DNA from: Candidatus Cryosericum hinesii | GTDB lineage: Bacteria > Caldisericota > Caldisericia > Cryosericales > Cryosericaceae | Direction: 5' to 3' | Assembly: GCF_003570985.1 (NCBI RefSeq) | Contig: NZ_QXIW01000031.1 | Span: forward strand, 62,001-126,000 | Length of the DNA stretch: 64,000 nt | In this document: piece by piece, positions 1 to 64,000 of the stretch | Numbering within the stretch: the stretch's first letter is position 1 | Layout: each line of letters begins with the position of its first letter | Notes under the pieces: generated by a model | Databases searched by the model: none | Seen by the model: only the letters and a program-made list of their open reading frames with translations | What the model was told of the DNA's origin: nothing | Translations under genes and position numbers: made by a program

Positions 1-21
1 GAGATCATTCTCTCCACTACC

Positions 22-555
22 TTAGTTCCCCGCCGAAGCTTGCTTGAACTGACTTGCAGTAGTAACGTAGACAAAAGGGTAATCTTGCCAACCTGGCTGG
101 AGGACTCCGGTTACATCGTATTTCCCTCCGACGACGATCTGCGGATATCCGTCGCCCTTGTACACTATCGTACCGTTGGAAAGCTTGTCCGCCTTCTCCG
201 ACAAAGGAACACAGAGATAGAGGAATACTTTGTTTCCCGGCTGCAGCTCCCCAAATGGAATAGGAGGCATAATCTCCCCTCTGATAGTCCTTGTATCAAG
301 AACTTCACGAACTGTCATGGTGAGAGAGAAATTCGCAGGGTACTTTCCTTCTCCCTTGAAGATCGACAGAGCAACGGTGTTTCCATAGGGTGACACAACC
401 GTTCCCTCCACAGCCGTGGTTGTCAAGTCATCTCCGACTGGAACATCAATCGTTCCAGTGACTCTCGGTGAGCAACCCGCTACAAGAATCACAGCAAGCA
501 GAGCGCTCATAATCATCGCAACGATTGAACAGGATCGTGATTTGGTTGTTCTCAT
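22..555 (-). CDS. Lipoprotein, 'GTxDVP' paralogue family (177 aa)
   Basis: This is a putative exported lipoprotein of unknown function. The chosen ATG at 555 follows GGAGGTGCATAGT, and the upstream extension of the frame has no ribosome site. Residues 1-27 form a signal peptide ending in a lipobox LVAGC, with the lipidated Cys at about 28. The mature part opens with a GTIDVPVGDD segment that recurs in the lipoproteins at 1501-3516 and 13031-13963. The rest looks like a compact beta-rich domain shared with those paralogues, including the motif ending in VLQPGWQDYPFVYV. It has its own copy of the shared promoter and leader, so it is probably transcribed separately. No catalytic motif is visible. 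Confidence 0.8.
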   Translation of the reverse strand: MRTTKSRSCSIVAMIMSALLAVILVAGCSPRVTGTIDVPVGDDLTTTAVEGTVVSPYGNTVALSIFKGEGKYPANFSLTMTVREVLDTRTIRGEIMPPIPFGELQPGNKVFLYLCVPLSEKADKLSNGTIVYKGDGYPQIVVGGKYDVTGVLQPGWQDYPFVYVTTASQFKQASAGN

Positions 556-659
556 ACTATGCACCTCCAACACGTACGTTCGACGAGACTGGTGGATAGG
601 AACCTGGTCATCCAACCGTCAGCGCACCGTATCAGCACGGCATCGCAGCGGAGATCGTA

Positions 660-705
660 CCCTCCACTACAAGTGTAACGCGGTGGAGATGTTTTGGCTG
701 ACGCC
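660..705 (-). promoter_or_regulatory. Shared-family promoter, copy 1
   Basis: Read on the minus strand, a conserved CAAAACATC box is followed by a -10-like TACACT (complement of 672-677). The ATG lies about 117 nt downstream. The same block precedes the genes starting at 3516, 6727, 10330 and 13963. This copy is the most diverged upstream of the box. Confidence 0.55.
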
Positions 706-720
706 AGAGTGAGCCGCGTG

Positions 721-1401
721 TTACCAATTTCTGTTCTCCTTGATTCCCGAGTAGACACGTGCCGCCACAGTTTTCATCCACACCCACGCTCGTTGAGGCA
801 CGACATACGGGATGCCCAGGAACATCAGCAGCCAGAAAACTGGCATGGCGAGAAAGCGTGGAGTGATGAGCATAAGCAACACCAAGTATGGCCAGGGCAT
901 AGCCGCAAGGTACAGGAGATACCCTACCGGAATGACTCTCGCAAGTGACATCCATGGGGAGTAGATCATTCCCAGGAGGTAGTAGAATGCTGCGTTGAAC
1001 TTGGAGATGGGCAGCTGTGTGGGATAGAACGAGGGGAAGGAGGAGGAGATGCCTGTGGAGGTTCTAGCGGCGAGTTCAATGGCCTTCAGAAGACTGCCGT
1101 GGCTGGCTATGGTCGCACAGTGGTAGAATCCTCCCGCAAGGGCCGTCGCCACAAGAATGACAGCAACGAATCCCTTGAGAAACAGTCGCGAGGCAGGATA
1201 GTGCCGCAAAGCGATGACCAGAATGATTGTTGCGAGAACGGGAGACCCAAAGTACGCCAGATAGGCTGCGTATTTCCACATTGTGTAGCTGCGTATGATT
1301 CCAGCGGGGATGCCAAACGCCATCAGAACAGCGAACCAGCAGAGCACAACCATGGTGAGTCTGGTTCCGATACTTATTTTGTGAAATTGCATTGTCTTCA
1401 T
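721..1401 (-). CDS. Polytopic membrane protein of unknown function (226 aa)
   Basis: This is a hydrophobic protein with about six predicted membrane segments spread over its length and a short basic C-terminus. I do not recognise the family. The ATG at 1401 was chosen because it sits after GGTGGGCCCATAGC, a degraded form of the leader end (GGAGGNGCATAG) used by the neighbouring lipoprotein genes. Earlier in-frame Met codons would put a long hydrophilic tail before the first membrane segment. It starts 99 bp after the stop of the 671-aa lipoprotein on the same strand, and that gap holds only a remnant of the shared leader. It may be co-transcribed with that gene. Confidence 0.65.
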   Translation of the reverse strand: MKTMQFHKISIGTRLTMVVLCWFAVLMAFGIPAGIIRSYTMWKYAAYLAYFGSPVLATIILVIALRHYPASRLFLKGFVAVILVATALAGGFYHCATIASHGSLLKAIELAARTSTGISSSFPSFYPTQLPISKFNAAFYYLLGMIYSPWMSLARVIPVGYLLYLAAMPWPYLVLLMLITPRFLAMPVFWLLMFLGIPYVVPQRAWVWMKTVAARVYSGIKENRNW

Positions 1402-1500
1402 GCTATGGGCCCACCAACAGGCACCCTCTATCGATGCAACGCGACAAGCATGTACGCGTGCCATATTGGTTCGGCGTCGCAACGGGATGATCTCATCGCA

Positions 1501-3516
1501 TCAGCGAGGCTTTAGCACGTTATACAGCGTGACCCAGTTCGAAGTACTGGTGCCGCGCAGTCCCAAGGTCGTGCTATATTCGAGCGCGTCCGGACCGATC
1601 CACACAGGTGGCAATGTGGTGAGAGGAAGCGAACCGATGCCGTGAGTGTTTCCAGTGATAATATCGTACAGGAACAGCTTCGGTGCAACCGTTCCAGCAT
1701 CAAGTAGGTTGTCCCAGCTACCATATGCTACAGTGTTGGTTGTCGGATCAAAAGCAACGCCAATGTTACCAGCCTCGTTCTCGAGAGGAATGGCTGTCTT
1801 GGCCTCATATCGCGTGACCGATACATGGTCGGGAGAATTGCTGTCGAAGGAAGCCTGGACGAAGCCTGAGGCAGCCGGCATGAAATGCGTGTATGACGTA
1901 AATATGTAGGTCAAGACAGGGGATTGGCTTTGCGACATATGTGCTACGACCCACCAACCCTGATCTCCCCATTCCGGGCTCAGGTCGTAGTAGCCCGTGC
2001 GATCGTCGGCTTTGATCGTAGAAATGATCTTCTTGTCTTCGAGCGACCAGAGGTCCAGTGTCTTGGCCCATCCTGGACTGGCGCTCCCGGCTTTTTTCAT
2101 GGCGACGGCAGCAAAGCGCCTGTCCGGAGAGATGGAGAACATGCCTATGCTGCCGGCAACGGTAAGGACGACGGTGGGCTTCGATGTCTGGCTACAGGAA
2201 TATATGTGGGATACGTCATCTCTCAGCGTGAAATAGGCAAATCCGCCACAATATTGAATGGCAGACGGATTTGCCGCATCCAGCGTTCCAAGAGATGCAT
2301 CAATCGTACGCCATACCTTGCCTGTAGTATCATTCTTGTTGCGCCAGTCCAGTGCCCTGTACCTCAAAGTCATTCCGTCTGGCGTGAACAACTCCACGTT
2401 CTCATAGGATGTGAGGTTGTCGTCGGACCTCTCGGATGCGGCCGAGGCCAGAAACTCAGCTTTCGTAGAGGCTTGAGCAACGGTTGCTCTGATCGAGCGC
2501 ACGTCATCGAGGAAGGTGGCCGCAGGAACAAAGTCACTCGGCCGGGCTTGTGTTCCCTCATCCGCATATACTTGAAGAGTATTGACATTGATGATTCCAG
2601 CAGCATCCACATCAGCGGCAACTTTGATCATGTAAAGCACTTCGGCCGACGTGGTTACAGCCGAATTGACAGATCTGCGCCAGTCGGCAATGTCGTCTTC
2701 AACTGCTTTCCTGGAGGCAGCGGAGAGCGTGGTGGCATGGTCATGAAGGTACTGGAGTTCTCCGGCAACCATCGGCTCAGCGTCCGGGGACCCATTGTCC
2801 GGGGCATCCATTATACTGATGCCCATCCTGACTTCCATTTTGCCCGCTTGAATCTGCTTGCTTCTGAAGGTGATGACGGGGTCGGCGGTCGCGTGATAAC
2901 CCTTTGTCGTTTCTGCCTGATCAGCAAAGGAACGTGCAGCCGTCATGAGTATCTGTTTGTTGCTCGCATCGGCGGCTGTTTGCGCGGCTGTTTCCACACA
3001 CGCTTGCTTGAACTCAAGTGCGCTTGGAACATAGACATACGGGTAGTCCTGCCATCCAGGCTGAAGGACTCCGATGACGTCATACGACTGTCCGGCAACA
3101 ATCTTGGGATACCCGTCTCCGCCATACACAATGCTTCCGTCGGAGAGCTTGTTGGCCTTGGACGAGAGTGGCTGGCAGAGATAGAAGACAACAGTGGCAT
3201 GTTCTGGATCTTGCGACCACAAATCCGTTGGCGAAGTTATTTCGCCACGAATTGTCCTGGTGCCCTCAATACTCATGACCTTCACCGTGGCCGAAAAGTC
3301 CGTAGTGTCTGGAGTCGTCCCATTCTGGATGAAAGCAGGTATACTGTCACCGTAGAGAGCCCCACCATTAAGTAACTGCGTTTCCAGATCGACCTCAACG
3401 GGAACATCAACTGTTCCAACGGTTCTCGGCTTGCAACCTGCCAGTAGAACTATGGCAAGCAGAACGGTCAGGAATGCTGCGGTCGTCGAACAGATTCGCG
3501 ATTTCGTTGTTGTCAT
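1501..3516 (-). CDS. Large lipoprotein with N-terminal family domain and propeller-like C-terminus (671 aa)
   Basis: The ATG at 3516 follows GGAGGGCGCACAGT. The signal peptide ends in a lipobox LLAGC, Cys at about 28. The first 180 residues match the small lipoprotein at 22-555, with GTVDVPVEVD near the N-terminus and VLQPGWQDYPYVYV near the end of the domain. A middle part has Ala-rich helices. The last roughly 240 residues contain WD40/TolB-like strands such as SISPDRRFAAVAM and DLSPEWGDQGWWVV, suggesting a beta-propeller. It probably sits on the outer face of the membrane. Its promoter is the second copy of the shared block. Function is unknown. Confidence 0.8.
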   Translation of the reverse strand: MTTTKSRICSTTAAFLTVLLAIVLLAGCKPRTVGTVDVPVEVDLETQLLNGGALYGDSIPAFIQNGTTPDTTDFSATVKVMSIEGTRTIRGEITSPTDLWSQDPEHATVVFYLCQPLSSKANKLSDGSIVYGGDGYPKIVAGQSYDVIGVLQPGWQDYPYVYVPSALEFKQACVETAAQTAADASNKQILMTAARSFADQAETTKGYHATADPVITFRSKQIQAGKMEVRMGISIMDAPDNGSPDAEPMVAGELQYLHDHATTLSAASRKAVEDDIADWRRSVNSAVTTSAEVLYMIKVAADVDAAGIINVNTLQVYADEGTQARPSDFVPAATFLDDVRSIRATVAQASTKAEFLASAASERSDDNLTSYENVELFTPDGMTLRYRALDWRNKNDTTGKVWRTIDASLGTLDAANPSAIQYCGGFAYFTLRDDVSHIYSCSQTSKPTVVLTVAGSIGMFSISPDRRFAAVAMKKAGSASPGWAKTLDLWSLEDKKIISTIKADDRTGYYDLSPEWGDQGWWVVAHMSQSQSPVLTYIFTSYTHFMPAASGFVQASFDSNSPDHVSVTRYEAKTAIPLENEAGNIGVAFDPTTNTVAYGSWDNLLDAGTVAPKLFLYDIITGNTHGIGSLPLTTLPPVWIGPDALEYSTTLGLRGTSTSNWVTLYNVLKPR

Positions 3517-3589
3517 ACTGTGCGCCCTCCTACAGGTGCTCTCAATCAGTGCGACGGATGTATCCAAGATCCATACGGCTCGCAGCACG

Positions 3590-3640
3590 ATCGTACCTTC
3601 TACAATAAATATAATACGGTAGTGATGTTTTGACTAACCT
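3590..3640 (-). promoter_or_regulatory. Shared-family promoter, copy 2
   Basis: On the minus strand TTAGTCAAAACATC is followed by a -10-like TATATT (complement of 3608-3613), with a TAGTCA that could act as -35 sixteen bases upstream. The ATG at 3516 is 92 nt downstream. Confidence 0.6.
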
Positions 3641-3743
3641 GGGCGACGTGCAGACGCTACTTGAAGGAACAAGTCGTCATCACCATGGACTCTGATGCAA
3701 TCTCTGACCCCACCATTCACCGCCACTAGTATCTGCGACTAAA

Positions 3744-3804
3744 GTCGTGTAATTGCGGGTCCGCAAACCCGCATGGTTGCGTAGGGCATTTAGAATTACA
3801 CGAC
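3744..3804. repeat. 61-bp palindromic intergenic element, copy 1
   Basis: The ends form an 11-bp perfect inverted repeat, GTCGTGTAATT and AATTACACGAC. Inside is a second hairpin, GCGGGT-ccgcaa-ACCCGC. Near-identical copies lie at 10624-10684 and 12742-12802. It has no coding capacity and looks like a REP- or MITE-like element. Confidence 0.8.
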
Positions 3805-4020
3805 ATTACTCAAGGCGCAGAGTGCTGACAATCTGTCCGAACTGACGACAACTTGAGGACAGTTTTCGAGCAGGAATGGCAAGAACGTCAGTCGGACAGA
3901 TGCGTCATCGCGAATCAGGGAAATCGGCAACGAATCGGGAATTTGGGGGACGAACACGGTTTTTTGGAACGAACTGGCAACATGGATGGCGAAGTTGCGG
4001 CGGTCATAAGAAACAGCGTA
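3805..4020. other. Non-coding spacer, part of a duplicated intergenic family
   Basis: No gene is seen. The stretch is related to those at about 6930-7075, 10690-10800 and 12805-12960, with shared pieces such as CGCGAATC, GGCAANNAATCGGG and GAACACGG. It belongs to a larger duplicated intergenic unit that also holds the 61-bp palindrome and the shared promoter. Confidence 0.5.
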
Positions 4021-4047
4021 ACTCCGGTCAGGATCACTGACCGGAGT
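4021..4047 (-). terminator. Hairpin terminator after the 887-aa exported protein
   Basis: ACTCCGGTCA pairs with TGACCGGAGT across a short loop. It lies 17 bp beyond the stop codon of the minus-strand gene. Confidence 0.6.
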
Positions 4048-4063
4048 GCGGAGTCACTCTACC

Positions 4064-6727
4064 CTACGACTTCGCTGTTATCGTGATCGTGTGCGCGGTC
4101 CCGTCCCATTGGACGTCCAGCCCGAGCGATTCCGCCACGAACCGGAGAGGGAGGAGAGTCCTCCCGTACGAGATGACCGGTACAACAGCGGGATTGGTGT
4201 CGATGCTGACCGACTTGCCGTCTATCTCTGCAGCGTTCTTTCCGATCCACAGGTCCACTGTCATGCCGTTCCTCACAACAGTGACCTTCTGCTCCGCCGC
4301 ATCCCAGGCGATGCTTCCTCCAAAGACTTCAGTAATTATCCGTATGGGGATGAAGGTACGCGAGTTGAAGATGGCGGGGGCTGCGTCGATTGGGACTTGC
4401 TTTCCGTCTACCGAGATCGTCGTGCTCCCGAGCGTCAGCTTCATGATGCTTCCCGTGTTCATGACAAAGGAGGCCGTGACTGTCTTGTCGGTGTCCATCG
4501 TGATGGTTTCGGGATTCTTCGTGCCAGACAGGTCCCCTGACCATCCGGTGAAGGAATAGCCGGTGGCAGGAGTGACGGTGAGAGTAGCCGCTGTTCCGGC
4601 TGTGTAGGAAATCGCATCGGGGGATCTGACGACGGACCCTCCCGCAGAAGGGGATGTCACGGCCGTCAAGGTATGGGATGAGGACATGTTGTAGCTGAAC
4701 ACGCCGTGCCAGGTGCAGGCATATAAAGTAGCAGTAGCCGGGTTAACGACAAGGGACGTAACCCCTTGATGGAGACCGGTGTCCGTCCAATTGGCCCCAC
4801 CGTCCGTCGAGCGGATGATGCCGGTATCGCCGGCAGCGTAGACGGTCGTGGGCGTTGCGGGGTCGAGGACAATGGCGTAAAGGTCGATGCCAAGGAGCGC
4901 ATCGCCGGCAGCAAGGGCTACAGTCCACGTGTTGCCGCCGTCGATGGAACGCAGGATCCGGCACCGTGTTTGCTGATAGTAGGTATAGGCAGAGGCTGCA
5001 TACATGATCGAAGGATTTGCTGGATTGATCGCCAGTGCGACAACGCCGTCCCCGCCTTCCGGTCCCATCTTGATGGGCATCAGGGTCCAGTGGTCGCCGC
5101 TGTCTGTTGAATGATAGAAGTAGCCATCACTGAGATACAGCGTCGTATGGATGACAGGATTGATGGTCAAAGACTGAAATCGGTATTTGTGGTCGAAGCC
5201 GTTGTTCATGGCAGTCCAGTGGTCGCCGCTGTCCTTGGAACGGTAGACACCGCCGGCGGCATCTGCACCGTCAACATAGACATACAAGGTTGCCGGAGTG
5301 ACCGGGTCAACGATGATGCGCAGAATTTCATAGACGGTCTTGAACGTTGTTTTCTTCGTCCACGTTGACCCACTGTCGTTTGATCGGAAGACTTCTTTTG
5401 CAGTGCACGCATAGAGAATAGTGGGAGTCTTCGGGTCGATGGCGATGTGGCTGACAGAGCCAATGGTGGACGTTGAGCTCGCCGTGTGCCACGTCATGCC
5501 GCTATCGTGGGAGTAGAGAACGCCATTGACGCAATTCTGATACATGATGGAGGGAGTGATGGGATCGACGACAAGATCTCCAACCCTCTTTCCGCCAGTG
5601 AAGGCAACTGGGAAATTCACCTTTGTCCAAGTGGTGCCGCTGTTGGTGGAACGGAAAAGGCCAGCATTGGTGCCGGCATACAGTGTCGTGGAGAGTCTCG
5701 GATCAACGACAAGCGAATTGGGTGTCTTGTTGGTAAGTCCGCTGTTTATGCCACTCCATGTACTACCGTTGTCTGTGGATCGAAAAACGCCGAGGTCGTT
5801 GGTACTGGCATACGCAGTGGCAGGAGCCTTGGGACTGATGGCGAGACAGAAGGACGAAGTCCAGTTACCTCGGCCGAAGTGCAACGATTTCCAGGTATTG
5901 CCGCCATCCACGGAGTTGAAGAGGCGATCCTGCGAATTCGCAACGCTTGCAGTGCTGCTGGCGTACAAAATCGTAGGGGTCCGGGGGTCGATGGCAAGAG
6001 AAGTCGCATCGTAGCCGGTGAGACCGGTGTTTATCGCCGTCCACGTAGCGCCGCTGTTCGTAGATCTGAGGACGCCATTGTAGTCAGCTATGACGTACAG
6101 CGTGGTGGGGGTCTTTGGATTGATGACAAGAGACTTGACGCCACTTTTTGTCAGGCTGGTATTCATGCTTTTCCATGTGCCACCGTTGTTGGCAGAGCGG
6201 AAGACACTATAGCCGGTAACAACGTACAGGGTGGTTGGAGTGAGGGGATCTATGGCAACGGACTCAACGCCCGGTTGAACTGTCTCAGCAGGAATGATGC
6301 CGCACGCTGTCCAGGTGGTGCCACCGTCAACGGTTCGGAAGAGGCCTTCATTGGTGCCGGCAAACATCGTAGAGGGGGATTTCGGGTTAATGGCAAGGCA
6401 AGTCATGTTGCTGAAATCAGAAACAATGCCGAAATAGTCCGGCACACTGGAGAATCTTCCGTTTATCGCTGTCCACGTAGCGCCGCTGTCTTTGGAGCGG
6501 AATAAACCTTCTGCCGTGGTAGCGTACAGGGTAGAAGAATGGACGGGATCAACGGCAAGAATGGAGACGCCGCCATCATACATCGGAAGCTGTTTCCAAG
6601 CATTCGCATCTGCTGCCTGAACAGCAGGAGCGCCCATCAGAACACCCGAGAAGCTCAGAGCAAGACACAAAGCCAAAACCATCATGGTCGTAGTAAGTGA
6701 GTAATCCCGTGCTTTGACTGTTGCCAT
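4064..6727 (-). CDS. Exported BNR/propeller-repeat protein with C-terminal stalk domain, paralogue A (887 aa)
   Basis: The ATG at 6727 follows GGAGGCGCATAAC. A signal peptide covers about residues 1-38. About ten repeats of 50-60 residues follow, each with a Ser/Asp-x-Asp-x-Gly-x-Thr-Trp (Asp-box) motif and an 'IDPxTPTxLYA' strand. They resemble Ycf48, sialidase or sortilin-type propellers. Near residue 690 comes a 'GWSGDLSGTKNPETITM' bacterial-repeat module of the InlB/Flg_new type. The last 115 residues are a copper amine oxidase N-terminal (stalk) domain pair, for example FIPIRIITEVFGG and LLPLRFVAESLGL. It is probably a secreted adhesin or scaffold. Its close paralogue is the next large gene, 7691-10330. 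Confidence 0.85.
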   Translation of the reverse strand: MATVKARDYSLTTTMMVLALCLALSFSGVLMGAPAVQAADANAWKQLPMYDGGVSILAVDPVHSSTLYATTAEGLFRSKDSGATWTAINGRFSSVPDYFGIVSDFSNMTCLAINPKSPSTMFAGTNEGLFRTVDGGTTWTACGIIPAETVQPGVESVAIDPLTPTTLYVVTGYSVFRSANNGGTWKSMNTSLTKSGVKSLVINPKTPTTLYVIADYNGVLRSTNSGATWTAINTGLTGYDATSLAIDPRTPTILYASSTASVANSQDRLFNSVDGGNTWKSLHFGRGNWTSSFCLAISPKAPATAYASTNDLGVFRSTDNGSTWSGINSGLTNKTPNSLVVDPRLSTTLYAGTNAGLFRSTNSGTTWTKVNFPVAFTGGKRVGDLVVDPITPSIMYQNCVNGVLYSHDSGMTWHTASSTSTIGSVSHIAIDPKTPTILYACTAKEVFRSNDSGSTWTKKTTFKTVYEILRIIVDPVTPATLYVYVDGADAAGGVYRSKDSGDHWTAMNNGFDHKYRFQSLTINPVIHTTLYLSDGYFYHSTDSGDHWTLMPIKMGPEGGDGVVALAINPANPSIMYAASAYTYYQQTRCRILRSIDGGNTWTVALAAGDALLGIDLYAIVLDPATPTTVYAAGDTGIIRSTDGGANWTDTGLHQGVTSLVVNPATATLYACTWHGVFSYNMSSSHTLTAVTSPSAGGSVVRSPDAISYTAGTAATLTVTPATGYSFTGWSGDLSGTKNPETITMDTDKTVTASFVMNTGSIMKLTLGSTTISVDGKQVPIDAAPAIFNSRTFIPIRIITEVFGGSIAWDAAEQKVTVVRNGMTVDLWIGKNAAEIDGKSVSIDTNPAVVPVISYGRTLLPLRFVAESLGLDVQWDGTAHTITITAKS

Positions 6728-6829
6728 GTTATGCGCCTCCAACACGTGCCTTCGACGAGAGCGGTGGACTGAAACCCGGTCACCAGAGCCGTCAGCGCGT
6801 GGTATCCATACGACGTCGCAGCGGAGATC

Positions 6830-6880
6830 ATACCCTCCACCACAAGTGTAACGCCGTGGCGATGTTTTGACTAACTTGGG
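6830..6880 (-). promoter_or_regulatory. Shared-family promoter, copy 3
   Basis: On the minus strand TTAGTCAAAACATC is followed by -10-like TACACT (complement of 6845-6850). The gene starts 118 nt downstream at 6727. Confidence 0.6.
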
Positions 6881-7078
6881 CGACCGGGCGACGTACAGAC
6901 GCTAACCGAGCCAATATATCGCCATCACAGAAAACGCTGACAATCTGGATGGGTTGATGACAAACGGAGGGCGGTTTGTGGCTGAAAGTGACAGAAACGT
7001 CAGTTCAGCAGCTGTGTCACCACAAATCCGGCAAGTTGGCCGCGAATCGGGAAATTGGAGAAAGAACCGATGTCTGGA

Positions 7079-7564
7079 TTAGAAGGCGTGAAATGAATGT
7101 CCTTGCAGGATCTTGTCTACCTCTTCCCAGCCCGTGATATAGGCATAGTTGTACCTCGGCGGCAGCCCGAATACATAGGTGCTGTTGCGTCCAAGCTCGC
7201 TTGGTCCTATCGGTGCAGCGCTGATGTAGAACTTCTCCTGCTGAATCGCATTCCACTGAGCGAGCGTGAAGACCATGACGGGAATATCCTGGCGTGGATC
7301 TTTGGTTGTCCAGGCTGGATGCCTGATGAGGATCTCAGGCCCGTGCTCACTCGCCACCTGGCCGTTTGGCCCATTCGTATACCCCGTCCACGTTTGGTCA
7401 ATGACGGAGTACCCTTTCCATGTCGATGGCAGCGAAACATAGAAACCATACTGAGCGTTCCGATATTGAGTCTTGTCGAATGTGACGATCACTACCAAAA
7501 CAACTGCGGCTATGACTACAACGCACAGCGCCGATAGAAGCGCTCGTTTTGACACTGTTCTCAT
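7079..7564 (-). CDS. Membrane-anchored protein of unknown function (161 aa)
   Basis: The ATG at 7564 follows AATAGGAGAAGACC, a good ribosome site. One strong hydrophobic segment near residues 9-28 has no lipobox, so it is an uncleaved anchor or signal peptide. The exported part begins with YRNAQYGFYVSLPSTWKGYSV, the pattern of PsbP-like or other 'YGFSFxxPxxW' domains found on bacterial surfaces. It lies between the two large stalk-domain paralogues on the same strand but has a different leader. Function is unknown. Confidence 0.7.
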   Translation of the reverse strand: MRTVSKRALLSALCVVVIAAVVLVVIVTFDKTQYRNAQYGFYVSLPSTWKGYSVIDQTWTGYTNGPNGQVASEHGPEILIRHPAWTTKDPRQDIPVMVFTLAQWNAIQQEKFYISAAPIGPSELGRNSTYVFGLPPRYNYAYITGWEEVDKILQGHSFHAF

Positions 7565-7645
7565 GTGGTCTTCTCCTATTGCCTGAAGAGTAGTATCTAT
7601 AACGGAGTATATCGACGAATTGGGAATTGTATCACGCAGGCGCAA

Positions 7646-7670
7646 CCCCGGTCATTGATATTGACCGGGG
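7646..7670 (-). terminator. Hairpin terminator after the 879-aa exported protein
   Basis: CCCCGGTCA pairs with TGACCGGGG. It sits 20 bp beyond the stop of the minus-strand gene, the same placement and core (CCGGTCA) as the hairpin at 4021-4047. Confidence 0.6.
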
Positions 7671-7690
7671 GCGCGTAATCATTTTATCTC

Positions 7691-10330
7691 TTACGACTTC
7701 GCTGTTATCGTGATCGTGTGTGCGGTCCCATCCCATTGAATGTCCAGCCCAAGCGACTCCGAGACGAACCGGAGAGGCAGGAGAGTCCTTCCGTACGAGA
7801 TGACCGGTACAACAGCGGGATTGGTGTCGATGCTGACCGACTTTCCGTCTATCTCTGCAGCGTTCTTTCCGATCCACAGGTTCAGCGTCGTACCGTTCCT
7901 CACAATAGTGACCTTCTGCTCCGCCGCATCCCAGGCGATGCTTCCTCCAAAGACTTCAGTAATTATCCGTATGGGGATGAAGGTGCGTGAGCTGAAGATG
8001 TCGGGGGCTGCGTCGATTGGGACTTGCTTCCCGTCTACCAGGATCATCTTACTGCCGATCGTCAGTTTCATTAGGCTTCCCGCGTTCATGACGAAGGAGG
8101 CTGTGACTGTCTTGTCCGTGTCCATCGTGATGGTTTCGGGATTCTTCGTGCCAGACAGGTCGCCTGACCATCCGGTGAAGGAGTAACCGGTGGCAGGAGT
8201 TGCAGTAAGAGCAATTGTTGTGCCCACAGCGTAGGAAACCGCATCGGGGGACCTGACGACCGAGCCTCCCGCAGAAGGGGATGTCACGGCCGTCAAGGTA
8301 TGGGATGAGGACATGTTGTAGCTGAACACTCCGTGCGAGGTGCAGGCATACAAGGTGGCAGCCCCCGGGTTGACGACAAGGGAAGTGACCCATTGATGCA
8401 GACCCGTATCTGTCCAGTGGTTCCCGCCATCGGTTGAGCGAATGACACCAGTATCCCCAGCGGCATAGATGGTCGTGGGTGTTGCAGGGTCGAGAACAAT
8501 TTCCCAAAGGTCCATGCCAAGAAGTGGAGAGTCGGAGTCAAGCGCTATGGCCCACGTGCTACCGCCGTCGGTGGAACGCAGGATTCGGCACAATATCTGT
8601 TGAAAGTCGCCATAGGTGGAGGCTGCATACATGATCGAAGGATTTGCTGGATTGATTGCCAGTGCGACAATGCTGTCCATCTGATCCGGGCCCGTCTTGA
8701 CGACCATCGCAGTCCAGTGGTCACCGCTGTCTGTTGAGCGATAGAAGTAGTCGGCCCCGAGATATAGCGTCGTATGGATGACAGGATCGATGGTAAGAGA
8801 CGAGACCATCATGCGTGTGAGGCCAGTGTTCGCCGCCGTCCAGTTAGCGCCGCTGTCTGTGGAGCGGAAGATGCCAGCATCGGTTCCGGCGTACAAGGTT
8901 GTTGGAGTAATGTGGTCGACGATCAGGCAGTTAACCCCATTTGTACACGGTAGAGTGGCTTCTGCTGTCCAAGTTGCCCCGCTGTTTGTAGAGCGGAAGA
9001 TCTTCTTCGCGACAGAGGCATAGAGAATAGAAGGAGTCTTGGGGTCGAAGGCGATATGGTTGACGTAGCCAATGGTTGACGTTGCGCTCGCCGTGTGCCA
9101 CGTCATGCCACCGTCGTGGGAGTAGAGAACGCCATTGATGCAACTCTGATACATGGTGGTGGAAGTCTTCGGATCGACGATCATCTCCCCTACGACCTTT
9201 CCGCCGGTGAAGGCAACCGGGAAACTCACCTTTGTCCAGGTGGCTCCGCCGTTGGTGGAACGGAAGAGTCCGGAACTCGTGCCGGCGTACAGTGTCGTTG
9301 GGATCTTGGGATCACTGGCAATAGAATTGACCGTTCTGCTGGCAAGACCGGCACTTATCGTCTTCCACGTGTCGCCCTTGTCTGTCGACGACAGGACACT
9401 ATTGTCGGTCCTCACATACAGAGTGGAAAAAGTCTTCGAACCAATGACGAGCTCGACGCGGGCCGCGTTATCAATATGCATGCTCAATGCTTTCCAAGTG
9501 CTGCCGCCGTTGACGCTTCTGAGGATGACGCGCCTGGAGAAGCTATTCACATAGCCAATTGCGTACAGGGTTGTCGAAGCCAGTGGGTCGATAGCAAAAT
9601 AGGAAACCCCTTCCAGAGTAGAACCTTTGCCCAGTGTTGTCCAGGTCGCACCACTATCGATGGAGCGGCAGATATAGGATTGGGTTACGGTGTACACCGT
9701 GGTTGGCGTCTTTGAGTCGACAGCAATCTCCCAGCATATTTGGTTTCTTGTCAGTTCAGAGTTTATGTCCTTCCATGATCCACCGTTGTTGACAGAGCGG
9801 AAGACACCATGTCCATTGGTGCTGACGTACAGGGTGGTTGGAGTGAGGGGATCTATGACAACGGAAGTGACGGACGGTTGAGTTGTCTGAGCAGAAATGG
9901 TGCCGCACACCGTCCAAGTGGTGCCACCGTCAACGGTTCGGAAGAGGCCTTCATTGGTGCCGGCAAACATCGTAGAGGGGGATTTCGGGTTGATGGCAAA
10001 GCAAGTCATATTGCTGAAATCAGAAGTGTTGCCCAGAGCGCTGGGCGTGGTGGAGAACTTGCCGTTTATTGCCGCCCACGTGGCGCCGCTGTCTTTGGAA
10101 CGGAACAAGCCACCTGCTGTGGCAGCGTACAGGGTGGAAGAATGGACGGGATCAACGGCAAGAATGGAGACGCCGCCATCATACATCGGAAGCTGTTTCC
10201 AGGCGTTGGCATCTGCCGCTTTCACGACAGGAGTGTAAACCAGAACACCCGAGAGACTTAGCGAGAGACACAGAGCTAGAACCATGATGGTCGCAGCAGG
10301 TGAGTGATTTCGTGCCTTGGTTGTTGTCAT
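7691..10330 (-). CDS. Exported BNR/propeller-repeat protein with C-terminal stalk domain, paralogue B (879 aa)
   Basis: The ATG at 10330 follows GGAGGCGCATAAC. The architecture matches paralogue A: signal peptide (about residues 1-38), about ten Asp-box repeats, one 'GWSGDLSGTKNPETITM' module and a C-terminal copper-amine-oxidase-like stalk domain pair. The N-terminal 130 and C-terminal 250 residues are nearly identical to A, while the central repeats differ much more (for instance a QICWEIAVDSKTPTTVYT repeat seen only here). This pattern suggests tandem duplication followed by repeat divergence or by gene conversion of the ends. It is probably secreted and surface-attached. Confidence 0.85.
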   Translation of the reverse strand: MTTTKARNHSPAATIMVLALCLSLSLSGVLVYTPVVKAADANAWKQLPMYDGGVSILAVDPVHSSTLYAATAGGLFRSKDSGATWAAINGKFSTTPSALGNTSDFSNMTCFAINPKSPSTMFAGTNEGLFRTVDGGTTWTVCGTISAQTTQPSVTSVVIDPLTPTTLYVSTNGHGVFRSVNNGGSWKDINSELTRNQICWEIAVDSKTPTTVYTVTQSYICRSIDSGATWTTLGKGSTLEGVSYFAIDPLASTTLYAIGYVNSFSRRVILRSVNGGSTWKALSMHIDNAARVELVIGSKTFSTLYVRTDNSVLSSTDKGDTWKTISAGLASRTVNSIASDPKIPTTLYAGTSSGLFRSTNGGATWTKVSFPVAFTGGKVVGEMIVDPKTSTTMYQSCINGVLYSHDGGMTWHTASATSTIGYVNHIAFDPKTPSILYASVAKKIFRSTNSGATWTAEATLPCTNGVNCLIVDHITPTTLYAGTDAGIFRSTDSGANWTAANTGLTRMMVSSLTIDPVIHTTLYLGADYFYRSTDSGDHWTAMVVKTGPDQMDSIVALAINPANPSIMYAASTYGDFQQILCRILRSTDGGSTWAIALDSDSPLLGMDLWEIVLDPATPTTIYAAGDTGVIRSTDGGNHWTDTGLHQWVTSLVVNPGAATLYACTSHGVFSYNMSSSHTLTAVTSPSAGGSVVRSPDAVSYAVGTTIALTATPATGYSFTGWSGDLSGTKNPETITMDTDKTVTASFVMNAGSLMKLTIGSKMILVDGKQVPIDAAPDIFSSRTFIPIRIITEVFGGSIAWDAAEQKVTIVRNGTTLNLWIGKNAAEIDGKSVSIDTNPAVVPVISYGRTLLPLRFVSESLGLDIQWDGTAHTITITAKS

Positions 10331-10429
10331 GTTATGCGCCTCCAACACGTACTTTCAACAGGGGCGTTGGAATGGAACCTGGACACCAGCGCCATCAGCT
10401 CGCCGTATCGTTGCGGCGTCGCAGCGGAG

Positions 10430-10485
10430 ATCGTATCGTCTACTACAAGTATAACGCGTGGCGATGTTTTGACTAACTTGGACGA
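10430..10485 (-). promoter_or_regulatory. Shared-family promoter, copy 4
   Basis: On the minus strand TAGTCA, a 16-base spacer and TATACT (complement of 10448-10453) form the best sigma-70-like version of the shared promoter. The ATG at 10330 is 118 nt downstream. Confidence 0.65.
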
Positions 10486-10623
10486 TGGGCGACGCGCAGA
10501 CGCTACTTGAAGGAACAAGTCGTCATCACCATGGACTCTGATGCAATCCAGTGTGGGCGTGAAATGCCAGTGCTTCAATGTCTGACTCCACCTTTCACCG
10601 CCACTAGTATCTGCACAATTAGA

Positions 10624-10684
10624 GTCGTGTAATTGCGGGTCCGCAAACCCGCATGGTTGCGTAGGGCACTCAGGATTACACGAC
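10624..10684. repeat. 61-bp palindromic intergenic element, copy 2
   Basis: It is nearly identical to 3744-3804: GTCGTGTAATT and ATTACACGAC ends with an inner GCGGGT/ACCCGC hairpin. The flanking intergenic sequence (CACTAGTATCTGC on one side) is shared with copy 1 as well, so more than the palindrome was duplicated. Confidence 0.8.
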
Positions 10685-10887
10685 ATTAATCTTCAGGCGG
10701 CATGCTGAGGATCCAGTAAGGTCAATGACAAATTGAGGGACGTTTTCGATCAGAAATGGAATTTGAAAGAGAGTCTACGGCAAGTGCAAGGAATGGTCAC
10801 GGATAGCAAGACCCCCGTAGGGATTACTGATCGGGGGCGCTTGCCAGTTGCTGGTCAATATGAACCGGCGTGCTCTGAGCGAGTTCC

Positions 10888-11145
10888 CTACAGGCGTTCA
10901 GCGTCCGACTTCTCGTCTCCAATATCGCGCGGAACCATACCTCCATATGGTTCGTGGTTGAGATACGTATCTTTTGACGCTGAGAAGACGGAGTTCTTCC
11001 TGATGACGTCTTCTTTGTCGTCGATGGAAAGGTACTCGTTCTCAGGGTCGTCTGTACGTCCGGCTCTATCGCGTTTCGCAATCAATGTAAGCAACACCGC
11101 GATGATAATGACTGCTGCTATCAAGAGTATCGGCCACCAGATCAT
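10888..11145 (-). CDS. Small single-pass membrane protein (85 aa)
   Basis: The ATG at 11145 was chosen because GGGGGAGG lies six bases upstream. The protein then starts directly with a hydrophobic segment (MIWWPILLIAAVIIIAVLL), followed by a charged, acidic soluble tail. The ATGs at 11160 and 11169 are less well placed. No family is recognised. A good promoter lies about 145 bp upstream (11289-11316) in a segment duplicated at 15213-15240. Confidence 0.6.
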   Translation of the reverse strand: MIWWPILLIAAVIIIAVLLTLIAKRDRAGRTDDPENEYLSIDDKEDVIRKNSVFSASKDTYLNHEPYGGMVPRDIGDEKSDAERL

Positions 11146-11239
11146 GTCTGCCTCCCCCATGCTGTTCAAACGTCAAATAGAACGTGCTGAGTGCCTTTCG
11201 TCACGTGCATCACCCAGGCCCTCCTTCGGCGCAAGATAT

Positions 11240-11360
11240 TGATGCAGCTGCGCCGTGCTTTCCAGTACTAGTGCATCATTGTCAACGTATTATAGCCGAC
11301 GAGACAAACCAGACAATAGAGAAAGGGAAGGATGTAACACTCGGAACGCCCGTGAGCAAT
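11240..11360 (-). promoter_or_regulatory. Duplicated promoter segment, copy 1
   Basis: On the minus strand TTGTCT (complement of 11311-11316), a 16-base spacer and a perfect TATAAT (complement of 11289-11294) form a promoter for the small membrane protein. The segment aligns over about 120 bp with 15170-15290, which has TTGTTT-16-TACAAT ahead of the truncated hsdM. Confidence 0.6.
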
Positions 11361-11436
11361 GGCATCGTCACCACCACAGACACTGGCCCAATCAACTGTA
11401 AATGGGATATTGCAACTCACCCACCCATGCCGCCGT

Positions 11437-11483
11437 CATCAATTACACGGCATATTGTCAAATTACACGACTCCAATTGTCGC
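11437..11483. repeat. Degenerate ~21-bp tandem repeats, tract 1
   Basis: Two units of the form AATTACACGRC...TTGTC follow a CATCAATT start. The core ATTACACGAC also forms the arms of the 61-bp palindromes. Related tracts are at 14280-14367 and 15351-15420. Confidence 0.6.
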
Positions 11484-11505
11484 GCCCACCGCGGGGAACT
11501 TTGTA

Positions 11506-12054
11506 CTAGACCCCGTCAGGCACCTTCTCTTCCATCAAGCTGCGATAGTCGATGATTTCGGCGTCCACAGAGAAACTGCCGTTTCCGATGGCATGGCAGA
11601 CTCTCTTCTCCGTTTTTCCTTCGTTGTACCAGACGCGGGTTGCTTCCAGTATTACAAGACCGTGTTTTTTCACATAGTCTACGACCTTGCATTCCAGAGC
11701 GGCAAGGCATTCGCCGATCAGCGGTGCCTTCACATCTTTTGCCGGAAGTGCGGTCAGATGGAACTTTTCAAACTTGTCCACTTCTGTACCGGAAACCATG
11801 CCGATGCGTACCACAGTCTCCAGCATTTCAACCGTAGGAACATTGATGACGCATTCTTTTGTTTCCAGCATGGTATGAAAAGAGTGGTTCCACGGGCCGG
11901 TGGAAATGGCAATGTGCGGGGTGAAGTCCATCACCATGTGCCAGGAAATCGTCATCACGTTGTTCTTGCCATGGTCGTTGGTGGAAACCAGCACGACCGG
12001 GCCGGATTCCAGAAAGGTAAATCCTCGCCGTTTATCAATTTCTTTCAATGGCAT
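11506..12054 (-). CDS. Flavin reductase-like FMN-binding protein (182 aa)
   Basis: This is a flavin reductase-domain protein of the DIM6/NTAB type that would bind FMN. Typical features are the N-terminal GPVVLVSTNDHGKNNVMTISW strand region, HSFHTMLETKECVINVP in the middle and a conserved GMVSGTEVDKFEKF segment. GGAGG lies six bases before the ATG. The physiological partner is unknown. In anaerobes such small flavoproteins often act in oxygen or electron handling. A second, more distant member lies at 18056-18595. Confidence 0.8.
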   Translation of the reverse strand: MPLKEIDKRRGFTFLESGPVVLVSTNDHGKNNVMTISWHMVMDFTPHIAISTGPWNHSFHTMLETKECVINVPTVEMLETVVRIGMVSGTEVDKFEKFHLTALPAKDVKAPLIGECLAALECKVVDYVKKHGLVILEATRVWYNEGKTEKRVCHAIGNGSFSVDAEIIDYRSLMEEKVPDGV

Positions 12055-12123
12055 ATTGAACCTCCGCTTACTTAGTCCTGCTCATAGGCACCGAGAGTTC
12101 GTTTGTGAGATACAACTTCCTTT

Positions 12124-12585
12124 TTAACGAATGGATTTGCGGAGTTCCTCGTTTTGGCGCATGACCTTCATCATTTGAACAAAGGCATCGTCCGTCATTC
12201 TCAGATAATGGATACCCTGTCCGATAGCAATTGCGCTCGGAATACCGGTCCAGGAGAAAAGCAGCATGAAGATTCCAGCTCTTGTATTTCCAAGGTAGAA
12301 CTCATGTATGCCGAAACCACCGAGAAGGAGAGCGAGCATGGCAGCTGTTTTTCTGTCTTTGCCTTCGCCATCAATATACATAACGCTCGGATAGAGAAGC
12401 GTTGCAGCTGGCACTGGGACGAACGCGTCGTTATTGACACCGCAATATGGGCATTTTGCGAATGAAGGAGAATATGTGTTGCCGCACTTGGGACAGACGA
12501 TCTTGTGCGTAACGGTGCATCTTGGACATGCATCATCAACGGCATTGTCGTACAGCTCATGGCAGTTCGGGCATTCAACAAGCAT
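12124..12585 (-). CDS. Zinc-ribbon protein with TM2 domain (153 aa)
   Basis: The N-terminal 55 residues carry paired CxxC motifs (CPNC, CPRC, CPKC, CPYC), so one or two zinc ribbons are likely. From about residue 75 comes a TM2 domain with two membrane helices and the signature GGFGIHEFYLGNTRAGIF. The C-terminus is short, charged and helical. It should be an inner-membrane protein with cytoplasmic ribbons. The start follows GAAAGGAATAC. Function is unknown for the family. The gene starts 69 bp upstream of the flavin reductase start and on the same strand. Confidence 0.8.
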   Translation of the reverse strand: MLVECPNCHELYDNAVDDACPRCTVTHKIVCPKCGNTYSPSFAKCPYCGVNNDAFVPVPAATLLYPSVMYIDGEGKDRKTAAMLALLLGGFGIHEFYLGNTRAGIFMLLFSWTGIPSAIAIGQGIHYLRMTDDAFVQMMKVMRQNEELRKSIR

Positions 12586-12609
12586 GTATTCCTTTCATGC
12601 ATCTAGCAA

Positions 12610-13030
12610 GCAAGCGCGTTGTAACATCTCCACACAGGAAAGTATAGCTAGCGATCGTGAACACTGAAAGTGGTTAGAAAGGAGAGGGCCGTCCGTGCTC
12701 TTTTCATAGAGAATCCTCTTCTTGTGGTTTCTGCAACTAGAGTCCTGTGATTCCGTGTCCGCAAACCCGCATGCTTGCATAGGGCACTCAGAATTACACG
12801 ATATTACTCCCGGGGCAGGTTGATGATGGGCCGACATGGCTGACAACACAGAAAGAGACAGAAACGGCAGAAGGGTCAGTTGGAGAGGGACGTCATCGCG
12901 AATCTGGCAAGTTGGTGGCAAATCGGGGAATCTAGAAATGAACACGGCTTTTGGGAAATGAACCGGGAAAACAGAGAGTGAACACCGGGGGTGTTAGTTC
13001 TGGTGACCGAATCGGCTATTCTCGTAACCT
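12610..13030. other. Non-coding spacer with duplicated elements
   Basis: No gene is seen. It holds copy 3 of the 61-bp palindrome and, at about 12805-12960, another version of the duplicated spacer seen near 3825, 6930 and 10690. Confidence 0.5.
12742..12802. repeat. 61-bp palindromic intergenic element, copy 3 (diverged)
   Basis: It keeps the GTCCGCAAACCCGCATG core and the AATTACACGAT end. The other arm is now GTCCTGTGATT, so the outer stem is no longer perfect. This is the oldest-looking of the three copies. Confidence 0.7.
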
Positions 13031-13963
13031 CTACCAATCATACCCACCACCACCCCAGTCATAAATAAGCCACGGCGAGTTTGCATTGTCTCTCTTGAGT
13101 AAATAGCCCCAACTAACCCTTCCTTCGTCTATGGATGAACTCTTTCCTTTCTTGTACTTAATCTCAAAGACCACGTTGAAGGTCTTGGTGCCGGGAGCCT
13201 CTTGTGAATGCCTCTCGTTGATATCTATCAGTTTCACATAGTCTATTGCATCAAAACCCCAATTTATGTTCTTTCTGTTCGGTGTCATGCGCTTTTCCAT
13301 TTCAGCGAGGTTTTTCCCATTCCAGTATTTGAAGTACTCTTCGATGACCTTTCTAGCGGCGATGGATGATGGTTCTTGTGCAAATTGGTCGCTGGGACCA
13401 TAGAAGAAGGATTCATTTGCTGTGTCTTGTACAAAGCAGAACGCGGAAGGAAGGTAGATAAGAGGAATTCCCTGCCAGTGAGGTTGGAGAATCCCTGTGA
13501 CTGTGTAGGTCTGTCCTTTGATGATCGTGGGGGTTGGAACATCTTTCTGAGGGATTGCACTACTGTACGTCATGGTCCCATCAGGCGATCTGTCTGCTTT
13601 GTCTGAAAGCGGCTGGCAGAGATAGAAAACAACAGACAATTGCTTCTTCGAAGTCTGTCCAGCAAGGGTGACCAGGGCGGTAGTGTCTGCCCGCACCGTT
13701 CTGGTGTCGATGACATCCGTTACTTTGAAGGTAGCCTGAGTATTCATTATGTAAAGGCTCTTTCCGTCCAGGACAAACGCGGGAACGATACCCTTGCATG
13801 GAGTTGTACCCTTCTGAATATCTTGAGCCATGGTGTTGCCTTGAGGAACATCAACTGTACCAGTGGCAGCTTTCGGTGTGCAGCCAGCTGCAAGCACAAG
13901 TGCAAGCAGGATTCCCGTGAATGCCGTGATTCTTGAACTGTGTCGTGCGTTCGTTATTTTCAT
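13031..13963 (-). CDS. Lipoprotein of the 'GTxDVP' family with NTF2/DUF4829-like C-terminus (310 aa)
   Basis: The ATG at 13963 follows GGAGGGCGCATAGC. The signal peptide ends in a lipobox LAAGC (Cys about 28). Residues 33-175 form the family domain shared with the two upstream lipoproteins: GTVDVPQGN near the start and GILQPHWQGIPLIYLPSAF near its end. The C-terminal 120 residues include VIEEYFKYWNGKNLAEMEK, the pattern of NTF2-like DUF4829-type domains, and end in an unusual GGGGYDW. It is probably exposed on the cell surface. Function is unknown. Confidence 0.8.
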   Translation of the reverse strand: MKITNARHSSRITAFTGILLALVLAAGCTPKAATGTVDVPQGNTMAQDIQKGTTPCKGIVPAFVLDGKSLYIMNTQATFKVTDVIDTRTVRADTTALVTLAGQTSKKQLSVVFYLCQPLSDKADRSPDGTMTYSSAIPQKDVPTPTIIKGQTYTVTGILQPHWQGIPLIYLPSAFCFVQDTANESFFYGPSDQFAQEPSSIAARKVIEEYFKYWNGKNLAEMEKRMTPNRKNINWGFDAIDYVKLIDINERHSQEAPGTKTFNVVFEIKYKKGKSSSIDEGRVSWGYLLKRDNANSPWLIYDWGGGGYDW

Positions 13964-14049
13964 GCTATGCGCCCTCCAACAGGTGCTTTCTCGATCGAAA
14001 CTCGGCCACTGCTATCATCATTGCGCCACATCGGTGCGGCGTCGCAACA

Positions 14050-14105
14050 GAGATCGCACCTTCTCAAATAAGTATAACGCAACAGCTATGTCTTGACTAA
14101 TCTGG
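14050..14105 (-). promoter_or_regulatory. Shared-family promoter, copy 5
   Basis: On the minus strand TTAGTCAAGACAT is followed by TATACT (complement of 14071-14076). The ATG at 13963 is 108 nt downstream. Confidence 0.6.
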
Positions 14106-14279
14106 GCGCATAGACGTTGGCAAAGCCACTCGGCGTCTCTGAATGCAACGTAAGGAGAACGAGCCGAAGTGAGAAGAAGCACAGTCTGCCTGAAGTGGCT
14201 CTGGAAGCGTCAGAGAGAATGCTTTGGATCGAGCTACTTTGGTAGGAAATGCCTGACAACCAGCTTGTCGTGCCGCGCT

Positions 14280-14367
14280 CATCAATTACACAACTCCACT
14301 TCGATACCACACAACTCAATTCGATATTACGCAACCCATTTCCAAATCACGCAACTCTATTTGCACT
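14280..14367. repeat. Degenerate ~20-bp tandem repeats, tract 2
   Basis: About four units share a NNACRCAACTC core with a spacing of 20-22 bases, after a CATCAATT start. The tract ends close to the 3' end of the Imm-5-like gene. Confidence 0.55.
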
Positions 14368-14408
14368 CCCCAAGGGGAAGCGGAGCGTTGTCGGTATCGA
14401 TTTTGATG

Positions 14409-14963
14409 TTAGGCATCCTGCGGCAAGGTCCGACTGCGGACGCCCGCATCCAGGGCATAGAGGAGCTTGTCCAACCGGCTGTTTCCCGCTTGACGAGCGG
14501 GCATCTGAAGCAAGACTTCGCGCACTTCCGAGGGGACGTGTTCGATCGCCCAGCGAACCTCGCCATCAGCGATGGTTGGATCGCCGGCGTGGTCAAGCTC
14601 CAGTGCCAGGGCAGCATAGGCCGCTGGACCGACAACGTGCTTGGTTTGGTGGACATCCACTAAAGGATGCGTGTAGGCGGACGATGCGGCAAGGCCAGCG
14701 GCGCGAGCGGCTGCAACTGCAGCCGGATCGCCGACCTCACGGGCAGCGGCCAGCGCTGCAAAAGCAAGGGAGCGCAGCTGAGCCGTGCGCCTTCCCCCAC
14801 CGGCAAACACCCGGATGCCTTCAATCGCCGCCCGGGGTCGGGTATCTGAAACCGCATGCTTCTCAAACACCGGCAGCGCTCTTTCAGCGCAGTCCGCAGC
14901 CCAGTGCCCCAGGGCCCTGAGGGATTCCAGGCTCAGCGTGAAGTACGTGGATTCACGACCCAT
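14409..14963 (-). CDS. Imm-5-like putative immunity protein (184 aa)
   Basis: The Ala-rich all-helical protein contains LGHWAADCAERALPVFE and RAAIEGIRVFAGG, then repeated helices such as AAAREVGDPAAVAAARAAGLAASSAYTH. This is the pattern of the Imm-5-like 'putative immunity protein' family. AGGAGG lies six bases before the second of two adjacent ATGs (14963), so that start is preferred over 14966. It lies 11 bp downstream of the truncated hsdM and may be expressed from the hsdM promoter. No toxin partner is seen in the window. The family is often predicted from toxin loci, and its role here is unproven. Confidence 0.6.
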   Translation of the reverse strand: MGRESTYFTLSLESLRALGHWAADCAERALPVFEKHAVSDTRPRAAIEGIRVFAGGGRRTAQLRSLAFAALAAAREVGDPAAVAAARAAGLAASSAYTHPLVDVHQTKHVVGPAAYAALALELDHAGDPTIADGEVRWAIEHVPSEVREVLLQMPARQAGNSRLDKLLYALDAGVRSRTLPQDA

Positions 14964-14974
14964 CATTCACCTCC

Positions 14975-15139
14975 TTACACTATGAATATTGCAGAGCTGA
15001 GAAAGACGAGGCCCAGGACGACATGCTTGTATTCTGCCGAGTCCATGCTACCGCGCAGACTGTCAGCCATGCTCCAGAGCTTCGATTCGAAACCCAGGTT
15101 TGCTCCCGTCGTGTTGTCCTTTGTCTTTCCGCGTGCCAT
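14975..15139 (-). pseudogene. hsdM: Truncated type I restriction methyltransferase hsdM (first ~45 codons)
   Basis: After an ATG preceded by AAAGGGGGCACC, the peptide reads [18 protein letters not shown] then [17 protein letters not shown]. This is the N-terminal signature of HsdM, the N6-adenine methyltransferase subunit of type I restriction systems (usually about 500 aa). After VFL the family sequence would continue into KYISDAF. Here it changes to SSAIFIV and a stop, and the rest of hsdM, hsdS and hsdR are absent. The promoter and ribosome site remain intact. The break point lies just before the Imm-5-like gene, consistent with a deletion that removed the system. Confidence 0.8.
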
Positions 15140-15169
15140 GGTGCCCCCTTTGGCGTCAGTTATCAAGGC

Positions 15170-15290
15170 AGCCGCGCCGTACTTTCCAATACTAGTGCAG
15201 CATCATCAACGAATTGTAGCGACTGAAACAAGCCAAACAAGAGAGACTGGGAAGGAAACGATACCTGGGGTATTCTCGGAGCGATGACGT
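15170..15290 (-). promoter_or_regulatory. Duplicated promoter segment, copy 2
   Basis: On the minus strand TTGTTT (complement of 15235-15240), 16 bases and TACAAT (complement of 15213-15218) precede the truncated hsdM. The block matches 11240-11360, including the CACTAGTA stretch just downstream of the -10. Confidence 0.55.
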
Positions 15291-15350
15291 CATCGCTGGC
15301 GCAATCAGTGTTGGAGGCGATACTGAAGCTCATTCCGTCACTGCGGCCAT

Positions 15351-15420
15351 CATCAATTGCCCGACTCTTTTGTCAAATCTCCCGACTTAATGTCAAATGT
15401 TCCGACTCTAATTGTCGCAA
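15351..15420. repeat. Degenerate ~21-bp tandem repeats, tract 3
   Basis: Three units have the form NNCCGACT(CT)NNTTGTC with periods of 20-21 bases. This is the cleanest tract, and it starts with the same CATCAATT as the other two. Confidence 0.65.
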
Positions 15421-15441
15421 CCATTGTCTCGTTCCGCCCTC

Positions 15442-15483
15442 TTGACGTCGTGTAACGGTGAATATACTGTAACGACAGTTACA
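15442..15483 (+). promoter_or_regulatory. Promoter and palindromic operator of the MFS-chrB-like operon
   Basis: TTGACG at 15442-15447 and TATACT at 15463-15468 form a promoter with a short spacer. Overlapping and following the -10 is a perfect inverted repeat TGTAAC-gaca-GTTACA (15468-15483). A further TGTAACGG half-site lies at 15451. The position is suited to repression, perhaps by the ChrB-like protein of the operon (inference). Confidence 0.6.
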
Positions 15484-15507
15484 TATCCCCTGCGAGAGGT
15501 GCACCTT

Positions 15508-16776
15508 ATGGAAGGCCCAAGTGAAGTGAACACGGGAGTGGAGACGAGCCAGGAGAAACCGCAGCGCAAGTTCTTCGGTCTCAGCCAGAACGTCTTCGTT
15601 TTCGGCTTTGTCTCGATGCTGACGGATTTCAGCAGCGAAGTCACGGTGAAGACGCTCCCATTGTTCCTGGCCAATGCGCTCGGCGTTCAGCCCGCGATCA
15701 TCGGGTTCATCGAGGGGTTTGCCGAAACCACGGCGACCATCCTCAAATGGGTCTTCGGCTGGCTGTCAGATCGGCTCAAGAAGCGGAAGTGGCTGGCATT
15801 CACCGGATACGCCATCTCCAATATCACCAAGCCGTTTCTCTACTTCGTCAACTCATGGCCATGGGCAGCATTCCTGCGATTTGCCGACCGCACGGGCAAG
15901 GGGGTCCGCACATCACCCAAGGATGCTCTGCTGGCTGACTCCTCCGAGAAGAAGAAGATGGGACGTTCGTTCGGATACGGCAATTCGATGGATACCCTTG
16001 GCTCCGTGTTTGGTATGCTGGCGGCAGCAGGCATGATTGCAGCGGGCGGTTCGGCCATGGCAATGACGTTGACACGCAGCATTTACCAACGGCTCATTAT
16101 TCTTGTCAGCGTTCCCGCCCTCCTTACGCTACCTCTCATCGCATTCTTTATCCGTGAAAATGCACCACGTGCAACCAACCACCGCACGTTGAATCTGTCC
16201 CTGCGTGGGTTTGACACGAGGTTCAAGCTATTCCTTGCCATTATGGTCATTTTCACTCTGGGCAACAGCAGCGATGCATTTCTCATGCTCAAGGCGCAGA
16301 GATCCGGTCTGGACCTTGTGCAGATCTTTCTGATGCTGGCAATGTGGAAAGCTGTCACGTCGGCGTTGTCCATCCCCGCCGGCATCCTGTCTGACCGCAT
16401 CGGCCGGGGGCGTGTCATTCGCCTTGGCTGGCTGGTGTATGCGCTGGTCTACCTTGGCTTCGGACTCGCAACGCAGGGGTGGCAGGTCTGGATCCTGTAT
16501 GCTATCTACGGCGTGTTTTACGCCATGACCGACGCTGTCGGTCCCGCGCTTGTTGCTGATATGGTACCAGAGTCTGAGAAGCGTGGAACTGCGTATGGAA
16601 TCTACAACGCAGCTATCGGCGTCAGCGCCCTTCCCGCCAGCTTGATTGCGGGCATCTTGTGGCAGTACATCAACCCGAGTGCCCCATTCCTCTTCGGGTC
16701 CGTTCTTGCCTTTGTAGCCATGATCGCGCTGACAGTACTCATAAACTCTGGTAAGGAGACTGAAAGAGCAATATGA
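15508..16776 (+). CDS. MFS transporter (422 aa)
   Basis: This is a 12-helix major facilitator protein. The MFS motif between helices 2 and 3 reads FGWLSDRLKKRKW, and a second copy in the C-terminal half reads AGILSDRIGRGRV. An EKRGTAYGIYN segment in the second half is also typical. The ATG at 15508 follows GAGAGGTGCACCTT. The longer reading from 15412 would run through the promoter. It overlaps the chrB-like gene by 4 bp (ATGA), so the two are translationally coupled. The substrate is unknown. The pairing with a ChrB-like protein suggests an oxyanion or metal-related stress, but chromate specificity is not shown. Confidence 0.8.
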   Translation: MEGPSEVNTGVETSQEKPQRKFFGLSQNVFVFGFVSMLTDFSSEVTVKTLPLFLANALGVQPAIIGFIEGFAETTATILKWVFGWLSDRLKKRKWLAFTGYAISNITKPFLYFVNSWPWAAFLRFADRTGKGVRTSPKDALLADSSEKKKMGRSFGYGNSMDTLGSVFGMLAAAGMIAAGGSAMAMTLTRSIYQRLIILVSVPALLTLPLIAFFIRENAPRATNHRTLNLSLRGFDTRFKLFLAIMVIFTLGNSSDAFLMLKAQRSGLDLVQIFLMLAMWKAVTSALSIPAGILSDRIGRGRVIRLGWLVYALVYLGFGLATQGWQVWILYAIYGVFYAMTDAVGPALVADMVPESEKRGTAYGIYNAAIGVSALPASLIAGILWQYINPSAPFLFGSVLAFVAMIALTVLINSGKETERAI

Positions 16777-17339
16777 AGACTTGGCTGACGATTACATACA
16801 AGGTCCCCACAGAGCCCTCGCGCACGCGCGTGTACCTGTGGAGGAAGCTGAAGGAGCTGGGCGCGGTCTACGTCCAGCAGGGGGCCGCCGTCCTGCCGAT
16901 GACGGACACGCTCCTCGCACAGGTACTCGTTCTCAAAGCCGAGGTGGTATCCAGTGGGGGAGAGGTTCTCGTCGGGAGGATGGAGTTCGTCGAGGAAGAA
17001 GACAATACACGCGTGATTGCTGCGTTTCAACTGCAGCGCGACGGAGATTACGATGAGATCGTGGAACAGTGCGAACGCCTGGTGTACGAGCTGGACCGCG
17101 AGACCGAGAAGGAGAAGTTCACGTACGCCGAGATCGAGGAAAACGAGACCGAGCTGACTCGGATCCACAAGTGGATGGAGCGCATCACTGCGCGGGACTG
17201 GTTCGCAGCTGCCGGCCATGCGCGCGCGGAGCAGGCAATCGAAGATGGCGAGAAACGCTCAGGCACGTACACCGAAGAGGTCGAGCGCCGCCTGGGTCAT
17301 GCTATCGACGTCAACCTGCCACGAGGGGCACACTCCTGA
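16773..17339 (+). CDS. ChrB N-terminal-domain protein (188 aa)
   Basis: The opening WLTITYKVPTEPSRTRVYLW then RKLKELGAVYVQQG is the signature of the ChrB N-terminal domain, known from chromate resistance operons where ChrB senses chromate and regulates chrA. A second half with acidic helices (YDEIVEQCERLVYELD) matches the family. The protein stops near residue 188, so the longer C-terminal ChrB domain is absent. It may be the regulator that binds the TGTAAC-N4-GTTACA palindrome ahead of the operon. That is inference, since the fold does not prove DNA binding. Confidence 0.75.
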   Translation: MKTWLTITYKVPTEPSRTRVYLWRKLKELGAVYVQQGAAVLPMTDTLLAQVLVLKAEVVSSGGEVLVGRMEFVEEEDNTRVIAAFQLQRDGDYDEIVEQCERLVYELDRETEKEKFTYAEIEENETELTRIHKWMERITARDWFAAAGHARAEQAIEDGEKRSGTYTEEVERRLGHAIDVNLPRGAHS

Positions 17340-17364
17340 ACTGGAGGACGGAAGGAAATGCAGA

Positions 17365-17390
17365 AGCCCCGGCCATATGAGGTCGGGGCT
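17365..17390. terminator. Terminator between convergent genes
   Basis: AGCCCCGGCC-atatga-GGTCGGGGCT forms a stem of ten pairs with one G-T pair. It is placed between the ChrB-like gene and the rhodanese-like gene and could serve both. Confidence 0.6.
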
Positions 17391-17407
17391 GTTGTCGTCT
17401 ATGGGGA

Positions 17408-17854
17408 TCAGGGTTGCTTTTCGGTATAGCCGCCGTATGCCACCCATGCGTCATACCCTCCTACCAGGCGGTTGATGACCGTGAAGGAGCTTGTCAACAG
17501 TACGTTGGCTGCCTTCTTGCTGGATTCCTCATCGTGCGAGTATACAACAAAGTGCTTGCTGGCATTGAGCGTAAAGTTGCCGTTGATAATGCCCTGCAAC
17601 TTGTCCAGCGGCGTGTCGAGTGCCCCCACGATGTGCCCCTCGGCCCATTTGCCAGATACGTCGATGATGACGAGGTCACGGTCCGTCTGGATAAGTTCTT
17701 CGAGCTTCTTGGCGTCGATCTCGACAATTGTCCTGTTGGTGTCTCCTGAGGTATCCAGACCTGGGCTGGTCGTCGCAGGCTGCTTGGGCGCTCCACACCC
17801 AACCAGACCGACGACAAGCGCCAAGAGTGTCACTGCAACAAGTATCTTCCTCAT
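17408..17854 (-). CDS. Rhodanese-like lipoprotein lacking the active-site cysteine (148 aa)
   Basis: The ATG at 17854 follows AAGGAG with a six-base gap. The lipobox LVGC puts the lipidated Cys at 20. Residues 43-145 form a rhodanese domain: LVIIDVSGKWAEGHIVGALD and a C-terminal GGYDAWVAYGG. The active-site loop, normally a Cys followed by a short loop, reads VVYSHDEESSKKAA, so the catalytic Cys is Ser106. A classical sulfurtransferase reaction is therefore unlikely. It may act as a binding domain at the cell surface. Confidence 0.8.
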   Translation of the reverse strand: MRKILVAVTLLALVVGLVGCGAPKQPATTSPGLDTSGDTNRTIVEIDAKKLEELIQTDRDLVIIDVSGKWAEGHIVGALDTPLDKLQGIINGNFTLNASKHFVVYSHDEESSKKAANVLLTSSFTVINRLVGGYDAWVAYGGYTEKQP

Positions 17855-18055
17855 TCGCATCTCCTTCTCTCCCGAACTTGATGTGTCGAGACCAGACTAC
17901 TGCCTATCGGCCGAGGCTACGGCGGGTGCTCTGCTCTCGTATTCTAGCTGAAGAATAGAGCATGGCGAGATTTCTACAAGGGCAAATGCGAATGAACGCC
18001 GGACTGCGTTGTCACGCTACAGCGTCGGGAGCGGGTTGCGGACTGGAAGCCCTGG

Positions 18056-18595
18056 CTACTTGCGCGAGAATCCCATGGAGCCGATGAGATCCCCCAGCTT
18101 CCAGTACTGCCCACCCACGAAGCAGACTGGGTCCAGGGCATGCCCGCCTTTCTGGGCGCGCTCGTCCATGTGGACGGCGACGACCTCGCCGATGAACAGG
18201 TCGTGGCTGCCGAGGTGCAGGGTCTGGCGCACGACGCATTCGATGTTGAGGGGGCACTCCGCCACCAGAGGCACGGCTGTGGCCGTTCCCTGTTCGCGGG
18301 TAAGAGCGCTCAGCTTCCACTTGTCGGTATCCTTGCCGGACACCATGCCGCAGAGGTCGAGTTCCCGGGCATGTGCAACATCCGCCACGTTGACGACGAA
18401 GGCGCCTCCCTCGACGATAAAGTGATGCAGCCAGCGTTCTGGACGGACACCGATGCCGATCATCGGGGGTTTTGAGCACAGTGTGCCGACCCAGGCGAGG
18501 GTCGTGATGTCAGATGATTCCATCGTGCCCGCAGTCACGAGGACTGCCGGCGCCACACTCAGTGCTGTTGATGGTGCTTTGACAAGTTTGGACAT
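18056..18595 (-). CDS. Flavin reductase-like FMN-binding protein (179 aa)
   Basis: It has the flavin reductase domain pattern: PAVLVTAGTMESSDITTLAW, then RPERWLHHFIVEGGAFVVNV, GMVSGKDTDKWKL and a C-terminal VCFVGGQYWKLGD. Family members bind FMN and pass electrons from NAD(P)H or protein partners. CAGGAG lies six bases before the ATG. The gene stands alone and divergent from the GNAT gene. Confidence 0.8.
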   Translation of the reverse strand: MSKLVKAPSTALSVAPAVLVTAGTMESSDITTLAWVGTLCSKPPMIGIGVRPERWLHHFIVEGGAFVVNVADVAHARELDLCGMVSGKDTDKWKLSALTREQGTATAVPLVAECPLNIECVVRQTLHLGSHDLFIGEVVAVHMDERAQKGGHALDPVCFVGGQYWKLGDLIGSMGFSRK

Positions 18596-18823
18596 GTTGT
18601 CTCCTGAATGGTCTGGCAGAGACGCACCAGACTCGTATTTCCAGTATAGCGCAACATGGTTGCGTTGGAGAACTCAGTGTATAGAATAGGGGCAGGAACA
18701 GCGTTGCCGTGCAGTAACAGCAATGCTCCGGCAACAGGAGGTCGACGATGGCTAACATGCGAGGACTGGTTGAGCAGGCATTGGGCGATGATCACGGCGG
18801 TCACGGAGAGGGAGAGGACTGAT

Positions 18824-19645
18824 ATGGCTCTGGGAAGCTTGACGATGGATGCCGGTGCCTGCCTCGTCAGCGAGGAGATGGCGCAGTACTTCCTGACCGT
18901 GGACGGTCAGCCAGGAACATATATCCTGGGGGACGCGTCCGCTTCCTCTGTACGGGCGCCGCAAGTCGACCGCAATCGCATCTTCAGGGCTCGTCTTGGT
19001 GCGGACACCGCCGATCAGGGCATCGAGCAGCTCCTGTTGCCGTTTCGCCGCGCTGCCGTGCCGGTCACCTGGTACGTCGACGGCTGTTCCAGACCCAGCG
19101 ACCTCGCGACACGGCTGGCGAGCCATGGGCTTGAGCTGCGATATGTCTGGACGGGCATGGTCCGCTCGGTCGACGATCCAGAGGGAGTAGAGGAGGTACC
19201 GTCGGGCGTCACAGTAGTCGAATCAGTCTCCGCGGATGAACGAGAGCAGTGGATGCGCGTCGTGCTGGAAGGGTTTGGTTTGACACAGTTTCATGACATG
19301 GAGTCGATGCTTACGGAGACCGGCGTCCTCTCCGGCCGCTGGCATCGTTTGACGGCATTGCAGGACGGGACCGCGGTGGGTGGCGCACTGCTGTTTGCAG
19401 GTGACGGAGTGGCGGGATTGCACTGGCTTGGTGTGCCTCAGATGTTCCGAAAACATGGAGCAGGCATCCTGCTCACTCGACAGGCTCTGGCCCAGGCAGC
19501 TCGTATGGGTTATTCGCATCTCGTGTTGCAGGCGAACCTCGAGGTCGTGCAGTTATATGTCCGGCTTGGCTTCGACAAGGTTGGAGATATCGCTGTGCTC
19601 GACTGGCGTCCCGGGATTGGCGCGTTGACAGTGGAACCGGACTAG
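18824..19645 (+). CDS. GNAT-family N-acetyltransferase (273 aa)
   Basis: The ATG at 18824 follows GGGAGAGGACTGAT. The C-terminal 130 residues form a GNAT fold: WHRLTALQDGTAVGGALLF, then the acetyl-CoA loop region VPQMFRKHGAGILLTRQAL and LVLQANLEVVQLYVRLGF. The N-terminal half is a poorly conserved, GNAT-like domain. A promoter-like TAGAAT lies near 18681. The acceptor substrate is unknown. Confidence 0.75.
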   Translation: MALGSLTMDAGACLVSEEMAQYFLTVDGQPGTYILGDASASSVRAPQVDRNRIFRARLGADTADQGIEQLLLPFRRAAVPVTWYVDGCSRPSDLATRLASHGLELRYVWTGMVRSVDDPEGVEEVPSGVTVVESVSADEREQWMRVVLEGFGLTQFHDMESMLTETGVLSGRWHRLTALQDGTAVGGALLFAGDGVAGLHWLGVPQMFRKHGAGILLTRQALAQAARMGYSHLVLQANLEVVQLYVRLGFDKVGDIAVLDWRPGIGALTVEPD

Positions 19646-19730
19646 GCACGACGAGTACTGTGGCGAAAAGGTACTATGCTGATACCGTCTGTCCAGCGTG
19701 TCGTGCTGTGGACGGTAAGGAGACAGGGAC

Positions 19731-20300
19731 ATAAAAAAGACAGGGGAACGCATCATCGGGAAAGGGAACTGGCTGGTTCTGCGCGAAGACACCTTCGTGA
19801 ACGAGAGTGGCGAAGAGGTGCATTGGGAGTGCATTGCCCATGCAACGGACACATACGTCGTCGTGGTTGTGGCGCGGCTGATGCCCAGCGGACGATACGT
19901 GCTGCTGCGGCAGTACCGCCAGGCCATTGAGAACACTGTCATCGGGCTCTGCGCGGGTGCCGCGCCGGCGGGCAGCGACCCCGAGGTCGAGGCTCTGCGC
20001 GAATTGCGTGAAGAGACGGGTTTCGTCGGCCACATCGTCGCGTCGAGCGGTCCCTTGAAGGTGAACGTCGGGATGTCCAACGACGACCAGTATATTCTCA
20101 GCGCGGAGATCGACGAGACGGACCCGCTCAATCAGCATCCTCAGCAGGAGCTGGAGCCGAGCGAGGAAATCGAGGTCGTCCTGTTGATGAAAGATGAGAT
20201 TCCAGCCTTCCTCCTGAGCGAGCAGGCTGCTGGTCGAACCGTTGGGCCGGGTGTCTGGTACATGTTTGGAGCACTGGCCAGCTTGGAGCGGCATGTTTGA
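19731..20300 (+). CDS. NUDIX hydrolase with apparent ATA start (about 189 aa)
   Basis: The NUDIX box is clear (GxxxxxxEALRELREETGF within residues 70-90), with an ADP-ribose-pyrophosphatase-like frame: GRYVLLRQYRQAIEN before it and SNDDQYILSAEI after. The family N-terminus (GERIIGKGNWLVLREDTFV) is encoded from 19740 on, but the first standard start is a GTG at 19797, which would remove it. An in-frame TAA at 19716 limits the start. AAGGAG at 19717-19722 sits exactly eight bases before ATA at 19731, the best candidate. It probably hydrolyses a nucleoside diphosphate derivative such as ADP-ribose. Confidence 0.75.
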   Translation: MKKTGERIIGKGNWLVLREDTFVNESGEEVHWECIAHATDTYVVVVVARLMPSGRYVLLRQYRQAIENTVIGLCAGAAPAGSDPEVEALRELREETGFVGHIVASSGPLKVNVGMSNDDQYILSAEIDETDPLNQHPQQELEPSEEIEVVLLMKDEIPAFLLSEQAAGRTVGPGVWYMFGALASLERHV

Positions 20301-20362
20301 AGTCATCAATCACAGGTGCTAGTCTGAAAGGACGCGCTGGACCGGCGCGAAAGAGGTGACGC

Positions 20363-21505
20363 ATGCACAGTTTTGAGTTCTACAATCCGACGCGGGTGAT
20401 CTTCGGTCGTGGGACCGTACAGCAGGTAGGCCCGGCCGTTGCTCGCGAAGGTGCTCACAAAGTGCTGTTGATAGCCGGTGGCGGTTCCATCCGCGAAAAC
20501 GGTGTTTATCAGGCTGTCACCCAGTCCCTGAGCGTGTCGGGTATCAATGTGGTAGAAGCCTGGGGTGTTCGGCCCAATCCTGAGCTGGCGCTTGCCCAGC
20601 AGCTGGTACAGATCGCCCGTGAGCAGCAGGTGGACAGCGTGCTGGCTGTCGGCGGTGGCAGCGTCATCGACACGGCCAAATGCGTTGCAGCGGGTGTATA
20701 TGTCGACAACCTCTGGAGCTGTTTCGAGAAACGGTGTCCGATCGACAAGGCGCTCCCGGTCTTCGTCGTTCTGACGATCTCGGCTTCCGGCAGTGAGATG
20801 GACCCGTGGGCCGTCCTGACGGAGAGCGAGCAGCACAGGAAGTGGAGTATTTCCTCTCCTGTCCTGTATCCCCGGTTTGCGATCGTGGATCCGAGTGTGC
20901 AGACCAGCCTGCCATGGCGCCAGACCGTGAACGGCGCAATTGGCGTCCTCAGTCATATCATGGCCACCTACCTGGTGGGGTCGTTCGAGGAGACGACGCT
21001 TGCGCTTGGCGAGGGGCTGATGCGCACGGTCATCAAGATGGTAGATCAGCTGCAGGCAGACCACGCCGACTATGGTGCGCGCGCGAACCTCGCCTGGGCG
21101 GCCACGCTGGCCATGAACGGCCTGAGCTCCGCCGGCATCGAGGACAGCGACTGGTCGGCCCGCAGTATCGAATCCGCGATGAGTGCTCTGCACCCCGAAG
21201 TAGCTCATGGAGCTGGCATGGCGGTCATCCTTCCCGCCTGGATGACCTACCAGCGCGAGAACAACCCCGGCCAGTTCCAGCGGTGGGCGAGAACCGTCTG
21301 GGGCGCAGGCACCGTCGAAGAAGGCATCACGGCTATGAAGACAGCGTTTCAGCGCTGGGGGGCTCCGTCGACGCTGGGAGACCTTGGCATTGCAGCCGGT
21401 GAGCTCCGTGACATCGCGTTCAATGCGCTTTCCGAGGGTCCGCTCGGAAAACTGCGCATCCTGACGGCGCGCGACGTGGTCGAACTGCTCAAGCCTGTCC
21501 TCTAG
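20363..21505 (+). CDS. Iron-containing alcohol dehydrogenase homologue with two metal ligands missing (380 aa)
   Basis: The full-length protein follows the iron-ADH fold: FYNPTRVIFGRGTV at the start, the nucleotide-binding GGGSVIDTAK near 98-106 and HGAGMAVILPAWM near 282-294. This is the butanol dehydrogenase/YqhD group, NAD(P)H-dependent reducers of aldehydes. The metal in YqhD is held by Asp194, His198, His267 and His281. Here the first position is Gly194 and the third is Ser271, while His198 and His282 remain. Normal metal binding is therefore doubtful. GAAAGAGGTGACGC precedes the ATG. Confidence 0.85.
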   Translation: MHSFEFYNPTRVIFGRGTVQQVGPAVAREGAHKVLLIAGGGSIRENGVYQAVTQSLSVSGINVVEAWGVRPNPELALAQQLVQIAREQQVDSVLAVGGGSVIDTAKCVAAGVYVDNLWSCFEKRCPIDKALPVFVVLTISASGSEMDPWAVLTESEQHRKWSISSPVLYPRFAIVDPSVQTSLPWRQTVNGAIGVLSHIMATYLVGSFEETTLALGEGLMRTVIKMVDQLQADHADYGARANLAWAATLAMNGLSSAGIEDSDWSARSIESAMSALHPEVAHGAGMAVILPAWMTYQRENNPGQFQRWARTVWGAGTVEEGITAMKTAFQRWGAPSTLGDLGIAAGELRDIAFNALSEGPLGKLRILTARDVVELLKPVL

Positions 21506-21534
21506 GTGTGCCGGCAGTGCAGCGTGACGTATCT

Positions 21535-21942
21535 ATGAAACAGTCACTGCGGGTGACATTTCTGGAACTGGTCGGGGGCGTTGTCCTGGGAGGCTGCATG
21601 CTGCTGCTGGGCAGCTGGGCGGGAGCGAAGCTGGGCAGTGGAGCCAGCGATGGCTGGGGGGACATCATCGGGGCTCTGTTTGGAAGTGTCCTTGCCTTTC
21701 CCGTTGGATTCGTGGCCGGCATGTGGCTGGTGGCGTGGCGACTGCATTTTCCTCACAGCCTGTGGCGCGGCATCTTCGGCGCGGCCCTGGGACTCATGCT
21801 GGTTCTCCTGCTGGCAGAGCCGCTGCGTCTCAATCGGGATTCGCGTGTGATGGGGACTCTCCTGTATCTTGTCCCAAGCGTGGCCGCTCTGTTCGGTTTC
21901 AACCAGTCGCAGCACGAATCGGGCTCTGCAGGCCGCCGATAA
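21535..21942 (+). CDS. Small polytopic membrane protein (135 aa)
   Basis: This is a Gly- and Leu-rich protein with about four membrane helices. No family is recognised. The ATG at 21535 is used here, and a GTG at 21508 (nine residues longer, just after the ADH stop) is an equal alternative because neither has a clear ribosome site. It is probably co-transcribed with the alcohol dehydrogenase homologue 29 bp upstream. Confidence 0.6.
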   Translation: MKQSLRVTFLELVGGVVLGGCMLLLGSWAGAKLGSGASDGWGDIIGALFGSVLAFPVGFVAGMWLVAWRLHFPHSLWRGIFGAALGLMLVLLLAEPLRLNRDSRVMGTLLYLVPSVAALFGFNQSQHESGSAGRR

Positions 21943-21947
21943 CCCTG

Positions 21948-22394
21948 TTACTTGCTGACAGTGAAGGTGGCCACGATCGGGCCGTCTTTTCCATCGCCGG
22001 CGGAGACGAACCCCAGGCGCTCAAGCATGGTTTTGGCCGCAACGTTGTCACGGTGGTAGGTCACTTGCACGGACTTGTATCCAGGACTCTCCTTCAGCAT
22101 CTGGATCGCCAGCCGCAGGGCCGACGTCCCATACCCCTTGCGGCGCTCACAGCTATCGATCAGGAGCTTAGCAAGCCAATAGCTCCCCTCCTCCGGTTTC
22201 TGCCCGACCATGATGAAGCCGACGATTCTGCCGTCATCGCTGACGATAGCATAGGGGGCATAGTCAGTGTCCGGGCCGCTGCCGGAGATCGTGTCCAGGT
22301 TGCGGGACATGAACCGCTCGAGTTCTTCGGAGACGTTGGCGTCCATGAACTCTTCTTTGTGATGTCGGTCGATCTGGCGCAGTCTGATGCTCAT
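21948..22394 (-). CDS. GNAT-family N-acetyltransferase (148 aa)
   Basis: This is a single GNAT domain. The strand GRIVGFIMVG is followed by WLAKLLIDSCERRKGYGTSAL (the acetyl-CoA-binding loop with RRKGYG) and VTYHRDNVAAKTMLERLGF. GGGAGG lies five bases before the ATG. It is convergent with the membrane protein gene, 5 bp away. Its target is unknown. Confidence 0.8.
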   Translation of the reverse strand: MSIRLRQIDRHHKEEFMDANVSEELERFMSRNLDTISGSGPDTDYAPYAIVSDDGRIVGFIMVGQKPEEGSYWLAKLLIDSCERRKGYGTSALRLAIQMLKESPGYKSVQVTYHRDNVAAKTMLERLGFVSAGDGKDGPIVATFTVSK

Positions 22395-22511
22395 AGTGTC
22401 CTCCCGGGCCTACTGGCCGTCAGAACCATTTGAACCTGCCTGTCATATCTAATTATTTATAGTATGACACAGCGTCATTCACATGCAACATCGTGGCAAA
22501 GCGCGCCGACG

Positions 22512-22539
22512 TTGGAAATGCTCGACGACGCTGTATACT
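22512..22539 (+). promoter_or_regulatory. Promoter of the LCP gene
   Basis: TTGGAA at 22512-22517, a 16-base spacer and TATACT at 22534-22539, preceded by TG one base upstream (extended -10). The start codon lies 37 bases downstream. Confidence 0.6.
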
Positions 22540-22576
22540 GAAAAACTAGTTTGCTGACGAGCACAAGGAGCAGAAG

Positions 22577-23578
22577 GTGGTACAGAAACATACTCTGCAC
22601 ACGATCCTGGCACTACTGGCGATAACGGCGTTGCTTGCCGGCGTCGTCGCTGTGTCACGTGCTGTGCCCATATACTACGACGCTGTGAACCCTTCGGTGC
22701 CGGGTGCTGTCGACCATCCCCCTCCTGCGCAGCGTATGGTACCCCCGATACCTCTCCAACCGGAGCCCGATCTCAACAAACCCATCAACATTCTATTGCT
22801 CGGGGCCGACTCCCGCGTGACGAGTGACCCCGGTCGTGCAGACACGATCATGCTGGTGCGGCTGGACCCGGTGACAAAACATGTACGCCTGCTGTCTCTT
22901 CCACGTGACACACGCGTCACGATCCCCGGCCATGGCGTCAACAAGCTGAACCAGGCTTCCAGCGGGTACTACCGGGACGGCGGAACCAGTCTGTTGATCG
23001 ATACCATCACAACGGACCTGTTGCCGGGCCTCCGCATCGACTATACGGTCAAAACCGATTTTGCAGGGTTCGCCGCCATCATCGACGCCTTGGGCGGCGT
23101 GACCATCGACGTCGAGGAGAGGATGTACTATAAGGCGGTCGACGTATTCATCGACCTGCAGCCGGGCGTCCAGCATCTCAATGGCGAGCAGGCGCTGGGG
23201 TACGCGCGCTTCAGGATGGATGCTGTCGGGGACTTCGGCACGTGGTCTGGCGAGGACCACGGGCGTGTGGAGCGCCAGAAGAAACTCGTGGCGGCTGTCA
23301 TCGATCAGACGAAAGACGTACGGACACTGCTGCGCTTGCCTGCCGTCATCCGTGCTGTGCAGGCGGTGGTGACAACCGACATGTCGTTCAACGTCATGGC
23401 GCTCATCGGAATGACGTACAAGGACGTCGCGGAGAAAGACGTGGAATTGGTTCCTTTCACCGGGATGCCGCAGTATGTGGACGGCGTGTCGTATGTCATC
23501 CCCAACATTGATGTTCTCCGAAAGACGACGGGGCCGCTCTTTGGTGTTGCGGCCCCGTCTGAGCCGCCTGCAAACTGA
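22577..23578 (+). CDS. LytR-CpsA-Psr (LCP) family protein (333 aa)
   Basis: This is a membrane-anchored LCP protein of the kind that attaches glycopolymers to the cell wall. GTG start after CAAGGAGCAGAAG. A single membrane helix covers about residues 8-27, then the LCP domain starts at INILLLGADSR. The hallmark residues for pyrophosphate-lipid binding are present: RADTIMLVRLDP, LSLPRDTRV and, later, GYARFRMDAVGDFGT, followed by RVERQKKLVAAV. A GC-rich hairpin within the last 40 bases of the gene may end transcription. Confidence 0.85.
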   Translation: MVQKHTLHTILALLAITALLAGVVAVSRAVPIYYDAVNPSVPGAVDHPPPAQRMVPPIPLQPEPDLNKPINILLLGADSRVTSDPGRADTIMLVRLDPVTKHVRLLSLPRDTRVTIPGHGVNKLNQASSGYYRDGGTSLLIDTITTDLLPGLRIDYTVKTDFAGFAAIIDALGGVTIDVEERMYYKAVDVFIDLQPGVQHLNGEQALGYARFRMDAVGDFGTWSGEDHGRVERQKKLVAAVIDQTKDVRTLLRLPAVIRAVQAVVTTDMSFNVMALIGMTYKDVAEKDVELVPFTGMPQYVDGVSYVIPNIDVLRKTTGPLFGVAAPSEPPAN

Positions 23579-23603
23579 GCGGGTCTAGTTCTTCAGGGGG
23601 ATC

Positions 23604-24401
23604 CTACAATCCGCGTAGCTCCTCGTCGAGTTTCTCACGCCGCAGAAGGTCATATCCGAGCAGGTGGCCGTTCACGAGGATGCCAGTGAGACCGCCGTGA
23701 GCCAGGTAGCCTTCGGGATCGTTCACGGCGTCCACCTCGGTGACCGTCAAGCCGAGCTTCTCGCCGACATACGTGGCGGTCTGGCCGAGGATGCGGTACT
23801 GGAACGGACACGAGAGAGGTCCGAGCAGCACCGTGACGCGAGCCTGATCGTCAGGCAGCGACGTCGGTGTCACGACTGCGCGGGGAGTTGGGGTCCAGAC
23901 GGTTTCCGGCAGGAAGGGCTTGAACATGAGGTCCGGGTCGCCATCCACGTGGACAAACCCGTGGTGCACATAGAACGATTCGGCGGACTGCTGGCCCTCA
24001 GCTTCGCCATGAAAGGCCATGGCGGCAATGCCATCGGCAGGCTTGCCGTCGAACCAGCGATGCTGGCGCTGCATGGTCGTCTCAACCTCTGCCAGAAGCT
24101 TGCTGCCTATGCCACGTCCCCAGCGGGACTTCTTGGGGACCCAGATGCAGTCGATAACGGCCACACCCACGCCCATGGGGTCACGGTCGGGATGACACTG
24201 GATCATGCCGATAGGGTCAGCTCCGTTGTAGGCGACCCAGGCAAACGTGCCCAGCTCGGCGAGACGATCGCGGATCCACTGTCTCTTGGCCTTGGTCGCC
24301 CGTTCCCACAATGGATCGGACTTTGCGCCTTCTCCTGCACAGATCGTGGCAAGGTCGCCTGCGTTGCGTACTGCTACCGGAAGAATCCTTGTTGCGCTCA
24401 T
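23604..24401 (-). CDS. GNAT acetyltransferase with YoaP-like C-terminal domain (265 aa)
   Basis: The ATG at 24401 follows GTGAGGCCATC, seven bases from the stop of the DUF2804 gene. Residues 1-160 are a GNAT domain (VAVIDCIWVPKKSRWGRGIG, the acetyl-CoA loop). Residues 195-265 form a thioredoxin-like YoaP-type domain (VTVLLGPLSCPFQYRILG) with one Cys, ending in VNGHLLGYDLLRREKLDEEL. The longer reading back to 24587 overlaps the DUF2804 gene and is rejected. It is likely in an operon with DUF2804. Confidence 0.75.
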   Translation of the reverse strand: MSATRILPVAVRNAGDLATICAGEGAKSDPLWERATKAKRQWIRDRLAELGTFAWVAYNGADPIGMIQCHPDRDPMGVGVAVIDCIWVPKKSRWGRGIGSKLLAEVETTMQRQHRWFDGKPADGIAAMAFHGEAEGQQSAESFYVHHGFVHVDGDPDLMFKPFLPETVWTPTPRAVVTPTSLPDDQARVTVLLGPLSCPFQYRILGQTATYVGEKLGLTVTEVDAVNDPEGYLAHGGLTGILVNGHLLGYDLLRREKLDEELRGL

Positions 24402-24408
24402 GATGGCC

Positions 24409-25431
24409 TCACCATTCGTTGAATACCTTCTCGGCAAAACCGAGAAAGTGGTCGAGGTGCACCCGGGTCCCGTCGTCGAGGACGGCGTCACCGGTGAAGC
24501 GCCCAAAGACCTGATGCTGAACGGTCTTGATGACGCCGATATCAGTCTTGACATGGCGATCCAGGATGGGCTCAAAGCCCATGTCAAATCGACCGTCGCT
24601 GCTCACGAACTTCCAGGGCTTGATGAAGGAGTCCGGCGGGATCTGGAACTCGATGCGCTCGAACTTGTGCACCCTGCCATCCCAGAAGATGACGTTCTCA
24701 CTGGCGGCGCTGGTGTCGCCAAACCCGTAGCCGATGTTGAACCCGAAGGAATGCCCGTCCATACGGCCGGAGCCGGAACCCCAATACCACGTGTTGCGGT
24801 ATGGCCAGACGCCCCGACCCCAGTCGAGGATGCCGGCCGAGGTCTGTGGGTCGAAGACATGGTCCACGCCGCCGACGGTGATGGTTCCAGTCGCGGGCAT
24901 GCAGTTGATCTTCTGGTTGTAGTAGAAGGCCTTCGGTGCGTGTTCGAACGGGGTCAGGATGACCATGCTTTCCAATGACGGGTCCTGGTCCAGCCTCAGA
25001 CTGCCCTTGATCCCCTTGCCATAGTCGAAACCCGGAAAGTCCAGGGTCAGCACGCGTGACGCGGGGTTGCGAGTGAAGCGCAGGTCGATGCGGCTGTCCT
25101 TGTACGCGATGTCACCTGTCTCGGACGTATGTGGCAGGTTGAGCGACCCCCGCGTAAACGGCTTCATAATGGTTTCCGTGACCTCAGTCTGGCTCACGAA
25201 ATCCAACCAGGTCACCGAGATGTTGGCCAGGTAGCCGATGTCTGAGATCGTCATGGCTACGCCGTAGTCCGGGGTCAGGACACAGTAGTAGTCCCACTCC
25301 TTGATGCGCAGCCAGCTTGTGGCAATGCGTTCGCGGTTGTAGGTGGCCACCAGCCGGCGTGCCCAGCCCTTCTCGTTCAGTTCGCCCCTGTCGTTCAACA
25401 GGTCCACCTGCGTGGTCAGCTCATGCTGCAT
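24409..25431 (-). CDS. DUF2804 family protein (340 aa)
   Basis: This is a full-length DUF2804 protein, a beta-rich family of unknown function related in fold to lipocalin-like hydroxyneurosporene synthases. Typical segments are WDYYCVLTPDYGVAMTISDI near the start, FDPQTSAGILDWGRGVWPY in the middle and NIGYGFGDTSAASENVIFWDG. The second of two ATGs (25431) has GGGGG at a proper distance, while the first (25437) abuts it. It precedes the GNAT/YoaP gene by a few bases. Confidence 0.8.
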   Translation of the reverse strand: MQHELTTQVDLLNDRGELNEKGWARRLVATYNRERIATSWLRIKEWDYYCVLTPDYGVAMTISDIGYLANISVTWLDFVSQTEVTETIMKPFTRGSLNLPHTSETGDIAYKDSRIDLRFTRNPASRVLTLDFPGFDYGKGIKGSLRLDQDPSLESMVILTPFEHAPKAFYYNQKINCMPATGTITVGGVDHVFDPQTSAGILDWGRGVWPYRNTWYWGSGSGRMDGHSFGFNIGYGFGDTSAASENVIFWDGRVHKFERIEFQIPPDSFIKPWKFVSSDGRFDMGFEPILDRHVKTDIGVIKTVQHQVFGRFTGDAVLDDGTRVHLDHFLGFAEKVFNEW

Positions 25432-25461
25432 CGACATCCCCCTTTTCGGTGTGACTCACCA

Positions 25462-26355
25462 TTACTGGCAACCGGTGTGCGTTAATCCAAACGGTTCTTT
25501 CCGTTCTATCCACTCCTTGCGTCCCCAGTCCTTCGACTTCCAGGGCATATTCTGCGGTGTGACCATTGGCAGGATGTCGCGAAAGAATGCCAGGCGCTCG
25601 ACGCTGGTCATCGGTACGAAGTTCTCGGCGACGTCGATGTTGCCGTCCAGCTGCTCGATCGTGGAGCATCCGGGAATGACGGTGGTGACCGGCAGGCCAA
25701 TGCTGTACCGCAGCGCCCGCTGCCAGTCGGTGGCCAGGGCCTTGCAGCCCAGGACCTTCATGCCGACGATTCCCATGCATTTCTGGAGCGCAAATGGCAG
25801 GAACTCCTCTGCAAAGCTGTAGATGAAATGGTCCAGCGCCGAGACGGCGCACAGAGCTGTGTCAAAAGGAAATCGCCGGATGGCCTCGAGAAGTACCTGG
25901 GGGTTTGCATGTCCCGAGATACTGATGAACCGGATCAGTCCCTCGTCCCGCGCCTCGATCAAAGCCTGGAGCGCTCCGTCCTTGCCGGTCATGGCATCCA
26001 GTTGGTCAAAGCTGAAGACGTTGTGCAGACGCACTTCTTCCACGTGGTCGGTCTGCAGTCGGTCGAGGCTCGCCTCGAGTTGCCGACGGGCACCATCTCG
26101 TGTGGTCTTATTGACTTTGGTCGCTATCCACATGTCCGTGCGCCGCTTGGCAGCCACCAACCCGACACGCCGTTCGCTTTCGCCCTCCGAGTAGGCAGGT
26201 GCCGTGTCGAAGTAGCACACACCGCGTTTCAGGGCCTCTTCAAGGATGGCAACAGCCTGGTCCTGGCTGCAACCTTCCTCATCCACCAGTCGCTGGCATC
26301 CGAGGCTCAGGATCGGGAGTTCAACACCAGTCTTGCCAAATGGTCGTTTCTCCAT
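25462..26355 (-). CDS. Aldo/keto reductase (297 aa)
   Basis: This is an NAD(P)H-dependent carbonyl reductase with the (beta/alpha)8 fold. The catalytic tetrad is visible: Asp and Tyr in YFDTAPAYSEGESE, Lys in WIATKVNKTTRD and His in VRLHNVF. The C-terminal phosphate-binding part IPGCSTIEQLDGNIDVAENF is also present. It resembles the ferredoxin-linked subgroup in its first 230 residues but ends without the extra 4Fe-4S domain. GAAGGGAG precedes the ATG. It lies 30 bp upstream of the DUF2804 gene, so the three minus-strand genes may form one operon. Confidence 0.85.
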   Translation of the reverse strand: MEKRPFGKTGVELPILSLGCQRLVDEEGCSQDQAVAILEEALKRGVCYFDTAPAYSEGESERRVGLVAAKRRTDMWIATKVNKTTRDGARRQLEASLDRLQTDHVEEVRLHNVFSFDQLDAMTGKDGALQALIEARDEGLIRFISISGHANPQVLLEAIRRFPFDTALCAVSALDHFIYSFAEEFLPFALQKCMGIVGMKVLGCKALATDWQRALRYSIGLPVTTVIPGCSTIEQLDGNIDVAENFVPMTSVERLAFFRDILPMVTPQNMPWKSKDWGRKEWIERKEPFGLTHTGCQ

Positions 26356-26529
26356 GAGGTTTCTCCCTTCCGCGGTGGAGCCGCGTTCTTCATTAGTATA
26401 GCCTCACGGGGCAGCCGTACCAGCGGCCCATGTAACCTTGGCTCCTTCACCTGCGTAAACATGGTGACGGCAGGACAGGCGCAGTGCAGTGATCCTGCGA
26501 ATCTGCGACAACATCAGAGGAGATGAGAT

Positions 26530-26823
26530 ATGAGCAATCGAACCGAAGAGTTCAAAGTCAGCGGTGAGAAGCTGCTGCAGCAGGTCAAGGACCTGGTCCA
26601 TCAGGGCAACGTCCGACGTGTCACGATCAAGAACAAGGACGGCATCGCGCTGTTTGAGGTACCGCTCACCGCAGGTGTCGTGGGCGCGGTCTTGCTTCCC
26701 GTATGGGCGGCCATCGGGGCAGTCGCCGCTCTCGCGGCGTCTTATACCATTGCCGTAGAACTTGTCGACGCGCCGGCGAGACCGACCGTCGAAGGCTCAT
26801 CCGTCGACAAGACCGAGGTTTAG
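26530..26823 (+). CDS. DUF4342 family protein (97 aa)
   Basis: The small protein matches DUF4342: an N-terminal EEFKVSGEKLLQQVKDLVHQG helix, then RRVTIKNKDGIALFEVPLT and a hydrophobic Ala/Val-rich helix that could enter the membrane. AGAGGAGATGAG precedes the ATG. In other genomes the domain often sits with UBA-like domains. A strong terminator follows. Function is unknown. Confidence 0.8.
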   Translation: MSNRTEEFKVSGEKLLQQVKDLVHQGNVRRVTIKNKDGIALFEVPLTAGVVGAVLLPVWAAIGAVAALAASYTIAVELVDAPARPTVEGSSVDKTEV

Positions 26824-26853
26824 GCACAGCAATCTGCCCTCGTTGGGGCACTG

Positions 26854-26883
26854 CAGACGGCCGGGTTTTTGCCCGGCCGTCTG
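26854..26883 (+). terminator. Strong terminator after DUF4342
   Basis: CAGACGGCCGGG and CCCGGCCGTCTG form a 12-bp perfect stem around a short T-rich loop. Confidence 0.75.
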
Positions 26884-26968
26884 GCATTTCTCTCTCAGAG
26901 ACTTGAAACGTGGGGCGTTTTATCTATAGTGCCGGCATCACACCCGCATATTTGCATGGGAGGAAGTC

Positions 26969-27268
26969 ATGGATGACGAGAGAGTACGGCTCGAGGGAAT
27001 AGTCAGTGCGCTCGAACTGAAGGTCAGCGAGCTGGACGAGGACAACGTTGCAGTGGAAGAAGCAGCACGCTTGCGTGCAGAGCTTGATGAGGCATATGAA
27101 CAGATCGATGCATCCGACCTGGCGGACGATGCTATCGATGATCTGATGGATCGGCTGGACGACCTTCAGGATATCCTCGAGGACCTTGCCGACAGCGACA
27201 TCGACTGGGACGACGAGGAAAAGGAAGAGGAAGAAACGGACGAAGCCGAGGACGACGAAGACGATTAG
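26969..27268 (+). CDS. Acidic coiled-coil protein (99 aa)
   Basis: The protein is almost entirely helical and strongly acidic. A coiled coil runs from the start to about residue 75 and is followed by a tail made nearly only of Asp and Glu. No family is recognised. GGGAGGAAGTC lies before the ATG, and a hairpin terminator follows the stop at 27297-27320. A role in binding basic partners is possible but unsupported. Confidence 0.7.
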   Translation: MDDERVRLEGIVSALELKVSELDEDNVAVEEAARLRAELDEAYEQIDASDLADDAIDDLMDRLDDLQDILEDLADSDIDWDDEEKEEEETDEAEDDEDD

Positions 27269-27296
27269 TTGCTTGCCCAAGTTTCCTGAATGCAGA

Positions 27297-27320
27297 ACGC
27301 CCCGGAGTAATCCGGGGCGT
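27297..27320 (+). terminator. Terminator after the acidic protein
   Basis: ACGCCCCGGA-gtaa-TCCGGGGCGT is a 10-bp perfect stem followed by TTGTAG. Confidence 0.75.
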
Positions 27321-27366
27321 TTGTAGTATTGGGGACAGGCCCAATGTTACAGCGTTGAACGGAGGG

Positions 27367-29076
27367 TCAGGGTTTCAGCGCAAGCAGACGGCTGAGGAGA
27401 ACGCATGCCTGGGCGCGTGTGCAATGACCCTCGGGACTCAGCTTTCCATCGGATTCGATGCCGGGGTCGGGGTTCTTGATAATGCCCCTGGTGAAGCAGG
27501 CCTCGATGAACGCGTGGGCCCAATAGCCGGACTGGACGTCAACATAGGGGAGTATCGCCGTGTCCTTCCAGTGCTGTGAGCGTGCAATGACGACGAGTGC
27601 CTGTGCCACGCTCACGGGTTCCTCGGGCTTGAAGAGGCCGCCGGGGTATCCGATCAGCCAACCTTGGTGGACAGCGGCGGCGACATAGCCTGCAGCCCAA
27701 TAAGCCGTCGTGACATCCTTGAAGGGATCTGACGTGATGGCGAGCGGCTGGATACCGAGGGCACTGCAGATCAGCTTGGCGTATTCTGCTCGCGTTATCG
27801 CACTGTCCGGATGGAACTTGCCGTCTTCGTACCCGGTGACCAGACCGCGGGCGCTCAGGTCGGCAACTGCAGCAAAGGCCCACGATGAGGCGGGGACATC
27901 TTTGAATCGAAGCCCGGCGGCGATGGCCTGGGGCACGAGCTGGCGCACACGCATGATGTCGTAGGCGGCTTTGGCCAGGTCGTACTTCATGGAGAGGACT
28001 CCTGCGAGGTTCAGCTTGTAGTCGATCCATGGCGTAAACCCGTAGGTACCGGGGCAGGAGGCGATGAGGAGGGTTCCAATGCCGGGGTCGGTTTCCTCCC
28101 GCCACATGCCCAGCCCTGGACGAGCACCGCTGGTCGAAGGGAGAAGTGACGAGACTGTCGTGTAGGGAGTCGCAGCGATGGTGGACGCGGCAGCCTGGTC
28201 CTGCTCGATCTGGGCGACGGCCTGCTCCGAGAGGATGTGCTTGCCGGACCAGACGCCGCGCTGCAGGAGCATGGTCAGGAACCGGGAATAGTCGTCGGCT
28301 GTTGAACGTGCACCTCCAGCGACGTCTGGATTCCGGTTGAAACCCATCAGGTTGAAGGTCGTGTCGTCCATCCCCAGAGGTTCGGCGATATGGACACGGA
28401 AGAATTCCTGCCACGTCATCCCGCTGATGACCTCGCAGACACGGGCTCCGACCTGGATGGAAACGGACCCGTCGCTCACCGAGGTTCCGGGCAGAGAGGG
28501 CAGGGGTCCGGCGGCAATACGTTTGACACACTCCTCCAGCGTCAGCGTCCGGTCGGTGATCGAGGCGTCTGTCGCCGGCAGTCCGGAATCATAGGACCAA
28601 AGCTGTCGTATCGTGATGCCGGCCTTCTCGCCGGTGAACTCGGGCAAATACTTGGAGACGGGGTCGCCCAGCGCAAGCGTGCCCTGGTCCACCAGGGTCA
28701 TCATCGCCGCCGCGGCCAGCCAGCGTGAAGCGGAGCCAATGTCCACGACTGTCCCGGGGCCGAATTTGGCGTAGCCGGCACTCTCGATGACCTTCCTATC
28801 CTTCACGACGACCAGGGCCATGCCACGTGCAGCGGGCGCAGCCGAACTCAGCAGATGGTCGACCTCGGTCATGTCGTAGGAGCCGATGGCGACGACCTGG
28901 CGTCCTGGAGCCGCACACCCGGGTGCGCTCATCAGCATTGCCAGAACAAGTATGCCGGCGACCAGGCGCAGCGCCGAGCCGCTATGGTGCAGCGATGTCT
29001 GATGCGTCACAACCGGTGCTGACTGGCGAACCGGTGCAGGTTTGCGACACTCCAAGGTTCTCCATTTGCTGTTCAC
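27367..29076 (-). CDS. Surface protein: degenerate serine-hydrolase domain plus three SLH domains (569 aa)
   Basis: A signal peptide with a lipobox-like SAPGC lies near residues 35-55. A beta-lactamase/class C-like serine hydrolase domain follows. The family SxxK motif reads SASR (Lys to Arg), and the YxN motif region reads VSIQVGARVCE, so the general-base Tyr is missing. Hydrolysis is therefore doubtful. From about residue 385 three S-layer homology repeats follow (FKDVPASSWAFAAVADLSARG, FKDVTTAYWAAGYVAAAVHQG and YVDVQSGYWAHAFIEACFTRG), anchoring it to the cell wall or envelope. The GTG start at 29076 has no clear ribosome site, so the true start may be further in. Confidence 0.8.
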   Translation of the reverse strand: MNSKWRTLECRKPAPVRQSAPVVTHQTSLHHSGSALRLVAGILVLAMLMSAPGCAAPGRQVVAIGSYDMTEVDHLLSSAAPAARGMALVVVKDRKVIESAGYAKFGPGTVVDIGSASRWLAAAAMMTLVDQGTLALGDPVSKYLPEFTGEKAGITIRQLWSYDSGLPATDASITDRTLTLEECVKRIAAGPLPSLPGTSVSDGSVSIQVGARVCEVISGMTWQEFFRVHIAEPLGMDDTTFNLMGFNRNPDVAGGARSTADDYSRFLTMLLQRGVWSGKHILSEQAVAQIEQDQAAASTIAATPYTTVSSLLPSTSGARPGLGMWREETDPGIGTLLIASCPGTYGFTPWIDYKLNLAGVLSMKYDLAKAAYDIMRVRQLVPQAIAAGLRFKDVPASSWAFAAVADLSARGLVTGYEDGKFHPDSAITRAEYAKLICSALGIQPLAITSDPFKDVTTAYWAAGYVAAAVHQGWLIGYPGGLFKPEEPVSVAQALVVIARSQHWKDTAILPYVDVQSGYWAHAFIEACFTRGIIKNPDPGIESDGKLSPEGHCTRAQACVLLSRLLALKP

Positions 29077-29223
29077 AAGCAGAAGTATACCGTTGTAGGA
29101 ACCACATGCAACGCTCTCCCTCGCCGGTGAGCCTTTTTCCGTCGTTCCTGCGCGGGAACGACGAATGCGCCCGTGGAATGACGTGCCGTGGGACAGGTGT
29201 TATACTGCACGTGGAGGTGACCC

Positions 29224-29682
29224 ATGTGGAATGAGTTCAAGCGGTTCGCTCTGAAAGGCAGCATGATCGACCTGGCTATCGGTATCATCATCGGCGGCGC
29301 GGTCGGCAAGGTCATCACGTCTCTTGTCAACGACATCCTGATGCCCCCGATCGGTCTGCTGCTGGGGCGCGTCAATTTCTCGAGCATCTACATCAATCTG
29401 GGACGCACGAAGTATCCGACATTCGACCTGGCCGAGGCTGCCGGAGCGCCGACTATCAATATCGGGCTGTTTCTCAACGCGGTCATCGATTTCTTCCTCA
29501 TCTCGCTCGTCATTTTCATCATGGTGAGGTCGATGAACAGGCTGAGAGAGATGACCGAGAAGAAGATCGTGGTCACGCCCCCGACTCCCACGACCAAGGA
29601 GTGCCCTTTCTGCAAGTCGGAGATTTCGATCGACGCTACTCGGTGTCCACATTGCACCAGTGAGCTGACGGTGGAGAAGTAG
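29224..29682 (+). CDS. mscL: Large-conductance mechanosensitive channel with zinc ribbon (152 aa)
   Basis: It starts with WNEFKRFALKGSMIDLAIG and contains the pore helix GGAVGKVITSLVNDILMPP, so it is MscL, the pressure-release channel. The second membrane helix is at about residues 78-102. Unusually, the C-terminal bundle is followed by a zinc ribbon, CPFCKSE and CPHCTSE, not part of the classical 136-aa E. coli protein. GGAGGTGACCC precedes the ATG, and a strong terminator follows. Confidence 0.9.
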   Translation: MWNEFKRFALKGSMIDLAIGIIIGGAVGKVITSLVNDILMPPIGLLLGRVNFSSIYINLGRTKYPTFDLAEAAGAPTINIGLFLNAVIDFFLISLVIFIMVRSMNRLREMTEKKIVVTPPTPTTKECPFCKSEISIDATRCPHCTSELTVEK

Positions 29683-29711
29683 GAGGCTCTTCTTTCCGGA
29701 TCGGAATGAAC

Positions 29712-29742
29712 AATCGGGCGGACCTTCCGGGTCCGCCCGATT
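29712..29742. terminator. Bidirectional terminator between mscL and the glutamine synthetase gene
   Basis: AATCGGGCGGACC and GGTCCGCCCGATT form a 13-bp perfect stem with a five-base loop, between two convergent genes. Confidence 0.8.
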
Positions 29743-29747
29743 GCATG

Positions 29748-31640
29748 CTAGAACACCAGTTTGCGGTATTCGTCCTCCAGCTGCCGCAGATGGTTCATAC
29801 GGTTGGCGAGGACGAGCTGAAGGTCTGATGCTTCTTGCAGAGAATTGTTGAGGAGAGCGGACATCAGTCGGGTGCACAGGGCGGGATTCCCGACTGTATC
29901 GTCGGTCATCTCGTGCCTCAGAGCGTCGATGCGTTTCCACAGGTCCTGAGCGCGGTCGCTGGCCAGGTCGAGTGGCTGGCAGGCCCGTACAACGTCCAGG
30001 TCTTCGGGGATGATGCGGACCAGCAGCTCGTGTTTCCAGCGAGCAGTGGCTGCAGTGCGGAACGCATTGATCACGCGTGGTGTCAGGCCACTTCCTGCGG
30101 TCAGAACGCGAATGCGGTCCGGAAAAGCCACCAGATTCTGCATGTTCTCCCACACGGTGGCCGGAGGAACGCCAAAGAGATGGTCGCGCTCTTCCTGTGA
30201 GTAGTTCTCGAAGACGTTCTCTTCCGCCCGGTACGCCCGGTCCTGTTCAAGGTAGCTTCCGGGTTCACCTGCCTTCTTGGAGATCTCTGCGAGGAGCGCT
30301 TCGGGTGGCGTGCCGGACTCGATCGTCCATCTTATGCCGTCAAGCATTGCGAGGATGGACGCGGCTACGGCAAGGTAGGTGTTGGTGTAGGCGTTGGGAG
30401 CCCGCAGTTCGAAGCGCGTTGCTCGCGGGTTGTCGACGTCTCGGACTAGGCCTGCCAGGACCGTGCGGTTGCGTGACGGGGTGGCGGGATCGAGTCCCAG
30501 CGCCGCGACGATGCAGACAGGTGCTTCGAAACCGGGTTTGAGCCTGTTGAAGGCATCGTTGCTTGCAGAGATGAACGGGCCGACGACTTCGTAGTTGCGG
30601 AGAAGACCCATCAGCGCTCCGTATCCGATCACACTCAGGAAGTCGGCATGCATGTTCGCGGGTGCGAAGAGGTTGATGCGCCTGCCGCTGGGCAGGACGC
30701 CCGCGATGCCCAGGTGCGTATGTTCGCCGGAACCTGCGACGCCCGGGATGGGCTTGGCCTTGAAGGTGACCGTGAGGCCGTTGGCGCGAAACGTTTCCTT
30801 CACCAGGATGCGCGCAAGGAGTTCATTGTCGGCGGCCTGGAGCGCTGGGGCATACCGCCAGTCGATCTCCATCTGCTCCATGATGTGGGTCAGTTCGCCG
30901 CCGGCCCCGATGGCTGCCTTGACGCCGCCGACTTCCTTATGGCCCATCTCGGGCTGCAGACCATATGCTTCAAGTGCCATCACCGCCTGTTCGAGAGCGG
31001 TTCGGGCGACGCCTCGCGTGCGCTGCCAGTAGTTTTCCTGCAGCATCTGCGCTGCCGAGAGCTCCTCGACGTTTGCTGTATCGGTCGGAGTCTTGACCCA
31101 GAACTCCAATTCTGTCCCGACGGTGAACTCGATGCCCGCAAGTCGCGCGGGCTCGAGGTGAGCAAGCAATGGGGACGAGGCATGGTCGCGCACAAGCTTC
31201 AGGATTTCCGCCCGTGCATACTCCACTGTGGCTGCAAGCAGAGAGCGCGAGTCGATGCGCTCACCGCGGTGTACCAGAAAGGACGGGATGCGCAGTGTCC
31301 CCACCGGGAGACCGGTCTCGTGGTCCACGTGTTCCTCGTTGTAGTCGACGAACCAGGTGGCAGTCAGGTCCGGCGCAAGATCGACCTGCGCATCGTCCAG
31401 CGAGGTCATGCCGCCCAGCACGACAGACGAACCGTCGGTCTGGACAGCCTTTCCGGCCAGAAACGCGTCGATGTCGGCGACAAAGGTCTGGATGGGGATA
31501 CGCTCGTCGGTGTCGTTGCCGGCAAGGTCGATCGCCACAAGAGAGACGAAGCGAATCTCGGGATGCTCGCGGAGGATGGCGAGCAGGGTCTCGCGGCCAC
31601 ACTGGCCTCCAGCGATGCTATAGATGCGTTTGCCGTTCAT
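29748..31640 (-). CDS. Glutamine synthetase-family protein (630 aa)
   Basis: The ATG at 31640 follows GAGGAGGCCCT. The catalytic domain of glutamine synthetase lies at about residues 170-480, with the metal- and ATP-site segments VGTELEFWV, EMGHKEVGGVKAAIG, GSGEHTHLGI and ATRFELRAPNAYTN. The N-terminal 130 residues and the C-terminal 150 helical residues are longer than in type I enzymes, resembling long divergent members of the superfamily. It probably forms an amide or gamma-glutamyl bond with ATP. The substrate could be glutamate or another amine. It is not grouped with nitrogen-regulation genes here. Confidence 0.8.
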   Translation of the reverse strand: MNGKRIYSIAGGQCGRETLLAILREHPEIRFVSLVAIDLAGNDTDERIPIQTFVADIDAFLAGKAVQTDGSSVVLGGMTSLDDAQVDLAPDLTATWFVDYNEEHVDHETGLPVGTLRIPSFLVHRGERIDSRSLLAATVEYARAEILKLVRDHASSPLLAHLEPARLAGIEFTVGTELEFWVKTPTDTANVEELSAAQMLQENYWQRTRGVARTALEQAVMALEAYGLQPEMGHKEVGGVKAAIGAGGELTHIMEQMEIDWRYAPALQAADNELLARILVKETFRANGLTVTFKAKPIPGVAGSGEHTHLGIAGVLPSGRRINLFAPANMHADFLSVIGYGALMGLLRNYEVVGPFISASNDAFNRLKPGFEAPVCIVAALGLDPATPSRNRTVLAGLVRDVDNPRATRFELRAPNAYTNTYLAVAASILAMLDGIRWTIESGTPPEALLAEISKKAGEPGSYLEQDRAYRAEENVFENYSQEERDHLFGVPPATVWENMQNLVAFPDRIRVLTAGSGLTPRVINAFRTAATARWKHELLVRIIPEDLDVVRACQPLDLASDRAQDLWKRIDALRHEMTDDTVGNPALCTRLMSALLNNSLQEASDLQLVLANRMNHLRQLEDEYRKLVF

Positions 31641-31713
31641 AGGGCCTCCTCGATGCAGTTTTCCTGAGACTACAGTCGGGAGCGATTTTTGCAAGCCGTC
31701 GGCTTCACACTGC

Positions 31714-31719
31714 TATACT
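31714..31719 (+). promoter_or_regulatory. Extended -10 of a leaderless gene
   Basis: TGC-TATACT ends six bases before the ATG at 31726. Transcription would then begin at or next to the start codon, leaving no room for a ribosome site. Confidence 0.55.
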
Positions 31720-31725
31720 GAAAAT

Positions 31726-32307
31726 ATGAGAAACCAACATGGACAGGGCGGGGGCGAGCTGGAACCAGCGCTTGATGGCCGAAGTGCCAGAGAGCTCATC
31801 CCGGACGTACTGACTGATGGTCTGAGTGTCGTCTTCTGCGGTTCGGCGCTGGGGGATGTCTCCTGGGAACGAAGGGCCTACTATGCCAACCCGGGCAATC
31901 GCTTCTGGCAGACCCTGGCAGAGGTCGGACTGACGCCTCGCCGGCTTGTGGCTGAGGAATACCCGCAGCTGGTCGACTGGGGGATTGGACTGACCGACCT
32001 GGTCAAAACCGATCACGGGCAGGACGTGCACATCTTCGACGGCCATGTCGACCTGGACGAGGCGCGCAGACTGCTCAGGGCAAAGGTCCTGCGGTGGCAG
32101 CCGCGCGTGCTGGCGTTCACCAGCAGGACCGTGGCGGCTCAATTCCTGGGGTGGCGCGCCGTGCTGGGTCGACAGCCGGACTGCGTCGGGCGAACAGTGG
32201 TGTGGGTCCTGCCATCGACCTCCGGTCTGGCGCGGCGCTTCTTCGATATCGGACCCTGGCAGGACCTGGCCCGGTTCGTCCGTGACACGACCGGCGGAGT
32301 CTCTTGA
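31726..32307 (+). CDS. Mug-like mismatch-specific uracil-DNA glycosylase (193 aa)
   Basis: The uracil-DNA glycosylase fold is shown by VVFCGSALGDVSWERRAYYA and NPGNRFWQTLAEVGL, the helix GIGLTDLVKTDHG and a C-terminal VLPSTSGLARRFF. It would remove uracil or a damaged base from mismatches. The first motif has Ser/Ala/Gly where E. coli Mug has its catalytic Asn, as in the wider Mug-like group with CGxAxG motifs. The ATG at 31726 is preceded only by an extended -10, so it is probably leaderless. Confidence 0.8.
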   Translation: MRNQHGQGGGELEPALDGRSARELIPDVLTDGLSVVFCGSALGDVSWERRAYYANPGNRFWQTLAEVGLTPRRLVAEEYPQLVDWGIGLTDLVKTDHGQDVHIFDGHVDLDEARRLLRAKVLRWQPRVLAFTSRTVAAQFLGWRAVLGRQPDCVGRTVVWVLPSTSGLARRFFDIGPWQDLARFVRDTTGGVS

Positions 32308-32371
32308 TTCCCTGCCGCGCGGGATACACTGATGGTGTCTGGTATCATATCGCATGAGAACAGGGAGAACG

Positions 32372-32458
32372 ATGGTGTCTGAGACTGTTGCACGAGATGT
32401 CCACGTTATGCTGGAGGCACCGTTGCTCCAGCTTCTGGACGAATACGGCCTGCTGTGA
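32372..32458 (+). CDS. Small leader-type ORF (28 aa)
   Basis: An ATG preceded by CAGGGAGAACG opens a 28-codon frame that stops one base before the ATG of the next gene (TGAcATG). The peptide is MVSETVARDVHVM followed by LEAPLLQLLDEYGLL, an amphipathic helix. The ribosome site and the tight junction make translation and coupling plausible. No family is known. It could be a real small protein or a translational leader. Confidence 0.5.
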   Translation: MVSETVARDVHVMLEAPLLQLLDEYGLL

Positions 32459-32459
32459 C

Positions 32460-32939
32460 ATGACGACCGACAAACTCACATCGCTGCACATCACGATTCC
32501 TGAGCTGAGGGGCATGCTGCCCGGCATTCAAGCGTCGGTTTCAACAGCGTTCTGGGTCCCCCTCGCCGAGTTTGTCCTGCGTCGCTCGGGAACCTTCGAG
32601 GTCGTCTGTCTGCGAGAAGACACCGATGCTATCAAGCTGCTCATGCCGGTCGCTGAGACGATCGAACGGAGACGTGAAGACGGAGCCCTGATGTTCTGGG
32701 GTGCCGTCACCCCTGAGGTCACCAGGGCTGTCGTCGGGGGACACGGTTCCGGCCACGAGTCTCTCTGGTGGTGGCAGATAGCCCTGACACGTGACGGAGA
32801 CCAGGTTTTCGTCCTGCAGGACTATGGGGAGCACATAGACCTGTTCGGGCTGACCGGGGATGAAACGACAGCGGTCCTCGACCTCTTGCCACTCTCGGCA
32901 CGTACTGCCCGTACGATGGACGCCACAGGGACTCGGTGA
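32460..32939 (+). CDS. Hypothetical protein (159 aa)
   Basis: This is a soluble alpha/beta protein. I do not recognise it. Features include a hydrophobic start (TSLHITIPELRGMLPG), a Trp-rich ESLWWWQIALTRDGDQVFVL segment and a C-terminal leucine-rich helix. The ATG at 32460 has no ribosome site of its own and sits one base past the 28-aa ORF stop, so it probably depends on coupling. Confidence 0.65.
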   Translation: MTTDKLTSLHITIPELRGMLPGIQASVSTAFWVPLAEFVLRRSGTFEVVCLREDTDAIKLLMPVAETIERRREDGALMFWGAVTPEVTRAVVGGHGSGHESLWWWQIALTRDGDQVFVLQDYGEHIDLFGLTGDETTAVLDLLPLSARTARTMDATGTR

Positions 32940-32971
32940 GGGCAGGCGCATGACTCCCTTCGAGTGGGGCG

Positions 32972-34861
32972 ATGCTGCATCCTGACGGCAACTGGTTCAA
33001 GGACGACGCGGGGCGCACGCTCCTCCTGCGTGGCGTCAACCTCGGAGGAAACAGCAAGGTCCCGGTCATCCCGGATGGGGCGACGCATCTGGCCCAAGGG
33101 TTCTTCGACCACCGCATGGTCTCCTTCGTGGGTCAGCCGTTCCCGCTCTCGGAGGTGTCCGAGCACCTGTCGCGCCTCAAGTCCTGGGGACTGACGATGC
33201 TTCGGTTCCTGGTGACGTGGGAGGCGATCGAGCACGCGGGGCCGGGGCTCTACGATACCGAGTACCTGGACTACGTCGAGCGGGTCGTCCGGCTGGCCGG
33301 GGAGATGGGTTTCACCGTGTTCATCGACCCTCACCAGGACGTCTGGAGCAGGTTCACGGGAGGCGACGGGGCCCCCGGCTGGACGCTGGAGGCGGTCGGC
33401 TTCGACATGACCCGGTTTGCAGACACGTGTGCCGCCATCGTTCATCAGACGCACGGAGACCCGTTCTCGAGTGTCATCTGGCCGAGCAATGCGAATCGGC
33501 TGGCGTCCGCGACGATGTTCACACTCTTCTTCGGAGGCAACGACTTCGCCCCACACCTTCTCGTCGAGGGCGAACCAGTCCAGGAGTACCTGCAGCGGCA
33601 CTATGTGGACGCCGTTGTCCAGGTCATGCAACGCTTGAAGGGGATGCCCTGCGTCCTCGGCTATGACACGTTTAATGAGCCGTCACACGGGTACATCGGC
33701 AGGAAAGACCTCACGGGCCACGAAAGCCTGCTGAAGGCCGACCTGCAACCGACACCCCTCCAGTCATTTGCCCTGGGCGACGGGCTGGAGCAGGAGGTGG
33801 GAGTCTGGGGCATGGGACGGAGCGGCGCACGCCTGCAAGGACACCGACTGCTCAACACAGGACACGTCCGGGCCTGGAAGGAAGGCAGGCCGTGCATCTG
33901 GCGCGACCACGGGGTCTGGACGGTGGACGACGAGGGTAAGCCCCAACTGCTCGTTCCAGACTACTTCTCGCACGTCGGCGGACGAGACGTTGACTTCGAG
34001 TGCGACTACCTGGTTCCGTTCATACGGCGCTATGCAGACGCTGTGCGGGCGGCAGACCCCGAAGCGCTCATTTTTGCTGAGGGGGAACCACAGTCTTTGC
34101 CGCCGCAGGTCGGCGAAGGATGTTCGGGGTTCGTGTCCGCGCCGCACTGGTACGACGCAATTCCACTGCTGCTGAAGCGGCCGAGTGCATGGTTCGGTTA
34201 TGACGTCGTGCACAGCCGGATCGTTTTCGGACCGTGGGCTGTACGCCGCAGCGCCGCCTGGCAGCTCGCCGCCATCCGCCGGGCTGGAACCGAACGCCTG
34301 CACGGACCCACCGTCATCGGTGAGATCGGCGTCCCATATGACCTTCGCGGGGGAAGGGCCTTCCGGACCGGCGACTACCGGGAGCAGGAAGCACTCATGG
34401 ACTGCAGTCTTCGTGCCGTGGAAAGCAGCCTCTGCTCAGCCACGATCTGGAACTACACGGCCAGCAACACCAACGAGAGGGGCGACGGCTGGAACGGCGA
34501 AGACCTGTCCATCTGGAGCGCGGACCAGGGACGAGATACGAGAGTCCTCGACCGTGGGGGACGGGCGCTGTGTGCCGTCGTTCGCCCATATCCGGTCGCC
34601 ACGGCCGGCGAACCCTTGCATCTCTCCTTCGATATGCGTCACAAGGTCCTGAGCTTCACCTTCCGTCACGACCCAGGCATCATGGAGCCCACCGAGATCT
34701 TCGTGCCACCGTCGCAGTACGCATATGGCTATTCCGTCTGGATGACGGACGGCACCTTCCTCAAAGATGACGTAGGCCATGTGCTCAGGTATCGTCACAC
34801 GCTCGGACGGCCGACGCATACAATTATTGTCAGGCCGAAACAGGCACCCAACAAGCGCTAG
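32972..34861 (+). CDS. Glycoside hydrolase family 5 (glucosylceramidase/steryl-glucosidase type) (629 aa)
   Basis: A GH5-type barrel starts at NWFKDDAGRTLLLRGVNLGG. The acid/base Glu236 lies in DTFNEPSHG and the nucleophile Glu451 in VIGEIGVPYD. The length and layout resemble GH5 members acting on glycolipids, with a C-terminal beta domain (about residues 540-629). No signal peptide is present, so it is cytoplasmic. It would remove glucose-like sugars from a lipid or sterol-like glycoside. The exact substrate is inferred from the subgroup resemblance only. The start follows GAGTGGGGCG. Confidence 0.8.
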   Translation: MLHPDGNWFKDDAGRTLLLRGVNLGGNSKVPVIPDGATHLAQGFFDHRMVSFVGQPFPLSEVSEHLSRLKSWGLTMLRFLVTWEAIEHAGPGLYDTEYLDYVERVVRLAGEMGFTVFIDPHQDVWSRFTGGDGAPGWTLEAVGFDMTRFADTCAAIVHQTHGDPFSSVIWPSNANRLASATMFTLFFGGNDFAPHLLVEGEPVQEYLQRHYVDAVVQVMQRLKGMPCVLGYDTFNEPSHGYIGRKDLTGHESLLKADLQPTPLQSFALGDGLEQEVGVWGMGRSGARLQGHRLLNTGHVRAWKEGRPCIWRDHGVWTVDDEGKPQLLVPDYFSHVGGRDVDFECDYLVPFIRRYADAVRAADPEALIFAEGEPQSLPPQVGEGCSGFVSAPHWYDAIPLLLKRPSAWFGYDVVHSRIVFGPWAVRRSAAWQLAAIRRAGTERLHGPTVIGEIGVPYDLRGGRAFRTGDYREQEALMDCSLRAVESSLCSATIWNYTASNTNERGDGWNGEDLSIWSADQGRDTRVLDRGGRALCAVVRPYPVATAGEPLHLSFDMRHKVLSFTFRHDPGIMEPTEIFVPPSQYAYGYSVWMTDGTFLKDDVGHVLRYRHTLGRPTHTIIVRPKQAPNKR

Positions 34862-35046
34862 GCTGGTATATGACATCCCGTTTGCCGTTGGCGATACGGT
34901 TGACAATTCTGTGAAAAAAGGTACAAGGAGGGCACCCGAGCTTCATGGCCTACGGCAGTTGCTACGGAGTGAAGCCAATAGGGCATAAGGGAAAACTCTT
35001 ATACCTCCCGCATTCGGAAAGGGAATCGAAACAGGGAGGCGTGAGC

Positions 35047-35538
35047 ATGAAGGTACTTGTGCTTGAGCCGGCGAAGTGTACCGGATGCAGGGCTTGTATG
35101 GACGCCTGTTCGTTCGAGAAATCGGGGGTCTTCAATCCACTGGATTCCCGCGTCAACGTGATCACATTCCACGAAGACCTGATGTTTGTCCCGACGGTAT
35201 GCAGTCAATGCGAAACGCCGTATTGCGCGCAGGTCTGCCCTACAGCGGCACTGGTCAGGAATACCACAACGGGTCTTGTGGACTTCCTCAAAGAGAAATG
35301 CATCGGCTGCAAGCAGTGCATCGTAGCATGTCCCTGGGGCTCCATCAGGATCAATCATCTGGGCAAGGAGATCATCAAGTGTGACCATTGCAGCGGAGAT
35401 CCTGCCTGCGTCAAGGTCTGCAAGGCCGAGGCGCTGACGTATGTTGAAGTCGAGGATGTTGTTGCCAGCAAGCAGCAGGGGGTTGCACAGACGTACAGAC
35501 GCATTGCAGCGGAGATGGTGAAGGGGGTGAACCCATGA
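35047..35538 (+). CDS. aorA: Fe-S electron-transfer subunit of aldehyde oxidoreductase (163 aa)
   Basis: This is a polyferredoxin with four cysteine clusters (CTGCRACMDAC, CSQCETPYCAQVC, CIGCKQCIVAC, CDHCSGDPACVKVC), enough for four 4Fe-4S centres. The ATG at 35047 follows GGGAGGCGTGAGC. It overlaps the catalytic gene by 4 bp. The 18-kDa size, cluster count and gene order (Fe-S, W subunit, FAD subunit) match AorA of the AorABC aldehyde oxidoreductase of Aromatoleum, where it moves electrons between the FAD and tungsten subunits. Confidence 0.85.
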   Translation: MKVLVLEPAKCTGCRACMDACSFEKSGVFNPLDSRVNVITFHEDLMFVPTVCSQCETPYCAQVCPTAALVRNTTTGLVDFLKEKCIGCKQCIVACPWGSIRINHLGKEIIKCDHCSGDPACVKVCKAEALTYVEVEDVVASKQQGVAQTYRRIAAEMVKGVNP

Positions 35539-37352
35539 TCGACGGCGGCTATCAGGGCAAGATCCTCAGGGTGAATCTCACGGACCACGTCGTGAAGGAA
35601 GAAGCTCTACGGGAAGACTGGGCGAAGAGATACATCGGCGGCAGAGGGTATGGCACGAGAATCATCTGTGATGAAGTCGATCCAAAGGTCGACCCCCTTG
35701 CCCCTGAGAACAAGGTTGTCATTGCAACAGGTCCCCTGGATGGTACGACAGCGCCGTCGTCAGGCCGGGTCATGGTGATCACCAAGGGACCACTCAACGG
35801 CACGATCGCCTGCTCGAATGCCGGCGGGTATTTTGGACCGATGCTGAAGAGAACCGGATATGACATGATTATCCTGGAGGGAAAGTCCAGTGAGCCCGTG
35901 TACCTCTGGATCAATAAAGGAAAGGTTGAGTTCCGTGATGCCAAACACCTCTGGGGAAAACTCGTCAACGAGTCTGATCAGCTGATGAGAGAGGAAACAC
36001 ATCTCGAAGCCGAGACGATGGAGATTGGACCTGCCGGCGAGAAGATGTCCATGATCGCCAATGTCATGTTCAATGGGCACAGAGCTTCGGGCAGGACAGG
36101 CGTCGGCGCCGTCGTTGGCAGCAAGAACCTCAAGGGTATTGTTGTACGAGGAAATCTGGGCGTCACCGTCGCTGATCATGACAAGTTTGCAGAGGCTGTG
36201 CGGGCAACAAGAGAGATCCTTGCACAGAATCCCGTTGCAAGTGGAGGACTTCCTCTGTATGGAACTGCAGTTCTTGTGAACATCATAAACTCCACTGGTT
36301 CAATGCCTGTGCGAAATGCGCAGGATGCATATCTTCCTGAGGCGGACAAGATAAGTGGTGAGACGCTACGGACGCGCAACCTGGTACGCAATGAAGGTTG
36401 CTCTGACTGCTCTATTGCCTGCGGAAGAGTCACTGCAATCAAAGAAGGCAAGTACAAAGGCGAGCACGGTGGTGGGCCCGAGTGGGAGTCTATCTGGTCA
36501 CTTGGTGCAATGTGTGGCAACTCGGACCTCGATGCTGTCACCATGGCAAACTACCTCTGCGATCGGTACGGCCTCGATACGATCTCTGCCGGATCAACGG
36601 TTGCCTGTGCGATGGAGCTCTATGAGAAGGGGTACATGCCTGCCAAGGATGCGCCCTTCCCTCTGAGGTTCGGCGACGCGGATGCAGTTGTAGAATCAAT
36701 ACGAGCAATGGGAGAGCAGAAGGATGAGTTTGGAAGACTGCTCGCGCAGGGTTCCTACCGACTTGCTGAGCACTATGGACATCCAGAGCTGTCCATGTCG
36801 GTGAAGAAGCAGGAGTTTCCTGCCTATGACCCGAGAGGTATCAAGGGAATCGGTCTGGAATATGCAACCAGCAATAGAGGAGCCTGTCATGTCAGGGGCT
36901 ATACCATAGCTGCCGAAATACTCTCCCCGGGTCTTGACAGATTGGCTTATGAGGGCAAGGCGGCTGTCACCAAGTTCCTGCAGGATCTGACGGCAGCACT
37001 TGATTCTACGGGGACATGCCTGTTTACGACATTTGGACTGCAGGCAAAGGACCTTGCACAACTTTACTCAGCTGCTACCGGTTTTGACTGTGATGACAAG
37101 GAGTTCCTGAAGATCGGCGAGAGGATCTGGAACATGGAGAAACTCTTCAACCTGAAGTCAGGGCTCACCGGGAAGGACGACACCCTGCCTCCGAGAATCC
37201 TCAACGAGCCGATCCCATCAGGCCCTTCCAAAGGCGAAATCGAAGAGCTCGATAAGATGCTGGGTGAGTACTACTCCCTGAGAGGATGGGGCAAGGACAG
37301 CGTTCCCACAAAGGACAGACTGAAAGATCTGGGACTCGAAGACCTGTCATGA
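35535..37352 (+). CDS. aorB: Aldehyde oxidoreductase, tungsten cofactor subunit (605 aa)
   Basis: This is a full-length aldehyde:ferredoxin oxidoreductase, which oxidises aldehydes to acids (or reduces acids) at a tungstopterin centre. The N-terminal part has LRVNLTDHVVKEEAL and YIGGRGYGTRI. The cluster Cys motif is CSDCSIACG near residue 290, with a further Cys in STGTCLFTTFG near 490. It overlaps its neighbours by 4 bp on both sides, so aorA-aorB-aorC are translationally coupled. The FAD partner suggests NADH as an electron donor or acceptor as well as ferredoxin. Confidence 0.9.
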   Translation: MIDGGYQGKILRVNLTDHVVKEEALREDWAKRYIGGRGYGTRIICDEVDPKVDPLAPENKVVIATGPLDGTTAPSSGRVMVITKGPLNGTIACSNAGGYFGPMLKRTGYDMIILEGKSSEPVYLWINKGKVEFRDAKHLWGKLVNESDQLMREETHLEAETMEIGPAGEKMSMIANVMFNGHRASGRTGVGAVVGSKNLKGIVVRGNLGVTVADHDKFAEAVRATREILAQNPVASGGLPLYGTAVLVNIINSTGSMPVRNAQDAYLPEADKISGETLRTRNLVRNEGCSDCSIACGRVTAIKEGKYKGEHGGGPEWESIWSLGAMCGNSDLDAVTMANYLCDRYGLDTISAGSTVACAMELYEKGYMPAKDAPFPLRFGDADAVVESIRAMGEQKDEFGRLLAQGSYRLAEHYGHPELSMSVKKQEFPAYDPRGIKGIGLEYATSNRGACHVRGYTIAAEILSPGLDRLAYEGKAAVTKFLQDLTAALDSTGTCLFTTFGLQAKDLAQLYSAATGFDCDDKEFLKIGERIWNMEKLFNLKSGLTGKDDTLPPRILNEPIPSGPSKGEIEELDKMLGEYYSLRGWGKDSVPTKDRLKDLGLEDLS

Positions 37353-38578
37353 GACATGTGATCATCGGCGCCTCTGTCGCCGGAATAACGGCTGCAGCGA
37401 AGATAAAGAAACTCAGTCCAGAGCAGGAGGTGATCGTCCTCTCAGGGGAGGGAGTCCAGCCATATGGCAAGATGTCCCTTCCCTACATTCTTTCCGGGAT
37501 GACCTGGTTTGAGAACTGCATGCTGCCTTCCGTGGACGGGGTCGAGATTGCCCTCAACAAGTACGTCGACGGGGTCGATACGGTGTCGAAAACCGTCCAT
37601 ACTAAGGATGGCGAGCAGCTCGACTATGACAGACTCCTGATAGCGACGGGTACTTCTCCGTTCATCCCCGATATCCCCGGTTCCAGACTTCCTTCGGTGG
37701 TCGGTGTCAGGAATATCGGAGATATTGAGGTCATTCGGAAGAGAATAGCGGAGTCGACACAGAAGAGGGTCATTCTGGCAGGCGCCGGGCTGGTCAATGC
37801 TGAAATAGGTGATGCTCTTGTGAAGCTTGGTATTCCTGTGACCTATGTCATTTCTTCGGACAGGGTCCTGTCCCAGATCGTCGATCGAGAAGCTTCTGCA
37901 ATCATCGAGAAGTCGTTTGCAGGACTCGATGTGGAGCTGCTCAAGGGCGAAGACATCCAGGAAATCGAGGAGAAGGACGGCGCCTTGGAGGTGAAGCTCG
38001 CATCAGGGAAAGTCCTCAGCGGCTCCTGCGTTGTTTATGGCAAAGGGGTGCGCCCCAACACTGGCTTTCTGAAGGGAACGGATGTACGGCTCAACAAGGG
38101 TGTCGTTCTTGGACGGTATCTTGAGACAAGTGTACCGGGTATCTATGGCGCGGGGGATGCCGTCGAGACAGACGACATCCTGCTGGGTGAGAAGACACTT
38201 CACGCTCTCTGGCCTGTAGCCGTAGAGCAAGCGAACAACGCTGCCGAGAATATGCTCGGCATGGAGATGCCCTACGGTGGCGATGTCCTCAGGAATATCC
38301 TGATGGTCTTTGGACAGACCCTCTTCACCGGTGGGATCAGCACGCACGACGAAGGTGATGTCTACAGGAACGTGAGTGACGGCGAGTACAGGAAGATCGT
38401 CGTCAAGGACGGCCAGTTGAGAGGTTTTGTCTTCGTCGGCGAAGGTGTCGTCAATCCCGGCGTCTATCTCAGGATGATGAGAGACCAGACCGACATCAGC
38501 ACCATGATCAACCCTGTTCTGCATGGAACCATTGCGCACGCAGACTTGTATTCGTCTGTTTTCAAGGTGGCCCTGTAA
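37349..38578 (+). CDS. aorC: FAD/NAD(P)-dependent oxidoreductase subunit (409 aa)
   Basis: This is a pyridine nucleotide-disulfide oxidoreductase-type flavoprotein without the redox-active cysteines. The FAD motif is VIIGASVAGITAAAKIKK at residues 4-21, the NAD motif is VILAGAGLVNAEIGDALVKLG near 148-168, and the second FAD motif is GIYGAGDAVET near 265. The size (about 44 kDa) and place after aorB match AorC, the NADH-reacting subunit of AorABC. It starts in an ATGA overlap with aorB. A terminator hairpin overlaps its stop codon. Confidence 0.85.
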   Translation: MRHVIIGASVAGITAAAKIKKLSPEQEVIVLSGEGVQPYGKMSLPYILSGMTWFENCMLPSVDGVEIALNKYVDGVDTVSKTVHTKDGEQLDYDRLLIATGTSPFIPDIPGSRLPSVVGVRNIGDIEVIRKRIAESTQKRVILAGAGLVNAEIGDALVKLGIPVTYVISSDRVLSQIVDREASAIIEKSFAGLDVELLKGEDIQEIEEKDGALEVKLASGKVLSGSCVVYGKGVRPNTGFLKGTDVRLNKGVVLGRYLETSVPGIYGAGDAVETDDILLGEKTLHALWPVAVEQANNAAENMLGMEMPYGGDVLRNILMVFGQTLFTGGISTHDEGDVYRNVSDGEYRKIVVKDGQLRGFVFVGEGVVNPGVYLRMMRDQTDISTMINPVLHGTIAHADLYSSVFKVAL

Positions 38579-38589
38579 GGGGCCACCTT
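38564..38589. terminator. Terminator overlapping the aorC stop codon
   Basis: AAGGTGGCCC and GGGCCACCTT form a 10-bp perfect stem around the stop codon, between aorC and the convergent MoaD-like gene. Confidence 0.7.
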
Positions 38590-38626
38590 GTCAAAAGGCT
38601 AAGAGACCCTCGAGCGTCTCTGCTGT

Positions 38627-38896
38627 CTAGCCACCGCCGATCGGTGGAAACAGTGAAAGGGTGTCACCGTCCTTGAGTAGAGCATCTTCCTTGCCCAGAA
38701 ACTCGACACTTCTCCCGTTGAGCAGGTAGATGTAGTCCCGCTTCAATCTCAGGTCATCGGTGAGGATGACGCTCTTCAGGACGGGATACTCCGCAACAAG
38801 GCTTCGCAGCGCCTCGATATACGTCGAGGCTGAGAGTGGAACGGGTCCCTGTTTGAAATCTTCTGCCAGATACACTCTCACCGTCACCGTCGCCAT
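38627..38896 (-). CDS. MoaD/ThiS-family sulfur carrier (89 aa)
   Basis: This is a ubiquitin-fold protein with VTVRVYLAEDF at the start, a middle YIYLLNGRSVEFLGKEDALL and the C-terminal LKDGDTLSLFPPIGGG. The Gly-Gly end is the thiocarboxylate site. Here there are three glycines, so the last may need trimming. It probably gives sulfur for the pterin cofactor of the tungsten enzyme. A MoaD-like gene accompanies aorABC in Aromatoleum too. It is convergent with aorC. A motif shared with the region ahead of 58289 lies 49 bp upstream. Confidence 0.8.
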   Translation of the reverse strand: MATVTVRVYLAEDFKQGPVPLSASTYIEALRSLVAEYPVLKSVILTDDLRLKRDYIYLLNGRSVEFLGKEDALLKDGDTLSLFPPIGGG

Positions 38897-38944
38897 CATC
38901 TCACCTCAGCAACCATTGTAGGCGAGCAGAGACAAAGGGCAATC

Positions 38945-38966
38945 AAGCGCATCGACTCGTCCAGAA
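38945..38966 (-). promoter_or_regulatory. 22-bp motif shared with 58319-58340
   Basis: The plus-strand sequence starts AAGCGCATCGACTC and ends AGAA. It matches 58319-58340 in 20 of 22 bases. Both copies lie 30-50 bp upstream of minus-strand genes linked to Fe-S or pterin enzymes, so it could be a regulator site. Confidence 0.4.
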
Positions 38967-39121
38967 CTGGAGCTGAACCGGCTCAACAACAGGTGGCAGC
39001 AACCCTCATAATCAGAAAACCGTCCCTGAGGGGAAGAGTCCGTTACCATTCCGTTACTTTCGACGATTACACCATTGTTGCCTGCACAAGATTGTGCGGA
39101 GTCTGTAACAAGGGGTGATAG

Positions 39122-39271
39122 ATGCAATGGCATCATCGTGGTAGTGCAATCGGTTCCATTCTTGTCGCCATCGCAGTGATTGGGTTCACGAAGAGCCAGA
39201 CGCTGCATCTCCCCAGTCACCCGCAAGGCAACCATCGGGACATCAATGATATACTCATCAAAGAGCTATAG
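39122..39271 (+). CDS. Small membrane or exported protein (49 aa)
   Basis: An ATG preceded by AAGGGGTGATAG opens a 49-codon frame. The N-terminus is basic (MQWHHRGSAI), followed by a hydrophobic helix GSILVAIAVIGF and a polar tail. It ends 36 bp before the response regulator and on the same strand. It may be the first gene of the two-component operon. There is no known family, and evidence is limited to ribosome site, size and composition. Confidence 0.45.
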   Translation: MQWHHRGSAIGSILVAIAVIGFTKSQTLHLPSHPQGNHRDINDILIKEL

Positions 39272-39307
39272 AGCATCAGCGGCAGGCCAGAGAAGGAGAA
39301 CAGATAT

Positions 39308-39997
39308 ATGAGAATCCTAGTCGTAGAAGACGAACCGGATATCTGCAAGGCGCTCGCGGATGCACTGCGGCAGGAACACTATGCCGTCGACACGGCAGAT
39401 GATGGAGCCAGTGCGCTCGCGAAGGTCCATGTCGAGCAAGTGTATGACCTTCTTCTCCTTGATCTGATGCTTCCTGAGATCGATGGGCTTCAGGTCCTGC
39501 GCCAGCTGCGGTCCGAAGGAAACCGGACACCTGTTTTGATCATCACGGCACGCGATACCATCAGGGAACGCGTTGCCGGGCTGGACCAGGGAGCTGACGA
39601 TTACCTGGTCAAACCATTTTCCATCGATGAGATGCTGGCACGTGCGCGTGCCCTGCTTCGCAGAGGACCTGCCGTGCAGCAGACTGTTCTGTCATCAGGA
39701 ACCGTATCATTTGACCCGGCAACGCGTCTCTGCACGGTCGCAAACAAACTTGTATCGCTGACTGTTCACGAAGAGCGGGTCCTTGAATACCTGCTGTGCA
39801 ATGTTGGTCGTGTCATCCCGCGCAGTCAGCTGGAAGAGCACGTCTGGGATGATCAATCATCAATGTGGACCGATACGCTCAAAGTCCATGTTTGGCGGCT
39901 GCGCAGAAAACTGGATGCAGTGGGCGCCCCGGACTTTATCCAGGTGGTGCGAGGCATCGGGTATGGCATCGGCCTGCCAGGCAAGGGGAATAGATGA
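39308..39997 (+). CDS. OmpR-family response regulator (229 aa)
   Basis: The receiver domain (residues 1-115) has the acidic pair in VVEDEPD, the phosphorylation Asp in LLLLDLMLPEIDG, and Lys in DDYLVKPF. The C-terminal winged-helix DNA-binding domain follows, with VLEYLLCNVGRVIPRSQLEEHVW and VHVWRLRRKLD. GAAGGAGAACAGAT lies before the ATG. It overlaps the kinase gene by 4 bp, forming one operon. Its targets are unknown. Confidence 0.9.
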   Translation: MRILVVEDEPDICKALADALRQEHYAVDTADDGASALAKVHVEQVYDLLLLDLMLPEIDGLQVLRQLRSEGNRTPVLIITARDTIRERVAGLDQGADDYLVKPFSIDEMLARARALLRRGPAVQQTVLSSGTVSFDPATRLCTVANKLVSLTVHEERVLEYLLCNVGRVIPRSQLEEHVWDDQSSMWTDTLKVHVWRLRRKLDAVGAPDFIQVVRGIGYGIGLPGKGNR

Positions 39998-41493
39998 AAC
40001 AGAGAATGCCTTCGAGTGCTTTCGGTCGTTTCCTTAAAGCAGAACTGCTGGTGGTGCTGGCCGTTGCGGTGGTGGTGTTTGGTCTTGCCCTCCACGACAG
40101 ACATATCGACTACCTTCAGAACCTGATACTGATCGTGCTTCCTGTTGCAGCCATCGTCGCGCTCCTTGTATGGCCCATCAGTTTCGACAGTCGCCTCGAA
40201 CCCGGCGCTTTTGTGCCGGTGCGGCGTACCTATCTGTTCTATTCATTGTTTGTCGCGCTTGTCGTCGCGCTCCTTCTTTCGTCAATGTTCTGGTTGGGCG
40301 ATTATGCGCAGACGAAGACCGAACACAACCTGACGCAGGAGATGCTCTATAATGACCGCGACACACTGAAAAGCCTGACTCCTAGGGTACAGAAACCAGT
40401 CACCTCAGCGCGCGAGCTGTCGGACCTTCTTGATCATGCCATCCGGCTGACAAACAGCATCAGAATACCGGGGGGATTTGCCATTGTAACGACAGCTTCA
40501 GGTGTCCGTTCAGTATGGGGGTGGCTTCCCGAGGACGTGGATACGTTCTGGGAGCAGGCCAAAAAAGATGTCGTCATCCGTGTTCCCGCAAAAGGTGGTG
40601 GCATGTGGACTCAATCATACATGACGACCCCTGTATCCATCAGCATCGGAGGTCAGCCTGTATATGTCCTGTTTGGCATCCGTATAGCCAACGATCTTTC
40701 GGTGACAGGTATGTTCCTGGGCCGCGTAGTATGGCTGATGGTCCTGTTTGGTGCCTTGCTGATAGCTATTGTGACACTGTCCTTCGGCAGGATCGCTGCC
40801 CGCCCGGCGACGGCAGCGCTGGAACGCCTGGGCCAGTTTACCGGTGACGCCGGCCATGAACTGAAGACACCGCTTGCCGCTATCCAGCTGAATGCTGAAA
40901 TGGCATTGCGGCCGCAGTCCACACCTGAACAGGTGCACAGCTACACCGAAGCCACCCTCCGGCAGGCGCGTTCCGCTTCGGAAACGGTGCAGTCACTGCT
41001 TCTGCTGGCCCGCATGTCCGATGCAGCTGCACGCCCTGGAACCCCCGTTCTCTTCGGAACGCTCTGTGCCGATGTCCAGCAAAGTCTTACGCCTGTACTG
41101 GAAGAAAAGAGCCTGCGGCTCGAGATCGCCGGCGCCGATGTCATGGTGTCTGCAAATCGTGGTCTGATACTCATGGTCCTCAAGAATCTTGTGCAAAATG
41201 CAGCACAGTGGTCACCGGCAGGTGCGGTGATCGAAATGAGCGCCGAGGTGGCTTCACGACACAGAATCCGGATGAGCATCACTGATCATGGAGAAGGCAT
41301 TCCCGTAAAAGCTCTGCCACACGTTTTTGAACGATTCTATCGCGCCGACCCCAGCCGCAGTCATGCACAACATGGTGGCGCAGGGCTGGGTCTTGCTATC
41401 GTGAAGCAGGCTGCTTTGTGTATGCGGGGGTCCGTCAGCGCTGTCAGTACACTCACATCTGGAACGACGGTGACGTTGCTGCTCCCTCGCTGA
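39994..41493 (+). CDS. Sensor histidine kinase (499 aa)
   Basis: Membrane segments lie near residues 10-30, 35-55, 65-90 and 235-260. A sensor domain of about 140 residues sits between the third and fourth. The phosphoacceptor His is in GDAGHELKTPLAAIQLNAEM. The ATPase domain has the N box LKNLVQNAAQWSP, G1 DHGEGIP and G2 HGGAGLGLAIV. It is the partner of the upstream response regulator. The sensed signal is unknown. Confidence 0.9.
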   Translation: MKQRMPSSAFGRFLKAELLVVLAVAVVVFGLALHDRHIDYLQNLILIVLPVAAIVALLVWPISFDSRLEPGAFVPVRRTYLFYSLFVALVVALLLSSMFWLGDYAQTKTEHNLTQEMLYNDRDTLKSLTPRVQKPVTSARELSDLLDHAIRLTNSIRIPGGFAIVTTASGVRSVWGWLPEDVDTFWEQAKKDVVIRVPAKGGGMWTQSYMTTPVSISIGGQPVYVLFGIRIANDLSVTGMFLGRVVWLMVLFGALLIAIVTLSFGRIAARPATAALERLGQFTGDAGHELKTPLAAIQLNAEMALRPQSTPEQVHSYTEATLRQARSASETVQSLLLLARMSDAAARPGTPVLFGTLCADVQQSLTPVLEEKSLRLEIAGADVMVSANRGLILMVLKNLVQNAAQWSPAGAVIEMSAEVASRHRIRMSITDHGEGIPVKALPHVFERFYRADPSRSHAQHGGAGLGLAIVKQAALCMRGSVSAVSTLTSGTTVTLLLPR

Positions 41494-41535
41494 GATACCG
41501 TCAAGTGTTGGTGGTCGAGGCAGCTGTTCTGGTGC

Positions 41536-41577
41536 GTTCACGACCTGACGTTCACGCACAATCTTACGTGAGTTGAC
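41536..41577. repeat. 43-bp dispersed repeat, copy 1
   Basis: The stretch from GTTCACGACCTGA to CTTACGTGAGTTGAC recurs, inverted, at 59056-59098. It holds two direct TTCACG words and an opposing CGTGAG. It lies 42 bp after the kinase stop, next to degraded sequence. Confidence 0.6.
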
Positions 41578-41653
41578 GCGAGAGGGCGTGGCGACGGATG
41601 CGGAGCGATCATCACGTGGACAATATGACCTTGCCGGGTGTTGCGCTAAAATA

Positions 41654-41836
41654 ATTTCATGAAACGGGGACAAGAGGCATCATTGAGGTCATCTCCGCAA
41701 TTGCAAGCCCAACCGGAATCAGCAGGATCGCGAGGATGGGGAACAATGGCACTGATCCTGCCCTCGTGGCTTTGAACCAATAAGGCGCTTCGGCAACCCC
41801 TTCGCCGATGAACAGGACCCGCCGATATGGGACCCA
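41654..41836 (-). pseudogene. Possible remnant of a membrane protein gene
   Basis: One minus-strand frame reads through without stops for about 57 codons, with RVLFIGEGVAEAPYWFKA and LAILLIPVGLAIAEM. The second piece looks like a membrane helix of the amino-acid permease type. There is no start codon with a ribosome site and the frame ends after MMPLVPVS. It may be a leftover of a permease gene. The rest of 41578-41895 has nothing that I can identify. Confidence 0.3.
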
Positions 41837-41895
41837 ATGTCAAGAGACTGATTTCCCGCTTCAGGCTTCCCTTCTCTCCACCATAAACCTCTCCT

Positions 41896-42591
41896 CTACT
41901 GGTCCGCCAGGTCCTGGAGCACTTCTTCGGTTGAGACCACCTTGCAGTAGATCTGGTTCAGGATCCTGGTCTCCCAGACCTGAAGGTCGGCGTTGATGGC
42001 CGACGTAGCGTCCTCCACCAGGAAGACGGTATAGCCCCAGTCCGACAAGTCGCGCACGGTGCTGGAAACGCACTGATCCGTGAACAGGCCACAGACTACC
42101 ACGTGCTCGATGCCCATCCATCTCAGGATGTGGCCGTACTGAGTGCCATTCACGGCGCTGTCCGTGGTCTTGCAGACGACAATTTCGCCGTCTCTGGGCT
42201 TCAGATCATCGACAACCTCCTGGTCCGTGGAGCCAATCTTCAACAGAGTGTTGCCCCTGCCTGGCCTGGCCTCGGTCGGCGAACGGTCCCGACCGTCTTC
42301 ACGTTGATTTCCGATCGTTGCGAACGTGACGACCATCTGCTGGTCACGGAAGAAGCTGAGAAGCCGCTTGGCGTTTGGAATGACCGTGCCCTTCAGTCGG
42401 TCCTCCAGGTAACTGTTGCCTGCATTCCTGAGCTCGACAGCCAGGTCCTGATCGTGTTTCTGAACATCGATGATCAGCAGTGCAGTCTTGGCCTTCAGCG
42501 GTTTGAACTTCTCCCAGTAGTCACCTTCGGGATGCACTTCAAAGTTGGGGTTCAGGAACTTTCTGAATGTCGGAGTCTTTGTGTATTCCAT
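41896..42591 (-). CDS. Isochorismatase-family cysteine hydrolase (231 aa)
   Basis: The Asp-Lys-Cys triad is present: Asp in ALLIIDVQKHD, Lys in IVVCKTTDSAVNGT and Cys in GLFTDQCVSSTVRD. The family includes nicotinamidases and other amide or ether hydrolases. The N-terminal 35 residues before the core are longer than usual. GGGAGGAAAAG lies before the ATG. The gene is divergent from the peptide-binding protein and its substrate cannot be told from sequence. Confidence 0.85.
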   Translation of the reverse strand: MEYTKTPTFRKFLNPNFEVHPEGDYWEKFKPLKAKTALLIIDVQKHDQDLAVELRNAGNSYLEDRLKGTVIPNAKRLLSFFRDQQMVVTFATIGNQREDGRDRSPTEARPGRGNTLLKIGSTDQEVVDDLKPRDGEIVVCKTTDSAVNGTQYGHILRWMGIEHVVVCGLFTDQCVSSTVRDLSDWGYTVFLVEDATSAINADLQVWETRILNQIYCKVVSTEEVLQDLADQ

Positions 42592-42609
42592 CTTTTCCTC
42601 CCATCATGA

Positions 42610-42976
42610 ATATTGGACTTGCCACGTGATCGCTTTTGTAGATTTCTACTGCATCTTCCCCCCACGCAGACTGAACCCGGTGGAACTACATCAACTAGCT
42701 CGGTTTCCGTTACGTATTGGTAGTGTGTGCCGTGACGTGCGTCATGTCAACAGGGCGTATTGCCTCATCCATTTTCTTTTCGAAATCGCATCGTTGCCTC
42801 ATGAACAAACCTACTCGAACATACCAGATGCGTGCAGAAGCGCCGGTCACGAAGACCAGCGCTTCTGCATACGGCGATGTTGGCCGTGACAAGGATTTGT
42901 ATTTTCCCCTCCAATTGATAGCATCAAGTGTAGTCGCGCGAGCGACAAATCCTGTTGGGAAATCGGAGGCTATTGC
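42610..42976. other. Intergenic region upstream of the peptide-binding gene
   Basis: No gene is seen. A stem GCAGAAGCGC and GCGCTTCTGC (about 42834-42868) could act as a terminator or attenuator before the substrate-binding gene. The ribosome site CGGAGG lies just before the ATG at 42977. Confidence 0.4.
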
Positions 42977-44683
42977 ATGAGGAAAGCACTGTCACTTGTC
43001 TTGGTAACAGTACTTCTGGTCTCGCTGTTTGGTGGACTGTCTGTTGTACCGTCAGCTAAGGCAGTCGCTCAGGAGGTAACGTACAACATGGGGACTGAGC
43101 CCGCCACGATCGATCCGGGCATGGCCAATGGCGTTTCGGAAAACAATGTTGTGGCACAGGTCTTTGATGGGTTAACGCGTCTCGACAACAAGAATGCGCC
43201 GCAGCCCGCAATCGCAAAGAGCTGGACGATCTCCAAGGATGGGAAGACGTATTTATTTACGCTTCGCGATGCGTACTGGACAAACGGAACGCCCGTCACA
43301 GCATACGATTTTGAGTATGCATGGAAGCGTGCTCTCAGCCCGGAGCTGGCTTCCCCGTATGCCTACGCGCTCTACTATGTATATGGTGGTCTGGCATTCA
43401 ACACATCCATCAAGGTCGGCAGCAAGTACTATGTCCAGACTGTCGACGCCAAAGGCAATCCTCTCACAAAGAAAGAAGGGGGCAAGGACGTCCCCGTTGC
43501 GAACATGGCGAAAGAGATCGATCCCAGCAAGAACATTGGCGTCAAGGCACTGAATGCCAAGACACTCAAGGTCTATCTCCAGTCTCCGGCTCCGTACTTC
43601 CTCAACTTGACGGCGACCGCTACGCTTTACCCGGTCTGCAAGGCTGTTGTCAGCACGAACGAGAAATGGGCTTTCGATCCGACGAACTATGTCACCGATG
43701 GACCGTTCAAGCTCACGCAGTGGTCACACTCTGATAAGATGGTCTTTGTCAAGAACCCGACATACTGGGATAAGGACAAGGTCAAGCTCACGAAGATCAC
43801 CTACCTAATGGTCAATGATAGTTCGACTGCGCTTTCGATGTATGAGACCGGTCAACTGGATGCGGCGGTCTTGGTACCCTCCTCAGAGTTGTCCAAGCTG
43901 GTCGCCTCAGGCGATGTAAAGATCCTTCCATACCTTGGGACACAGTACTTCTTGTTCAATGTCCCCGAGAAGCCGTTCAGCGATGTCCGCGTGCGCAAAG
44001 CCTTGACGCTCGCAATCAATCGTCAGCAGATCACTACGGCCGTCACGAAAGGTGGGGAGATTCCCGCGCTGGCCGTGGTTCCTCATGGTATTGCAGACGC
44101 GCTTCCTGGCAGCGATTTCCGCACTGTGGGTGGTTCATACTTCAAGGACAACGACATCACAACTGCAAAGGCACTGCTTGCTCAGGCCGGCTATCCCAAT
44201 GGCAAGGGATTCCCTGCCTTCACACTGACGTTTTCCAGCTCTGACCTGCACAAAGCCATGGCCGAAGCGATCCAGCAGATGTGGAAGAAGAACCTCGGTA
44301 TCACCTGCACCCTGAGGAGCGAGGAGAGGGGCGTCTGGTTGGATGACATGGTCAATATCAATTATGATGTTTCATTTGCGGGCTGGATTGGTGACTACAT
44401 GGACCCCAACACGTTCCTGGACCTGTGGGTCACGGGTGGTGGACAAAACAGCACTGGCTGGAGTAACAAGGTTTACGATGCTCTTATCGCAAAGGAAAAG
44501 GCCACTGTCGATCCGAAGGTACGCATGGCAGCCCTGCATGCCGCAGAGAAGATCCTCATGACGGAGATGCCTATTCTTCCAATCTACTTCTACACGAACC
44601 CTGTGCTCGTGAGCAAGAGCATCAAGAACTTCTACCAGTCGACGCTTGGAACTGTTGACTGGAAGACCGCTTATATGGGATAG
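42977..44683 (+). CDS. Peptide ABC transporter substrate-binding protein, OppA type (568 aa)
   Basis: This is an SBP family 5 protein. The signal peptide runs to about residue 32 (SAKAVAQ) and has no lipobox Cys. Typical parts are YNMGTEPATIDPGMANG at the start, VTAYDFEYAWKRAL, RVRKALTLAINRQQI and YMDPNTFLDLWVTGGG. It captures short peptides for uptake, yet no permease or ATPase gene is next to it. The following genes are an Xaa-Pro peptidase and a hydroxyproline dehydratase-like enzyme, which suggests proline-rich peptides as cargo (inference). Confidence 0.85.
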   Translation: MRKALSLVLVTVLLVSLFGGLSVVPSAKAVAQEVTYNMGTEPATIDPGMANGVSENNVVAQVFDGLTRLDNKNAPQPAIAKSWTISKDGKTYLFTLRDAYWTNGTPVTAYDFEYAWKRALSPELASPYAYALYYVYGGLAFNTSIKVGSKYYVQTVDAKGNPLTKKEGGKDVPVANMAKEIDPSKNIGVKALNAKTLKVYLQSPAPYFLNLTATATLYPVCKAVVSTNEKWAFDPTNYVTDGPFKLTQWSHSDKMVFVKNPTYWDKDKVKLTKITYLMVNDSSTALSMYETGQLDAAVLVPSSELSKLVASGDVKILPYLGTQYFLFNVPEKPFSDVRVRKALTLAINRQQITTAVTKGGEIPALAVVPHGIADALPGSDFRTVGGSYFKDNDITTAKALLAQAGYPNGKGFPAFTLTFSSSDLHKAMAEAIQQMWKKNLGITCTLRSEERGVWLDDMVNINYDVSFAGWIGDYMDPNTFLDLWVTGGGQNSTGWSNKVYDALIAKEKATVDPKVRMAALHAAEKILMTEMPILPIYFYTNPVLVSKSIKNFYQSTLGTVDWKTAYMG

Positions 44684-44734
44684 CTGTCAGAAACTTCTTG
44701 ACGGTGGCACTCAGGATCTAGACAAGAAGACAAG

Positions 44735-44784
44735 CGGGGGGCGGCCAGGCTTCCAACTGTTGTTGGAGGCTGGTCAGCCCCCGG
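44735..44784 (+). terminator. Long hairpin after the peptide-binding gene
   Basis: A long imperfect stem has CGGGGG pairing with CCCCCG at its base and CTTCCAAC with GTTGGAG at its top. It probably ends or limits transcription before the peptidase. Confidence 0.6.
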
Positions 44785-44868
44785 CTGGCTACTGGTCGTT
44801 GATTGTCGAGATGAAAATTGTCTTCTCAAACGTCTGAAACTTGCCGACAAGGCGGAAAGGAAGTTTGT

Positions 44869-45960
44869 ATGAAGAACCAGTACTATCAAAAACGGGTTGT
44901 GCAGTTTGCAGAGATCATGGACAAGGCCAATATCGACGCCTTCCTCACAATGGCCCCTTCAAACCAGCGGTATCTCACGGGATTTACCGGCGATGAGTGT
45001 TTCCTGCTTATCGTTGCCGGTGAGCCTCATTTGATCGTTGACAGCAGATTTACGACGCAGGCGCACGAGGATTCACCGGGGCTTGACGTTATTGAACACT
45101 CTTCGTCTGAAGGCAACCAGTGGGTCAGTGCTGTTGCATCGCTTCTTGCAAAACATCATGCGCACTGGGTAGGATTTGAACGCGAGCGCATCCCGTTTGC
45201 ACAACTGGAGACGATTCAAGCGGCCACAGCGTTTGCAACGCTGGCGCCGACGAGGAATCTGGTGGAGGACTTGCGGAGGGCAAAGGATGCCACCGAGCTC
45301 GAGTCTATCCAGACTGCCGGGCATCTGGCTGATACTGCCTTCCGTGCCATGCTTACTCATTTCAAGGCCGGCATGACCGAGAACGATGTTGATGCGGAGT
45401 TGGAATATCAGATGCACAAAGCTGGGGCACTCGGGACAGCGTTTCCGACGATCGTCGGATCGGGTCCACGTGGCGCCATCTCGCATGCCATGCCGACATC
45501 CCGCGTCATCCAGAAGGGCGAGCCGGTTGTCGTCGATTTTGGTGTGCAATATCAAGGCTACCTTTCAGACTGCACAAGGACTATTGCAGACGGTGAACCC
45601 TCAAAGGAGATCGTCGACACCTATGCCAGGCTGCGTGTTGCCCAACAGGTTGGAGTTAGCATGGTGCGTGCCGGCGTCAGCTCACGGGCTGTCGATACCG
45701 CTGTCCGTGCCAAGCTGGCAGAGGACGGTCTTGGATTTGGCCATGGGCTTGGCCACAGTGTCGGACTCGAGATCCATGAGAACCCCCGTTTCTCGCCGTA
45801 CTCCGATGCAACGCTCGTACCCGGGTATGTCATGACTGTGGAGCCCGGGGTCTATGTTGCTAATCACTTCGGGATGCGCATCGAGGATACGGTCATCGTG
45901 AGAGAGGATGGCTGCACGCCTATCACTGATCTTGGCAAAGACCTGGTGATCACGCGCTAG
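44869..45960 (+). CDS. Xaa-Pro aminopeptidase (M24 family) (363 aa)
   Basis: This is an M24B metallopeptidase that removes the residue before proline. The ATG at 44869 follows GGAAAGGAAGTTTGT. The N-terminal creatinase-like domain covers residues 1-130. The metal ligands are visible in VVDFGVQYQGYLSDCTRT (two Asp), HGLGHSVGLEIHENP (His), VMTVEPGVYV (Glu) and GMRIEDTVIV (Glu). It is cytoplasmic. Its place between a peptide-binding protein and the HypD-like enzyme suggests work on proline or hydroxyproline peptides. Confidence 0.9.
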   Translation: MKNQYYQKRVVQFAEIMDKANIDAFLTMAPSNQRYLTGFTGDECFLLIVAGEPHLIVDSRFTTQAHEDSPGLDVIEHSSSEGNQWVSAVASLLAKHHAHWVGFERERIPFAQLETIQAATAFATLAPTRNLVEDLRRAKDATELESIQTAGHLADTAFRAMLTHFKAGMTENDVDAELEYQMHKAGALGTAFPTIVGSGPRGAISHAMPTSRVIQKGEPVVVDFGVQYQGYLSDCTRTIADGEPSKEIVDTYARLRVAQQVGVSMVRAGVSSRAVDTAVRAKLAEDGLGFGHGLGHSVGLEIHENPRFSPYSDATLVPGYVMTVEPGVYVANHFGMRIEDTVIVREDGCTPITDLGKDLVITR

Positions 45961-45983
45961 GACGTTCCAGAATATTGCGAGTA

Positions 45984-46013
45984 ACCAGGCTGGAGTGATC
46001 ACTCCAGCCTGGT
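45984..46013 (+). terminator. Terminator after the Xaa-Pro aminopeptidase
   Basis: ACCAGGCTGGAGT-gatc-ACTCCAGCCTGGT is a 13-bp perfect stem followed by ACGTTTTGT. Confidence 0.8.
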
Positions 46014-46064
46014 ACGTTTTGTATCCCATGATGAATATCCACATGGACTTCTAAGACGTTATGC

Positions 46065-46070
46065 TAGAAT
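46065..46070 (+). promoter_or_regulatory. Extended -10 of a leaderless operon (hypE-hypD)
   Basis: TGC-TAGAAT ends six bases before the ATG at 46077, the same layout as the Mug-like gene. Transcription probably begins at the start codon. Confidence 0.5.
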
Positions 46071-46076
46071 ATCATT

Positions 46077-46973
46077 ATGGATGGAATCGTTTTTAACATC
46101 ATGCACTATGCTTTACATGATGGGCCGGGGATCCGCACGGTCGTGTTCCTCAAGGGCTGTCCACTGGCGTGCCGGTGGTGCCATAACCCCGAGAGCCAGA
46201 ACCCAGATGCTGAACTAATGGTTGTGGCGGAACGGTGCACCGGGTGTGGGGATTGCCTGACGGCATGCTCGACGCATGCGGCAATCCTGGAGGGTGGAGT
46301 ACCTGGGGCCACTGACGCGTGTACCGCATGTGGACAGTGTGTCGATGCCTGTCTCGCCGGGGCCAGGACGATTGCGGGCAGGATCATGACAGTGGCAGAG
46401 GTGGTAAGCGAACTCGTTCGGGACCGCGTTTTCTTCGAGGAGTCGGGCGGTGGTGTCACATTTTCTGGTGGCGAGCCCTTCATGCAGCCGGCATTCCTGA
46501 GAAATCTGCTTGAGGCGTGTCGAGAACAGGGCATATCGACTGCGGTCGAGACCTGCGGGATGACTGACCAAGGGGAATTGCTGGGGATGGCGGACAAGGT
46601 CGACCTGTTCCTGTATGACGTCAAGTTGATGGATACCGCGCGACATGGAGAAGCGACAGGCGTGGGAAACGAGACGATTCTGGTGAATCTAGCCACCTTG
46701 GTGGAGCATGGTGCGCAGGTGGTTGTGCGGTTTCCGGTCATTCCTGGACTCAACGATGATGACACAAATCTGACAGCGATGGTCGGCATGATGCATCATC
46801 TGAGGCTGGGTCGAATTGATCTTCTGCCCTATCACCGCATCGGGACGGACAAGTACCGGAGGCTTGGAAGGCCGTACCAACTGGCCGACCTGCAGCCTCC
46901 TTCAGCGGAAGCCATGGAGAACATCCGGTGCATGTTCGCAGACGCCGGCATCGAAGCATCGGTGGGAGGTTAA
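46077..46973 (+). CDS. hypE: Glycyl radical enzyme activase (radical SAM) (298 aa)
   Basis: The radical SAM motif is [10 protein letters not shown] (CxxxCxxC, beginning at GCPLACRWC), preceded by [14 protein letters not shown] ferredoxin-like insert has two CxxCxxCxxxC-type sets ([11 protein letters not shown] and [11 protein letters not shown]), as in larger activases. It would abstract a hydrogen from the glycyl site of the partner enzyme using S-adenosylmethionine. It ends one base before the partner gene. The name hypE follows the HypD assignment and is not hydrogenase hypE. Confidence 0.85.
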
Positions 46974-46974
46974 C

Positions 46975-49332
46975 ATGAACGAGCGCGTTGCACGTCTGCG
47001 TCAGGAGAGTCTTGACGCAGTACCCCGGCTGTCCCTGGAGCGAGCGCATCTGGTGACGGAGTTCGACCGGCAGGCGCGGGGATTGTCGGTACCTGTCTAC
47101 CGCGCACGCCTCCTGCAGTACATTCTTGAACATAAGCAGCTATTCATCGGACCTGGCGAGCTGATCGTGGGCGAACGTGGCCCCGCGCCCAAAGCCGTGC
47201 CGTCCTTTCCGGAGCTGTGCTGTCACAGCATGCAGGACCTCACTGTCCTCGATACGCGGGAGAAGATCTCCTACAAGGTCGACGATGAGGGTCGCCGCAT
47301 TCAGCAGGAGGAGGTCATTCCTGTATGGAACGGGCGGTCTATGCGTGACCGCATGTTTGCTCTGATGGAACCCGCATGGAAGGACGCCTACGAAGCCGGC
47401 GTGTTTACCGAGTTCATGGAGCAGCGCGCACCAGGTCATACTGTGCTGGGCGACGTCATCTATCACAAGGGGTTGCTGGAGCTGAAGGCGGAGGTGGCAG
47501 AAGCCATTGCCGGCCTCGACTTCCTGAACGACCCACAGGCAACCGCACGTCGCGAAGAGCTGCAGGCAATGGCCATTACCGCAGATGCGATGATGGGCTA
47601 TGCAGAGCGCAATGCCGGCTTGGCCCATTCAATGGACAATGCAGAGCAGGACCCCGTGCGCAAGGCGGAACTTCTGCGCATCGCCGAGGTCTGCTCCTGG
47701 GTTCCGGCGCACGCTCCGCGCACATTCCACGAGGCGCTGCAGGCATACTGGTTTGTGCATTTGGGCGTCGTGACCGAACTCAACACCTGGGATTCGTTCT
47801 GTCCCGGGCGCCTCGACCAGCACCTGGAGCCGTTCTACGCAAAAGGGCTTGCCGACGGCACACTGACCCGCGAGTCGGCCATGGAACTCCTGGAGTGCTT
47901 CTGGGTCAAGTTCAACAATCAGCCTGCGCCGCCGAAAGTGGGTGTGACGGCTGCCGAAAGCGGAACGTATACGGACTTTGCCAATATCAATGTGGGTGGA
48001 CTGTGCCCCGATGGTTCTGACGGTGTGAACGACGTCAGCTATCTCCTGCTCGACGTCATCGACGACATGCACCTGCTGCAGCCGTCCTCGAACATCCAGC
48101 TCAGCCGCAAGAGTCCAGACCGCTTCCTCAGGCGTGCCGCCGAGATCATCCGCGAAGGCTGGGGTCAGCCCTCTGTCTTCAATGCCGACATGGTCGTCGA
48201 GGAGCTCCTCCGCCAGGGAAAATCCGTGGTCGATGCCCGCATGGGCGGCATTTCCGGCTGTGTCGAAACCGGTGCGTTCGGCCGTGAAGCGTATATCCTC
48301 ACTGGCTACCTGAACCTGCCCAAGATCCTCGAAGTGACCCTGCATGGCGGTCTGGACCCACGTACAGGCAAGGTCATCGGTCTGCACACGGGTGATCCGC
48401 GAACCTTTGCCAGCTATGACGAGATGTTTGAAGCATTTAAAGCGCAACTGTATCACTTCGTGGACATCAAGGTGCGTGGCAACAACGTTATCGAGCGGCT
48501 GTATGCCGAGCAGATGCCGGCACCGTTCCTGTCGCTTTTCGTGGAGGACTGCATTGCGCGCGGGCGTGACTACAACGACGGTGGCCCGCGGTACAATTCG
48601 ACGTACATCCAGGTCACGGCACCGGGGAGCTGCACTGACAGCCTCTCTGCATTGAAGGCGCATGTCTTCGACCAGAAGGACCTGACTATGGGCGAGATCC
48701 TGGCGGCGGTCGATGTGGACTTTGTAGATCATGAGAAAACGCGGCTGCTGCTGTGGAACCGCTCGCCCAAGTATGGCAATGACGACCCGGCTGCCGACGA
48801 CATCCTTGCTCGGCTCTTTGATGTGGTATTCGACGCGATCGACGGTCGTCCCAACACCAAGGGCGGGACGTATCACGTGAACTATCTGTCGACCACGGTC
48901 CATGTGTACTTTGGTTCGGTGACCGGCGCGATGCCGGATGGTCGCCGCGCATGGCAGCCGCTGTCAGATGGCATATCGCCTGTTCAAGGGGCTGACAGGA
49001 AAGGCCCGACCGCCGTCATCCGTTCAGCTGCTTGCATGGACCATGTACGCACCGGCGGCACCTTGCTCAACCAGAAGTTCTCGCCGTCACTGGTGGAAGG
49101 GGATGTGGGGCTCGGCGCGCTTACGCACCTGATCCGCTCCTATTTCACGCTGGATGGGCATCACATCCAGTTCAATGTCGTGACCGCCGCGACCCTGCGT
49201 GCCGCCCAAGCCGAGCCGGACAAGTACCGTGATCTCATCGTGCGCGTGGCCGGCTATAGCGACTACTTCTGCGATCTGACGCCTGGCCTGCAGGAGGAGA
49301 TCATCGCACGCACCGAACAGCAGTCGTTCTGA
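46975..49332 (+). CDS. hypD: Glycyl radical enzyme, probable trans-4-hydroxy-L-proline dehydratase (785 aa)
   Basis: The ATG at 46975 follows GGGAGGTTAAC. The active site Cys429 and Glu431 lie in ISGCVETGAFG, and the radical Gly760 in RVAGYSDYF. As I recall them, the C. difficile HypD residues are Cys434, Glu436, Asp278, Ser334, Phe340, Tyr450, Thr645 and Gly765. Each matches this protein at a constant offset of five: Asp273, Ser329, Phe335, Tyr445, Thr640 and Gly760. HypD dehydrates hydroxyproline to pyrroline-5-carboxylate, which ProC then reduces. No proC is in the window. The name is unrelated to hydrogenase hypD. Confidence 0.8.
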   Translation: MNERVARLRQESLDAVPRLSLERAHLVTEFDRQARGLSVPVYRARLLQYILEHKQLFIGPGELIVGERGPAPKAVPSFPELCCHSMQDLTVLDTREKISYKVDDEGRRIQQEEVIPVWNGRSMRDRMFALMEPAWKDAYEAGVFTEFMEQRAPGHTVLGDVIYHKGLLELKAEVAEAIAGLDFLNDPQATARREELQAMAITADAMMGYAERNAGLAHSMDNAEQDPVRKAELLRIAEVCSWVPAHAPRTFHEALQAYWFVHLGVVTELNTWDSFCPGRLDQHLEPFYAKGLADGTLTRESAMELLECFWVKFNNQPAPPKVGVTAAESGTYTDFANINVGGLCPDGSDGVNDVSYLLLDVIDDMHLLQPSSNIQLSRKSPDRFLRRAAEIIREGWGQPSVFNADMVVEELLRQGKSVVDARMGGISGCVETGAFGREAYILTGYLNLPKILEVTLHGGLDPRTGKVIGLHTGDPRTFASYDEMFEAFKAQLYHFVDIKVRGNNVIERLYAEQMPAPFLSLFVEDCIARGRDYNDGGPRYNSTYIQVTAPGSCTDSLSALKAHVFDQKDLTMGEILAAVDVDFVDHEKTRLLLWNRSPKYGNDDPAADDILARLFDVVFDAIDGRPNTKGGTYHVNYLSTTVHVYFGSVTGAMPDGRRAWQPLSDGISPVQGADRKGPTAVIRSAACMDHVRTGGTLLNQKFSPSLVEGDVGLGALTHLIRSYFTLDGHHIQFNVVTAATLRAAQAEPDKYRDLIVRVAGYSDYFCDLTPGLQEEIIARTEQQSF

Positions 49333-49510
49333 TTCGCCACAAAGGGGTAAGGGTGCCAGTACACTTCCCCCTCCACGCTGGGGAAGTGCCTTGTTGCGGT
49401 GAGACTGTTACACGTATGGAACCGTCCCGAAGTGTAACATTCTCTGCGTCCTTCGTGTCGAAGAACTCTTCCCTGACCTCCAATCCCTGAAAGAAGAAGA
49501 TGGTACGTTC

Positions 49511-49560
49511 TTGACACATTGGAGCGTCGGCATATATTATATCGGTTGATAACGATATAA
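49511..49560 (+). promoter_or_regulatory. Promoter and operator of the arsR-arsD-arsA operon
   Basis: TTGACA at 49511-49516 with TATATT (spacer 16) forms a strong promoter. The perfect inverted repeat TTATATCG-N8-CGATATAA (49537-49560) overlaps the -10 and start region. This is where the ArsR encoded 14 bp downstream would repress its own operon. Confidence 0.7.
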
Positions 49561-49573
49561 TCGGAGAATGGCG

Positions 49574-49996
49574 ATGCAGACGACTAGTGCAGGGAAGATT
49601 AACAGGATTTGGGTTGCAAAGGCGCTGGGGGACCAGACAAGAGCACGCATTGTCGGGCTCCTGGGTGTACGTGCCTTGTGTGTCTGTGAGCTGAAAGTTG
49701 CTTTGAGTCTGTCGCAGGCGACCGTCTCGGATCATCTGCGCGTTCTGGTTGAGGCGGGGCTCCTGATGACGTCCAAGCGGAGCTACTGGACGTTGTATAC
49801 AATTCGCGACGATTTGCCGTCTGGGATCCTCGGCTTTATGTCTCTTCTCACGGCCCAGGTTCATGCCGAGTTTCCCGACGACCGGAACCGCTTGACAGAT
49901 ACTCCTGCGTTTGTCTGTAATGTGATTGCCAAGCCAATGCCCGCTGGACGGCACCAAGCTGAGCAGCACTCTCGAAAGCCCAGTACAAGCAAGTAG
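49574..49996 (+). CDS. arsR: ArsR-family metalloid-responsive repressor 1 (140 aa)
   Basis: A winged-helix ArsR protein. The metal-sensing CVC motif lies in ALCVCELKVAL (Cys36, Cys38), followed by the recognition helix SQATVSDHLRVLVEAGLL. The ATG at 49574 lies eight bases after CGGAG, while an ATG at 49568 is too close. Its release by arsenite or antimonite would free the operator at 49537-49560. It starts an operon with arsD and two arsA genes. Confidence 0.85.
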   Translation: MQTTSAGKINRIWVAKALGDQTRARIVGLLGVRALCVCELKVALSLSQATVSDHLRVLVEAGLLMTSKRSYWTLYTIRDDLPSGILGFMSLLTAQVHAEFPDDRNRLTDTPAFVCNVIAKPMPAGRHQAEQHSRKPSTSK

Positions 49997-50029
49997 AACT
50001 GCTTCATATGAATCTTCAAGGAGGTCACG

Positions 50030-50344
50030 TTGAAAATCGAGTTCTATGAACCACCTATGTGTTGCACGACGGGGCTGTGTGGACCGTCTGTAGATGAACA
50101 TCTTGTTCAGCTCAATGAAGATCTCAAACGTCTTCAAGGGGAGGAGCCTGGCATGATCGTTGAACGCTATGCGATCAATCAGCAGCCATTCAAGTTTCGC
50201 GACAATGCAGACGTCTATAAGCTAGTAACGGGCAATGGCAAAAAGATCCTTCCGGTGACTACTGTCGACGGCAAGGTTCTCAAGACTATGAGCTACCCAT
50301 CGTACGATGAGATGAAAATTGCACTGACTGGAGGAATAGCATGA
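50030..50344 (+). CDS. arsD: ArsD, metallochaperone for the arsenite pump ATPase (104 aa)
   Basis: The TTG start follows GGAGGTCACG. It opens with IEFYEPPMCCTTGLCGPSVD, which has the three metalloid-binding cysteines (Cys11, Cys12, Cys17) of ArsD. The thioredoxin-like core ends with ILPVTTVDGKVLKTMSYPSY. ArsD carries As(III) or Sb(III) to ArsA. The gene overlaps arsA1 by 4 bp. Confidence 0.9.
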   Translation: MKIEFYEPPMCCTTGLCGPSVDEHLVQLNEDLKRLQGEEPGMIVERYAINQQPFKFRDNADVYKLVTGNGKKILPVTTVDGKVLKTMSYPSYDEMKIALTGGIA

Positions 50345-51228
50345 ATCCTGAGTACGTCTTCTTCTCAGGCAAGGGCGGTGTCGGCAAGACGTCTATGGCA
50401 TGCACGGCGGCGGTCTACCATGCAGACAACGGCAAGAAGACCCTCATCGTCACAACAGACCCGGCATCGAACCTGGCCGACGTATTCGAGCAGCCCATAG
50501 GCCACCACGTAACGCCCATTACCGGTGTTCCCAATCTGTGGGCCATGGAAATCGACCCGGACGAAGCCACCCGTGAGTACAAGGAGCGGTCATTGGCCCC
50601 CATGCGGGGTCTCTTTGACGACGAAATGTTGAAGGTTGTCGAAGAGCAGTTGAGCGGTCCGTGTACAGAAGAAATGGCTTCATTCGACAAGTTCACCGAT
50701 TTCATGGAGGACGACAATTGGGATGTCATCATCTTTGATACGGCGCCAACTGGCCATACGTTGCGACTTCTGGAGCTTCCGGTCGAGTGGAGCAAGCACA
50801 TCAAAGATAGTGCGGAGGGCAGTGGTCAGACATGCATGGGACCCGTCGCCCTGATTCAGGACAGCAAGAAGAAGTACGACGATGCTGTGGCGCGACTTCG
50901 TGACACAAGCCGAACGCAGTTCATCTTCGTCATGCAGGCAGAACAGACATCTCTTGAGGAGACGTCACGTTCGGTCACTGAGCTGGCAGCAATAGGCGTG
51001 ACGACGTCGAGAATCATCGTGAACGGGCTTGTCCCTGAGGCTGAGACGGTGAATCCGTTCTTCCGGAAACGACGCGACATGCAGCTGACATACCTGGAGC
51101 GCGCCAAGCAATCGTATGCGGGGATACCGGTACAGACGATGGAGTTGCTCGACAGTGAGATCAAGGGAGTGGAGATGTTCCGTAAAGTCGCTCCAATGTT
51201 GTTTCAGAGGGGGGCGAGCAATGGCTGA
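50341..51228 (+). CDS. arsA: ArsA half-size ATPase, A1-like (295 aa)
   Basis: The Walker A motif is GKGGVGKTS (residues 10-18) and the ArsA signature DTAPTGHTLRLLELP lies at residues 133-147. Two cysteines match the metalloid site of the A1 half of E. coli ArsA: Cys108 (SGPCTEEMASF, like Cys113) and Cys165 (GQTCMGPVA, like Cys172). It is half the length of the E. coli protein. It energises an efflux pump with the downstream A2-like partner. It overlaps that gene by 8 bp. Confidence 0.9.
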   Translation: MNPEYVFFSGKGGVGKTSMACTAAVYHADNGKKTLIVTTDPASNLADVFEQPIGHHVTPITGVPNLWAMEIDPDEATREYKERSLAPMRGLFDDEMLKVVEEQLSGPCTEEMASFDKFTDFMEDDNWDVIIFDTAPTGHTLRLLELPVEWSKHIKDSAEGSGQTCMGPVALIQDSKKKYDDAVARLRDTSRTQFIFVMQAEQTSLEETSRSVTELAAIGVTTSRIIVNGLVPEAETVNPFFRKRRDMQLTYLERAKQSYAGIPVQTMELLDSEIKGVEMFRKVAPMLFQRGASNG

Positions 51229-52126
51229 CATCGAGAGTTTGTTGCGTCCAAGTGCAAAGGGTGCCAGGCAGGTATTCTTCGCGGGCAAGGGTGGCGTGGG
51301 CAAGACGACCATGGCATGTCTGGCCGCGGTGCATGCTGCCAGACGCGGGTACCGAACTCTGCTCCTCACTACGGATCCTGCGGCACATACTGGCAGCGTG
51401 CTTGGGAAAAAAGTGACGGATCAGGTAGAAGTCATCGACGGCGTCCCGGGGTTGTTTGCCGCCAAGATCGACCAGAAGCAGGCAACAGAGGACTACAAGA
51501 AGGGTATTCTCGACGATGCGCGAGCCAAGTTCGATGAGGACACAATTCGGACGATGACCGAAGAACTGGCCTCCCCCTGCACTGAGGAGATGGCTTCGTT
51601 CCAGCGCTTCATTGACCTTTCGAGTACTCCAGGGTTCGATGTTATCGTCTTCGATACGGCGCCGACGGGTCACACGCTGAGATTGCTCGAGCTGCCTATG
51701 GATTGGAGTGAACAGATCAAGCTCAAGGCCACTGGCGGCACTGAGACATTGTCTGCTGGAGACCGCCAACAGAAGGACCGGTTTGACCGGGCAGTCACGA
51801 CGATGCGGGATCCCGATCTGACGACGTTCAGTTTCGTCATGTATCCCGAGAGCACCCCAATTCTTGAGGCATCCCGCGCATCGGAGGAACTGGCGGGCAT
51901 CGGTGTGGCAACGCAGCTTGTCGTGGCGAACCTGCTGATTGCGGAGGAACAGGCGACGACACCCTTCTTCCAGAAGCGGAGACAGCTTCAGTTGGGATAC
52001 CTGGAAGAGATAAAGCGACGCTTTGCAGAAGCTGCATTGCTACGGGTTCCAATGATGGACAGCGACATTCGTGGTATCGACAAGTTGGACATGCTGGACA
52101 AAATCGTATTTGAGGGAGTTGCATAA
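51221..52126 (+). CDS. arsA: ArsA half-size ATPase, A2-like (301 aa)
   Basis: The Walker A motif is GKGGVGKTT (residues 22-30) and the signature DTAPTGHTLRLLELP is at residues 145-159. It has the Cys of SPCTEEMASF (Cys120, equivalent to Cys422 of the E. coli A2 half) but no second one where A1 has Cys165 (the segment reads GGTETLSAG). The ATG at 51221 lies inside the end of the A1 gene after GAGGGGGGCGAGCA. It pairs with the A1-like protein. Confidence 0.9.
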   Translation: MADIESLLRPSAKGARQVFFAGKGGVGKTTMACLAAVHAARRGYRTLLLTTDPAAHTGSVLGKKVTDQVEVIDGVPGLFAAKIDQKQATEDYKKGILDDARAKFDEDTIRTMTEELASPCTEEMASFQRFIDLSSTPGFDVIVFDTAPTGHTLRLLELPMDWSEQIKLKATGGTETLSAGDRQQKDRFDRAVTTMRDPDLTTFSFVMYPESTPILEASRASEELAGIGVATQLVVANLLIAEEQATTPFFQKRRQLQLGYLEEIKRRFAEAALLRVPMMDSDIRGIDKLDMLDKIVFEGVA

Positions 52127-52506
52127 TGGCAGAGAATGTTGTTCAGATTGATGTCTACGGAATCTGGGACGAGGCTCCTGCAGCCTCGTCGTGCGGCTGT
52201 GGCGGGGGTGGGTGTGGCCCCAACGCTGCGCCAACGCCGACAATGGGCGAGATGTTCGAGAGTCTGAGGACGTCCCTCGGTGCGAGCGATATAGTAGATC
52301 AATGCTCGCTGAGGTTCATAGATGTCATGAAGGACAGCGACTCTCAGGTCAATGAGGTACGTCATCTGGCCGAAAGCGGGTACACTCTGCCACTGACAGC
52401 GTTGAACAGCAAGTGGTCGTTCTATGGTGGCATCTCAAATGATACATTCTACCTTAAGATCAAGGAACTGACCGGCAAGAAGACTGGAGTCGAGACTCGA
52501 CGCTGA
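52126..52506 (+). CDS. Cys-rich protein, possible metalloid carrier, unrecognised (126 aa)
   Basis: It overlaps the ArsA2 gene by one base (TAATG), so it is part of the operon. Residues 21-31 hold a SSCGCGGGGCGP cluster with three cysteines. The remainder looks like a thioredoxin-like fold (LRFIDVMKD, then GYTLPLTALNSKWSFYGGIS), with one more Cys near 60. The build resembles ArsD (N-terminal cysteines on a thioredoxin-like core) without matching its sequence. A second metallochaperone is one option. I do not recognise it as a named family. Confidence 0.65.
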   Translation: MAENVVQIDVYGIWDEAPAASSCGCGGGGCGPNAAPTPTMGEMFESLRTSLGASDIVDQCSLRFIDVMKDSDSQVNEVRHLAESGYTLPLTALNSKWSFYGGISNDTFYLKIKELTGKKTGVETRR

Positions 52507-52799
52507 CGCACTGACACAGCAACGACAACGTAAGCTGTATCGGATCTGATGGAGATGGGCAGCCTGCGTTGTTCGTGAGTCCTATGTTGTCATCCAGAGT
52601 GTTCGTCGAGGGGCTCGATCAGCTTGGGGAATCTACTTTGTCAAGCAGTCAAGAACACAGCAGATGGTCAACCAGTCTGGCGGAGGAAGCGTCTGGCAAT
52701 GCGTCGACGCTGTGAGGATTGGGAGACTGGACACCAAGGTTACTGGTCCGTCATCCAACGTGTCCGGATGTGTTCCGGAGCGCGAATCGAGGAGGAGAC

Positions 52800-53030
52800 A
52801 TGAACGTATTCTACTGCGACGCATGCCGCACAAAATTTGAGACGGAGGGTACCAGGACTGAGTGGATCGACCGCACGTACGGACCCTGCATACGGTGGAC
52901 CGCAGTATGTCCAACCTGTGGAGCCGAGTGTAGGCTTGCAGAGACTGTCCACGCACAGAGTGGAGGCAGCGGTATCGGCGGATCCATGGACTGGGGCGGA
53001 GGATCGGGGTGCGGGCCGTCCTGCAGGTGA
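52800..53030 (+). CDS. Small zinc-ribbon protein with C-terminal cysteines (76 aa)
   Basis: The ATG at 52800 follows GAGGAGGAGAC. Two zinc-ribbon knuckles are CDAC (residues 6-9) and CPTC (residues 38-41), and the Gly-rich end finishes GGGSGCGPSCR with two further cysteines. It ends in an ATGA overlap with the 28-aa membrane peptide. The neighbourhood suggests a metal-related role. No family name can be given. Confidence 0.65.
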   Translation: MNVFYCDACRTKFETEGTRTEWIDRTYGPCIRWTAVCPTCGAECRLAETVHAQSGGSGIGGSMDWGGGSGCGPSCR

Positions 53031-53116
53031 TGAAACTGAAACTCCTGGCAACCTTCGCGGGTATTGTCGGATTCAGTATCATCATCGTGGGATATCTCTT
53101 TAACTGGATCTTCTAG
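53030..53116 (+). CDS. 28-aa membrane peptide resembling a permease C-terminus
   Basis: The ATG overlaps the stop of the zinc-ribbon gene (ATGA). The product is MKLKLLATFAGIVGFSII followed by IVGYLFNWIF. It matches the last helix of the ArsP-type permease at 56246-57196, which ends LKPRLLATFIGVV then GVGILIVGYFFNWVL. A terminator with the same core as the permease terminator follows. It is either a remnant of a permease or a functional small membrane protein. Confidence 0.6.
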   Translation: MKLKLLATFAGIVGFSIIIVGYLFNWIF

Positions 53117-53140
53117 ACCACTGAGCAGGAACGACCAGTA

Positions 53141-53171
53141 CAGACCCCGGCCTCGTCGAGGCCGGGGTCTG
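53141..53171. terminator. Terminator after the 28-aa peptide
   Basis: CAGACCCCGGCCTCG and CGAGGCCGGGGTCTG form a 15-bp perfect stem, followed by TTTCTT. The core GGCCTCGtCGAGGCC recurs at 57231-57255 and 59287-59313. Confidence 0.8.
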
Positions 53172-53199
53172 TTTCTTCCTGGTGCAGCTGTGTCTGGTT

Positions 53200-53466
53200 C
53201 TAGCGTGCGTGTTCCTCGATCAACCCGACGACCTCGGTGAAGTCGATGTCATCGGCTTTGGCAGTCTCAAGCGTGGGAACGTAGTCGGCACCCCAGCCGC
53301 GACGCGTCTACACGGCGTCTTGCAGCTTCCTGAACTGCCGCTCGTGGTACAGGCGGAGGTCCGCCAACTTCTCCTTGGTCGATCTGCCGGAGGGGTTATA
53401 GCCGACCTCATTTCACAACTGCGTATCATAGCGGTCTTCCGGTGACAGGCACTCCACTTCCGTCAT
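53200..53466 (-). pseudogene. Decayed C-terminus of an aldehyde ferredoxin oxidoreductase
   Basis: One minus-strand frame aligns with the last 90 residues of the 724-aa protein at 59340-61514: LSPEDRYDTQL, then LADLRLYHERQFRKLQDAV and RRGWGADYVPTLETAKADD, ending FTEVVGLIEEHAR. The frame holds two internal stops, a TGA at 53413-53415 and a TAG at 53308-53310, so it is dead. The beginning of the gene is missing: it meets the end of the ArsR-like gene near 53466. Confidence 0.8.
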
Positions 53467-53809
53467 CGGCGTCGTGCGGTTCGTCCCGGCCGGGGTCGAT
53501 GCCCAGGGACTTCTTCCTGTTTGTCAGGACACACCGCTCTGCACACGAAGCCAAGTCGAGAATGCATGGGACCGTAAGCGAGTAGCGGATTTGCGTGCCG
53601 ATCCTCATGGCGTCTACGAGGCCTGCTTCCTTGAGGAGGGAGAGGTGCTTGGACGCTACGGACTTCTCGACCTCTGCCTCGGCAGCCAGTTCACAGACGC
53701 ACCAAGGTCTGGTGGCAAGCCGAGTGAGCAAGAACACGCGCAACGGGTGAGCCATGGCCTTGAACATATGTGCTGTCAGTTCGCAGTGTATTCTCTCTTG
53801 TTCAGTCAT
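53426..53809 (-). CDS. ArsR-family metalloid-responsive repressor 2 (127 aa)
   Basis: A winged-helix ArsR protein with the sensing motif WCVCELAAEAEV (Cys37, Cys39), then SVASKHLSLLKEAGLV as the recognition helix and further C-terminal cysteines (SCAERC). The ATG at 53809 is used since the upstream extension runs through the operator. No ribosome site is visible, and it may be leaderless. Its last dozen codons run into the oxidoreductase remnant, so the native C-terminus may have been replaced. It is divergent from the split permease genes. Confidence 0.8.
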   Translation of the reverse strand: MTEQERIHCELTAHMFKAMAHPLRVFLLTRLATRPWCVCELAAEAEVEKSVASKHLSLLKEAGLVDAMRIGTQIRYSLTVPCILDLASCAERCVLTNRKKSLGIDPGRDEPHDADDGSGVPVTGRPL

Positions 53810-53837
53810 AATGATATTGTTGCAAGGTTCGGAAACT

Positions 53838-53859
53838 TTGTCAAATTCACTCTTGACAA
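53838..53859. promoter_or_regulatory. Operator between divergent arsR-like gene and split permease
   Basis: Perfect inverted repeat TTGTCAA-N8-TTGACAA, with the same arm-spacer-arm layout as the operator at 49537-49560. Each arm contains a TTGACA -35 for one direction, so one bound repressor would shut both promoters. Confidence 0.65.
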
Positions 53860-53914
53860 GGTTGCTAAGTTGCCGACAATGGAAACATAGCAAATACAAT
53901 ATGGAGAGGTACAT

Positions 53915-54397
53915 GTGGAGAACTTGATTCTGTATGGTGTCGTCGCTGTCCTGTTAGTGTTCTCAATGATCAGAGACAGGGCCAAAACAAAGAAAGCCCT
54001 GATGAAGGGACTCAAGGCGTTTGAGGGCATCCTGTCGCAGTTCCTGATTGTTTTGATGCTTGTCGCGATCGTTCTGGCTGTGTTCGATCCTGCCACAATC
54101 TCGCGGCTGCTCGGTGCCGGCTCGGGTTTCATGGGAATCATGATTGCCTCACTTGTCGGGGCTATCACACTCATTCCTGGATTTGTGGCGTTCCCCGCAG
54201 CGGCAGAGCTGCTCCGGAATGGTGCAGGGGTAACACAGATAGCGGCGTTCGTGTCCTCGCTCATGATGGTTGGCATCGTGACCCTGCCTCTGGAAATCAG
54301 GTACTTTGGCAAGAAAGCGGCCATTGGTCGCAACACCCTTGCCTTCGCGTTTTCCATTGTAGCTGCGCTGTTTGTCGGATGGATGGTAGCAAGATGA
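53915..54397 (+). CDS. Permease, N-terminal half (ArsP/DUF318 type) (160 aa)
   Basis: The GTG start follows GGAGAGGTACAT. There are four predicted membrane helices with the permease motif GSGFMGIMIASLVGAITLIP and GFVAFPAAAELL. It is half the length of family proteins such as the 316-aa one at 56246-57196. The second half is made by the next gene, with a 4-bp overlap. Export of a metalloid or organic metal compound is likely from the family and the ArsR context. Confidence 0.75.
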   Translation: MENLILYGVVAVLLVFSMIRDRAKTKKALMKGLKAFEGILSQFLIVLMLVAIVLAVFDPATISRLLGAGSGFMGIMIASLVGAITLIPGFVAFPAAAELLRNGAGVTQIAAFVSSLMMVGIVTLPLEIRYFGKKAAIGRNTLAFAFSIVAALFVGWMVAR

Positions 54398-54936
54398 CGC
54401 TCAACAGCTTCCTGAAGAAATATCGTGCCACTCTCATGATGGTCGTCATCTTCGTGGCGTTCTTGTTCCTGTTTCCCTCCAAAGCTGCTTGGGCAGAGAA
54501 GTCCCTCTTTGATCAGTTGAGGACCATGTTCCTCGTGATGCCTCCGATTTTCGTCCTGTTGGGACTGCTGGATGTCTGGGTTCCACGAGAGACACTCATC
54601 AGGTACATGGGCAAAGGGTCTGGGCTAAAAGGGACTTCGCTGGGTATTGTCCTGGGTGCTGTTGCTGCAGGGCCTCTGTATGCGGCATTTCCGGTGGCGG
54701 CCGTCCTCATGGACAAGGGAGCCAGCTTCATGAACGTGCTCGTATTCATCGGAGCGTGGTCCACCCTGAAGATACCGATGTTTCTGTTCGAGATGCAGTC
54801 GCTTGGGGCGCGTTTTGCGGTCGCGCGGTTCCTTGTCGATGTCCCCGGCATCTTCCTCATTGCATTCATTTTGAACAAGTTGCTGACCGCGGAGGACGTT
54901 GAGAAGATCTACTCTGCGTCGCACGATGCCAAGTGA
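54394..54936 (+). CDS. Permease, C-terminal half (ArsP/DUF318 type) (180 aa)
   Basis: The ATG at 54394 forms an ATGA overlap with the preceding half-permease. It has about four or five membrane helices and contains the family segments YMGKGSGLKGTSLGIVLGAV and GPLYAAFPVAAVLMDKGAS. With the N-terminal half it would rebuild a full permease of 340 residues. The next gene is a DGC protein, 99 bp downstream. Confidence 0.75.
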   Translation: MTLNSFLKKYRATLMMVVIFVAFLFLFPSKAAWAEKSLFDQLRTMFLVMPPIFVLLGLLDVWVPRETLIRYMGKGSGLKGTSLGIVLGAVAAGPLYAAFPVAAVLMDKGASFMNVLVFIGAWSTLKIPMFLFEMQSLGARFAVARFLVDVPGIFLIAFILNKLLTAEDVEKIYSASHDAK

Positions 54937-55035
54937 TTCTCTGCAACTCCGGTCGTGGACCGCGTCGGGTAGAGTGCAGGGAAGGTGTTGTCGAGCGCAC
55001 AGATCACTGAATTGCTGACCAAGGAGGCTACTACT

Positions 55036-55419
55036 ATGGAAAGCTCTTGCACATCTGGTTCAAAGGTTCTTCTTTACTCCTGTTCTGGCGCTGCGAATAC
55101 GGGCTATCTTGCCGATCAAATCGCACGAAAGCTCTTTGCTGACGGAGTAGGAAAGATGACGTGTTTGGCAGCGGTGGGAGCAGGCAACTCCGGATATGTA
55201 GAGACTGCACGTACTGCCGACTTGGTGGTCGTGATCGATGGTTGCCCAGTGTCGTGTGGCAAACAGATCATGGATAAACTCGGCATCCGTCAGCTGCACG
55301 TTGCTACGACGGATCTTGGTATCGAAAAGGGCAAGACAGCCATTACGGCCGACGTCATCGACAATGTCACCGAGAAAGTCCGGACACTCATCTGTGATGA
55401 ATTGAAACGTGTCAAGTAG
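55036..55419 (+). CDS. DGC-domain putative metal-binding protein (127 aa)
   Basis: The DGC family (putative zinc-binding) is shown by the motif VVIDGCPVSCGKQIMD near residues 71-86, with an early YSCSGAANTGYLADQIA and MTCLAAVGAGNSGYVETA. Cysteines at these three spots probably bind metal. AAGGAGG lies eight bases before the ATG. It follows the split permease and probably works in metal or metalloid handling. Confidence 0.8.
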   Translation: MESSCTSGSKVLLYSCSGAANTGYLADQIARKLFADGVGKMTCLAAVGAGNSGYVETARTADLVVVIDGCPVSCGKQIMDKLGIRQLHVATTDLGIEKGKTAITADVIDNVTEKVRTLICDELKRVK

Positions 55420-55544
55420 AGAGCTGAGTCCAAATCGAAAACTGCTGATTGTCGTGGTGGTCTTCTTTGAAGCCTATTTCGTTCCGTGAAGAGCGCCTCG
55501 GGTCAGCAGCTCCCTGAGCGAGGCTTCTTCGAGAAGATGACCAG

Positions 55545-55640
55545 TCTCGAGCTGAGGGTGTCCGCAGGGCCACCGGGGCCATCTTCGTGCCGGTCGGCAT
55601 CTACTACTGTCTCAAGTACGTTTTTGGTCTGCCAATCTGA
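55545..55640 (+). pseudogene. Remnant of an ArsG/CcdA-type membrane protein C-terminus
   Basis: One plus-strand frame ends VRRATGAIFVPVGIYY then CLKYVFGLPI and a stop at about 55640. This is the last-helix pattern of cytochrome c biogenesis (CcdA-like) and ArsG-type permeases. The upstream reading frame has no start and no helix. I infer a decayed gene. The rest of 55420-55740 contains nothing recognisable. Confidence 0.35.
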
Positions 55641-55750
55641 ACCCAACTGCTACGGTAACTAACCAAAGGTGACTGATGACCCACATCGACCAATCTAGTG
55701 TCGTTCGGTATATGCGTTCCAGGAGGTTCGCATCATCCAGTGTCTGGGTC

Positions 55751-55793
55751 TTGACAACGCAACACCTCCACATAATATATCAATGTACATTGA
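55751..55793 (+). promoter_or_regulatory. Promoter and operator of the third arsR-like gene
   Basis: TTGACA at 55751-55756 and TAATAT/AATATA at about 55773-55779 form a promoter. The perfect palindrome TCAATGTACATTGA (55780-55793) sits just after the -10, a natural repressor site 18 bp before the ATG. Confidence 0.65.
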
Positions 55794-55811
55794 ATCAATG
55801 GGAGTTGTGAC

Positions 55812-56138
55812 ATGATCCAGCGTGTGCCGGTTAGTGGAGTACAGGACATAGGTACGGACTGGAACTCCGTATGCGAGGAGCAGGCGAAGTTTGTGTCAGT
55901 TCTGGTGGGCCTGCAGCGCATCAAGATTTTGAGGTTGCTGCGTGGCGGAGAACTGTGTGTCTGCGACATCGAGCACGCGCTCGGTATCCCACAGAACCTG
56001 GTTTCGCATCACTTGAGGGTCCTGCGCGAGGCTGGGCTTGTCTCTGCTCGCAAGGAGGGGCAGTTCGTGTACTACTCGCGCGTCGAGGACCGCATTCTTC
56101 AGTTGACACAAGCCTTGACAGGATTGCTGTCAACATAG
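55812..56138 (+). CDS. ArsR-family metalloid-responsive repressor 3 (108 aa)
   Basis: The protein has LLRGGELCVCDIEHALGIP with the sensor cysteines at 49 and 51, then QNLVSHHLRVLREAGLVSAR as DNA-binding helix. It is the same CVC class as the other two but differs in sequence and operator. It is followed by a hairpin with a T-run and then the full-length permease. Confidence 0.85.
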   Translation: MIQRVPVSGVQDIGTDWNSVCEEQAKFVSVLVGLQRIKILRLLRGGELCVCDIEHALGIPQNLVSHHLRVLREAGLVSARKEGQFVYYSRVEDRILQLTQALTGLLST

Positions 56139-56195
56139 GACGAAAGGAAGCAACAGGGACTATCGTCGGCGCTGGCGCCTGACGGGGTAGCCGGA

Positions 56196-56217
56196 GGGCG
56201 GGCGACCGCCTTTTTTT
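56196..56217 (+). terminator. Intrinsic terminator or attenuator between arsR-like gene and permease
   Basis: GGCGG-gcga-CCGCC is followed directly by seven T. It lies 29 bp before the permease ATG with no other promoter visible, so it may reduce read-through to the permease. Confidence 0.7.
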
Positions 56218-56245
56218 AAACACCGATATATCAACGGAGGTTGCT

Positions 56246-57196
56246 ATGCTGACACTGTTTGCTGACTGGTTCACCTACACGCTTTTGCGCCTGCCAAAGG
56301 GGCGCCTGATAACGGAAGCCATTCACTTCTTCGTGTACGACATCCCTAAAATCTACCTGCTCCTCGTCGTTATCGTGTTTGTGGTTGCTATGCTCAGAAC
56401 CTGGATTCCCGCCGAAAAGATCAAACGTCTACTCGTTCACCGGCACCAGTTCGTCGGCAATGTCCTTGCTGCTTCTCTGGGCATTTTCACCCCCTTCTGC
56501 ACGTGCTCTGCCATTCCGATGTTCATTGGATTCGTGGAGTCCGGCGTACCGCTTGGGGTGACATTCTCGTTTCTGGTGGCAAGCCCTATGATCAACGAGG
56601 TCGCGATGGTGCTGCTATGGGGACTGTTTGGAGCCAGGGTCGCCTTGCTCTATGTGGGTGTGGGGCTCCTTATCGCGATTGTGTCGGGTGTCATCATCAC
56701 TCGGCTTCACATGGAGAAGTACGTTGAGGATTATGTCTACATGATCAAGGTCGGCGCTGCTGCAGGGGATGCTCCCATGACCTTCAAGGATCGCGTCGTT
56801 GCCAGCTGGAGATACGTGGGCGAGATCTTCCGCAAAGTGGCTCCATGGGTGGCGGTCGGCGTTGCCATCGGTGCATTCATCCATGGGTACGCTCCCGAGA
56901 ATTTCCTGGCCAGATACGCAGGTCGTGACAATCCCTTTGCGGTTCTCATCGCCGTTGCGATCGGTATTCCTCTCTATTCGAATGCCGAGGGCGTCATTCC
57001 TGTCGTTCAGGCGTTGTGGGCCAAGGGTCTGCCTCTAGGGACAACGCTGGCTTTCATGATGGCTGTCACCGGACTCTCGATGCCGGAGATGATTATCCTG
57101 CGCCGCGTTCTCAAGCCAAGGCTGCTTGCAACATTCATCGGTGTCGTGGGCGTCGGTATTCTCATCGTGGGGTATTTCTTCAACTGGGTCCTGTAA
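56246..57196 (+). CDS. Full-length permease (ArsP/DUF318 type) (316 aa)
   Basis: An eight-helix permease with the conserved FTPFCTCSAIPMFIGFVESG (two Cys of the family's active segment), VASPMINEVAMVLL and GIPLYSNAEGVIPVVQAL. Relatives export trivalent organoarsenicals or are linked to other metals. CGGAGGTTGCT precedes the ATG. Its last 44 codons were copied recently to 59119-59253, with one base change in 135. It is controlled by the ArsR just upstream. Confidence 0.85.
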   Translation: MLTLFADWFTYTLLRLPKGRLITEAIHFFVYDIPKIYLLLVVIVFVVAMLRTWIPAEKIKRLLVHRHQFVGNVLAASLGIFTPFCTCSAIPMFIGFVESGVPLGVTFSFLVASPMINEVAMVLLWGLFGARVALLYVGVGLLIAIVSGVIITRLHMEKYVEDYVYMIKVGAAAGDAPMTFKDRVVASWRYVGEIFRKVAPWVAVGVAIGAFIHGYAPENFLARYAGRDNPFAVLIAVAIGIPLYSNAEGVIPVVQALWAKGLPLGTTLAFMMAVTGLSMPEMIILRRVLKPRLLATFIGVVGVGILIVGYFFNWVL

Positions 57197-57230
57197 CCGT
57201 CCGCAGGACACCCAATTTGGATCAGCAAGA

Positions 57231-57255
57231 AGCCCGGCCTCGTCGAGGCCGGGCT
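57231..57255. terminator. Terminator after the permease
   Basis: AGCCCGGCCTCG and CGAGGCCGGGCT form a 12-bp perfect stem. The same core follows the other two permease tails. Confidence 0.75.
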
Positions 57256-57257
57256 CT

Positions 57258-57345
57258 GAGCCGTTCCACAGCAGCTTGCACGATCCCATGAGTGAGAAAC
57301 AGGTTCGGAATAGGGAGAGAGCTTCAGCCTTGTCGGCAATCGTCG
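57258..57345 (-). pseudogene. Small internal remnant of an aldehyde ferredoxin oxidoreductase
   Basis: A minus-strand frame reads ADKAEALSLFRTCFSLMG then SCKLLWNGSE. It aligns with ADKAEALSFFPLFRTWFS then LMGLCKLPWNDSE in the protein at 59340-61514, with three codons lost. Only about 30 codons are left, next to the permease terminator. Confidence 0.7.
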
Positions 57346-57355
57346 GAAGTTCGCC

Positions 57356-57736
57356 CTACGCCGGTTTGCTCTCTGACTGCTCTCTTTCCGAGACCGCCTC
57401 TCGTATCTTGTTCACCACCTGTTCCGTATTCATATTTCGTATTTCGATGCCGATGTGCTTGTCTCTTGCAAATCCCGCACTATCAAATGCATCTCTGTAC
57501 ATCTTCTTCTGCATCGCAGGATCGCAGGCAGCAACATAGAGTTCATCGATCTCAGCCCCTTTGAGCAATTCCCTGAGATATCGGTCTCCATCTTCTGCAC
57601 AGAGCTGTGGGTGGACTCCTACCCATTCGAATATATTCTCTCTCCTCAAGGTGTTCAAGACTTCAAACGTGTCCATCGCTTGAAATGATGGACATGTCCC
57701 CTGGCACACGCACAACAGTAATCCTTTTTTACTCAT
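57356..57736 (-). CDS. Heterodisulfide reductase subunit A-like N-terminal domain protein (126 aa)
   Basis: It has LLCVCQGTCPSF at the start and GVHPQLCAEDGDRYLRELL, then YVAACDPAMQKKMYRDAF. This matches the first domain of HdrA-like proteins, where cysteines hold an Fe-S cluster. The flavin and ferredoxin domains of full HdrA are absent. GGGAGGAAATAGGT precedes the ATG. It follows the ferredoxin gene by 2 bp. DNA here is clearly more AT-rich than the neighbours. Confidence 0.8.
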   Translation of the reverse strand: MSKKGLLLCVCQGTCPSFQAMDTFEVLNTLRRENIFEWVGVHPQLCAEDGDRYLRELLKGAEIDELYVAACDPAMQKKMYRDAFDSAGFARDKHIGIEIRNMNTEQVVNKIREAVSEREQSESKPA

Positions 57737-57738
57737 AC

Positions 57739-57948
57739 CTATTTCCTCCCCTCTCCAAAATAGCTAATAGCCTTGTTATCACAAATCTTCGAACATCCTC
57801 GGCAGAATTCAACACAGTTGTCTGGATTTACTACTTCCGGATATCCGTCTTTATCAATTGCATAAACGCCATGGGAACAGAAGTTTACACATTCGTGACA
57901 CTGAATGCATTTATCCTTATCTACTATAGGATACCAATTTTTCGCCAT
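57739..57948 (-). CDS. Ferredoxin with two 4Fe-4S clusters (69 aa)
   Basis: The cysteine sets are CIQCHECVNFC and CVEFCRGCSKIC, giving room for two clusters. The ATG at 57948 sits eight bases after GAGG; the GTG at 57957 overlaps the ribosome site. It lies between the NifX-like and HdrA-like genes and probably passes electrons to or from them. Confidence 0.85.
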   Translation of the reverse strand: MAKNWYPIVDKDKCIQCHECVNFCSHGVYAIDKDGYPEVVNPDNCVEFCRGCSKICDNKAISYFGEGRK

Positions 57949-57953
57949 TCCAC

Positions 57954-58289
57954 TCACCTCGCTTCAATGTTTTGGAAAGTCTTCAACATATCTGCAATTC
58001 TGCCCGCACTTCCCTCCTGCACCAATACATTGCCCTTAAGAAGCTCGTTCGCTATGTCTGCATTCTCAACAGACGATACAACCAATTTCTCTGCCTTCGT
58101 CTCTTTAATGAACTCAGCAAACGCTACTGCATCTACTTCTTGCTTGAAAAAGACATTTTCCACGTTTGTCACTTTCTTGAGCTTACCGCCTTCGATCTCC
58201 ACAACAGTGATATATTCCGATTGAGAAATGTTACTGCCCAGATCACTGTTTAATCCAAGGTGGTTTTTTGATGCGAAAGCAATAATCAT
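57954..58289 (-). CDS. NifX/NifB-like dinitrogenase cofactor-type domain protein (111 aa)
   Basis: The fold of the iron-molybdenum cofactor (NifX/NafY) domain is shown by IAFASKNHLGLNSDLG at the start, YITVVEIEGGKLKKV and the later KAEKLVVSSVENADIANELL. Such proteins bind Fe-S or molybdenum-type clusters. No other nif gene is present. It is first in a three-gene operon with ferredoxin and the HdrA-like protein. The 22-bp motif shared with the MoaD-like gene lies 30 bp upstream. Confidence 0.8.
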   Translation of the reverse strand: MIIAFASKNHLGLNSDLGSNISQSEYITVVEIEGGKLKKVTNVENVFFKQEVDAVAFAEFIKETKAEKLVVSSVENADIANELLKGNVLVQEGSAGRIADMLKTFQNIEAR

Positions 58290-58318
58290 TGTGTCACTTC
58301 CCTCACAGATATTACACT

Positions 58319-58340
58319 AAGCGCATCGACTCATCTAGAA
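58319..58340 (-). promoter_or_regulatory. 22-bp motif shared with 38945-38966
   Basis: Twenty of 22 bases match the copy upstream of the MoaD-like gene, including AAGCGCATCGACTC. Both are in the same orientation relative to a minus-strand gene start. Confidence 0.4.
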
Positions 58341-58451
58341 TGTCCATGAAATATAAAACGAATCTACTCGAAAATATCCACCATTTTCTCTAAGTGAAGC
58401 CTCGCCTTATGGCGGAGCTTCTGTAAACTTGCTATCTGACAGGACAGGCGA

Positions 58452-58901
58452 CTACTTGTCGATAACGATGGTCGCTGGTTTCAAACTGACGCCATTTCCA
58501 AGTGAATCGCCGGCCGGGCAGCGGCTCTGGATGAATTTCTGGAATGCTTCGACCTTATCCTGGGGCGCATCCGTCTTGATGTGCATGGTGAACCGGATTT
58601 CCTGGTAGCCGGGACGCACGTTCGGATCTCCCTTGAGAAACCCGTCAGTGTCCAGATCTCCCTCGAGCTCGACCCAGAATTCCTTGAGATCGATGCCCTG
58701 AGATTTAGCAAACGCAGCGGCGACGATACACTGGCAGGAACCCAGAGATACCAGTAGACCCTCAACCGGGTTCATGCCAGTATCGGTGCCACCCAGCGAC
58801 GGCGGTTCATCGATGATCACCTTGAAGCCGCGGGACTCGCTCTCGACTGCAAGACCCCCTGGGAGCTTACGCGAAATAGCCTTGAATGTTGTCATTGCCA
58901 T
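58452..58901 (-). CDS. OsmC-family protein (149 aa)
   Basis: The OsmC/Ohr fold is clear: VIIDEPPSLGGTDTGMNPVE, then GLLVSLGSCQCIVAAAFA and a late RCPAGDSLGNG. The two conserved cysteines of the peroxide-reducing group are in SCQC and RCP. It could detoxify organic peroxides or act on other thiol substrates. TGGAGGCGTCAAC precedes the ATG at 58901. It stands alone. Confidence 0.85.
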   Translation of the reverse strand: MAMTTFKAISRKLPGGLAVESESRGFKVIIDEPPSLGGTDTGMNPVEGLLVSLGSCQCIVAAAFAKSQGIDLKEFWVELEGDLDTDGFLKGDPNVRPGYQEIRFTMHIKTDAPQDKVEAFQKFIQSRCPAGDSLGNGVSLKPATIVIDK

Positions 58902-59055
58902 GTTGACGCCTCCATTTCTATTTGAGACAACGAGCGTTTTATGTCTCGATAGAAGCATAGTTGCGCAACTTGCCAACTTCAACCAGAAGCAACTGTCCAT
59001 TTATTCACAATGTTCAACTGGGATGTCGCCATCAGGATCACCACACAACCTTCAT

Positions 59056-59098
59056 GTCAACTCACGTAAGAATGTACGTGAACCATCAGGTCGTGAAC
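59056..59098. repeat. 43-bp dispersed repeat, copy 2 (inverted)
   Basis: It is the reverse complement of 41536-41577 with a few changes. It ends 20 bp before the duplicated permease tail and so marks a likely junction. Confidence 0.6.
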
Positions 59099-59118
59099 TC
59101 ATCAGAAATGGTCGCGTA

Positions 59119-59253
59119 GCTGTCACTGGACTCTCGATGCCGGAGATGATTATCCTGCGCCGCGTTCTCAAGCCAAGGCTGCTTGCAACATTCATCGGTG
59201 TCGTGGGCGTCGGTATTCTCATCGTGGGGTATTTCTTCAACTGGGTCCTGTAA
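59119..59253 (+). pseudogene. Duplicated permease C-terminus (44 codons)
   Basis: The 135 bp repeat 57062-57196 with one base change, including the stop. A longer reading frame from 58774 runs antisense through the OsmC gene before reaching it, and is not a gene. There is no start codon for the copied part. Confidence 0.85.
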
Positions 59254-59286
59254 CTGTAGACGATGCGCCTCTCCTGAACAGCAAAG

Positions 59287-59313
59287 AAGCCCGGCCTCGT
59301 CGAGGCCGGGCTT
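59287..59313. terminator. Terminator, third copy of the GGCCTCG core
   Basis: AAGCCCGGCCTCG and CGAGGCCGGGCTT form a 13-bp perfect stem. It serves the minus-strand oxidoreductase and was probably copied together with the permease tail. Confidence 0.75.
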
Positions 59314-59339
59314 TCTGATGTGGCAGATCTGGCTGAAGA

Positions 59340-61514
59340 CTATGCTTTGTGTGTGTGCTTCTCGATGAGGTCCACAAGTTCGGGGAAGTCGATACCGTCC
59401 GCTTTCACTGTCTCCAGCGTGGGGACTCCGTCGGCATCCCAGCCGCGCCGTGCATACACCGCGTCCTGAAGCTGGCGGTATTGCGACTCGCGGTATTGGC
59501 GCAGGGCTGCCATCTTCTGCTGCAGGCTCATACCCGCGATGTCCACCTTTGCGGCTTCAACCAATTGCTTGTCATAGCGTTCCTGCCGGGAAAGGTATTC
59601 CTCCTCGGTGACAGGTCCCATGCCACGGTACGGCATCCAGTCGTCTTTGCGCGTCCCCTGTCCCATGCGCAGGTTGAACAGGCGCTGGAAATCGTACACA
59701 CGCTTGCTCTGGGCGAGGAGCCCATCGAGGTCGAGTGCATGACCGGTCATGCCCGTGTACAGCAGAAGGTAGTTCTCAACGTGTTCGGGGATCCTGGCGG
59801 CCTCGATACCAGTGTAGCGGTCGTGGTTGTCCCTGGGCTCCGAGTCGTTCCACGGCAGCTTGCACAGTCCCATGAGCGAGAACCAGGTACGGAAGAGCGG
59901 GAAGAAGGACAGGGCCTCAGCCTTGTCGGCAAACGTGGGCAGCTGGCCCTTGACCTGGTCCATGAAGATGAGCCACGCCTCGTCGTGCTGTGGTCCCTTG
60001 GACGCCATGGCGTACCCGCCCTGCTGGGCCAGCGAGTCCTTGCAGTTGTACTCGGAGACTTCCATACCTTTGACTTCCATACCGATGTCATTCACGAACT
60101 GAGCGTCAGCATGGTACTCTTCGATGAACAGTTTCTTCAGACGGTGGATACCAAGCCCGGCGACCTTGCCGAAGCCGCGACCTTCGCCGATCTGGTGGAT
60201 GAGTTCCAGCGCGTCCATGTCACTGCCAAAGTGGAGGTCGAGACCGCCGGTGATCTCCTTCGTAAGGATGCCGTTCTCGTAACATTCCATCAAGAAGGCC
60301 AGTAATGTGGAGACCGCCACCAGGTCGAGGCCGTAGTAGTCGCAGTAGAAATTGGCCTCCAGGACAAAGTGAGGGTCGAAGCTGCCGGTATTTGTTCCCA
60401 GGCCGCCGATCGTCTCATATTCCGGGCCGTCGACCAGGACCTTCTGTCCTTTGAGGGGGCCGGTGAGCAGTTCGAAGTTGTCCACGCCGTGGGCACACGA
60501 CATGGAGCAGCCAAGCCAGCAGCCGTCCGGCATGCCCTGGGAAATCAGCCCAAGCCAGACATCGCTCTTGATCTTCTCTGTCCGCGGGTCCGACCCGAAC
60601 TTGTAGTTCATGACGGGCAGCACGTCGCACTTGTCCAGGATCTCGACGGTGTTGCCGGTGCCGATCTCGCGCATGCGGCTGTGGGTATGGTCAAGGGTGA
60701 GAATCTCCTTGTTCATGCGCCCGCCGGCGAGCTTGATAGGCTCCATGTCGACTGGGCAGTTGAGCGTTGGCGTCGTCCCGCTGAAATGGATGACGACAGC
60801 CCTGAGCCCCTTGTCTCTGAAGACGGTGCCGGGTCCGCCGCGAGCGAGCTGCTTGATACGGGTATGTTTCCGCTTGGCGTCCCAGTAGCTGAGATTGATG
60901 AGACCCAGCAGCGAGTGGTCGGCACCCTCGCCAGAGGTGGCCACGCTGACATTCTTGCGGTCGTCATCACCATCGGCGTACATGGCGTGCAGGACCTCTG
61001 GCAGGTCGTAGCTGTTGGTCGGTTCATCTGGAGCTGTTTCGATCGTAACGAAGCCCTTGTTTCCGTCGATGACAAGCATGACGTCTTGAGCAGCCTTGCC
61101 CTGGATCTCGATGCAGTCAAAGCCGGAGAACTTCATGAAAGGGGCGAAGAAGCCGCCACCATTATTGTCGACAGGAACACCGGTCTCAGGAGAGATGGTA
61201 ACGGAGTGCGTCTTGCCGGAGCCAGGATACTGCGTCAGGCCGGTCAGTGGTCCGGCCGTGAAGATGAGTTCGTTCTCAGGATCATTCCAGTGCGTCGCAG
61301 GTTTGACGGCCTGCCACAGATAGTACATGCCATAACCACGCCCGCCCGTGAACTTCTCTCGTACCATGGGCTCGATGGCGCGTTCCTCGATGGTGTTTGT
61401 GGTCAAGTCGACGTACAGTCGCCGATCGGTGTAGCCGGCGTGCACACCTCCCGGCGTAAATGAATACGTCGCCAGGACCTTGTGTGCCTGTCGCATTTCC
61501 TCGATGGTCTTCAC
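59340..61514 (-). CDS. Aldehyde ferredoxin oxidoreductase family protein, long form (724 aa)
   Basis: GTG start after GGGAGGTAGAAG. The N-terminal part has GGRGYGMYYLWQAV and GPLTGLTQYPGSGKTH for the tungstopterin cofactor. The Fe-S cysteines are in DGCWLGCSMSCAHGVDN, with a further Cys in EYNCKDSLAQQGG. It is more than 100 residues longer than AorB at the C-terminus, where a helical tail ends in VDLIEKHTHKA. Fragments of close relatives lie at 53200-53466 and 57258-57345. No Fe-S or FAD partner is adjacent. Its substrate is unknown. Confidence 0.85.
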   Translation of the reverse strand: MKTIEEMRQAHKVLATYSFTPGGVHAGYTDRRLYVDLTTNTIEERAIEPMVREKFTGGRGYGMYYLWQAVKPATHWNDPENELIFTAGPLTGLTQYPGSGKTHSVTISPETGVPVDNNGGGFFAPFMKFSGFDCIEIQGKAAQDVMLVIDGNKGFVTIETAPDEPTNSYDLPEVLHAMYADGDDDRKNVSVATSGEGADHSLLGLINLSYWDAKRKHTRIKQLARGGPGTVFRDKGLRAVVIHFSGTTPTLNCPVDMEPIKLAGGRMNKEILTLDHTHSRMREIGTGNTVEILDKCDVLPVMNYKFGSDPRTEKIKSDVWLGLISQGMPDGCWLGCSMSCAHGVDNFELLTGPLKGQKVLVDGPEYETIGGLGTNTGSFDPHFVLEANFYCDYYGLDLVAVSTLLAFLMECYENGILTKEITGGLDLHFGSDMDALELIHQIGEGRGFGKVAGLGIHRLKKLFIEEYHADAQFVNDIGMEVKGMEVSEYNCKDSLAQQGGYAMASKGPQHDEAWLIFMDQVKGQLPTFADKAEALSFFPLFRTWFSLMGLCKLPWNDSEPRDNHDRYTGIEAARIPEHVENYLLLYTGMTGHALDLDGLLAQSKRVYDFQRLFNLRMGQGTRKDDWMPYRGMGPVTEEEYLSRQERYDKQLVEAAKVDIAGMSLQQKMAALRQYRESQYRQLQDAVYARRGWDADGVPTLETVKADGIDFPELVDLIEKHTHKA

Positions 61515-61688
61515 CTTCTACCTCCCGGTTGGCTGTGAATCCATTCACATGGTATGCCAATCAACACGTTGTTCAAGGTGGTGCATCGGTACCGGCTGTC
61601 TGCGTCTGCGGTGTATCCTCGAGTCTGTTGTACAGGCAATGGGGCCCGGCACACACCGGACCCCGGAGAGGAGGAACGCTGGTTCAGG
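61515..61688. other. Spacer between the Liv operon and the oxidoreductase gene
   Basis: No gene is seen. A GC-rich stem (GGGGCCCGG and CCGGACCCC, about 61640-61665) is a weak terminator candidate for the Liv operon. The ribosome site of the oxidoreductase lies at its left end. Confidence 0.4.
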
Positions 61689-62429
61689 TCAGCAATTGAC
61701 TTTGGAGCCCCCAAGGTAGGCGGCGCGGACGCGCTCGTCGTTCTTGAGGTCGCAGGCATTGCCCTCGATGGCGACCTTGCCGAGTTCCAGGATGTAGCCG
61801 TAACGTGCGACACCCAGTGCCTTGCGGGCGTTCTGTTCCACCAGGAGGATGGAGACGCCCTCTTCCTCGTGGATCTGCCGGATGACCCGGAAGATCTCCT
61901 GGACGATGATGGGGGCAAGTCCTAAAGATGGTTCGTCGAGCAACAGGACGCGGGGTTTAGAGATGAGTCCACGTCCGATGGCCAGCATCTGCTGTTCACC
62001 ACCCGAGAGCGTCCCCGCCAGCTGCTTGCGCCGTTCCTTGAGGATGGGGAAGAGGGTGAAGATCCATTCCTTTGTTTTCTCCAGTTCCTTGCCGGCCGGC
62101 AGACTGCGGACGCCGTAGGCACCCAGGTTCAGGTTTTCCTCCGTCGTGAGGGTCGAAAAGACATGCCGGCCCTCGGGCACATGCGCGATGCCCAGTCCCG
62201 CGAGGCGGAAAGCCTGTACTGTGGCAAGATCCCGCCCCTTGAGCGAGATGGAACCCCCCTTGATGGGCTGGATGCGTGAGATGGACTTGAGCAGAGTCGT
62301 TTTGCCTGCCCCGTTTGCGCCGAGCACGGCGACGATGTCGTGCTCGCCCAGCTCGACGTCGACTCCCTTGAGGGCCTGCACGGTTCCATAGTTGACGACA
62401 AGGTTCTTTATGGCCAGTACTGTCGCCAT
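61689..62429 (-). CDS. livF: Branched-chain amino acid ABC transporter ATPase LivF (246 aa)
   Basis: This ABC ATPase has Walker A GANGAGKTTLLKS, signature LSGGEQQML, Walker B PRVLLLDEPSLGL and a C-terminal VEQNARKALGVARYGYILELG typical of LivF. The ATG at 62429 is nine bases after AGGAGG. It starts one base from the stop of the LivM-LivG gene, so they are coupled. Substrates could be branched-chain amino acids or related compounds. Confidence 0.9.
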   Translation of the reverse strand: MATVLAIKNLVVNYGTVQALKGVDVELGEHDIVAVLGANGAGKTTLLKSISRIQPIKGGSISLKGRDLATVQAFRLAGLGIAHVPEGRHVFSTLTTEENLNLGAYGVRSLPAGKELEKTKEWIFTLFPILKERRKQLAGTLSGGEQQMLAIGRGLISKPRVLLLDEPSLGLAPIIVQEIFRVIRQIHEEEGVSILLVEQNARKALGVARYGYILELGKVAIEGNACDLKNDERVRAAYLGGSKVNC

Positions 62430-62430
62430 G

Positions 62431-64000
62431 TCAGTCATCCTCCTTACCCAGATAGGCTTCGATGACGCGCTGGTTGTTGTAAATGTCCTTGGGCAGACCT
62501 TCGGCGATCTTTTGCCCCATATCCATGACGGCAACCCAGTCCGAGATGCCCATGACGACCTGCATGTCATGCTCGATGAGCAGCAGCGTGAATCCCTCCT
62601 TGACAAGGGCCTGCAACAGGACCATCAAATCCTCGCTTTCCCTGTCGTTGAGTCCAGAGGAGGGCTCGTCCAGAATCAGAAGGTGGGGAGCGGTCGCGAG
62701 TGCGCGGGCGATCTCCAGGTAACGCTGCTTGCCGTACGGCAGGTTTTTGGCCAGTTCGTTGCGGTATTTCCACAGGCCTACCTGGTCGAGGCGGTAAGCA
62801 GCCGTCGCGACGATGTCGCGTTCCTCACGGACTTCGCCGATCGTATGCATAATGGCGGCCCATGTCCCGGACCGCGCATGGCAATGAGGGCCGGACATGA
62901 TGTTCTCGATACAGGTCAGCGACGGGAACAGCCGAATGTTCTGAAAGGTGCGGGCGATGCCGTAGCTGATAATGGTATGGGGCTTGAGGCCCGTGATGTC
63001 GCGTCCCAGGAAGTCGATCTGCCCCGACGTAGGTTTGTAGATGCCCGTGATCATGTTGAACAGCGTCGTCTTGCCGGCGCCGTTGGGCCCGATGAGGGAC
63101 GTGATCTTTCCGGTACGCACGTTCAGGTCGAAGTTGTTTACTGCGGTCAGCCCACCGAACTTCAGGGTAGCGCCGTGCGTCTGCAGCAACATCCCCTCGT
63201 CCATGACCACGGTCACGGGTGGGAGTTTCACTCCTCTGACGACGGCTGTGGTGGACGGCTTGAGCATGGCAGGGTCTGGCTTTCCCAGTGGGATGAGGTC
63301 TTCATCCTTCTTGGGGAGACCCCGGATGCCGAGACCATCCAGTCCGGTGCCCTCTCGCTTGCGCGGCCACATGCCCCCGGGGCGGAAGATCATCATCAGC
63401 ATGAGCGCGAGTCCAAAGAACAGCAGACGGTAGGTGGCGAACTGACGGAAGACCTCGGGGAACACGACGACCACGGCTGCCCCCAGGATACTGCCGGGGA
63501 TAGAGCCAAGACCGCCCAGCAGGACGATGCAGAAGAGCAGCGAGGACTCGATGAAGGTAAAGCTCTGTGGTGAGACAGACATTTGCTTGGACGCGTAGAT
63601 GTTGCCTGCAATACCCGCAAGCGCGGCACCCAGCACGAACGCCAGCAGCTTGTAGGAACGCACGTCCACACCACTTGCTTCAGCTGCGGTCTCGTCCTCG
63701 CGGATGTAGTTCCAGGCTCTGCCGATGCGGGAATGCTGCAGGCGCACCAGGCCGAAGACGACGATCCCTATGATGATCCAGGTGTAGAAATAGAATTGCG
63801 TCGATGAATTGATGGCAAGCCCGAAGAGGTTTGGTCCACCGATGCCGTTGATGCCGTTGGGCCCGCCTGTCAGGTTGAAGGGGTTGTTGATCATGGTCAG
63901 ACGCACGATCTCGCCAATGCCGATGGTCACGATGCACAGGTAATCGCCTTTCAGGTGGATGACAGGCGATGTCACCAGGAACGCAAACCCGGCAGCGATC
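62431..64000 (-). CDS. LivM-LivG fusion: permease plus ATPase (partial, over 520 aa)
   Basis: The frame is open to the window edge, so the start is missing. The first 225 residues are the LivM permease part (LCIVTIGIGEIVRLTMINNP, GRAWNYIREDETAAEASGVD, VLLGGLGSIPGSILGA). After a linker of about 60 residues comes the LivG ATPase with Walker A GPNGAGKTTLFNM, the signature-like NLPYGKQRYLEIARALA and Walker B HLLILDEPSSGL. The fusion places one permease and one ATPase in a single chain. Confidence 0.9.
   Translation of the reverse strand, partial: IAAGFAFLVTSPVIHLKGDYLCIVTIGIGEIVRLTMINNPFNLTGGPNGINGIGGPNLFGLAINSSTQFYFYTWIIIGIVVFGLVRLQHSRIGRAWNYIREDETAAEASGVDVRSYKLLAFVLGAALAGIAGNIYASKQMSVSPQSFTFIESSLLFCIVLLGGLGSIPGSILGAAVVVVFPEVFRQFATYRLLFFGLALMLMMIFRPGGMWPRKREGTGLDGLGIRGLPKKDEDLIPLGKPDPAMLKPSTTAVVRGVKLPPVTVVMDEGMLLQTHGATLKFGGLTAVNNFDLNVRTGKITSLIGPNGAGKTTLFNMITGIYKPTSGQIDFLGRDITGLKPHTIISYGIARTFQNIRLFPSLTCIENIMSGPHCHARSGTWAAIMHTIGEVREERDIVATAAYRLDQVGLWKYRNELAKNLPYGKQRYLEIARALATAPHLLILDEPSSGLNDRESEDLMVLLQALVKEGFTLLLIEHDMQVVMGISDWVAVMDMGQKIAEGLPKDIYNNQRVIEAYLGKEDD

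Follow-up and report, generated by a model that had tools for sequence, protein, structure and literature searches.

We analyzed a window of 64,000 nucleotides from Candidatus Cryosericum hinesii, which is part of contig C25 of a genome of 1.94 Mb that is 80% complete. The window contains an ars operon whose genes lie on the forward strand unless stated otherwise. An ArsR/SmtB-family repressor gene (49568-49996; Pfam HTH_5, 1e-11; NF033788 above its cut-off) is followed by a gene for an ArsD metallochaperone with a TTG start (50030-50344; NF033727, 106.7 bits with a cut-off of 90; Pfam ArsD, 5e-29), and we take Cys11, Cys12, and Cys17 of this ArsD to occupy the positions of Cys12-Cys13-Cys18 of Escherichia coli ArsD. 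The 3' end of arsD shares 4 nt with arsA1 (50341-51228), which encodes a first ArsA half of 295 amino acids (Pfam ArsA_ATPase, 7e-81; positions 12-295 of the 617 of NF041417). The second half, 301 amino acids in length, is encoded by arsA2 (51221-52126, with its ATG at 51221; Pfam ArsA_ATPase, 5e-66; positions 322-612 of NF041417). The two genes overlap by 8 nt (ATGGCTGA, 51221-51228), a stretch that holds the TGA stop of arsA1 and the ATG start of arsA2.

Directly behind arsA2, at its last position, starts a gene for a predicted thioredoxin-fold protein with the motif Cys23-x-Cys25-x4-Cys30 (52126-52506), which we characterized by a fold model, profiles, and homologues. Next comes a small Cys-rich protein without a Pfam match (52800-53030), whose CxxC pairs resemble those of zinc ribbons and whose tail reads GCGPSC. 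Further downstream lie an ArsR-family regulator gene on the reverse strand (53429-53914; Pfam/NCBIfam model matches) and two genes for half-permeases of the SO_0444/ArsP_1-like kind, i.e., a weakly matching N-half (53915-54397; NF033936 positions 9-125 of 351, 5e-4, below the cut-off) and a C-half (54379-54936; NF033936 positions 205-319 of 351, a weak 0.005; Pfam ArsP_1, a clear 1.6e-13). The two genes overlap, and each matches one half (N or C) of the model for SO_0444-type permeases; they form another "split" pair next to that of ArsA. A DGC-domain protein (54985-55419; Pfam, 4.5e-27) and another ArsR-family regulator (55812-56138; Pfam/NCBIfam model matches) precede the gene for an ArsP-type permease, the candidate membrane partner (56246-57196; Pfam ArsP_1, 1.5e-76). 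A direct repeat of 139 nt (99%) occupies 57062-57200 and 59119-59257 of the window; a second copy of the 3' end of the ArsP-type gene thus lies 2 kb downstream, which points to past rearrangement.

We found that the start/stop overlap ATGNNTGA between arsA1 and arsA2 is kept in 8 of 8 aligned Cryosericum contigs (one identical to the window) amid surrounding sequence that varies, which rules out an assembly frameshift as the cause of the split. A purine-rich stretch (AGAGGGGGG) lies ahead of the overlap. Programmed frameshifting at its GGGGGG run was also ruled out, since other Cryosericum contigs retain ATGNNTGA but not this run. Both genes are under purifying selection, with dN/dS values of 0.05-0.08 for arsA1 and arsA2 (two comparisons each).

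The nearest named relatives of ArsA1 (88-91% identity) belong to Candidatus Cryosericum species and to metagenome-assembled genomes labeled Caldiserica or plain bacterium. Matches of the ArsA1/ArsA2 type were found in 8 of 15 genomes (that of the window and 14 others from its genus), which indicates that the ars operon is patchy within the genus. Two arsA1/arsA2 copies on separate contigs, both with an ArsA1 frame that is broken or altered, were observed in the assembly of Ca. C. odellii SMC5 (L009 and L046) and in that of G006. The ArsA1 of the SMC5 contig L046 is 100% identical to that of the window but broken, and its ArsA2 part is identical to the window ArsA2. The G006 assembly has 10% contamination, so its two copies may be due to assembly mixing. 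Our literature search found no paper that links Cryosericum with arsenic.

Metalloid ligands of ArsA1 and ArsA2

ArsA1 contains three cysteines (Cys21, Cys108, and Cys165) and ArsA2 contains two (Cys33 and Cys120). We aligned both proteins to the structure of fused E. coli ArsA (1F48). In ArsA1, Cys108, His139, and Cys165 align with Cys113, His148, and Cys172, respectively; in ArsA2, Ser118, Cys120, and His151 align with Ser420, Cys422, and His453, and no residue is equivalent to Cys172. Together, the two chains thus contain the full set of six metalloid ligands known from E. coli ArsA; the list in PMC2440759 includes His148, Ser420, and His451/453. The alignment bears out the original prediction that Cys108 and Cys165 of ArsA1 correspond to Cys113 and Cys172 of the A1 half. 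It also confirms that Cys120 of ArsA2 corresponds to Cys422, while the accompanying claim that Cys120 is the only cysteine of ArsA2 does not hold to the letter, since Cys33 is also present; the prediction names neither Cys33 nor Cys21. Cys33 and ArsA1 Cys21 share the column of Cys26 in the E. coli A1 half, which is not listed as a ligand.

The GKGGVGKT and DTAPTGH motifs are intact in both proteins, as in ArsA of arsenite pumps: the P-loop and DTAPTGH are at residues 10 and 133-139 in ArsA1, and at residues 22 and 145-151 in ArsA2. The window pair therefore shares both P-loops, both DTAPTGH motifs, and six ligands with the ArsA of E. coli R773, which differs in that it is one chain with a linker and has ArsB as its partner; plasmid ArsA of the R773 type is approximately 40-45% identical to the first half of the window. 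Models of fused ArsA matched the window proteins over half the model length only, with 303 bits (ArsA1) and 216 bits (ArsA2) for TIGR04291 (cut-off, 650 bits) and 355 and 288 bits for NF041417 (cut-off, 800 bits). NF041417, which represents haloarchaeal fused ArsA, is the best family model for both window proteins, half for half. Haloarchaeal ArsA differs in being one chain, and it is followed by the CC-star proteins HcsL/HcsS where the window has the thioredoxin-fold protein. Small proteins that end in CC or CCG and resemble HcsL also lie behind fused arsA in Chloroflexota (L011-L014, L024, L036, L039, and L147). Other small proteins near arsA are zinc-ribbon-like with Gly/Cys-rich tails, i.e., the window protein with the GCGPSC tail (52800-53030), one in L018 (GGCCGSGGCCG), and one in L025, the latter two behind arsA.

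We questioned how general the cysteine asymmetry between the halves is. From the fetched loci we assembled a set of 110 distinct half-pairs (two separate genes in 43, one fused gene in 67) after removal of halves below 230 amino acids and of identical pairs. An equivalent of Cys113 is present in 110 of 110 first halves and an equivalent of Cys172 in 109 of 110, the exception being a plasmid ArsA from E. coli with Asn at this site; PMC2963123 mentions a similar exception. Second halves contain an equivalent of Cys422 in 110 of 110 cases, and none of the 110 has a cysteine within 10 columns of the Cys172 column. The asymmetry of fused ArsA is therefore reproduced by two-gene pairs, as was claimed for the window, and is no coincidence: it holds in 43 of 43 such pairs and, with one exception at one site, in the 67 fused proteins. 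Single-gene Get3/ArsA homologues contain Gly at the position of Cys113/Cys422 in 31 of 32 cases, where both window proteins have Cys, and the one deviating row is apparently an ArsA2 from Cryosericum, left single because its partner was dropped as too short. PMC2963123 stated in 2010 that single-domain proteins conserve none of the three cysteines; the two-gene pairs of our set are exceptions to that statement.

Two-gene pairs and fused ArsA

Two-gene pairs look widespread and are spread across Bacillota. The rates in our samples are only roughly comparable because the E limits differ. Counts were made from frame lengths, and phylum names, except for named loci, were taken from the named center of each search. 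Pairs were found in 9 of 38 matching Bacillota genomes (398 searched, E up to 1e-45), 20 of 28 in the class of G375 (154 searched, up to 1e-50), 7 of 7 in the class of G088 (59 searched, 1e-50), 5 of 5 in the class of G298 (26 searched, 1e-70), and 1 of 5 in Chloroflexota (201 searched, 1e-70). Nearly all of the Nitrospirota sample has fused ArsA (24 genomes matched among 245, 1e-50), and no two-gene pair was seen in the sample of the haloarchaeal phylum (7 genomes matched among 196, one through fragments alone, 1e-45). The arrangement is already known from Alkaliphilus metalliredigens, a point absent from the original prediction, and is little studied; our literature searches for two-gene ArsA found papers that cite Fu et al. 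2010 or that, judging by listings and passages, are on other subjects.

The customary account of fused ArsA, given in PMC2963123, is a single intragenic duplication. We built a tree of 100 halves taken from 50 loci, in which 37 of 97 forks are open; first halves and second halves form two groups with 100% SH-aLRT. ArsA1 and ArsA2 of the window fall in opposite groups, each beside its counterpart from fused ArsA, which excludes a recent duplication; the outcome that the original prediction named as its refutation, with both proteins grouping together, was thus not observed. In both half subtrees, the E. coli type is nested among two-gene Bacillota pairs. An earlier half tree was rooted on Get3-like rows, after 17 half-domains below 230 amino acids had been removed from its row set; its root was not resolved and the first halves were not one clade.

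For a careful concatenated tree, the 110 half-pairs were reduced to 76 (34 removed by hand, mostly near-duplicates) and then to 52 (24 more by hand), and L044, which has an in-frame TAG, was left out as a doubtful "split." The gene state changes at least 5 times in this tree. Placing all fused rows in one clade was rejected (AU p 0.0024), as was one clade of the fused rows without the E. coli type (AU p 0.0075), and a grouping of the window's group with the L118/L200 pairs was not rejected (AU p 0.365), p values that are optimistic because the tested groups were named after a tree had been viewed. Over all 102 root edges, histories with fusions only cost at least 5 changes and those with fissions only at least 8, with an unconstrained minimum of 5. 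Fusion-only histories were cheaper than fission-only ones in 300 of the 300 bootstrap trees examined (of 1000), and mixed histories of fusion and fission also cost 5.

Because the fused rows do not form one clade, with or without the E. coli type, and histories of fusion only cost less (5 versus 8) and equal the unconstrained minimum, our data lean, by a small margin of confidence, toward the window pair representing the ancestral two-gene state, with fused ArsA arising from several independent fusions, at least 5 on the present tree. The root is unsettled, however, the parsimony costs come from 52 rows picked from 110, and the half tree has its share of open forks. The loci were also sampled by similarity to the first half of the window, which favors relatives of its type, and fused linkers are alike in length across lineages, which would fit a single fusion too. 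The original prediction had offered the pair as a state before fusion or a later split; the former is favored though not proven, and the latter is still allowed by the mixed histories.

A derived fission is the less probable account, though a considerable one: a frameshift or a new stop and start in the linker of a fused ancestor would have separated the halves, and the split form would then have spread among Cryosericum and clostridia. The two frames are one base apart, ArsA2 retains the closing part of the linker motif (LLxP..G..R, ahead of its P-loop), and the window group belongs to a set at whose base lies L166, a fused row. Among named relatives outside Cryosericum, the closest ones (Chloroflexota and others, which share 53-61% identity across most of the half) nearly all have fused ArsA. 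A late fission read from these named loci alone is weakened, however, because closer relatives in Bacillota (63-73% identity) are two-gene pairs. Mixed histories with a fission in the window's group remain as cheap as any, but fission-only histories need at least 8 changes, and the split lineages form a deep grade in Bacillota inside which the E. coli type nests. That the pair is instead two recently duplicated ArsA/Get3-like genes that act as independent homodimers is highly improbable, even though they are adjacent and the genome also encodes, at C20:77345-78274, a Get3-like ArsA homologue of the single-gene kind that lacks the cysteines. Each window protein joins its counterpart half of fused ArsA in the tree rather than the other window protein, and the ligands of the two complement one another instead of being repeated.

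Should the two-gene state be the ancestral one and fusion have recurred, such pairs would be natural material on why the halves joined, and the roles of the two ATP sites could be separated without cutting a linker.

Proposed mechanism and membrane partner

We are confident that ArsA1 and ArsA2 are the separate halves of an arsenite-stimulated ArsA ATPase, most likely a pseudo-symmetric heterodimer that is fed by ArsD and energizes a permease. The heterodimer is suggested by the ligand set split over two chains and by the pair reported from A. metalliredigens, and metal binding and ATP-driven efflux are predicted as well. ArsA1 and ArsA2 would be made as separate proteins, probably by coupled translation, and the adjacent ArsD would hand As(III) to them. 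As(III) would then be held at the heterodimer interface by ligands from both partners, presumably paired as in E. coli ArsA, i.e., Cys108 with Cys120, Cys165 with His151, and His139 with Ser118. Its binding may close the two nucleotide sites and lead to ATP hydrolysis, which would energize the membrane permease.

The gene order arsR-arsD-arsA1-arsA2 recurs in most loci scanned. In A. metalliredigens, too, two adjacent single-domain arsA genes correspond to the N and C halves and lie in an ars operon (here with arsR and arsD). Fu, Rosen, and Bhattacharjee reportedly found in 2010 that this ArsA is active as a complex of two proteins. According to PMC2963123, the two single-domain arsA genes together with acr3 raised the arsenite resistance of E. 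coli. The operon of A. metalliredigens differs in that it contains acr3, whereas a profile search of the window's own genome (80% complete) gave no match to Acr3 (TIGR00832) and an ArsP-type permease gene lies downstream.

An ArsP-type gene is found downstream of the pair in 6 of the 7 Cryosericum loci over 8 kb. Using phmmer with single queries to label permeases at relatives' loci, we observed an Acr3-like gene near several clostridial-type pairs, an ArsB-like gene near three G375-type pairs, and an Acr3-like open reading frame near the pair of the relative L008. ArsP is an exporter of organoarsenicals. The ArsP-type permease is the best local candidate for the energized partner in Cryosericum and our first guess, to which we give even chances. 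Coupling of ArsP to ArsA has been put forward, in PMC2963123, as a proposal only.

The gene behind arsA2 and its candidate selenoprotein homologues

The protein encoded at 52126-52506 has no Pfam match and no family model above its cut-off, with only a meaningless match in NCBIfam at 0.046. Apart from L008, the Cryosericum loci with sufficient flanking sequence contain a homologue; others were found in two-gene loci of the clostridial type, and more distant ones elsewhere. A plasmid search with the protein gave no match, and twenty further regions around ArsA contained no new member of the core family. The fold model is thioredoxin-like, with a mean pLDDT of 74 and a Cys loop below 50. A Foldseek search with the model placed 1xg8 (YuzD/DUF1462) first and ArsD (3mwh) next; 5 of the top 8 rows were ArsD chains, and no row had E <0.001. 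The VIA list was also led by 1xg8 (Z 10.1, rmsd 3.0, 104 aligned), followed by thioredoxins, and ArsD was absent among the rows shown. With a sequence profile, the best solved relatives were 1xg8 (2e-5) and then thioredoxin 1fo5 (6e-4). Model and profile thus support a thioredoxin fold for this protein, a type of fold shared by YuzD, thioredoxins, and ArsD.

Kinship of the family with ArsD is suggested by several comparisons. The Cys loop and the LPxTxxNG strand are in register with those of ArsD, profile-profile comparison with ArsD gave a probability of 65%, and the family profile finds ArsD proteins at E values of 0.0015-0.008. The sequence link is weak, however: the ArsD model gave no match to the window copy and one of 0.013-0.027, below the cut-off, to the homologue in L029. 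ArsD also differs in its loop, which is CC-x4-C, whereas that of the family is CxC-x4-C (or UxC, CxU). The protein may carry As(III).

We found in-frame TGA codons at cysteine positions, with coding sequence on both sides, in 6 of 16 distinct family members with E <1e-20. In Bacillota homologues, the TGA replaces Cys23 in L112 (position 3343), L114 (3343), L149 (522, reverse strand), and L116 (3340), and Cys25 in L216 (10647) and L029 (2171). L112 equals L114 at the gene and L149 is close to both, so these represent approximately four independent lineages. Conservation of the reading frame extends to either side of the TGA, and TGA is not simply reassigned, because the same genes of L112, L114, and L149 terminate at TGA. 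SelB was found above its cut-off in 6 of 6 genomes with a TGA form, as well as in five further genomes without one, and in 0 of 4 Cryosericum genomes tested. A tRNA-Sec gene lies beside selB in three of five selB loci scanned (L235, L236, and L237; not L233 or L238). The published bSECIS rule, as given in section 5 of PMC13188914, applies to 5 of 6 TGA contexts (two of them identical) and to 107 of 529 control windows, and ViennaRNA folding energies of the TGA contexts were not clearly better than those of shuffled sequences. The sequences strongly indicate that the family includes selenoproteins, and the window copy is all-cysteine.

No ArsA- or ArsD-linked selenoprotein family appeared among the listed titles and abstract openings from our literature search or in Table 1 of PMC13188914. 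That table lists a Trx-like Sec.1/Sec.2 family, which corresponds to PF13192 in PMC5330540; our family does not match it in Pfam. We hold it slightly better than even that 52126-52506 represents an undescribed thioredoxin-fold family of arsenite handling, i.e., a second ArsD-like carrier for two-gene ArsA, in which the CxC thiols are a selenocysteine-cysteine pair (UxC or CxU) in selenocysteine-using Bacillota and which is all-cysteine in Cryosericum. If so, selenium would be built into an arsenic-efflux system. Such a Cys/Sec family would place selenocysteine beside an arsenic efflux ATPase, and tight binding of As(III) by selenolate is a possible reason. New here are the breadth of two-gene ArsA, the likely direction of change, and this candidate selenoprotein family, which is the most novel part.

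The TGA copy of L029 lies just ahead of arsD and not behind arsA, and that of L216 lies well downstream of arsA2. Strict adjacency to arsA2 is therefore a feature only of Cryosericum and some clostridial-type loci.

Follow-up and report, generated by a model that had tools for sequence, protein, structure and literature searches.

ArsD and ArsA are textbook components of arsenic resistance. In Escherichia coli, the As(III)-site cysteines of ArsA are Cys113, Cys172 and Cys422 (PMC2963123), and in Alkaliphilus metalliredigens a split ArsA1/ArsA2 pair is described with Acr3 (Fu et al. 2010, as cited in PMC2963123). Redox genes, coding for thioredoxin, CcdA or redox-active disulfide protein 2, are already known from ars operons (PMC2963123), and a 2026 inventory of prokaryotic selenoproteins (PMC13188914) includes the thioredoxin-like families SaoT, HUIPC and Sec.1/Sec.2, with no entry described as an ArsA partner. 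A literature search retrieved no paper on Cryosericum and arsenic, and nothing naming the protein family considered here.

The window, a 64,000-nucleotide stretch from a Cryosericum genome (1.94 Mb, 80% complete), contains an operon with the order arsR-arsD-arsA1-arsA2, followed by a last gene for a protein of 126 residues, hereafter P126 (Table 1). The start codon of P126 and the stop codon of arsA2 share one base (TAATG), which agrees with an earlier note on this DNA reporting a Cys-rich open reading frame overlapping arsA. The window ArsD harbors Cys 11, 12 and 17 (numbered from its TTG start), lacks the C-terminal Cys pairs, and is a genuine ArsD as judged by its family model. A C-terminal Cys tail is found, by alignment, in none of six ArsD proteins from P126-linked clusters, versus four of seven other ArsD proteins. 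Cys108 and Cys165 of ArsA1 align with Cys113 and Cys172 of the E. coli ATPase, and Cys120 of ArsA2 with Cys422, so that arsD, arsA1 and arsA2 together constitute a split-ArsA ATPase module in which three of the three As(III)-site cysteines are kept. The full-length arsP gene further downstream is the candidate outlet of the island.

Table 1. Features of the ars island, in window coordinates
Feature	Position	Strand	Evidence or remark
Sigma-70-like promoter match upstream of arsR	49511..49540	+	11/12 consensus positions; pattern match only
arsR (ArsR/SmtB repressor)	49568..49996	+	NF033788, 69.1 bits, above cut-off
arsD metallochaperone	50030..50344	+	NF033727 above cut-off; 3ktb/3mwh/3kgk
arsA1, first half of split ArsA	50341..51228	+	1f48, E 2e-98
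arsA2, second half of split ArsA	51221..52126	+	1f48, E 2.4e-84
P126, thioredoxin-fold, last gene of arsRDA1A2 module	52126..52506	+	126 aa
76-aa zinc-ribbon protein	52800..53030	+	good Shine-Dalgarno
Remnant, last 29 codons of arsP permease gene	53024..53110	+	tblastn 62% identity to ArsP residues 287-315
Strong terminator-like hairpin, 15 pairs	53140..53172	+	
Remnant, last 87 codons of aldehyde-ferredoxin-oxidoreductase-like gene	53209..53469	-	tblastn 57% identity, E 9e-28
Second ArsR-family regulator, upstream of arsP	55812..56138	+	PF01022, 63.8 bits
arsP-type permease, full-length permease gene of island	56246..57196	+	PF03773, 257.9 bits

P126 contains cysteines at positions 23, 25, 30 and 60, the first three forming the motif C23-G-C25-x4-C30 (residues 21-32, SSCGCGGGGCGP). 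Among the 26 members of the family aligned here, C23 is kept in 25, C25 in 24 and C30 in all, C60 is not conserved, and P89 (at the cis-Pro position) and G101 are invariant. Given this conservation of C23, C25 and C30 across a divergent family, the Cys cluster is beyond chance. Searches against Pfam and NCBIfam returned no family above cut-off, either for P126 or for the zinc-ribbon protein encoded downstream (best E 0.049, FmdB-type and other zinc ribbons included); both remain unrecognised proteins, as first described.

The thioredoxin-like core that had been proposed for P126 was recovered by profile. The 26-member profile matches best, among solved structures, 1xg8 (SA0798; E 6.6e-6), followed by the thioredoxins 1fo5 (E 7.9e-5) and 1nho (E 1.4e-4), and 11 of the 26 members have Pfam matches to DUF1462 (PF07315; best 1.4e-6), the window P126 having none. 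Comparison with the ArsD profile (hhalign) gives a probability of 95.3% (E 2e-8) over 95 columns and the full length, and still 91% when every Cys is masked, versus at most 5.9% in 30 column-shuffles, 31.5% with reversed rows, and at most 1.4% against eleven other local families; the ArsA-linked P126 rows alone reach only 79%. The small thioredoxin family Trx80 scores 40%, over the C-terminal half only, and the identification of P126 with Trx80 was rejected, the two being different families. An AlphaFold model built with six close rows is poor (pLDDT 44), with an order of elements compatible with a thioredoxin fold; at this pLDDT its Foldseek matches are meaningless and were discarded. By these profile comparisons the family is a thioredoxin-fold one, with DUF1462/SA0798 and ArsD as its nearest relatives. 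Because ArsD also has a thioredoxin fold, the match is not a proof of membership, and the ArsD model NF033727 matches neither the window P126 nor any of the 26 members at E 0.1. The resemblance thus indicates a common fold, and likely a remote kinship, rather than membership of ArsD.

Within Cryosericum, P126 is found in 7 of 15 genomes, each time immediately 3' of arsA2. Eight of the 15 carry arsA2, and the only one without P126 (G011) has arsRDA1A2 divergent from acr3, with neither P126 nor arsP at the locus; a gap in the draft genome was rejected as the cause, an oxidoreductase gene lying about 40 bases after arsA2. The P126-bearing genomes have arsP, on the same island where the contig is long enough, with no acr3 near their P126 clusters, and lack acr3-family genes altogether, except for G006, which is 10% contaminated and contains a contig identical to the window, and is therefore not a fully independent case. 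Could P126 then be an adapter linking split ArsA to some permease that is not Acr3, namely ArsP in Cryosericum? The contrast between the acr3 cluster and the P126 clusters would fit such a role; however, it comes from a single genome, arsP also occurs in Cryosericum without P126, acr3, arsDA1A2 and P126 stand together in one Bacillota cluster (L182, in G544), and two near-identical Bacillota clusters have no adjoining permease gene. An adapter function therefore appears improbable.

Outside Cryosericum, the P126 profile found no relative in 332 genomes of other phyla (only two of which have Spo0A), and relatives in 45 of 398 Bacillota genomes. In the hosts of the five best of these (G420, G633, G764, G724 and G544; E 6e-39 to 5e-28), P126 lies directly 3' of arsA1-arsA2, with arsR and arsD upstream; the loci of G420 and G633 are near-identical, and, like in the window, one base is common to the arsA2 stop and the P126 start of G764 and G724. 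In a sixth case (G617) a transposase gene separates arsA2 from P126, which seems to have lost its N-terminus. Among 80 Bacillota genomes searched for split arsA, chosen partly for having P126 relatives, seven carry it, and six of these seven have P126 behind arsA2; the remaining genome, G422, lacks P126 but encodes a different small Cys protein, and also has acr3. In the ArsA2 tree, the six P126-linked Bacillota sequences and those of Cryosericum form one clade (support 98), G422 falling outside, and in the P126 tree the ArsA-linked members share one clade (98/95) with three relatives whose genes lie in other surroundings. The earlier note had placed P126 with the ars genes and had named gene neighbourhood in other genomes as a check; this check, in which a lack of co-occurrence with arsA would have spoken against the note, finds P126 beside split arsA in two phyla, and by that adjacency it is a conserved part of the arsDA1A2 module. 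Searches of plasmids with P126, its relative from G026, a Bacillota relative and the zinc-ribbon protein gave no match, and searches of viral contigs for P126 gave none.

More distant relatives occur in other surroundings. In G554, which has a fused arsA, the order is arsDA-arsR-P126like-acr3, and members of the wider family lie near acr3 (L164, L165, L175), near arsP or arsR (L158, L170), near a flavin disulfide reductase-like (dihydrolipoamide-dehydrogenase-like) gene (L156, L171), next to Trx80/CcdA-type genes in some cases, or in housekeeping surroundings (L160, L161, L166, L169, L172, L177). Taken together, these surroundings show a family that is not confined to ars genes.

At the position of the first motif Cys, 12 of the 30 loci read have an in-frame TGA (L148, L149, L152, L155, L157, L162, L163, L164, L166, L169, L172 and L175), eight of them belonging to the wider family, and four being ArsA-linked (G420, G633, G544 and G617, that is four of six, two of which are near-identical). 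In these four the family sequence continues for about 80-90 residues past the TGA, as it does in the wider-family loci, and in all eight TGA loci included in the alignment the TGA is aligned with window C23. SelB scores above cut-off in G420, G633 and G544 (three of the three ArsA-linked TGA hosts tested), in the Cys-form hosts G764 and G724 as well, and neither in six Cryosericum genomes tested, which are incomplete drafts, nor in G026. Hairpins form after the TGA upon SECIS folding, but do not clearly stand out from those of shuffles (z 0.18 to -1.15). As judged by in-frame TGA and continuing sequence, this would be a selenocysteine/cysteine family, of which the window P126 is a Cys form, in a group without detected Sec machinery, subject to draft incompleteness. 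As a side observation, relatives of P126 also lie behind gyrA, or beside miaB-, ribD- and ligA/gatC-like genes (G026 L022:451-810 and others), several of them with Sec, and so make up a branch that lies outside ars clusters.

Selenocysteine at this position raises the possibility that P126 is a thiol/selenol oxidoreductase, whose Cys(Sec)-x-Cys would reduce disulfides or free As(III)-thiol adducts, the cysteines of ArsD and ArsA staying reduced with no delivery of arsenite. The thioredoxin fold with its invariant P89 and G101, the two thioredoxins among the closest solved relatives, the TGA itself and the reductase-like and Trx80/CcdA-type neighbors of relatives are all consistent with such an activity. 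On the other hand, the CxxC active site of thioredoxin is absent, replaced by the C-x-C of a C-x-C...C motif, the invariant Cys is the third one, dispensable for dithiol exchange, and P126 is more similar to ArsD than to Trx80. This redox function is plausible, if somewhat doubtful.

A further proposal of the earlier note was that P126 and the downstream 76-residue zinc-ribbon protein, said to end in CGPSC, together form a metallochaperone relay. The latter protein is indeed encoded in the window, with CxxC (6,9), CPTC (37,40) and a C-terminal end CGPSCR; its gene follows that of P126 with no terminator-like site found in between, and Cys clusters are present in both proteins. However, its ars-island form is restricted to the window locus, the identical copy in G006, and G012, where it lies among ArsR-like pieces on a contig without arsA; it stands 3' of P126 only in the window and the identical contig, and is missing from most P126 clusters. 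Most Cryosericum genomes carry a paralogue, which retains the paired CxxC, at a same conserved site beside a LigT-like gene and away from ars genes, and the genome of the window has one too (G000:C21, 64% identity). Since remnants of arsP and of an oxidoreductase gene lie just downstream, a full arsP was lost there, and the zinc-ribbon gene, bordering its leftover 3' end, sits at the break. The zinc-ribbon protein is probably not part of the ars module and the relay is most improbable: what survives of it is P126, through its conservation in the arsDA1A2 module and its ArsD likeness, and what is not supported is the zinc-ribbon protein as second member, given its paralogue away from ars genes.

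Other traces of rearrangement were noted on the island. The 3' end of arsP occurs three times in the window (53024-53469, 57122-57258 and 59179-59521), two of the three being followed by the reversed 3' end of an oxidoreductase gene, and recombination at this arsP/oxidoreductase junction seems to make the island longer or shorter. Two overlapping half-size permease genes (53915-54397 and 54379-54936), beside a DGC-domain gene, match the same half of ArsP_1 (profile positions 19-133 and 16-148) and perhaps encode the two halves of a single permease; G006, G009, G010 and G012 have related pairs. Beside the arsP copies, the minus strand (57356-58289) carries 126-aa, ferredoxin and FeMo-cofactor-domain-like genes, also present in G009 and G012, and some Cryosericum islands (L025, L026, L066) encode a CcdA/ArsG-like membrane protein and a SaoE-like permease.

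The family of P126, its fold class, its conserved Cys or Sec, its place in the operon and its linkage to split arsA in two phyla are established. Since members of its family, some of them with Sec, stand behind the same split ATPase genes in two phyla, P126 probably functions within the arsenic-handling machinery. Metal binding, transfer, direction of transfer and choice of permease are predictions from sequence. The function that we tentatively favor, and that falls just short of probable, is an ArsD-like As(III) carrier serving split ArsA beside ArsD. P126 would be a cytosolic protein, the fourth of the arsD-arsA1-arsA2-P126 module, binding As(III), or else Sb(III), through the three thiols of Cys23, Cys25 and Cys30, which lie between strand 1 and helix 1 like the Cys-Cys-x4-Cys of ArsD; in Sec relatives, the first ligand would be a selenolate. 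Together with ArsD or by way of it, P126 would hand the metalloid on to the As(III) site that ArsA1 (Cys108, Cys165) and ArsA2 (Cys120) form jointly, and the ATPase would then drive the permease, ArsP in most Cryosericum clusters and Acr3 in one Bacillota cluster. This carrier is favored because the third Cys is invariant and because of the ArsD likeness, which makes a chaperone role reasonable. It is weakened by the presence of ArsD in every P126 cluster, a second chaperone being partly duplicate, by the lower score of the ArsA-linked rows alone against ArsD (79%), and by Sec at the first position, which is more typical of redox catalysts than of metal carriers; wider-family members that adjoin the flavin disulfide reductase-like gene or housekeeping genes suit a redox role too.

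A further soluble partner accompanying split ArsA in two phyla, in Sec and Cys forms, would mean an added step in arsenite handling by anaerobes, and a function open to test for a (seleno)protein family so far uncharacterised. The bolder proposal, that this unnamed Sec/Cys family is the regular partner of one split-ArsA lineage and binds arsenite at a site of selenolate and thiolate, arsenic being passed to the ATPase via an As-Se bond in some anaerobes, is rather unlikely. P126 might also explain the missing C-terminal Cys pairs in ArsD of P126 clusters, and it provides a simple marker gene for the arsRDA1A2-P126 type of ars operon.

How does P126 compare with the described systems? The window resembles A. 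metalliredigens in having two single-domain ArsA proteins in place of a fused ATPase. Like the redox proteins of ars operons, among which Trx80 (thioredoxin-like, 80 aa) is also encoded in Cryosericum clusters, P126 is small, thioredoxin-fold and encoded with ars genes, but it belongs to a separate family, unnamed and unclaimed by any Pfam or NCBIfam model. SaoT, HUIPC and Sec.1/Sec.2 are likewise small proteins of thioredoxin fold with Sec or Cys, and some of them occur in a metal or metalloid context; SaoT and HUIPC, however, have UxxC and not UxC, the HUIPC model matches three P126 members only (best E 0.014), and a place for P126 in the SaoT/SAO system was rejected, no member matching the SaoT model. 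'Sec.2' (PF13192, UxC), judged by its description only, could be a member of the wider P126 family. DUF1462/YuzD provides the best sequence match to a solved structure, but 1xg8 has a CxxC, whose second Cys aligns at the C30 position. Finally, P126 differs from ArsD by a C-x-C-x4-C motif that is similar, and not identical, to the vicinal Cys-Cys-x4-Cys, by falling below the ArsD model, by Sec in its relatives, and by its position behind arsA2 in coexistence with a true ArsD; it shares with ArsD a thioredoxin-like fold matched at 95% by profile, three thiols between strand 1 and helix 1, a third Cys five positions after the second, and the same operon.
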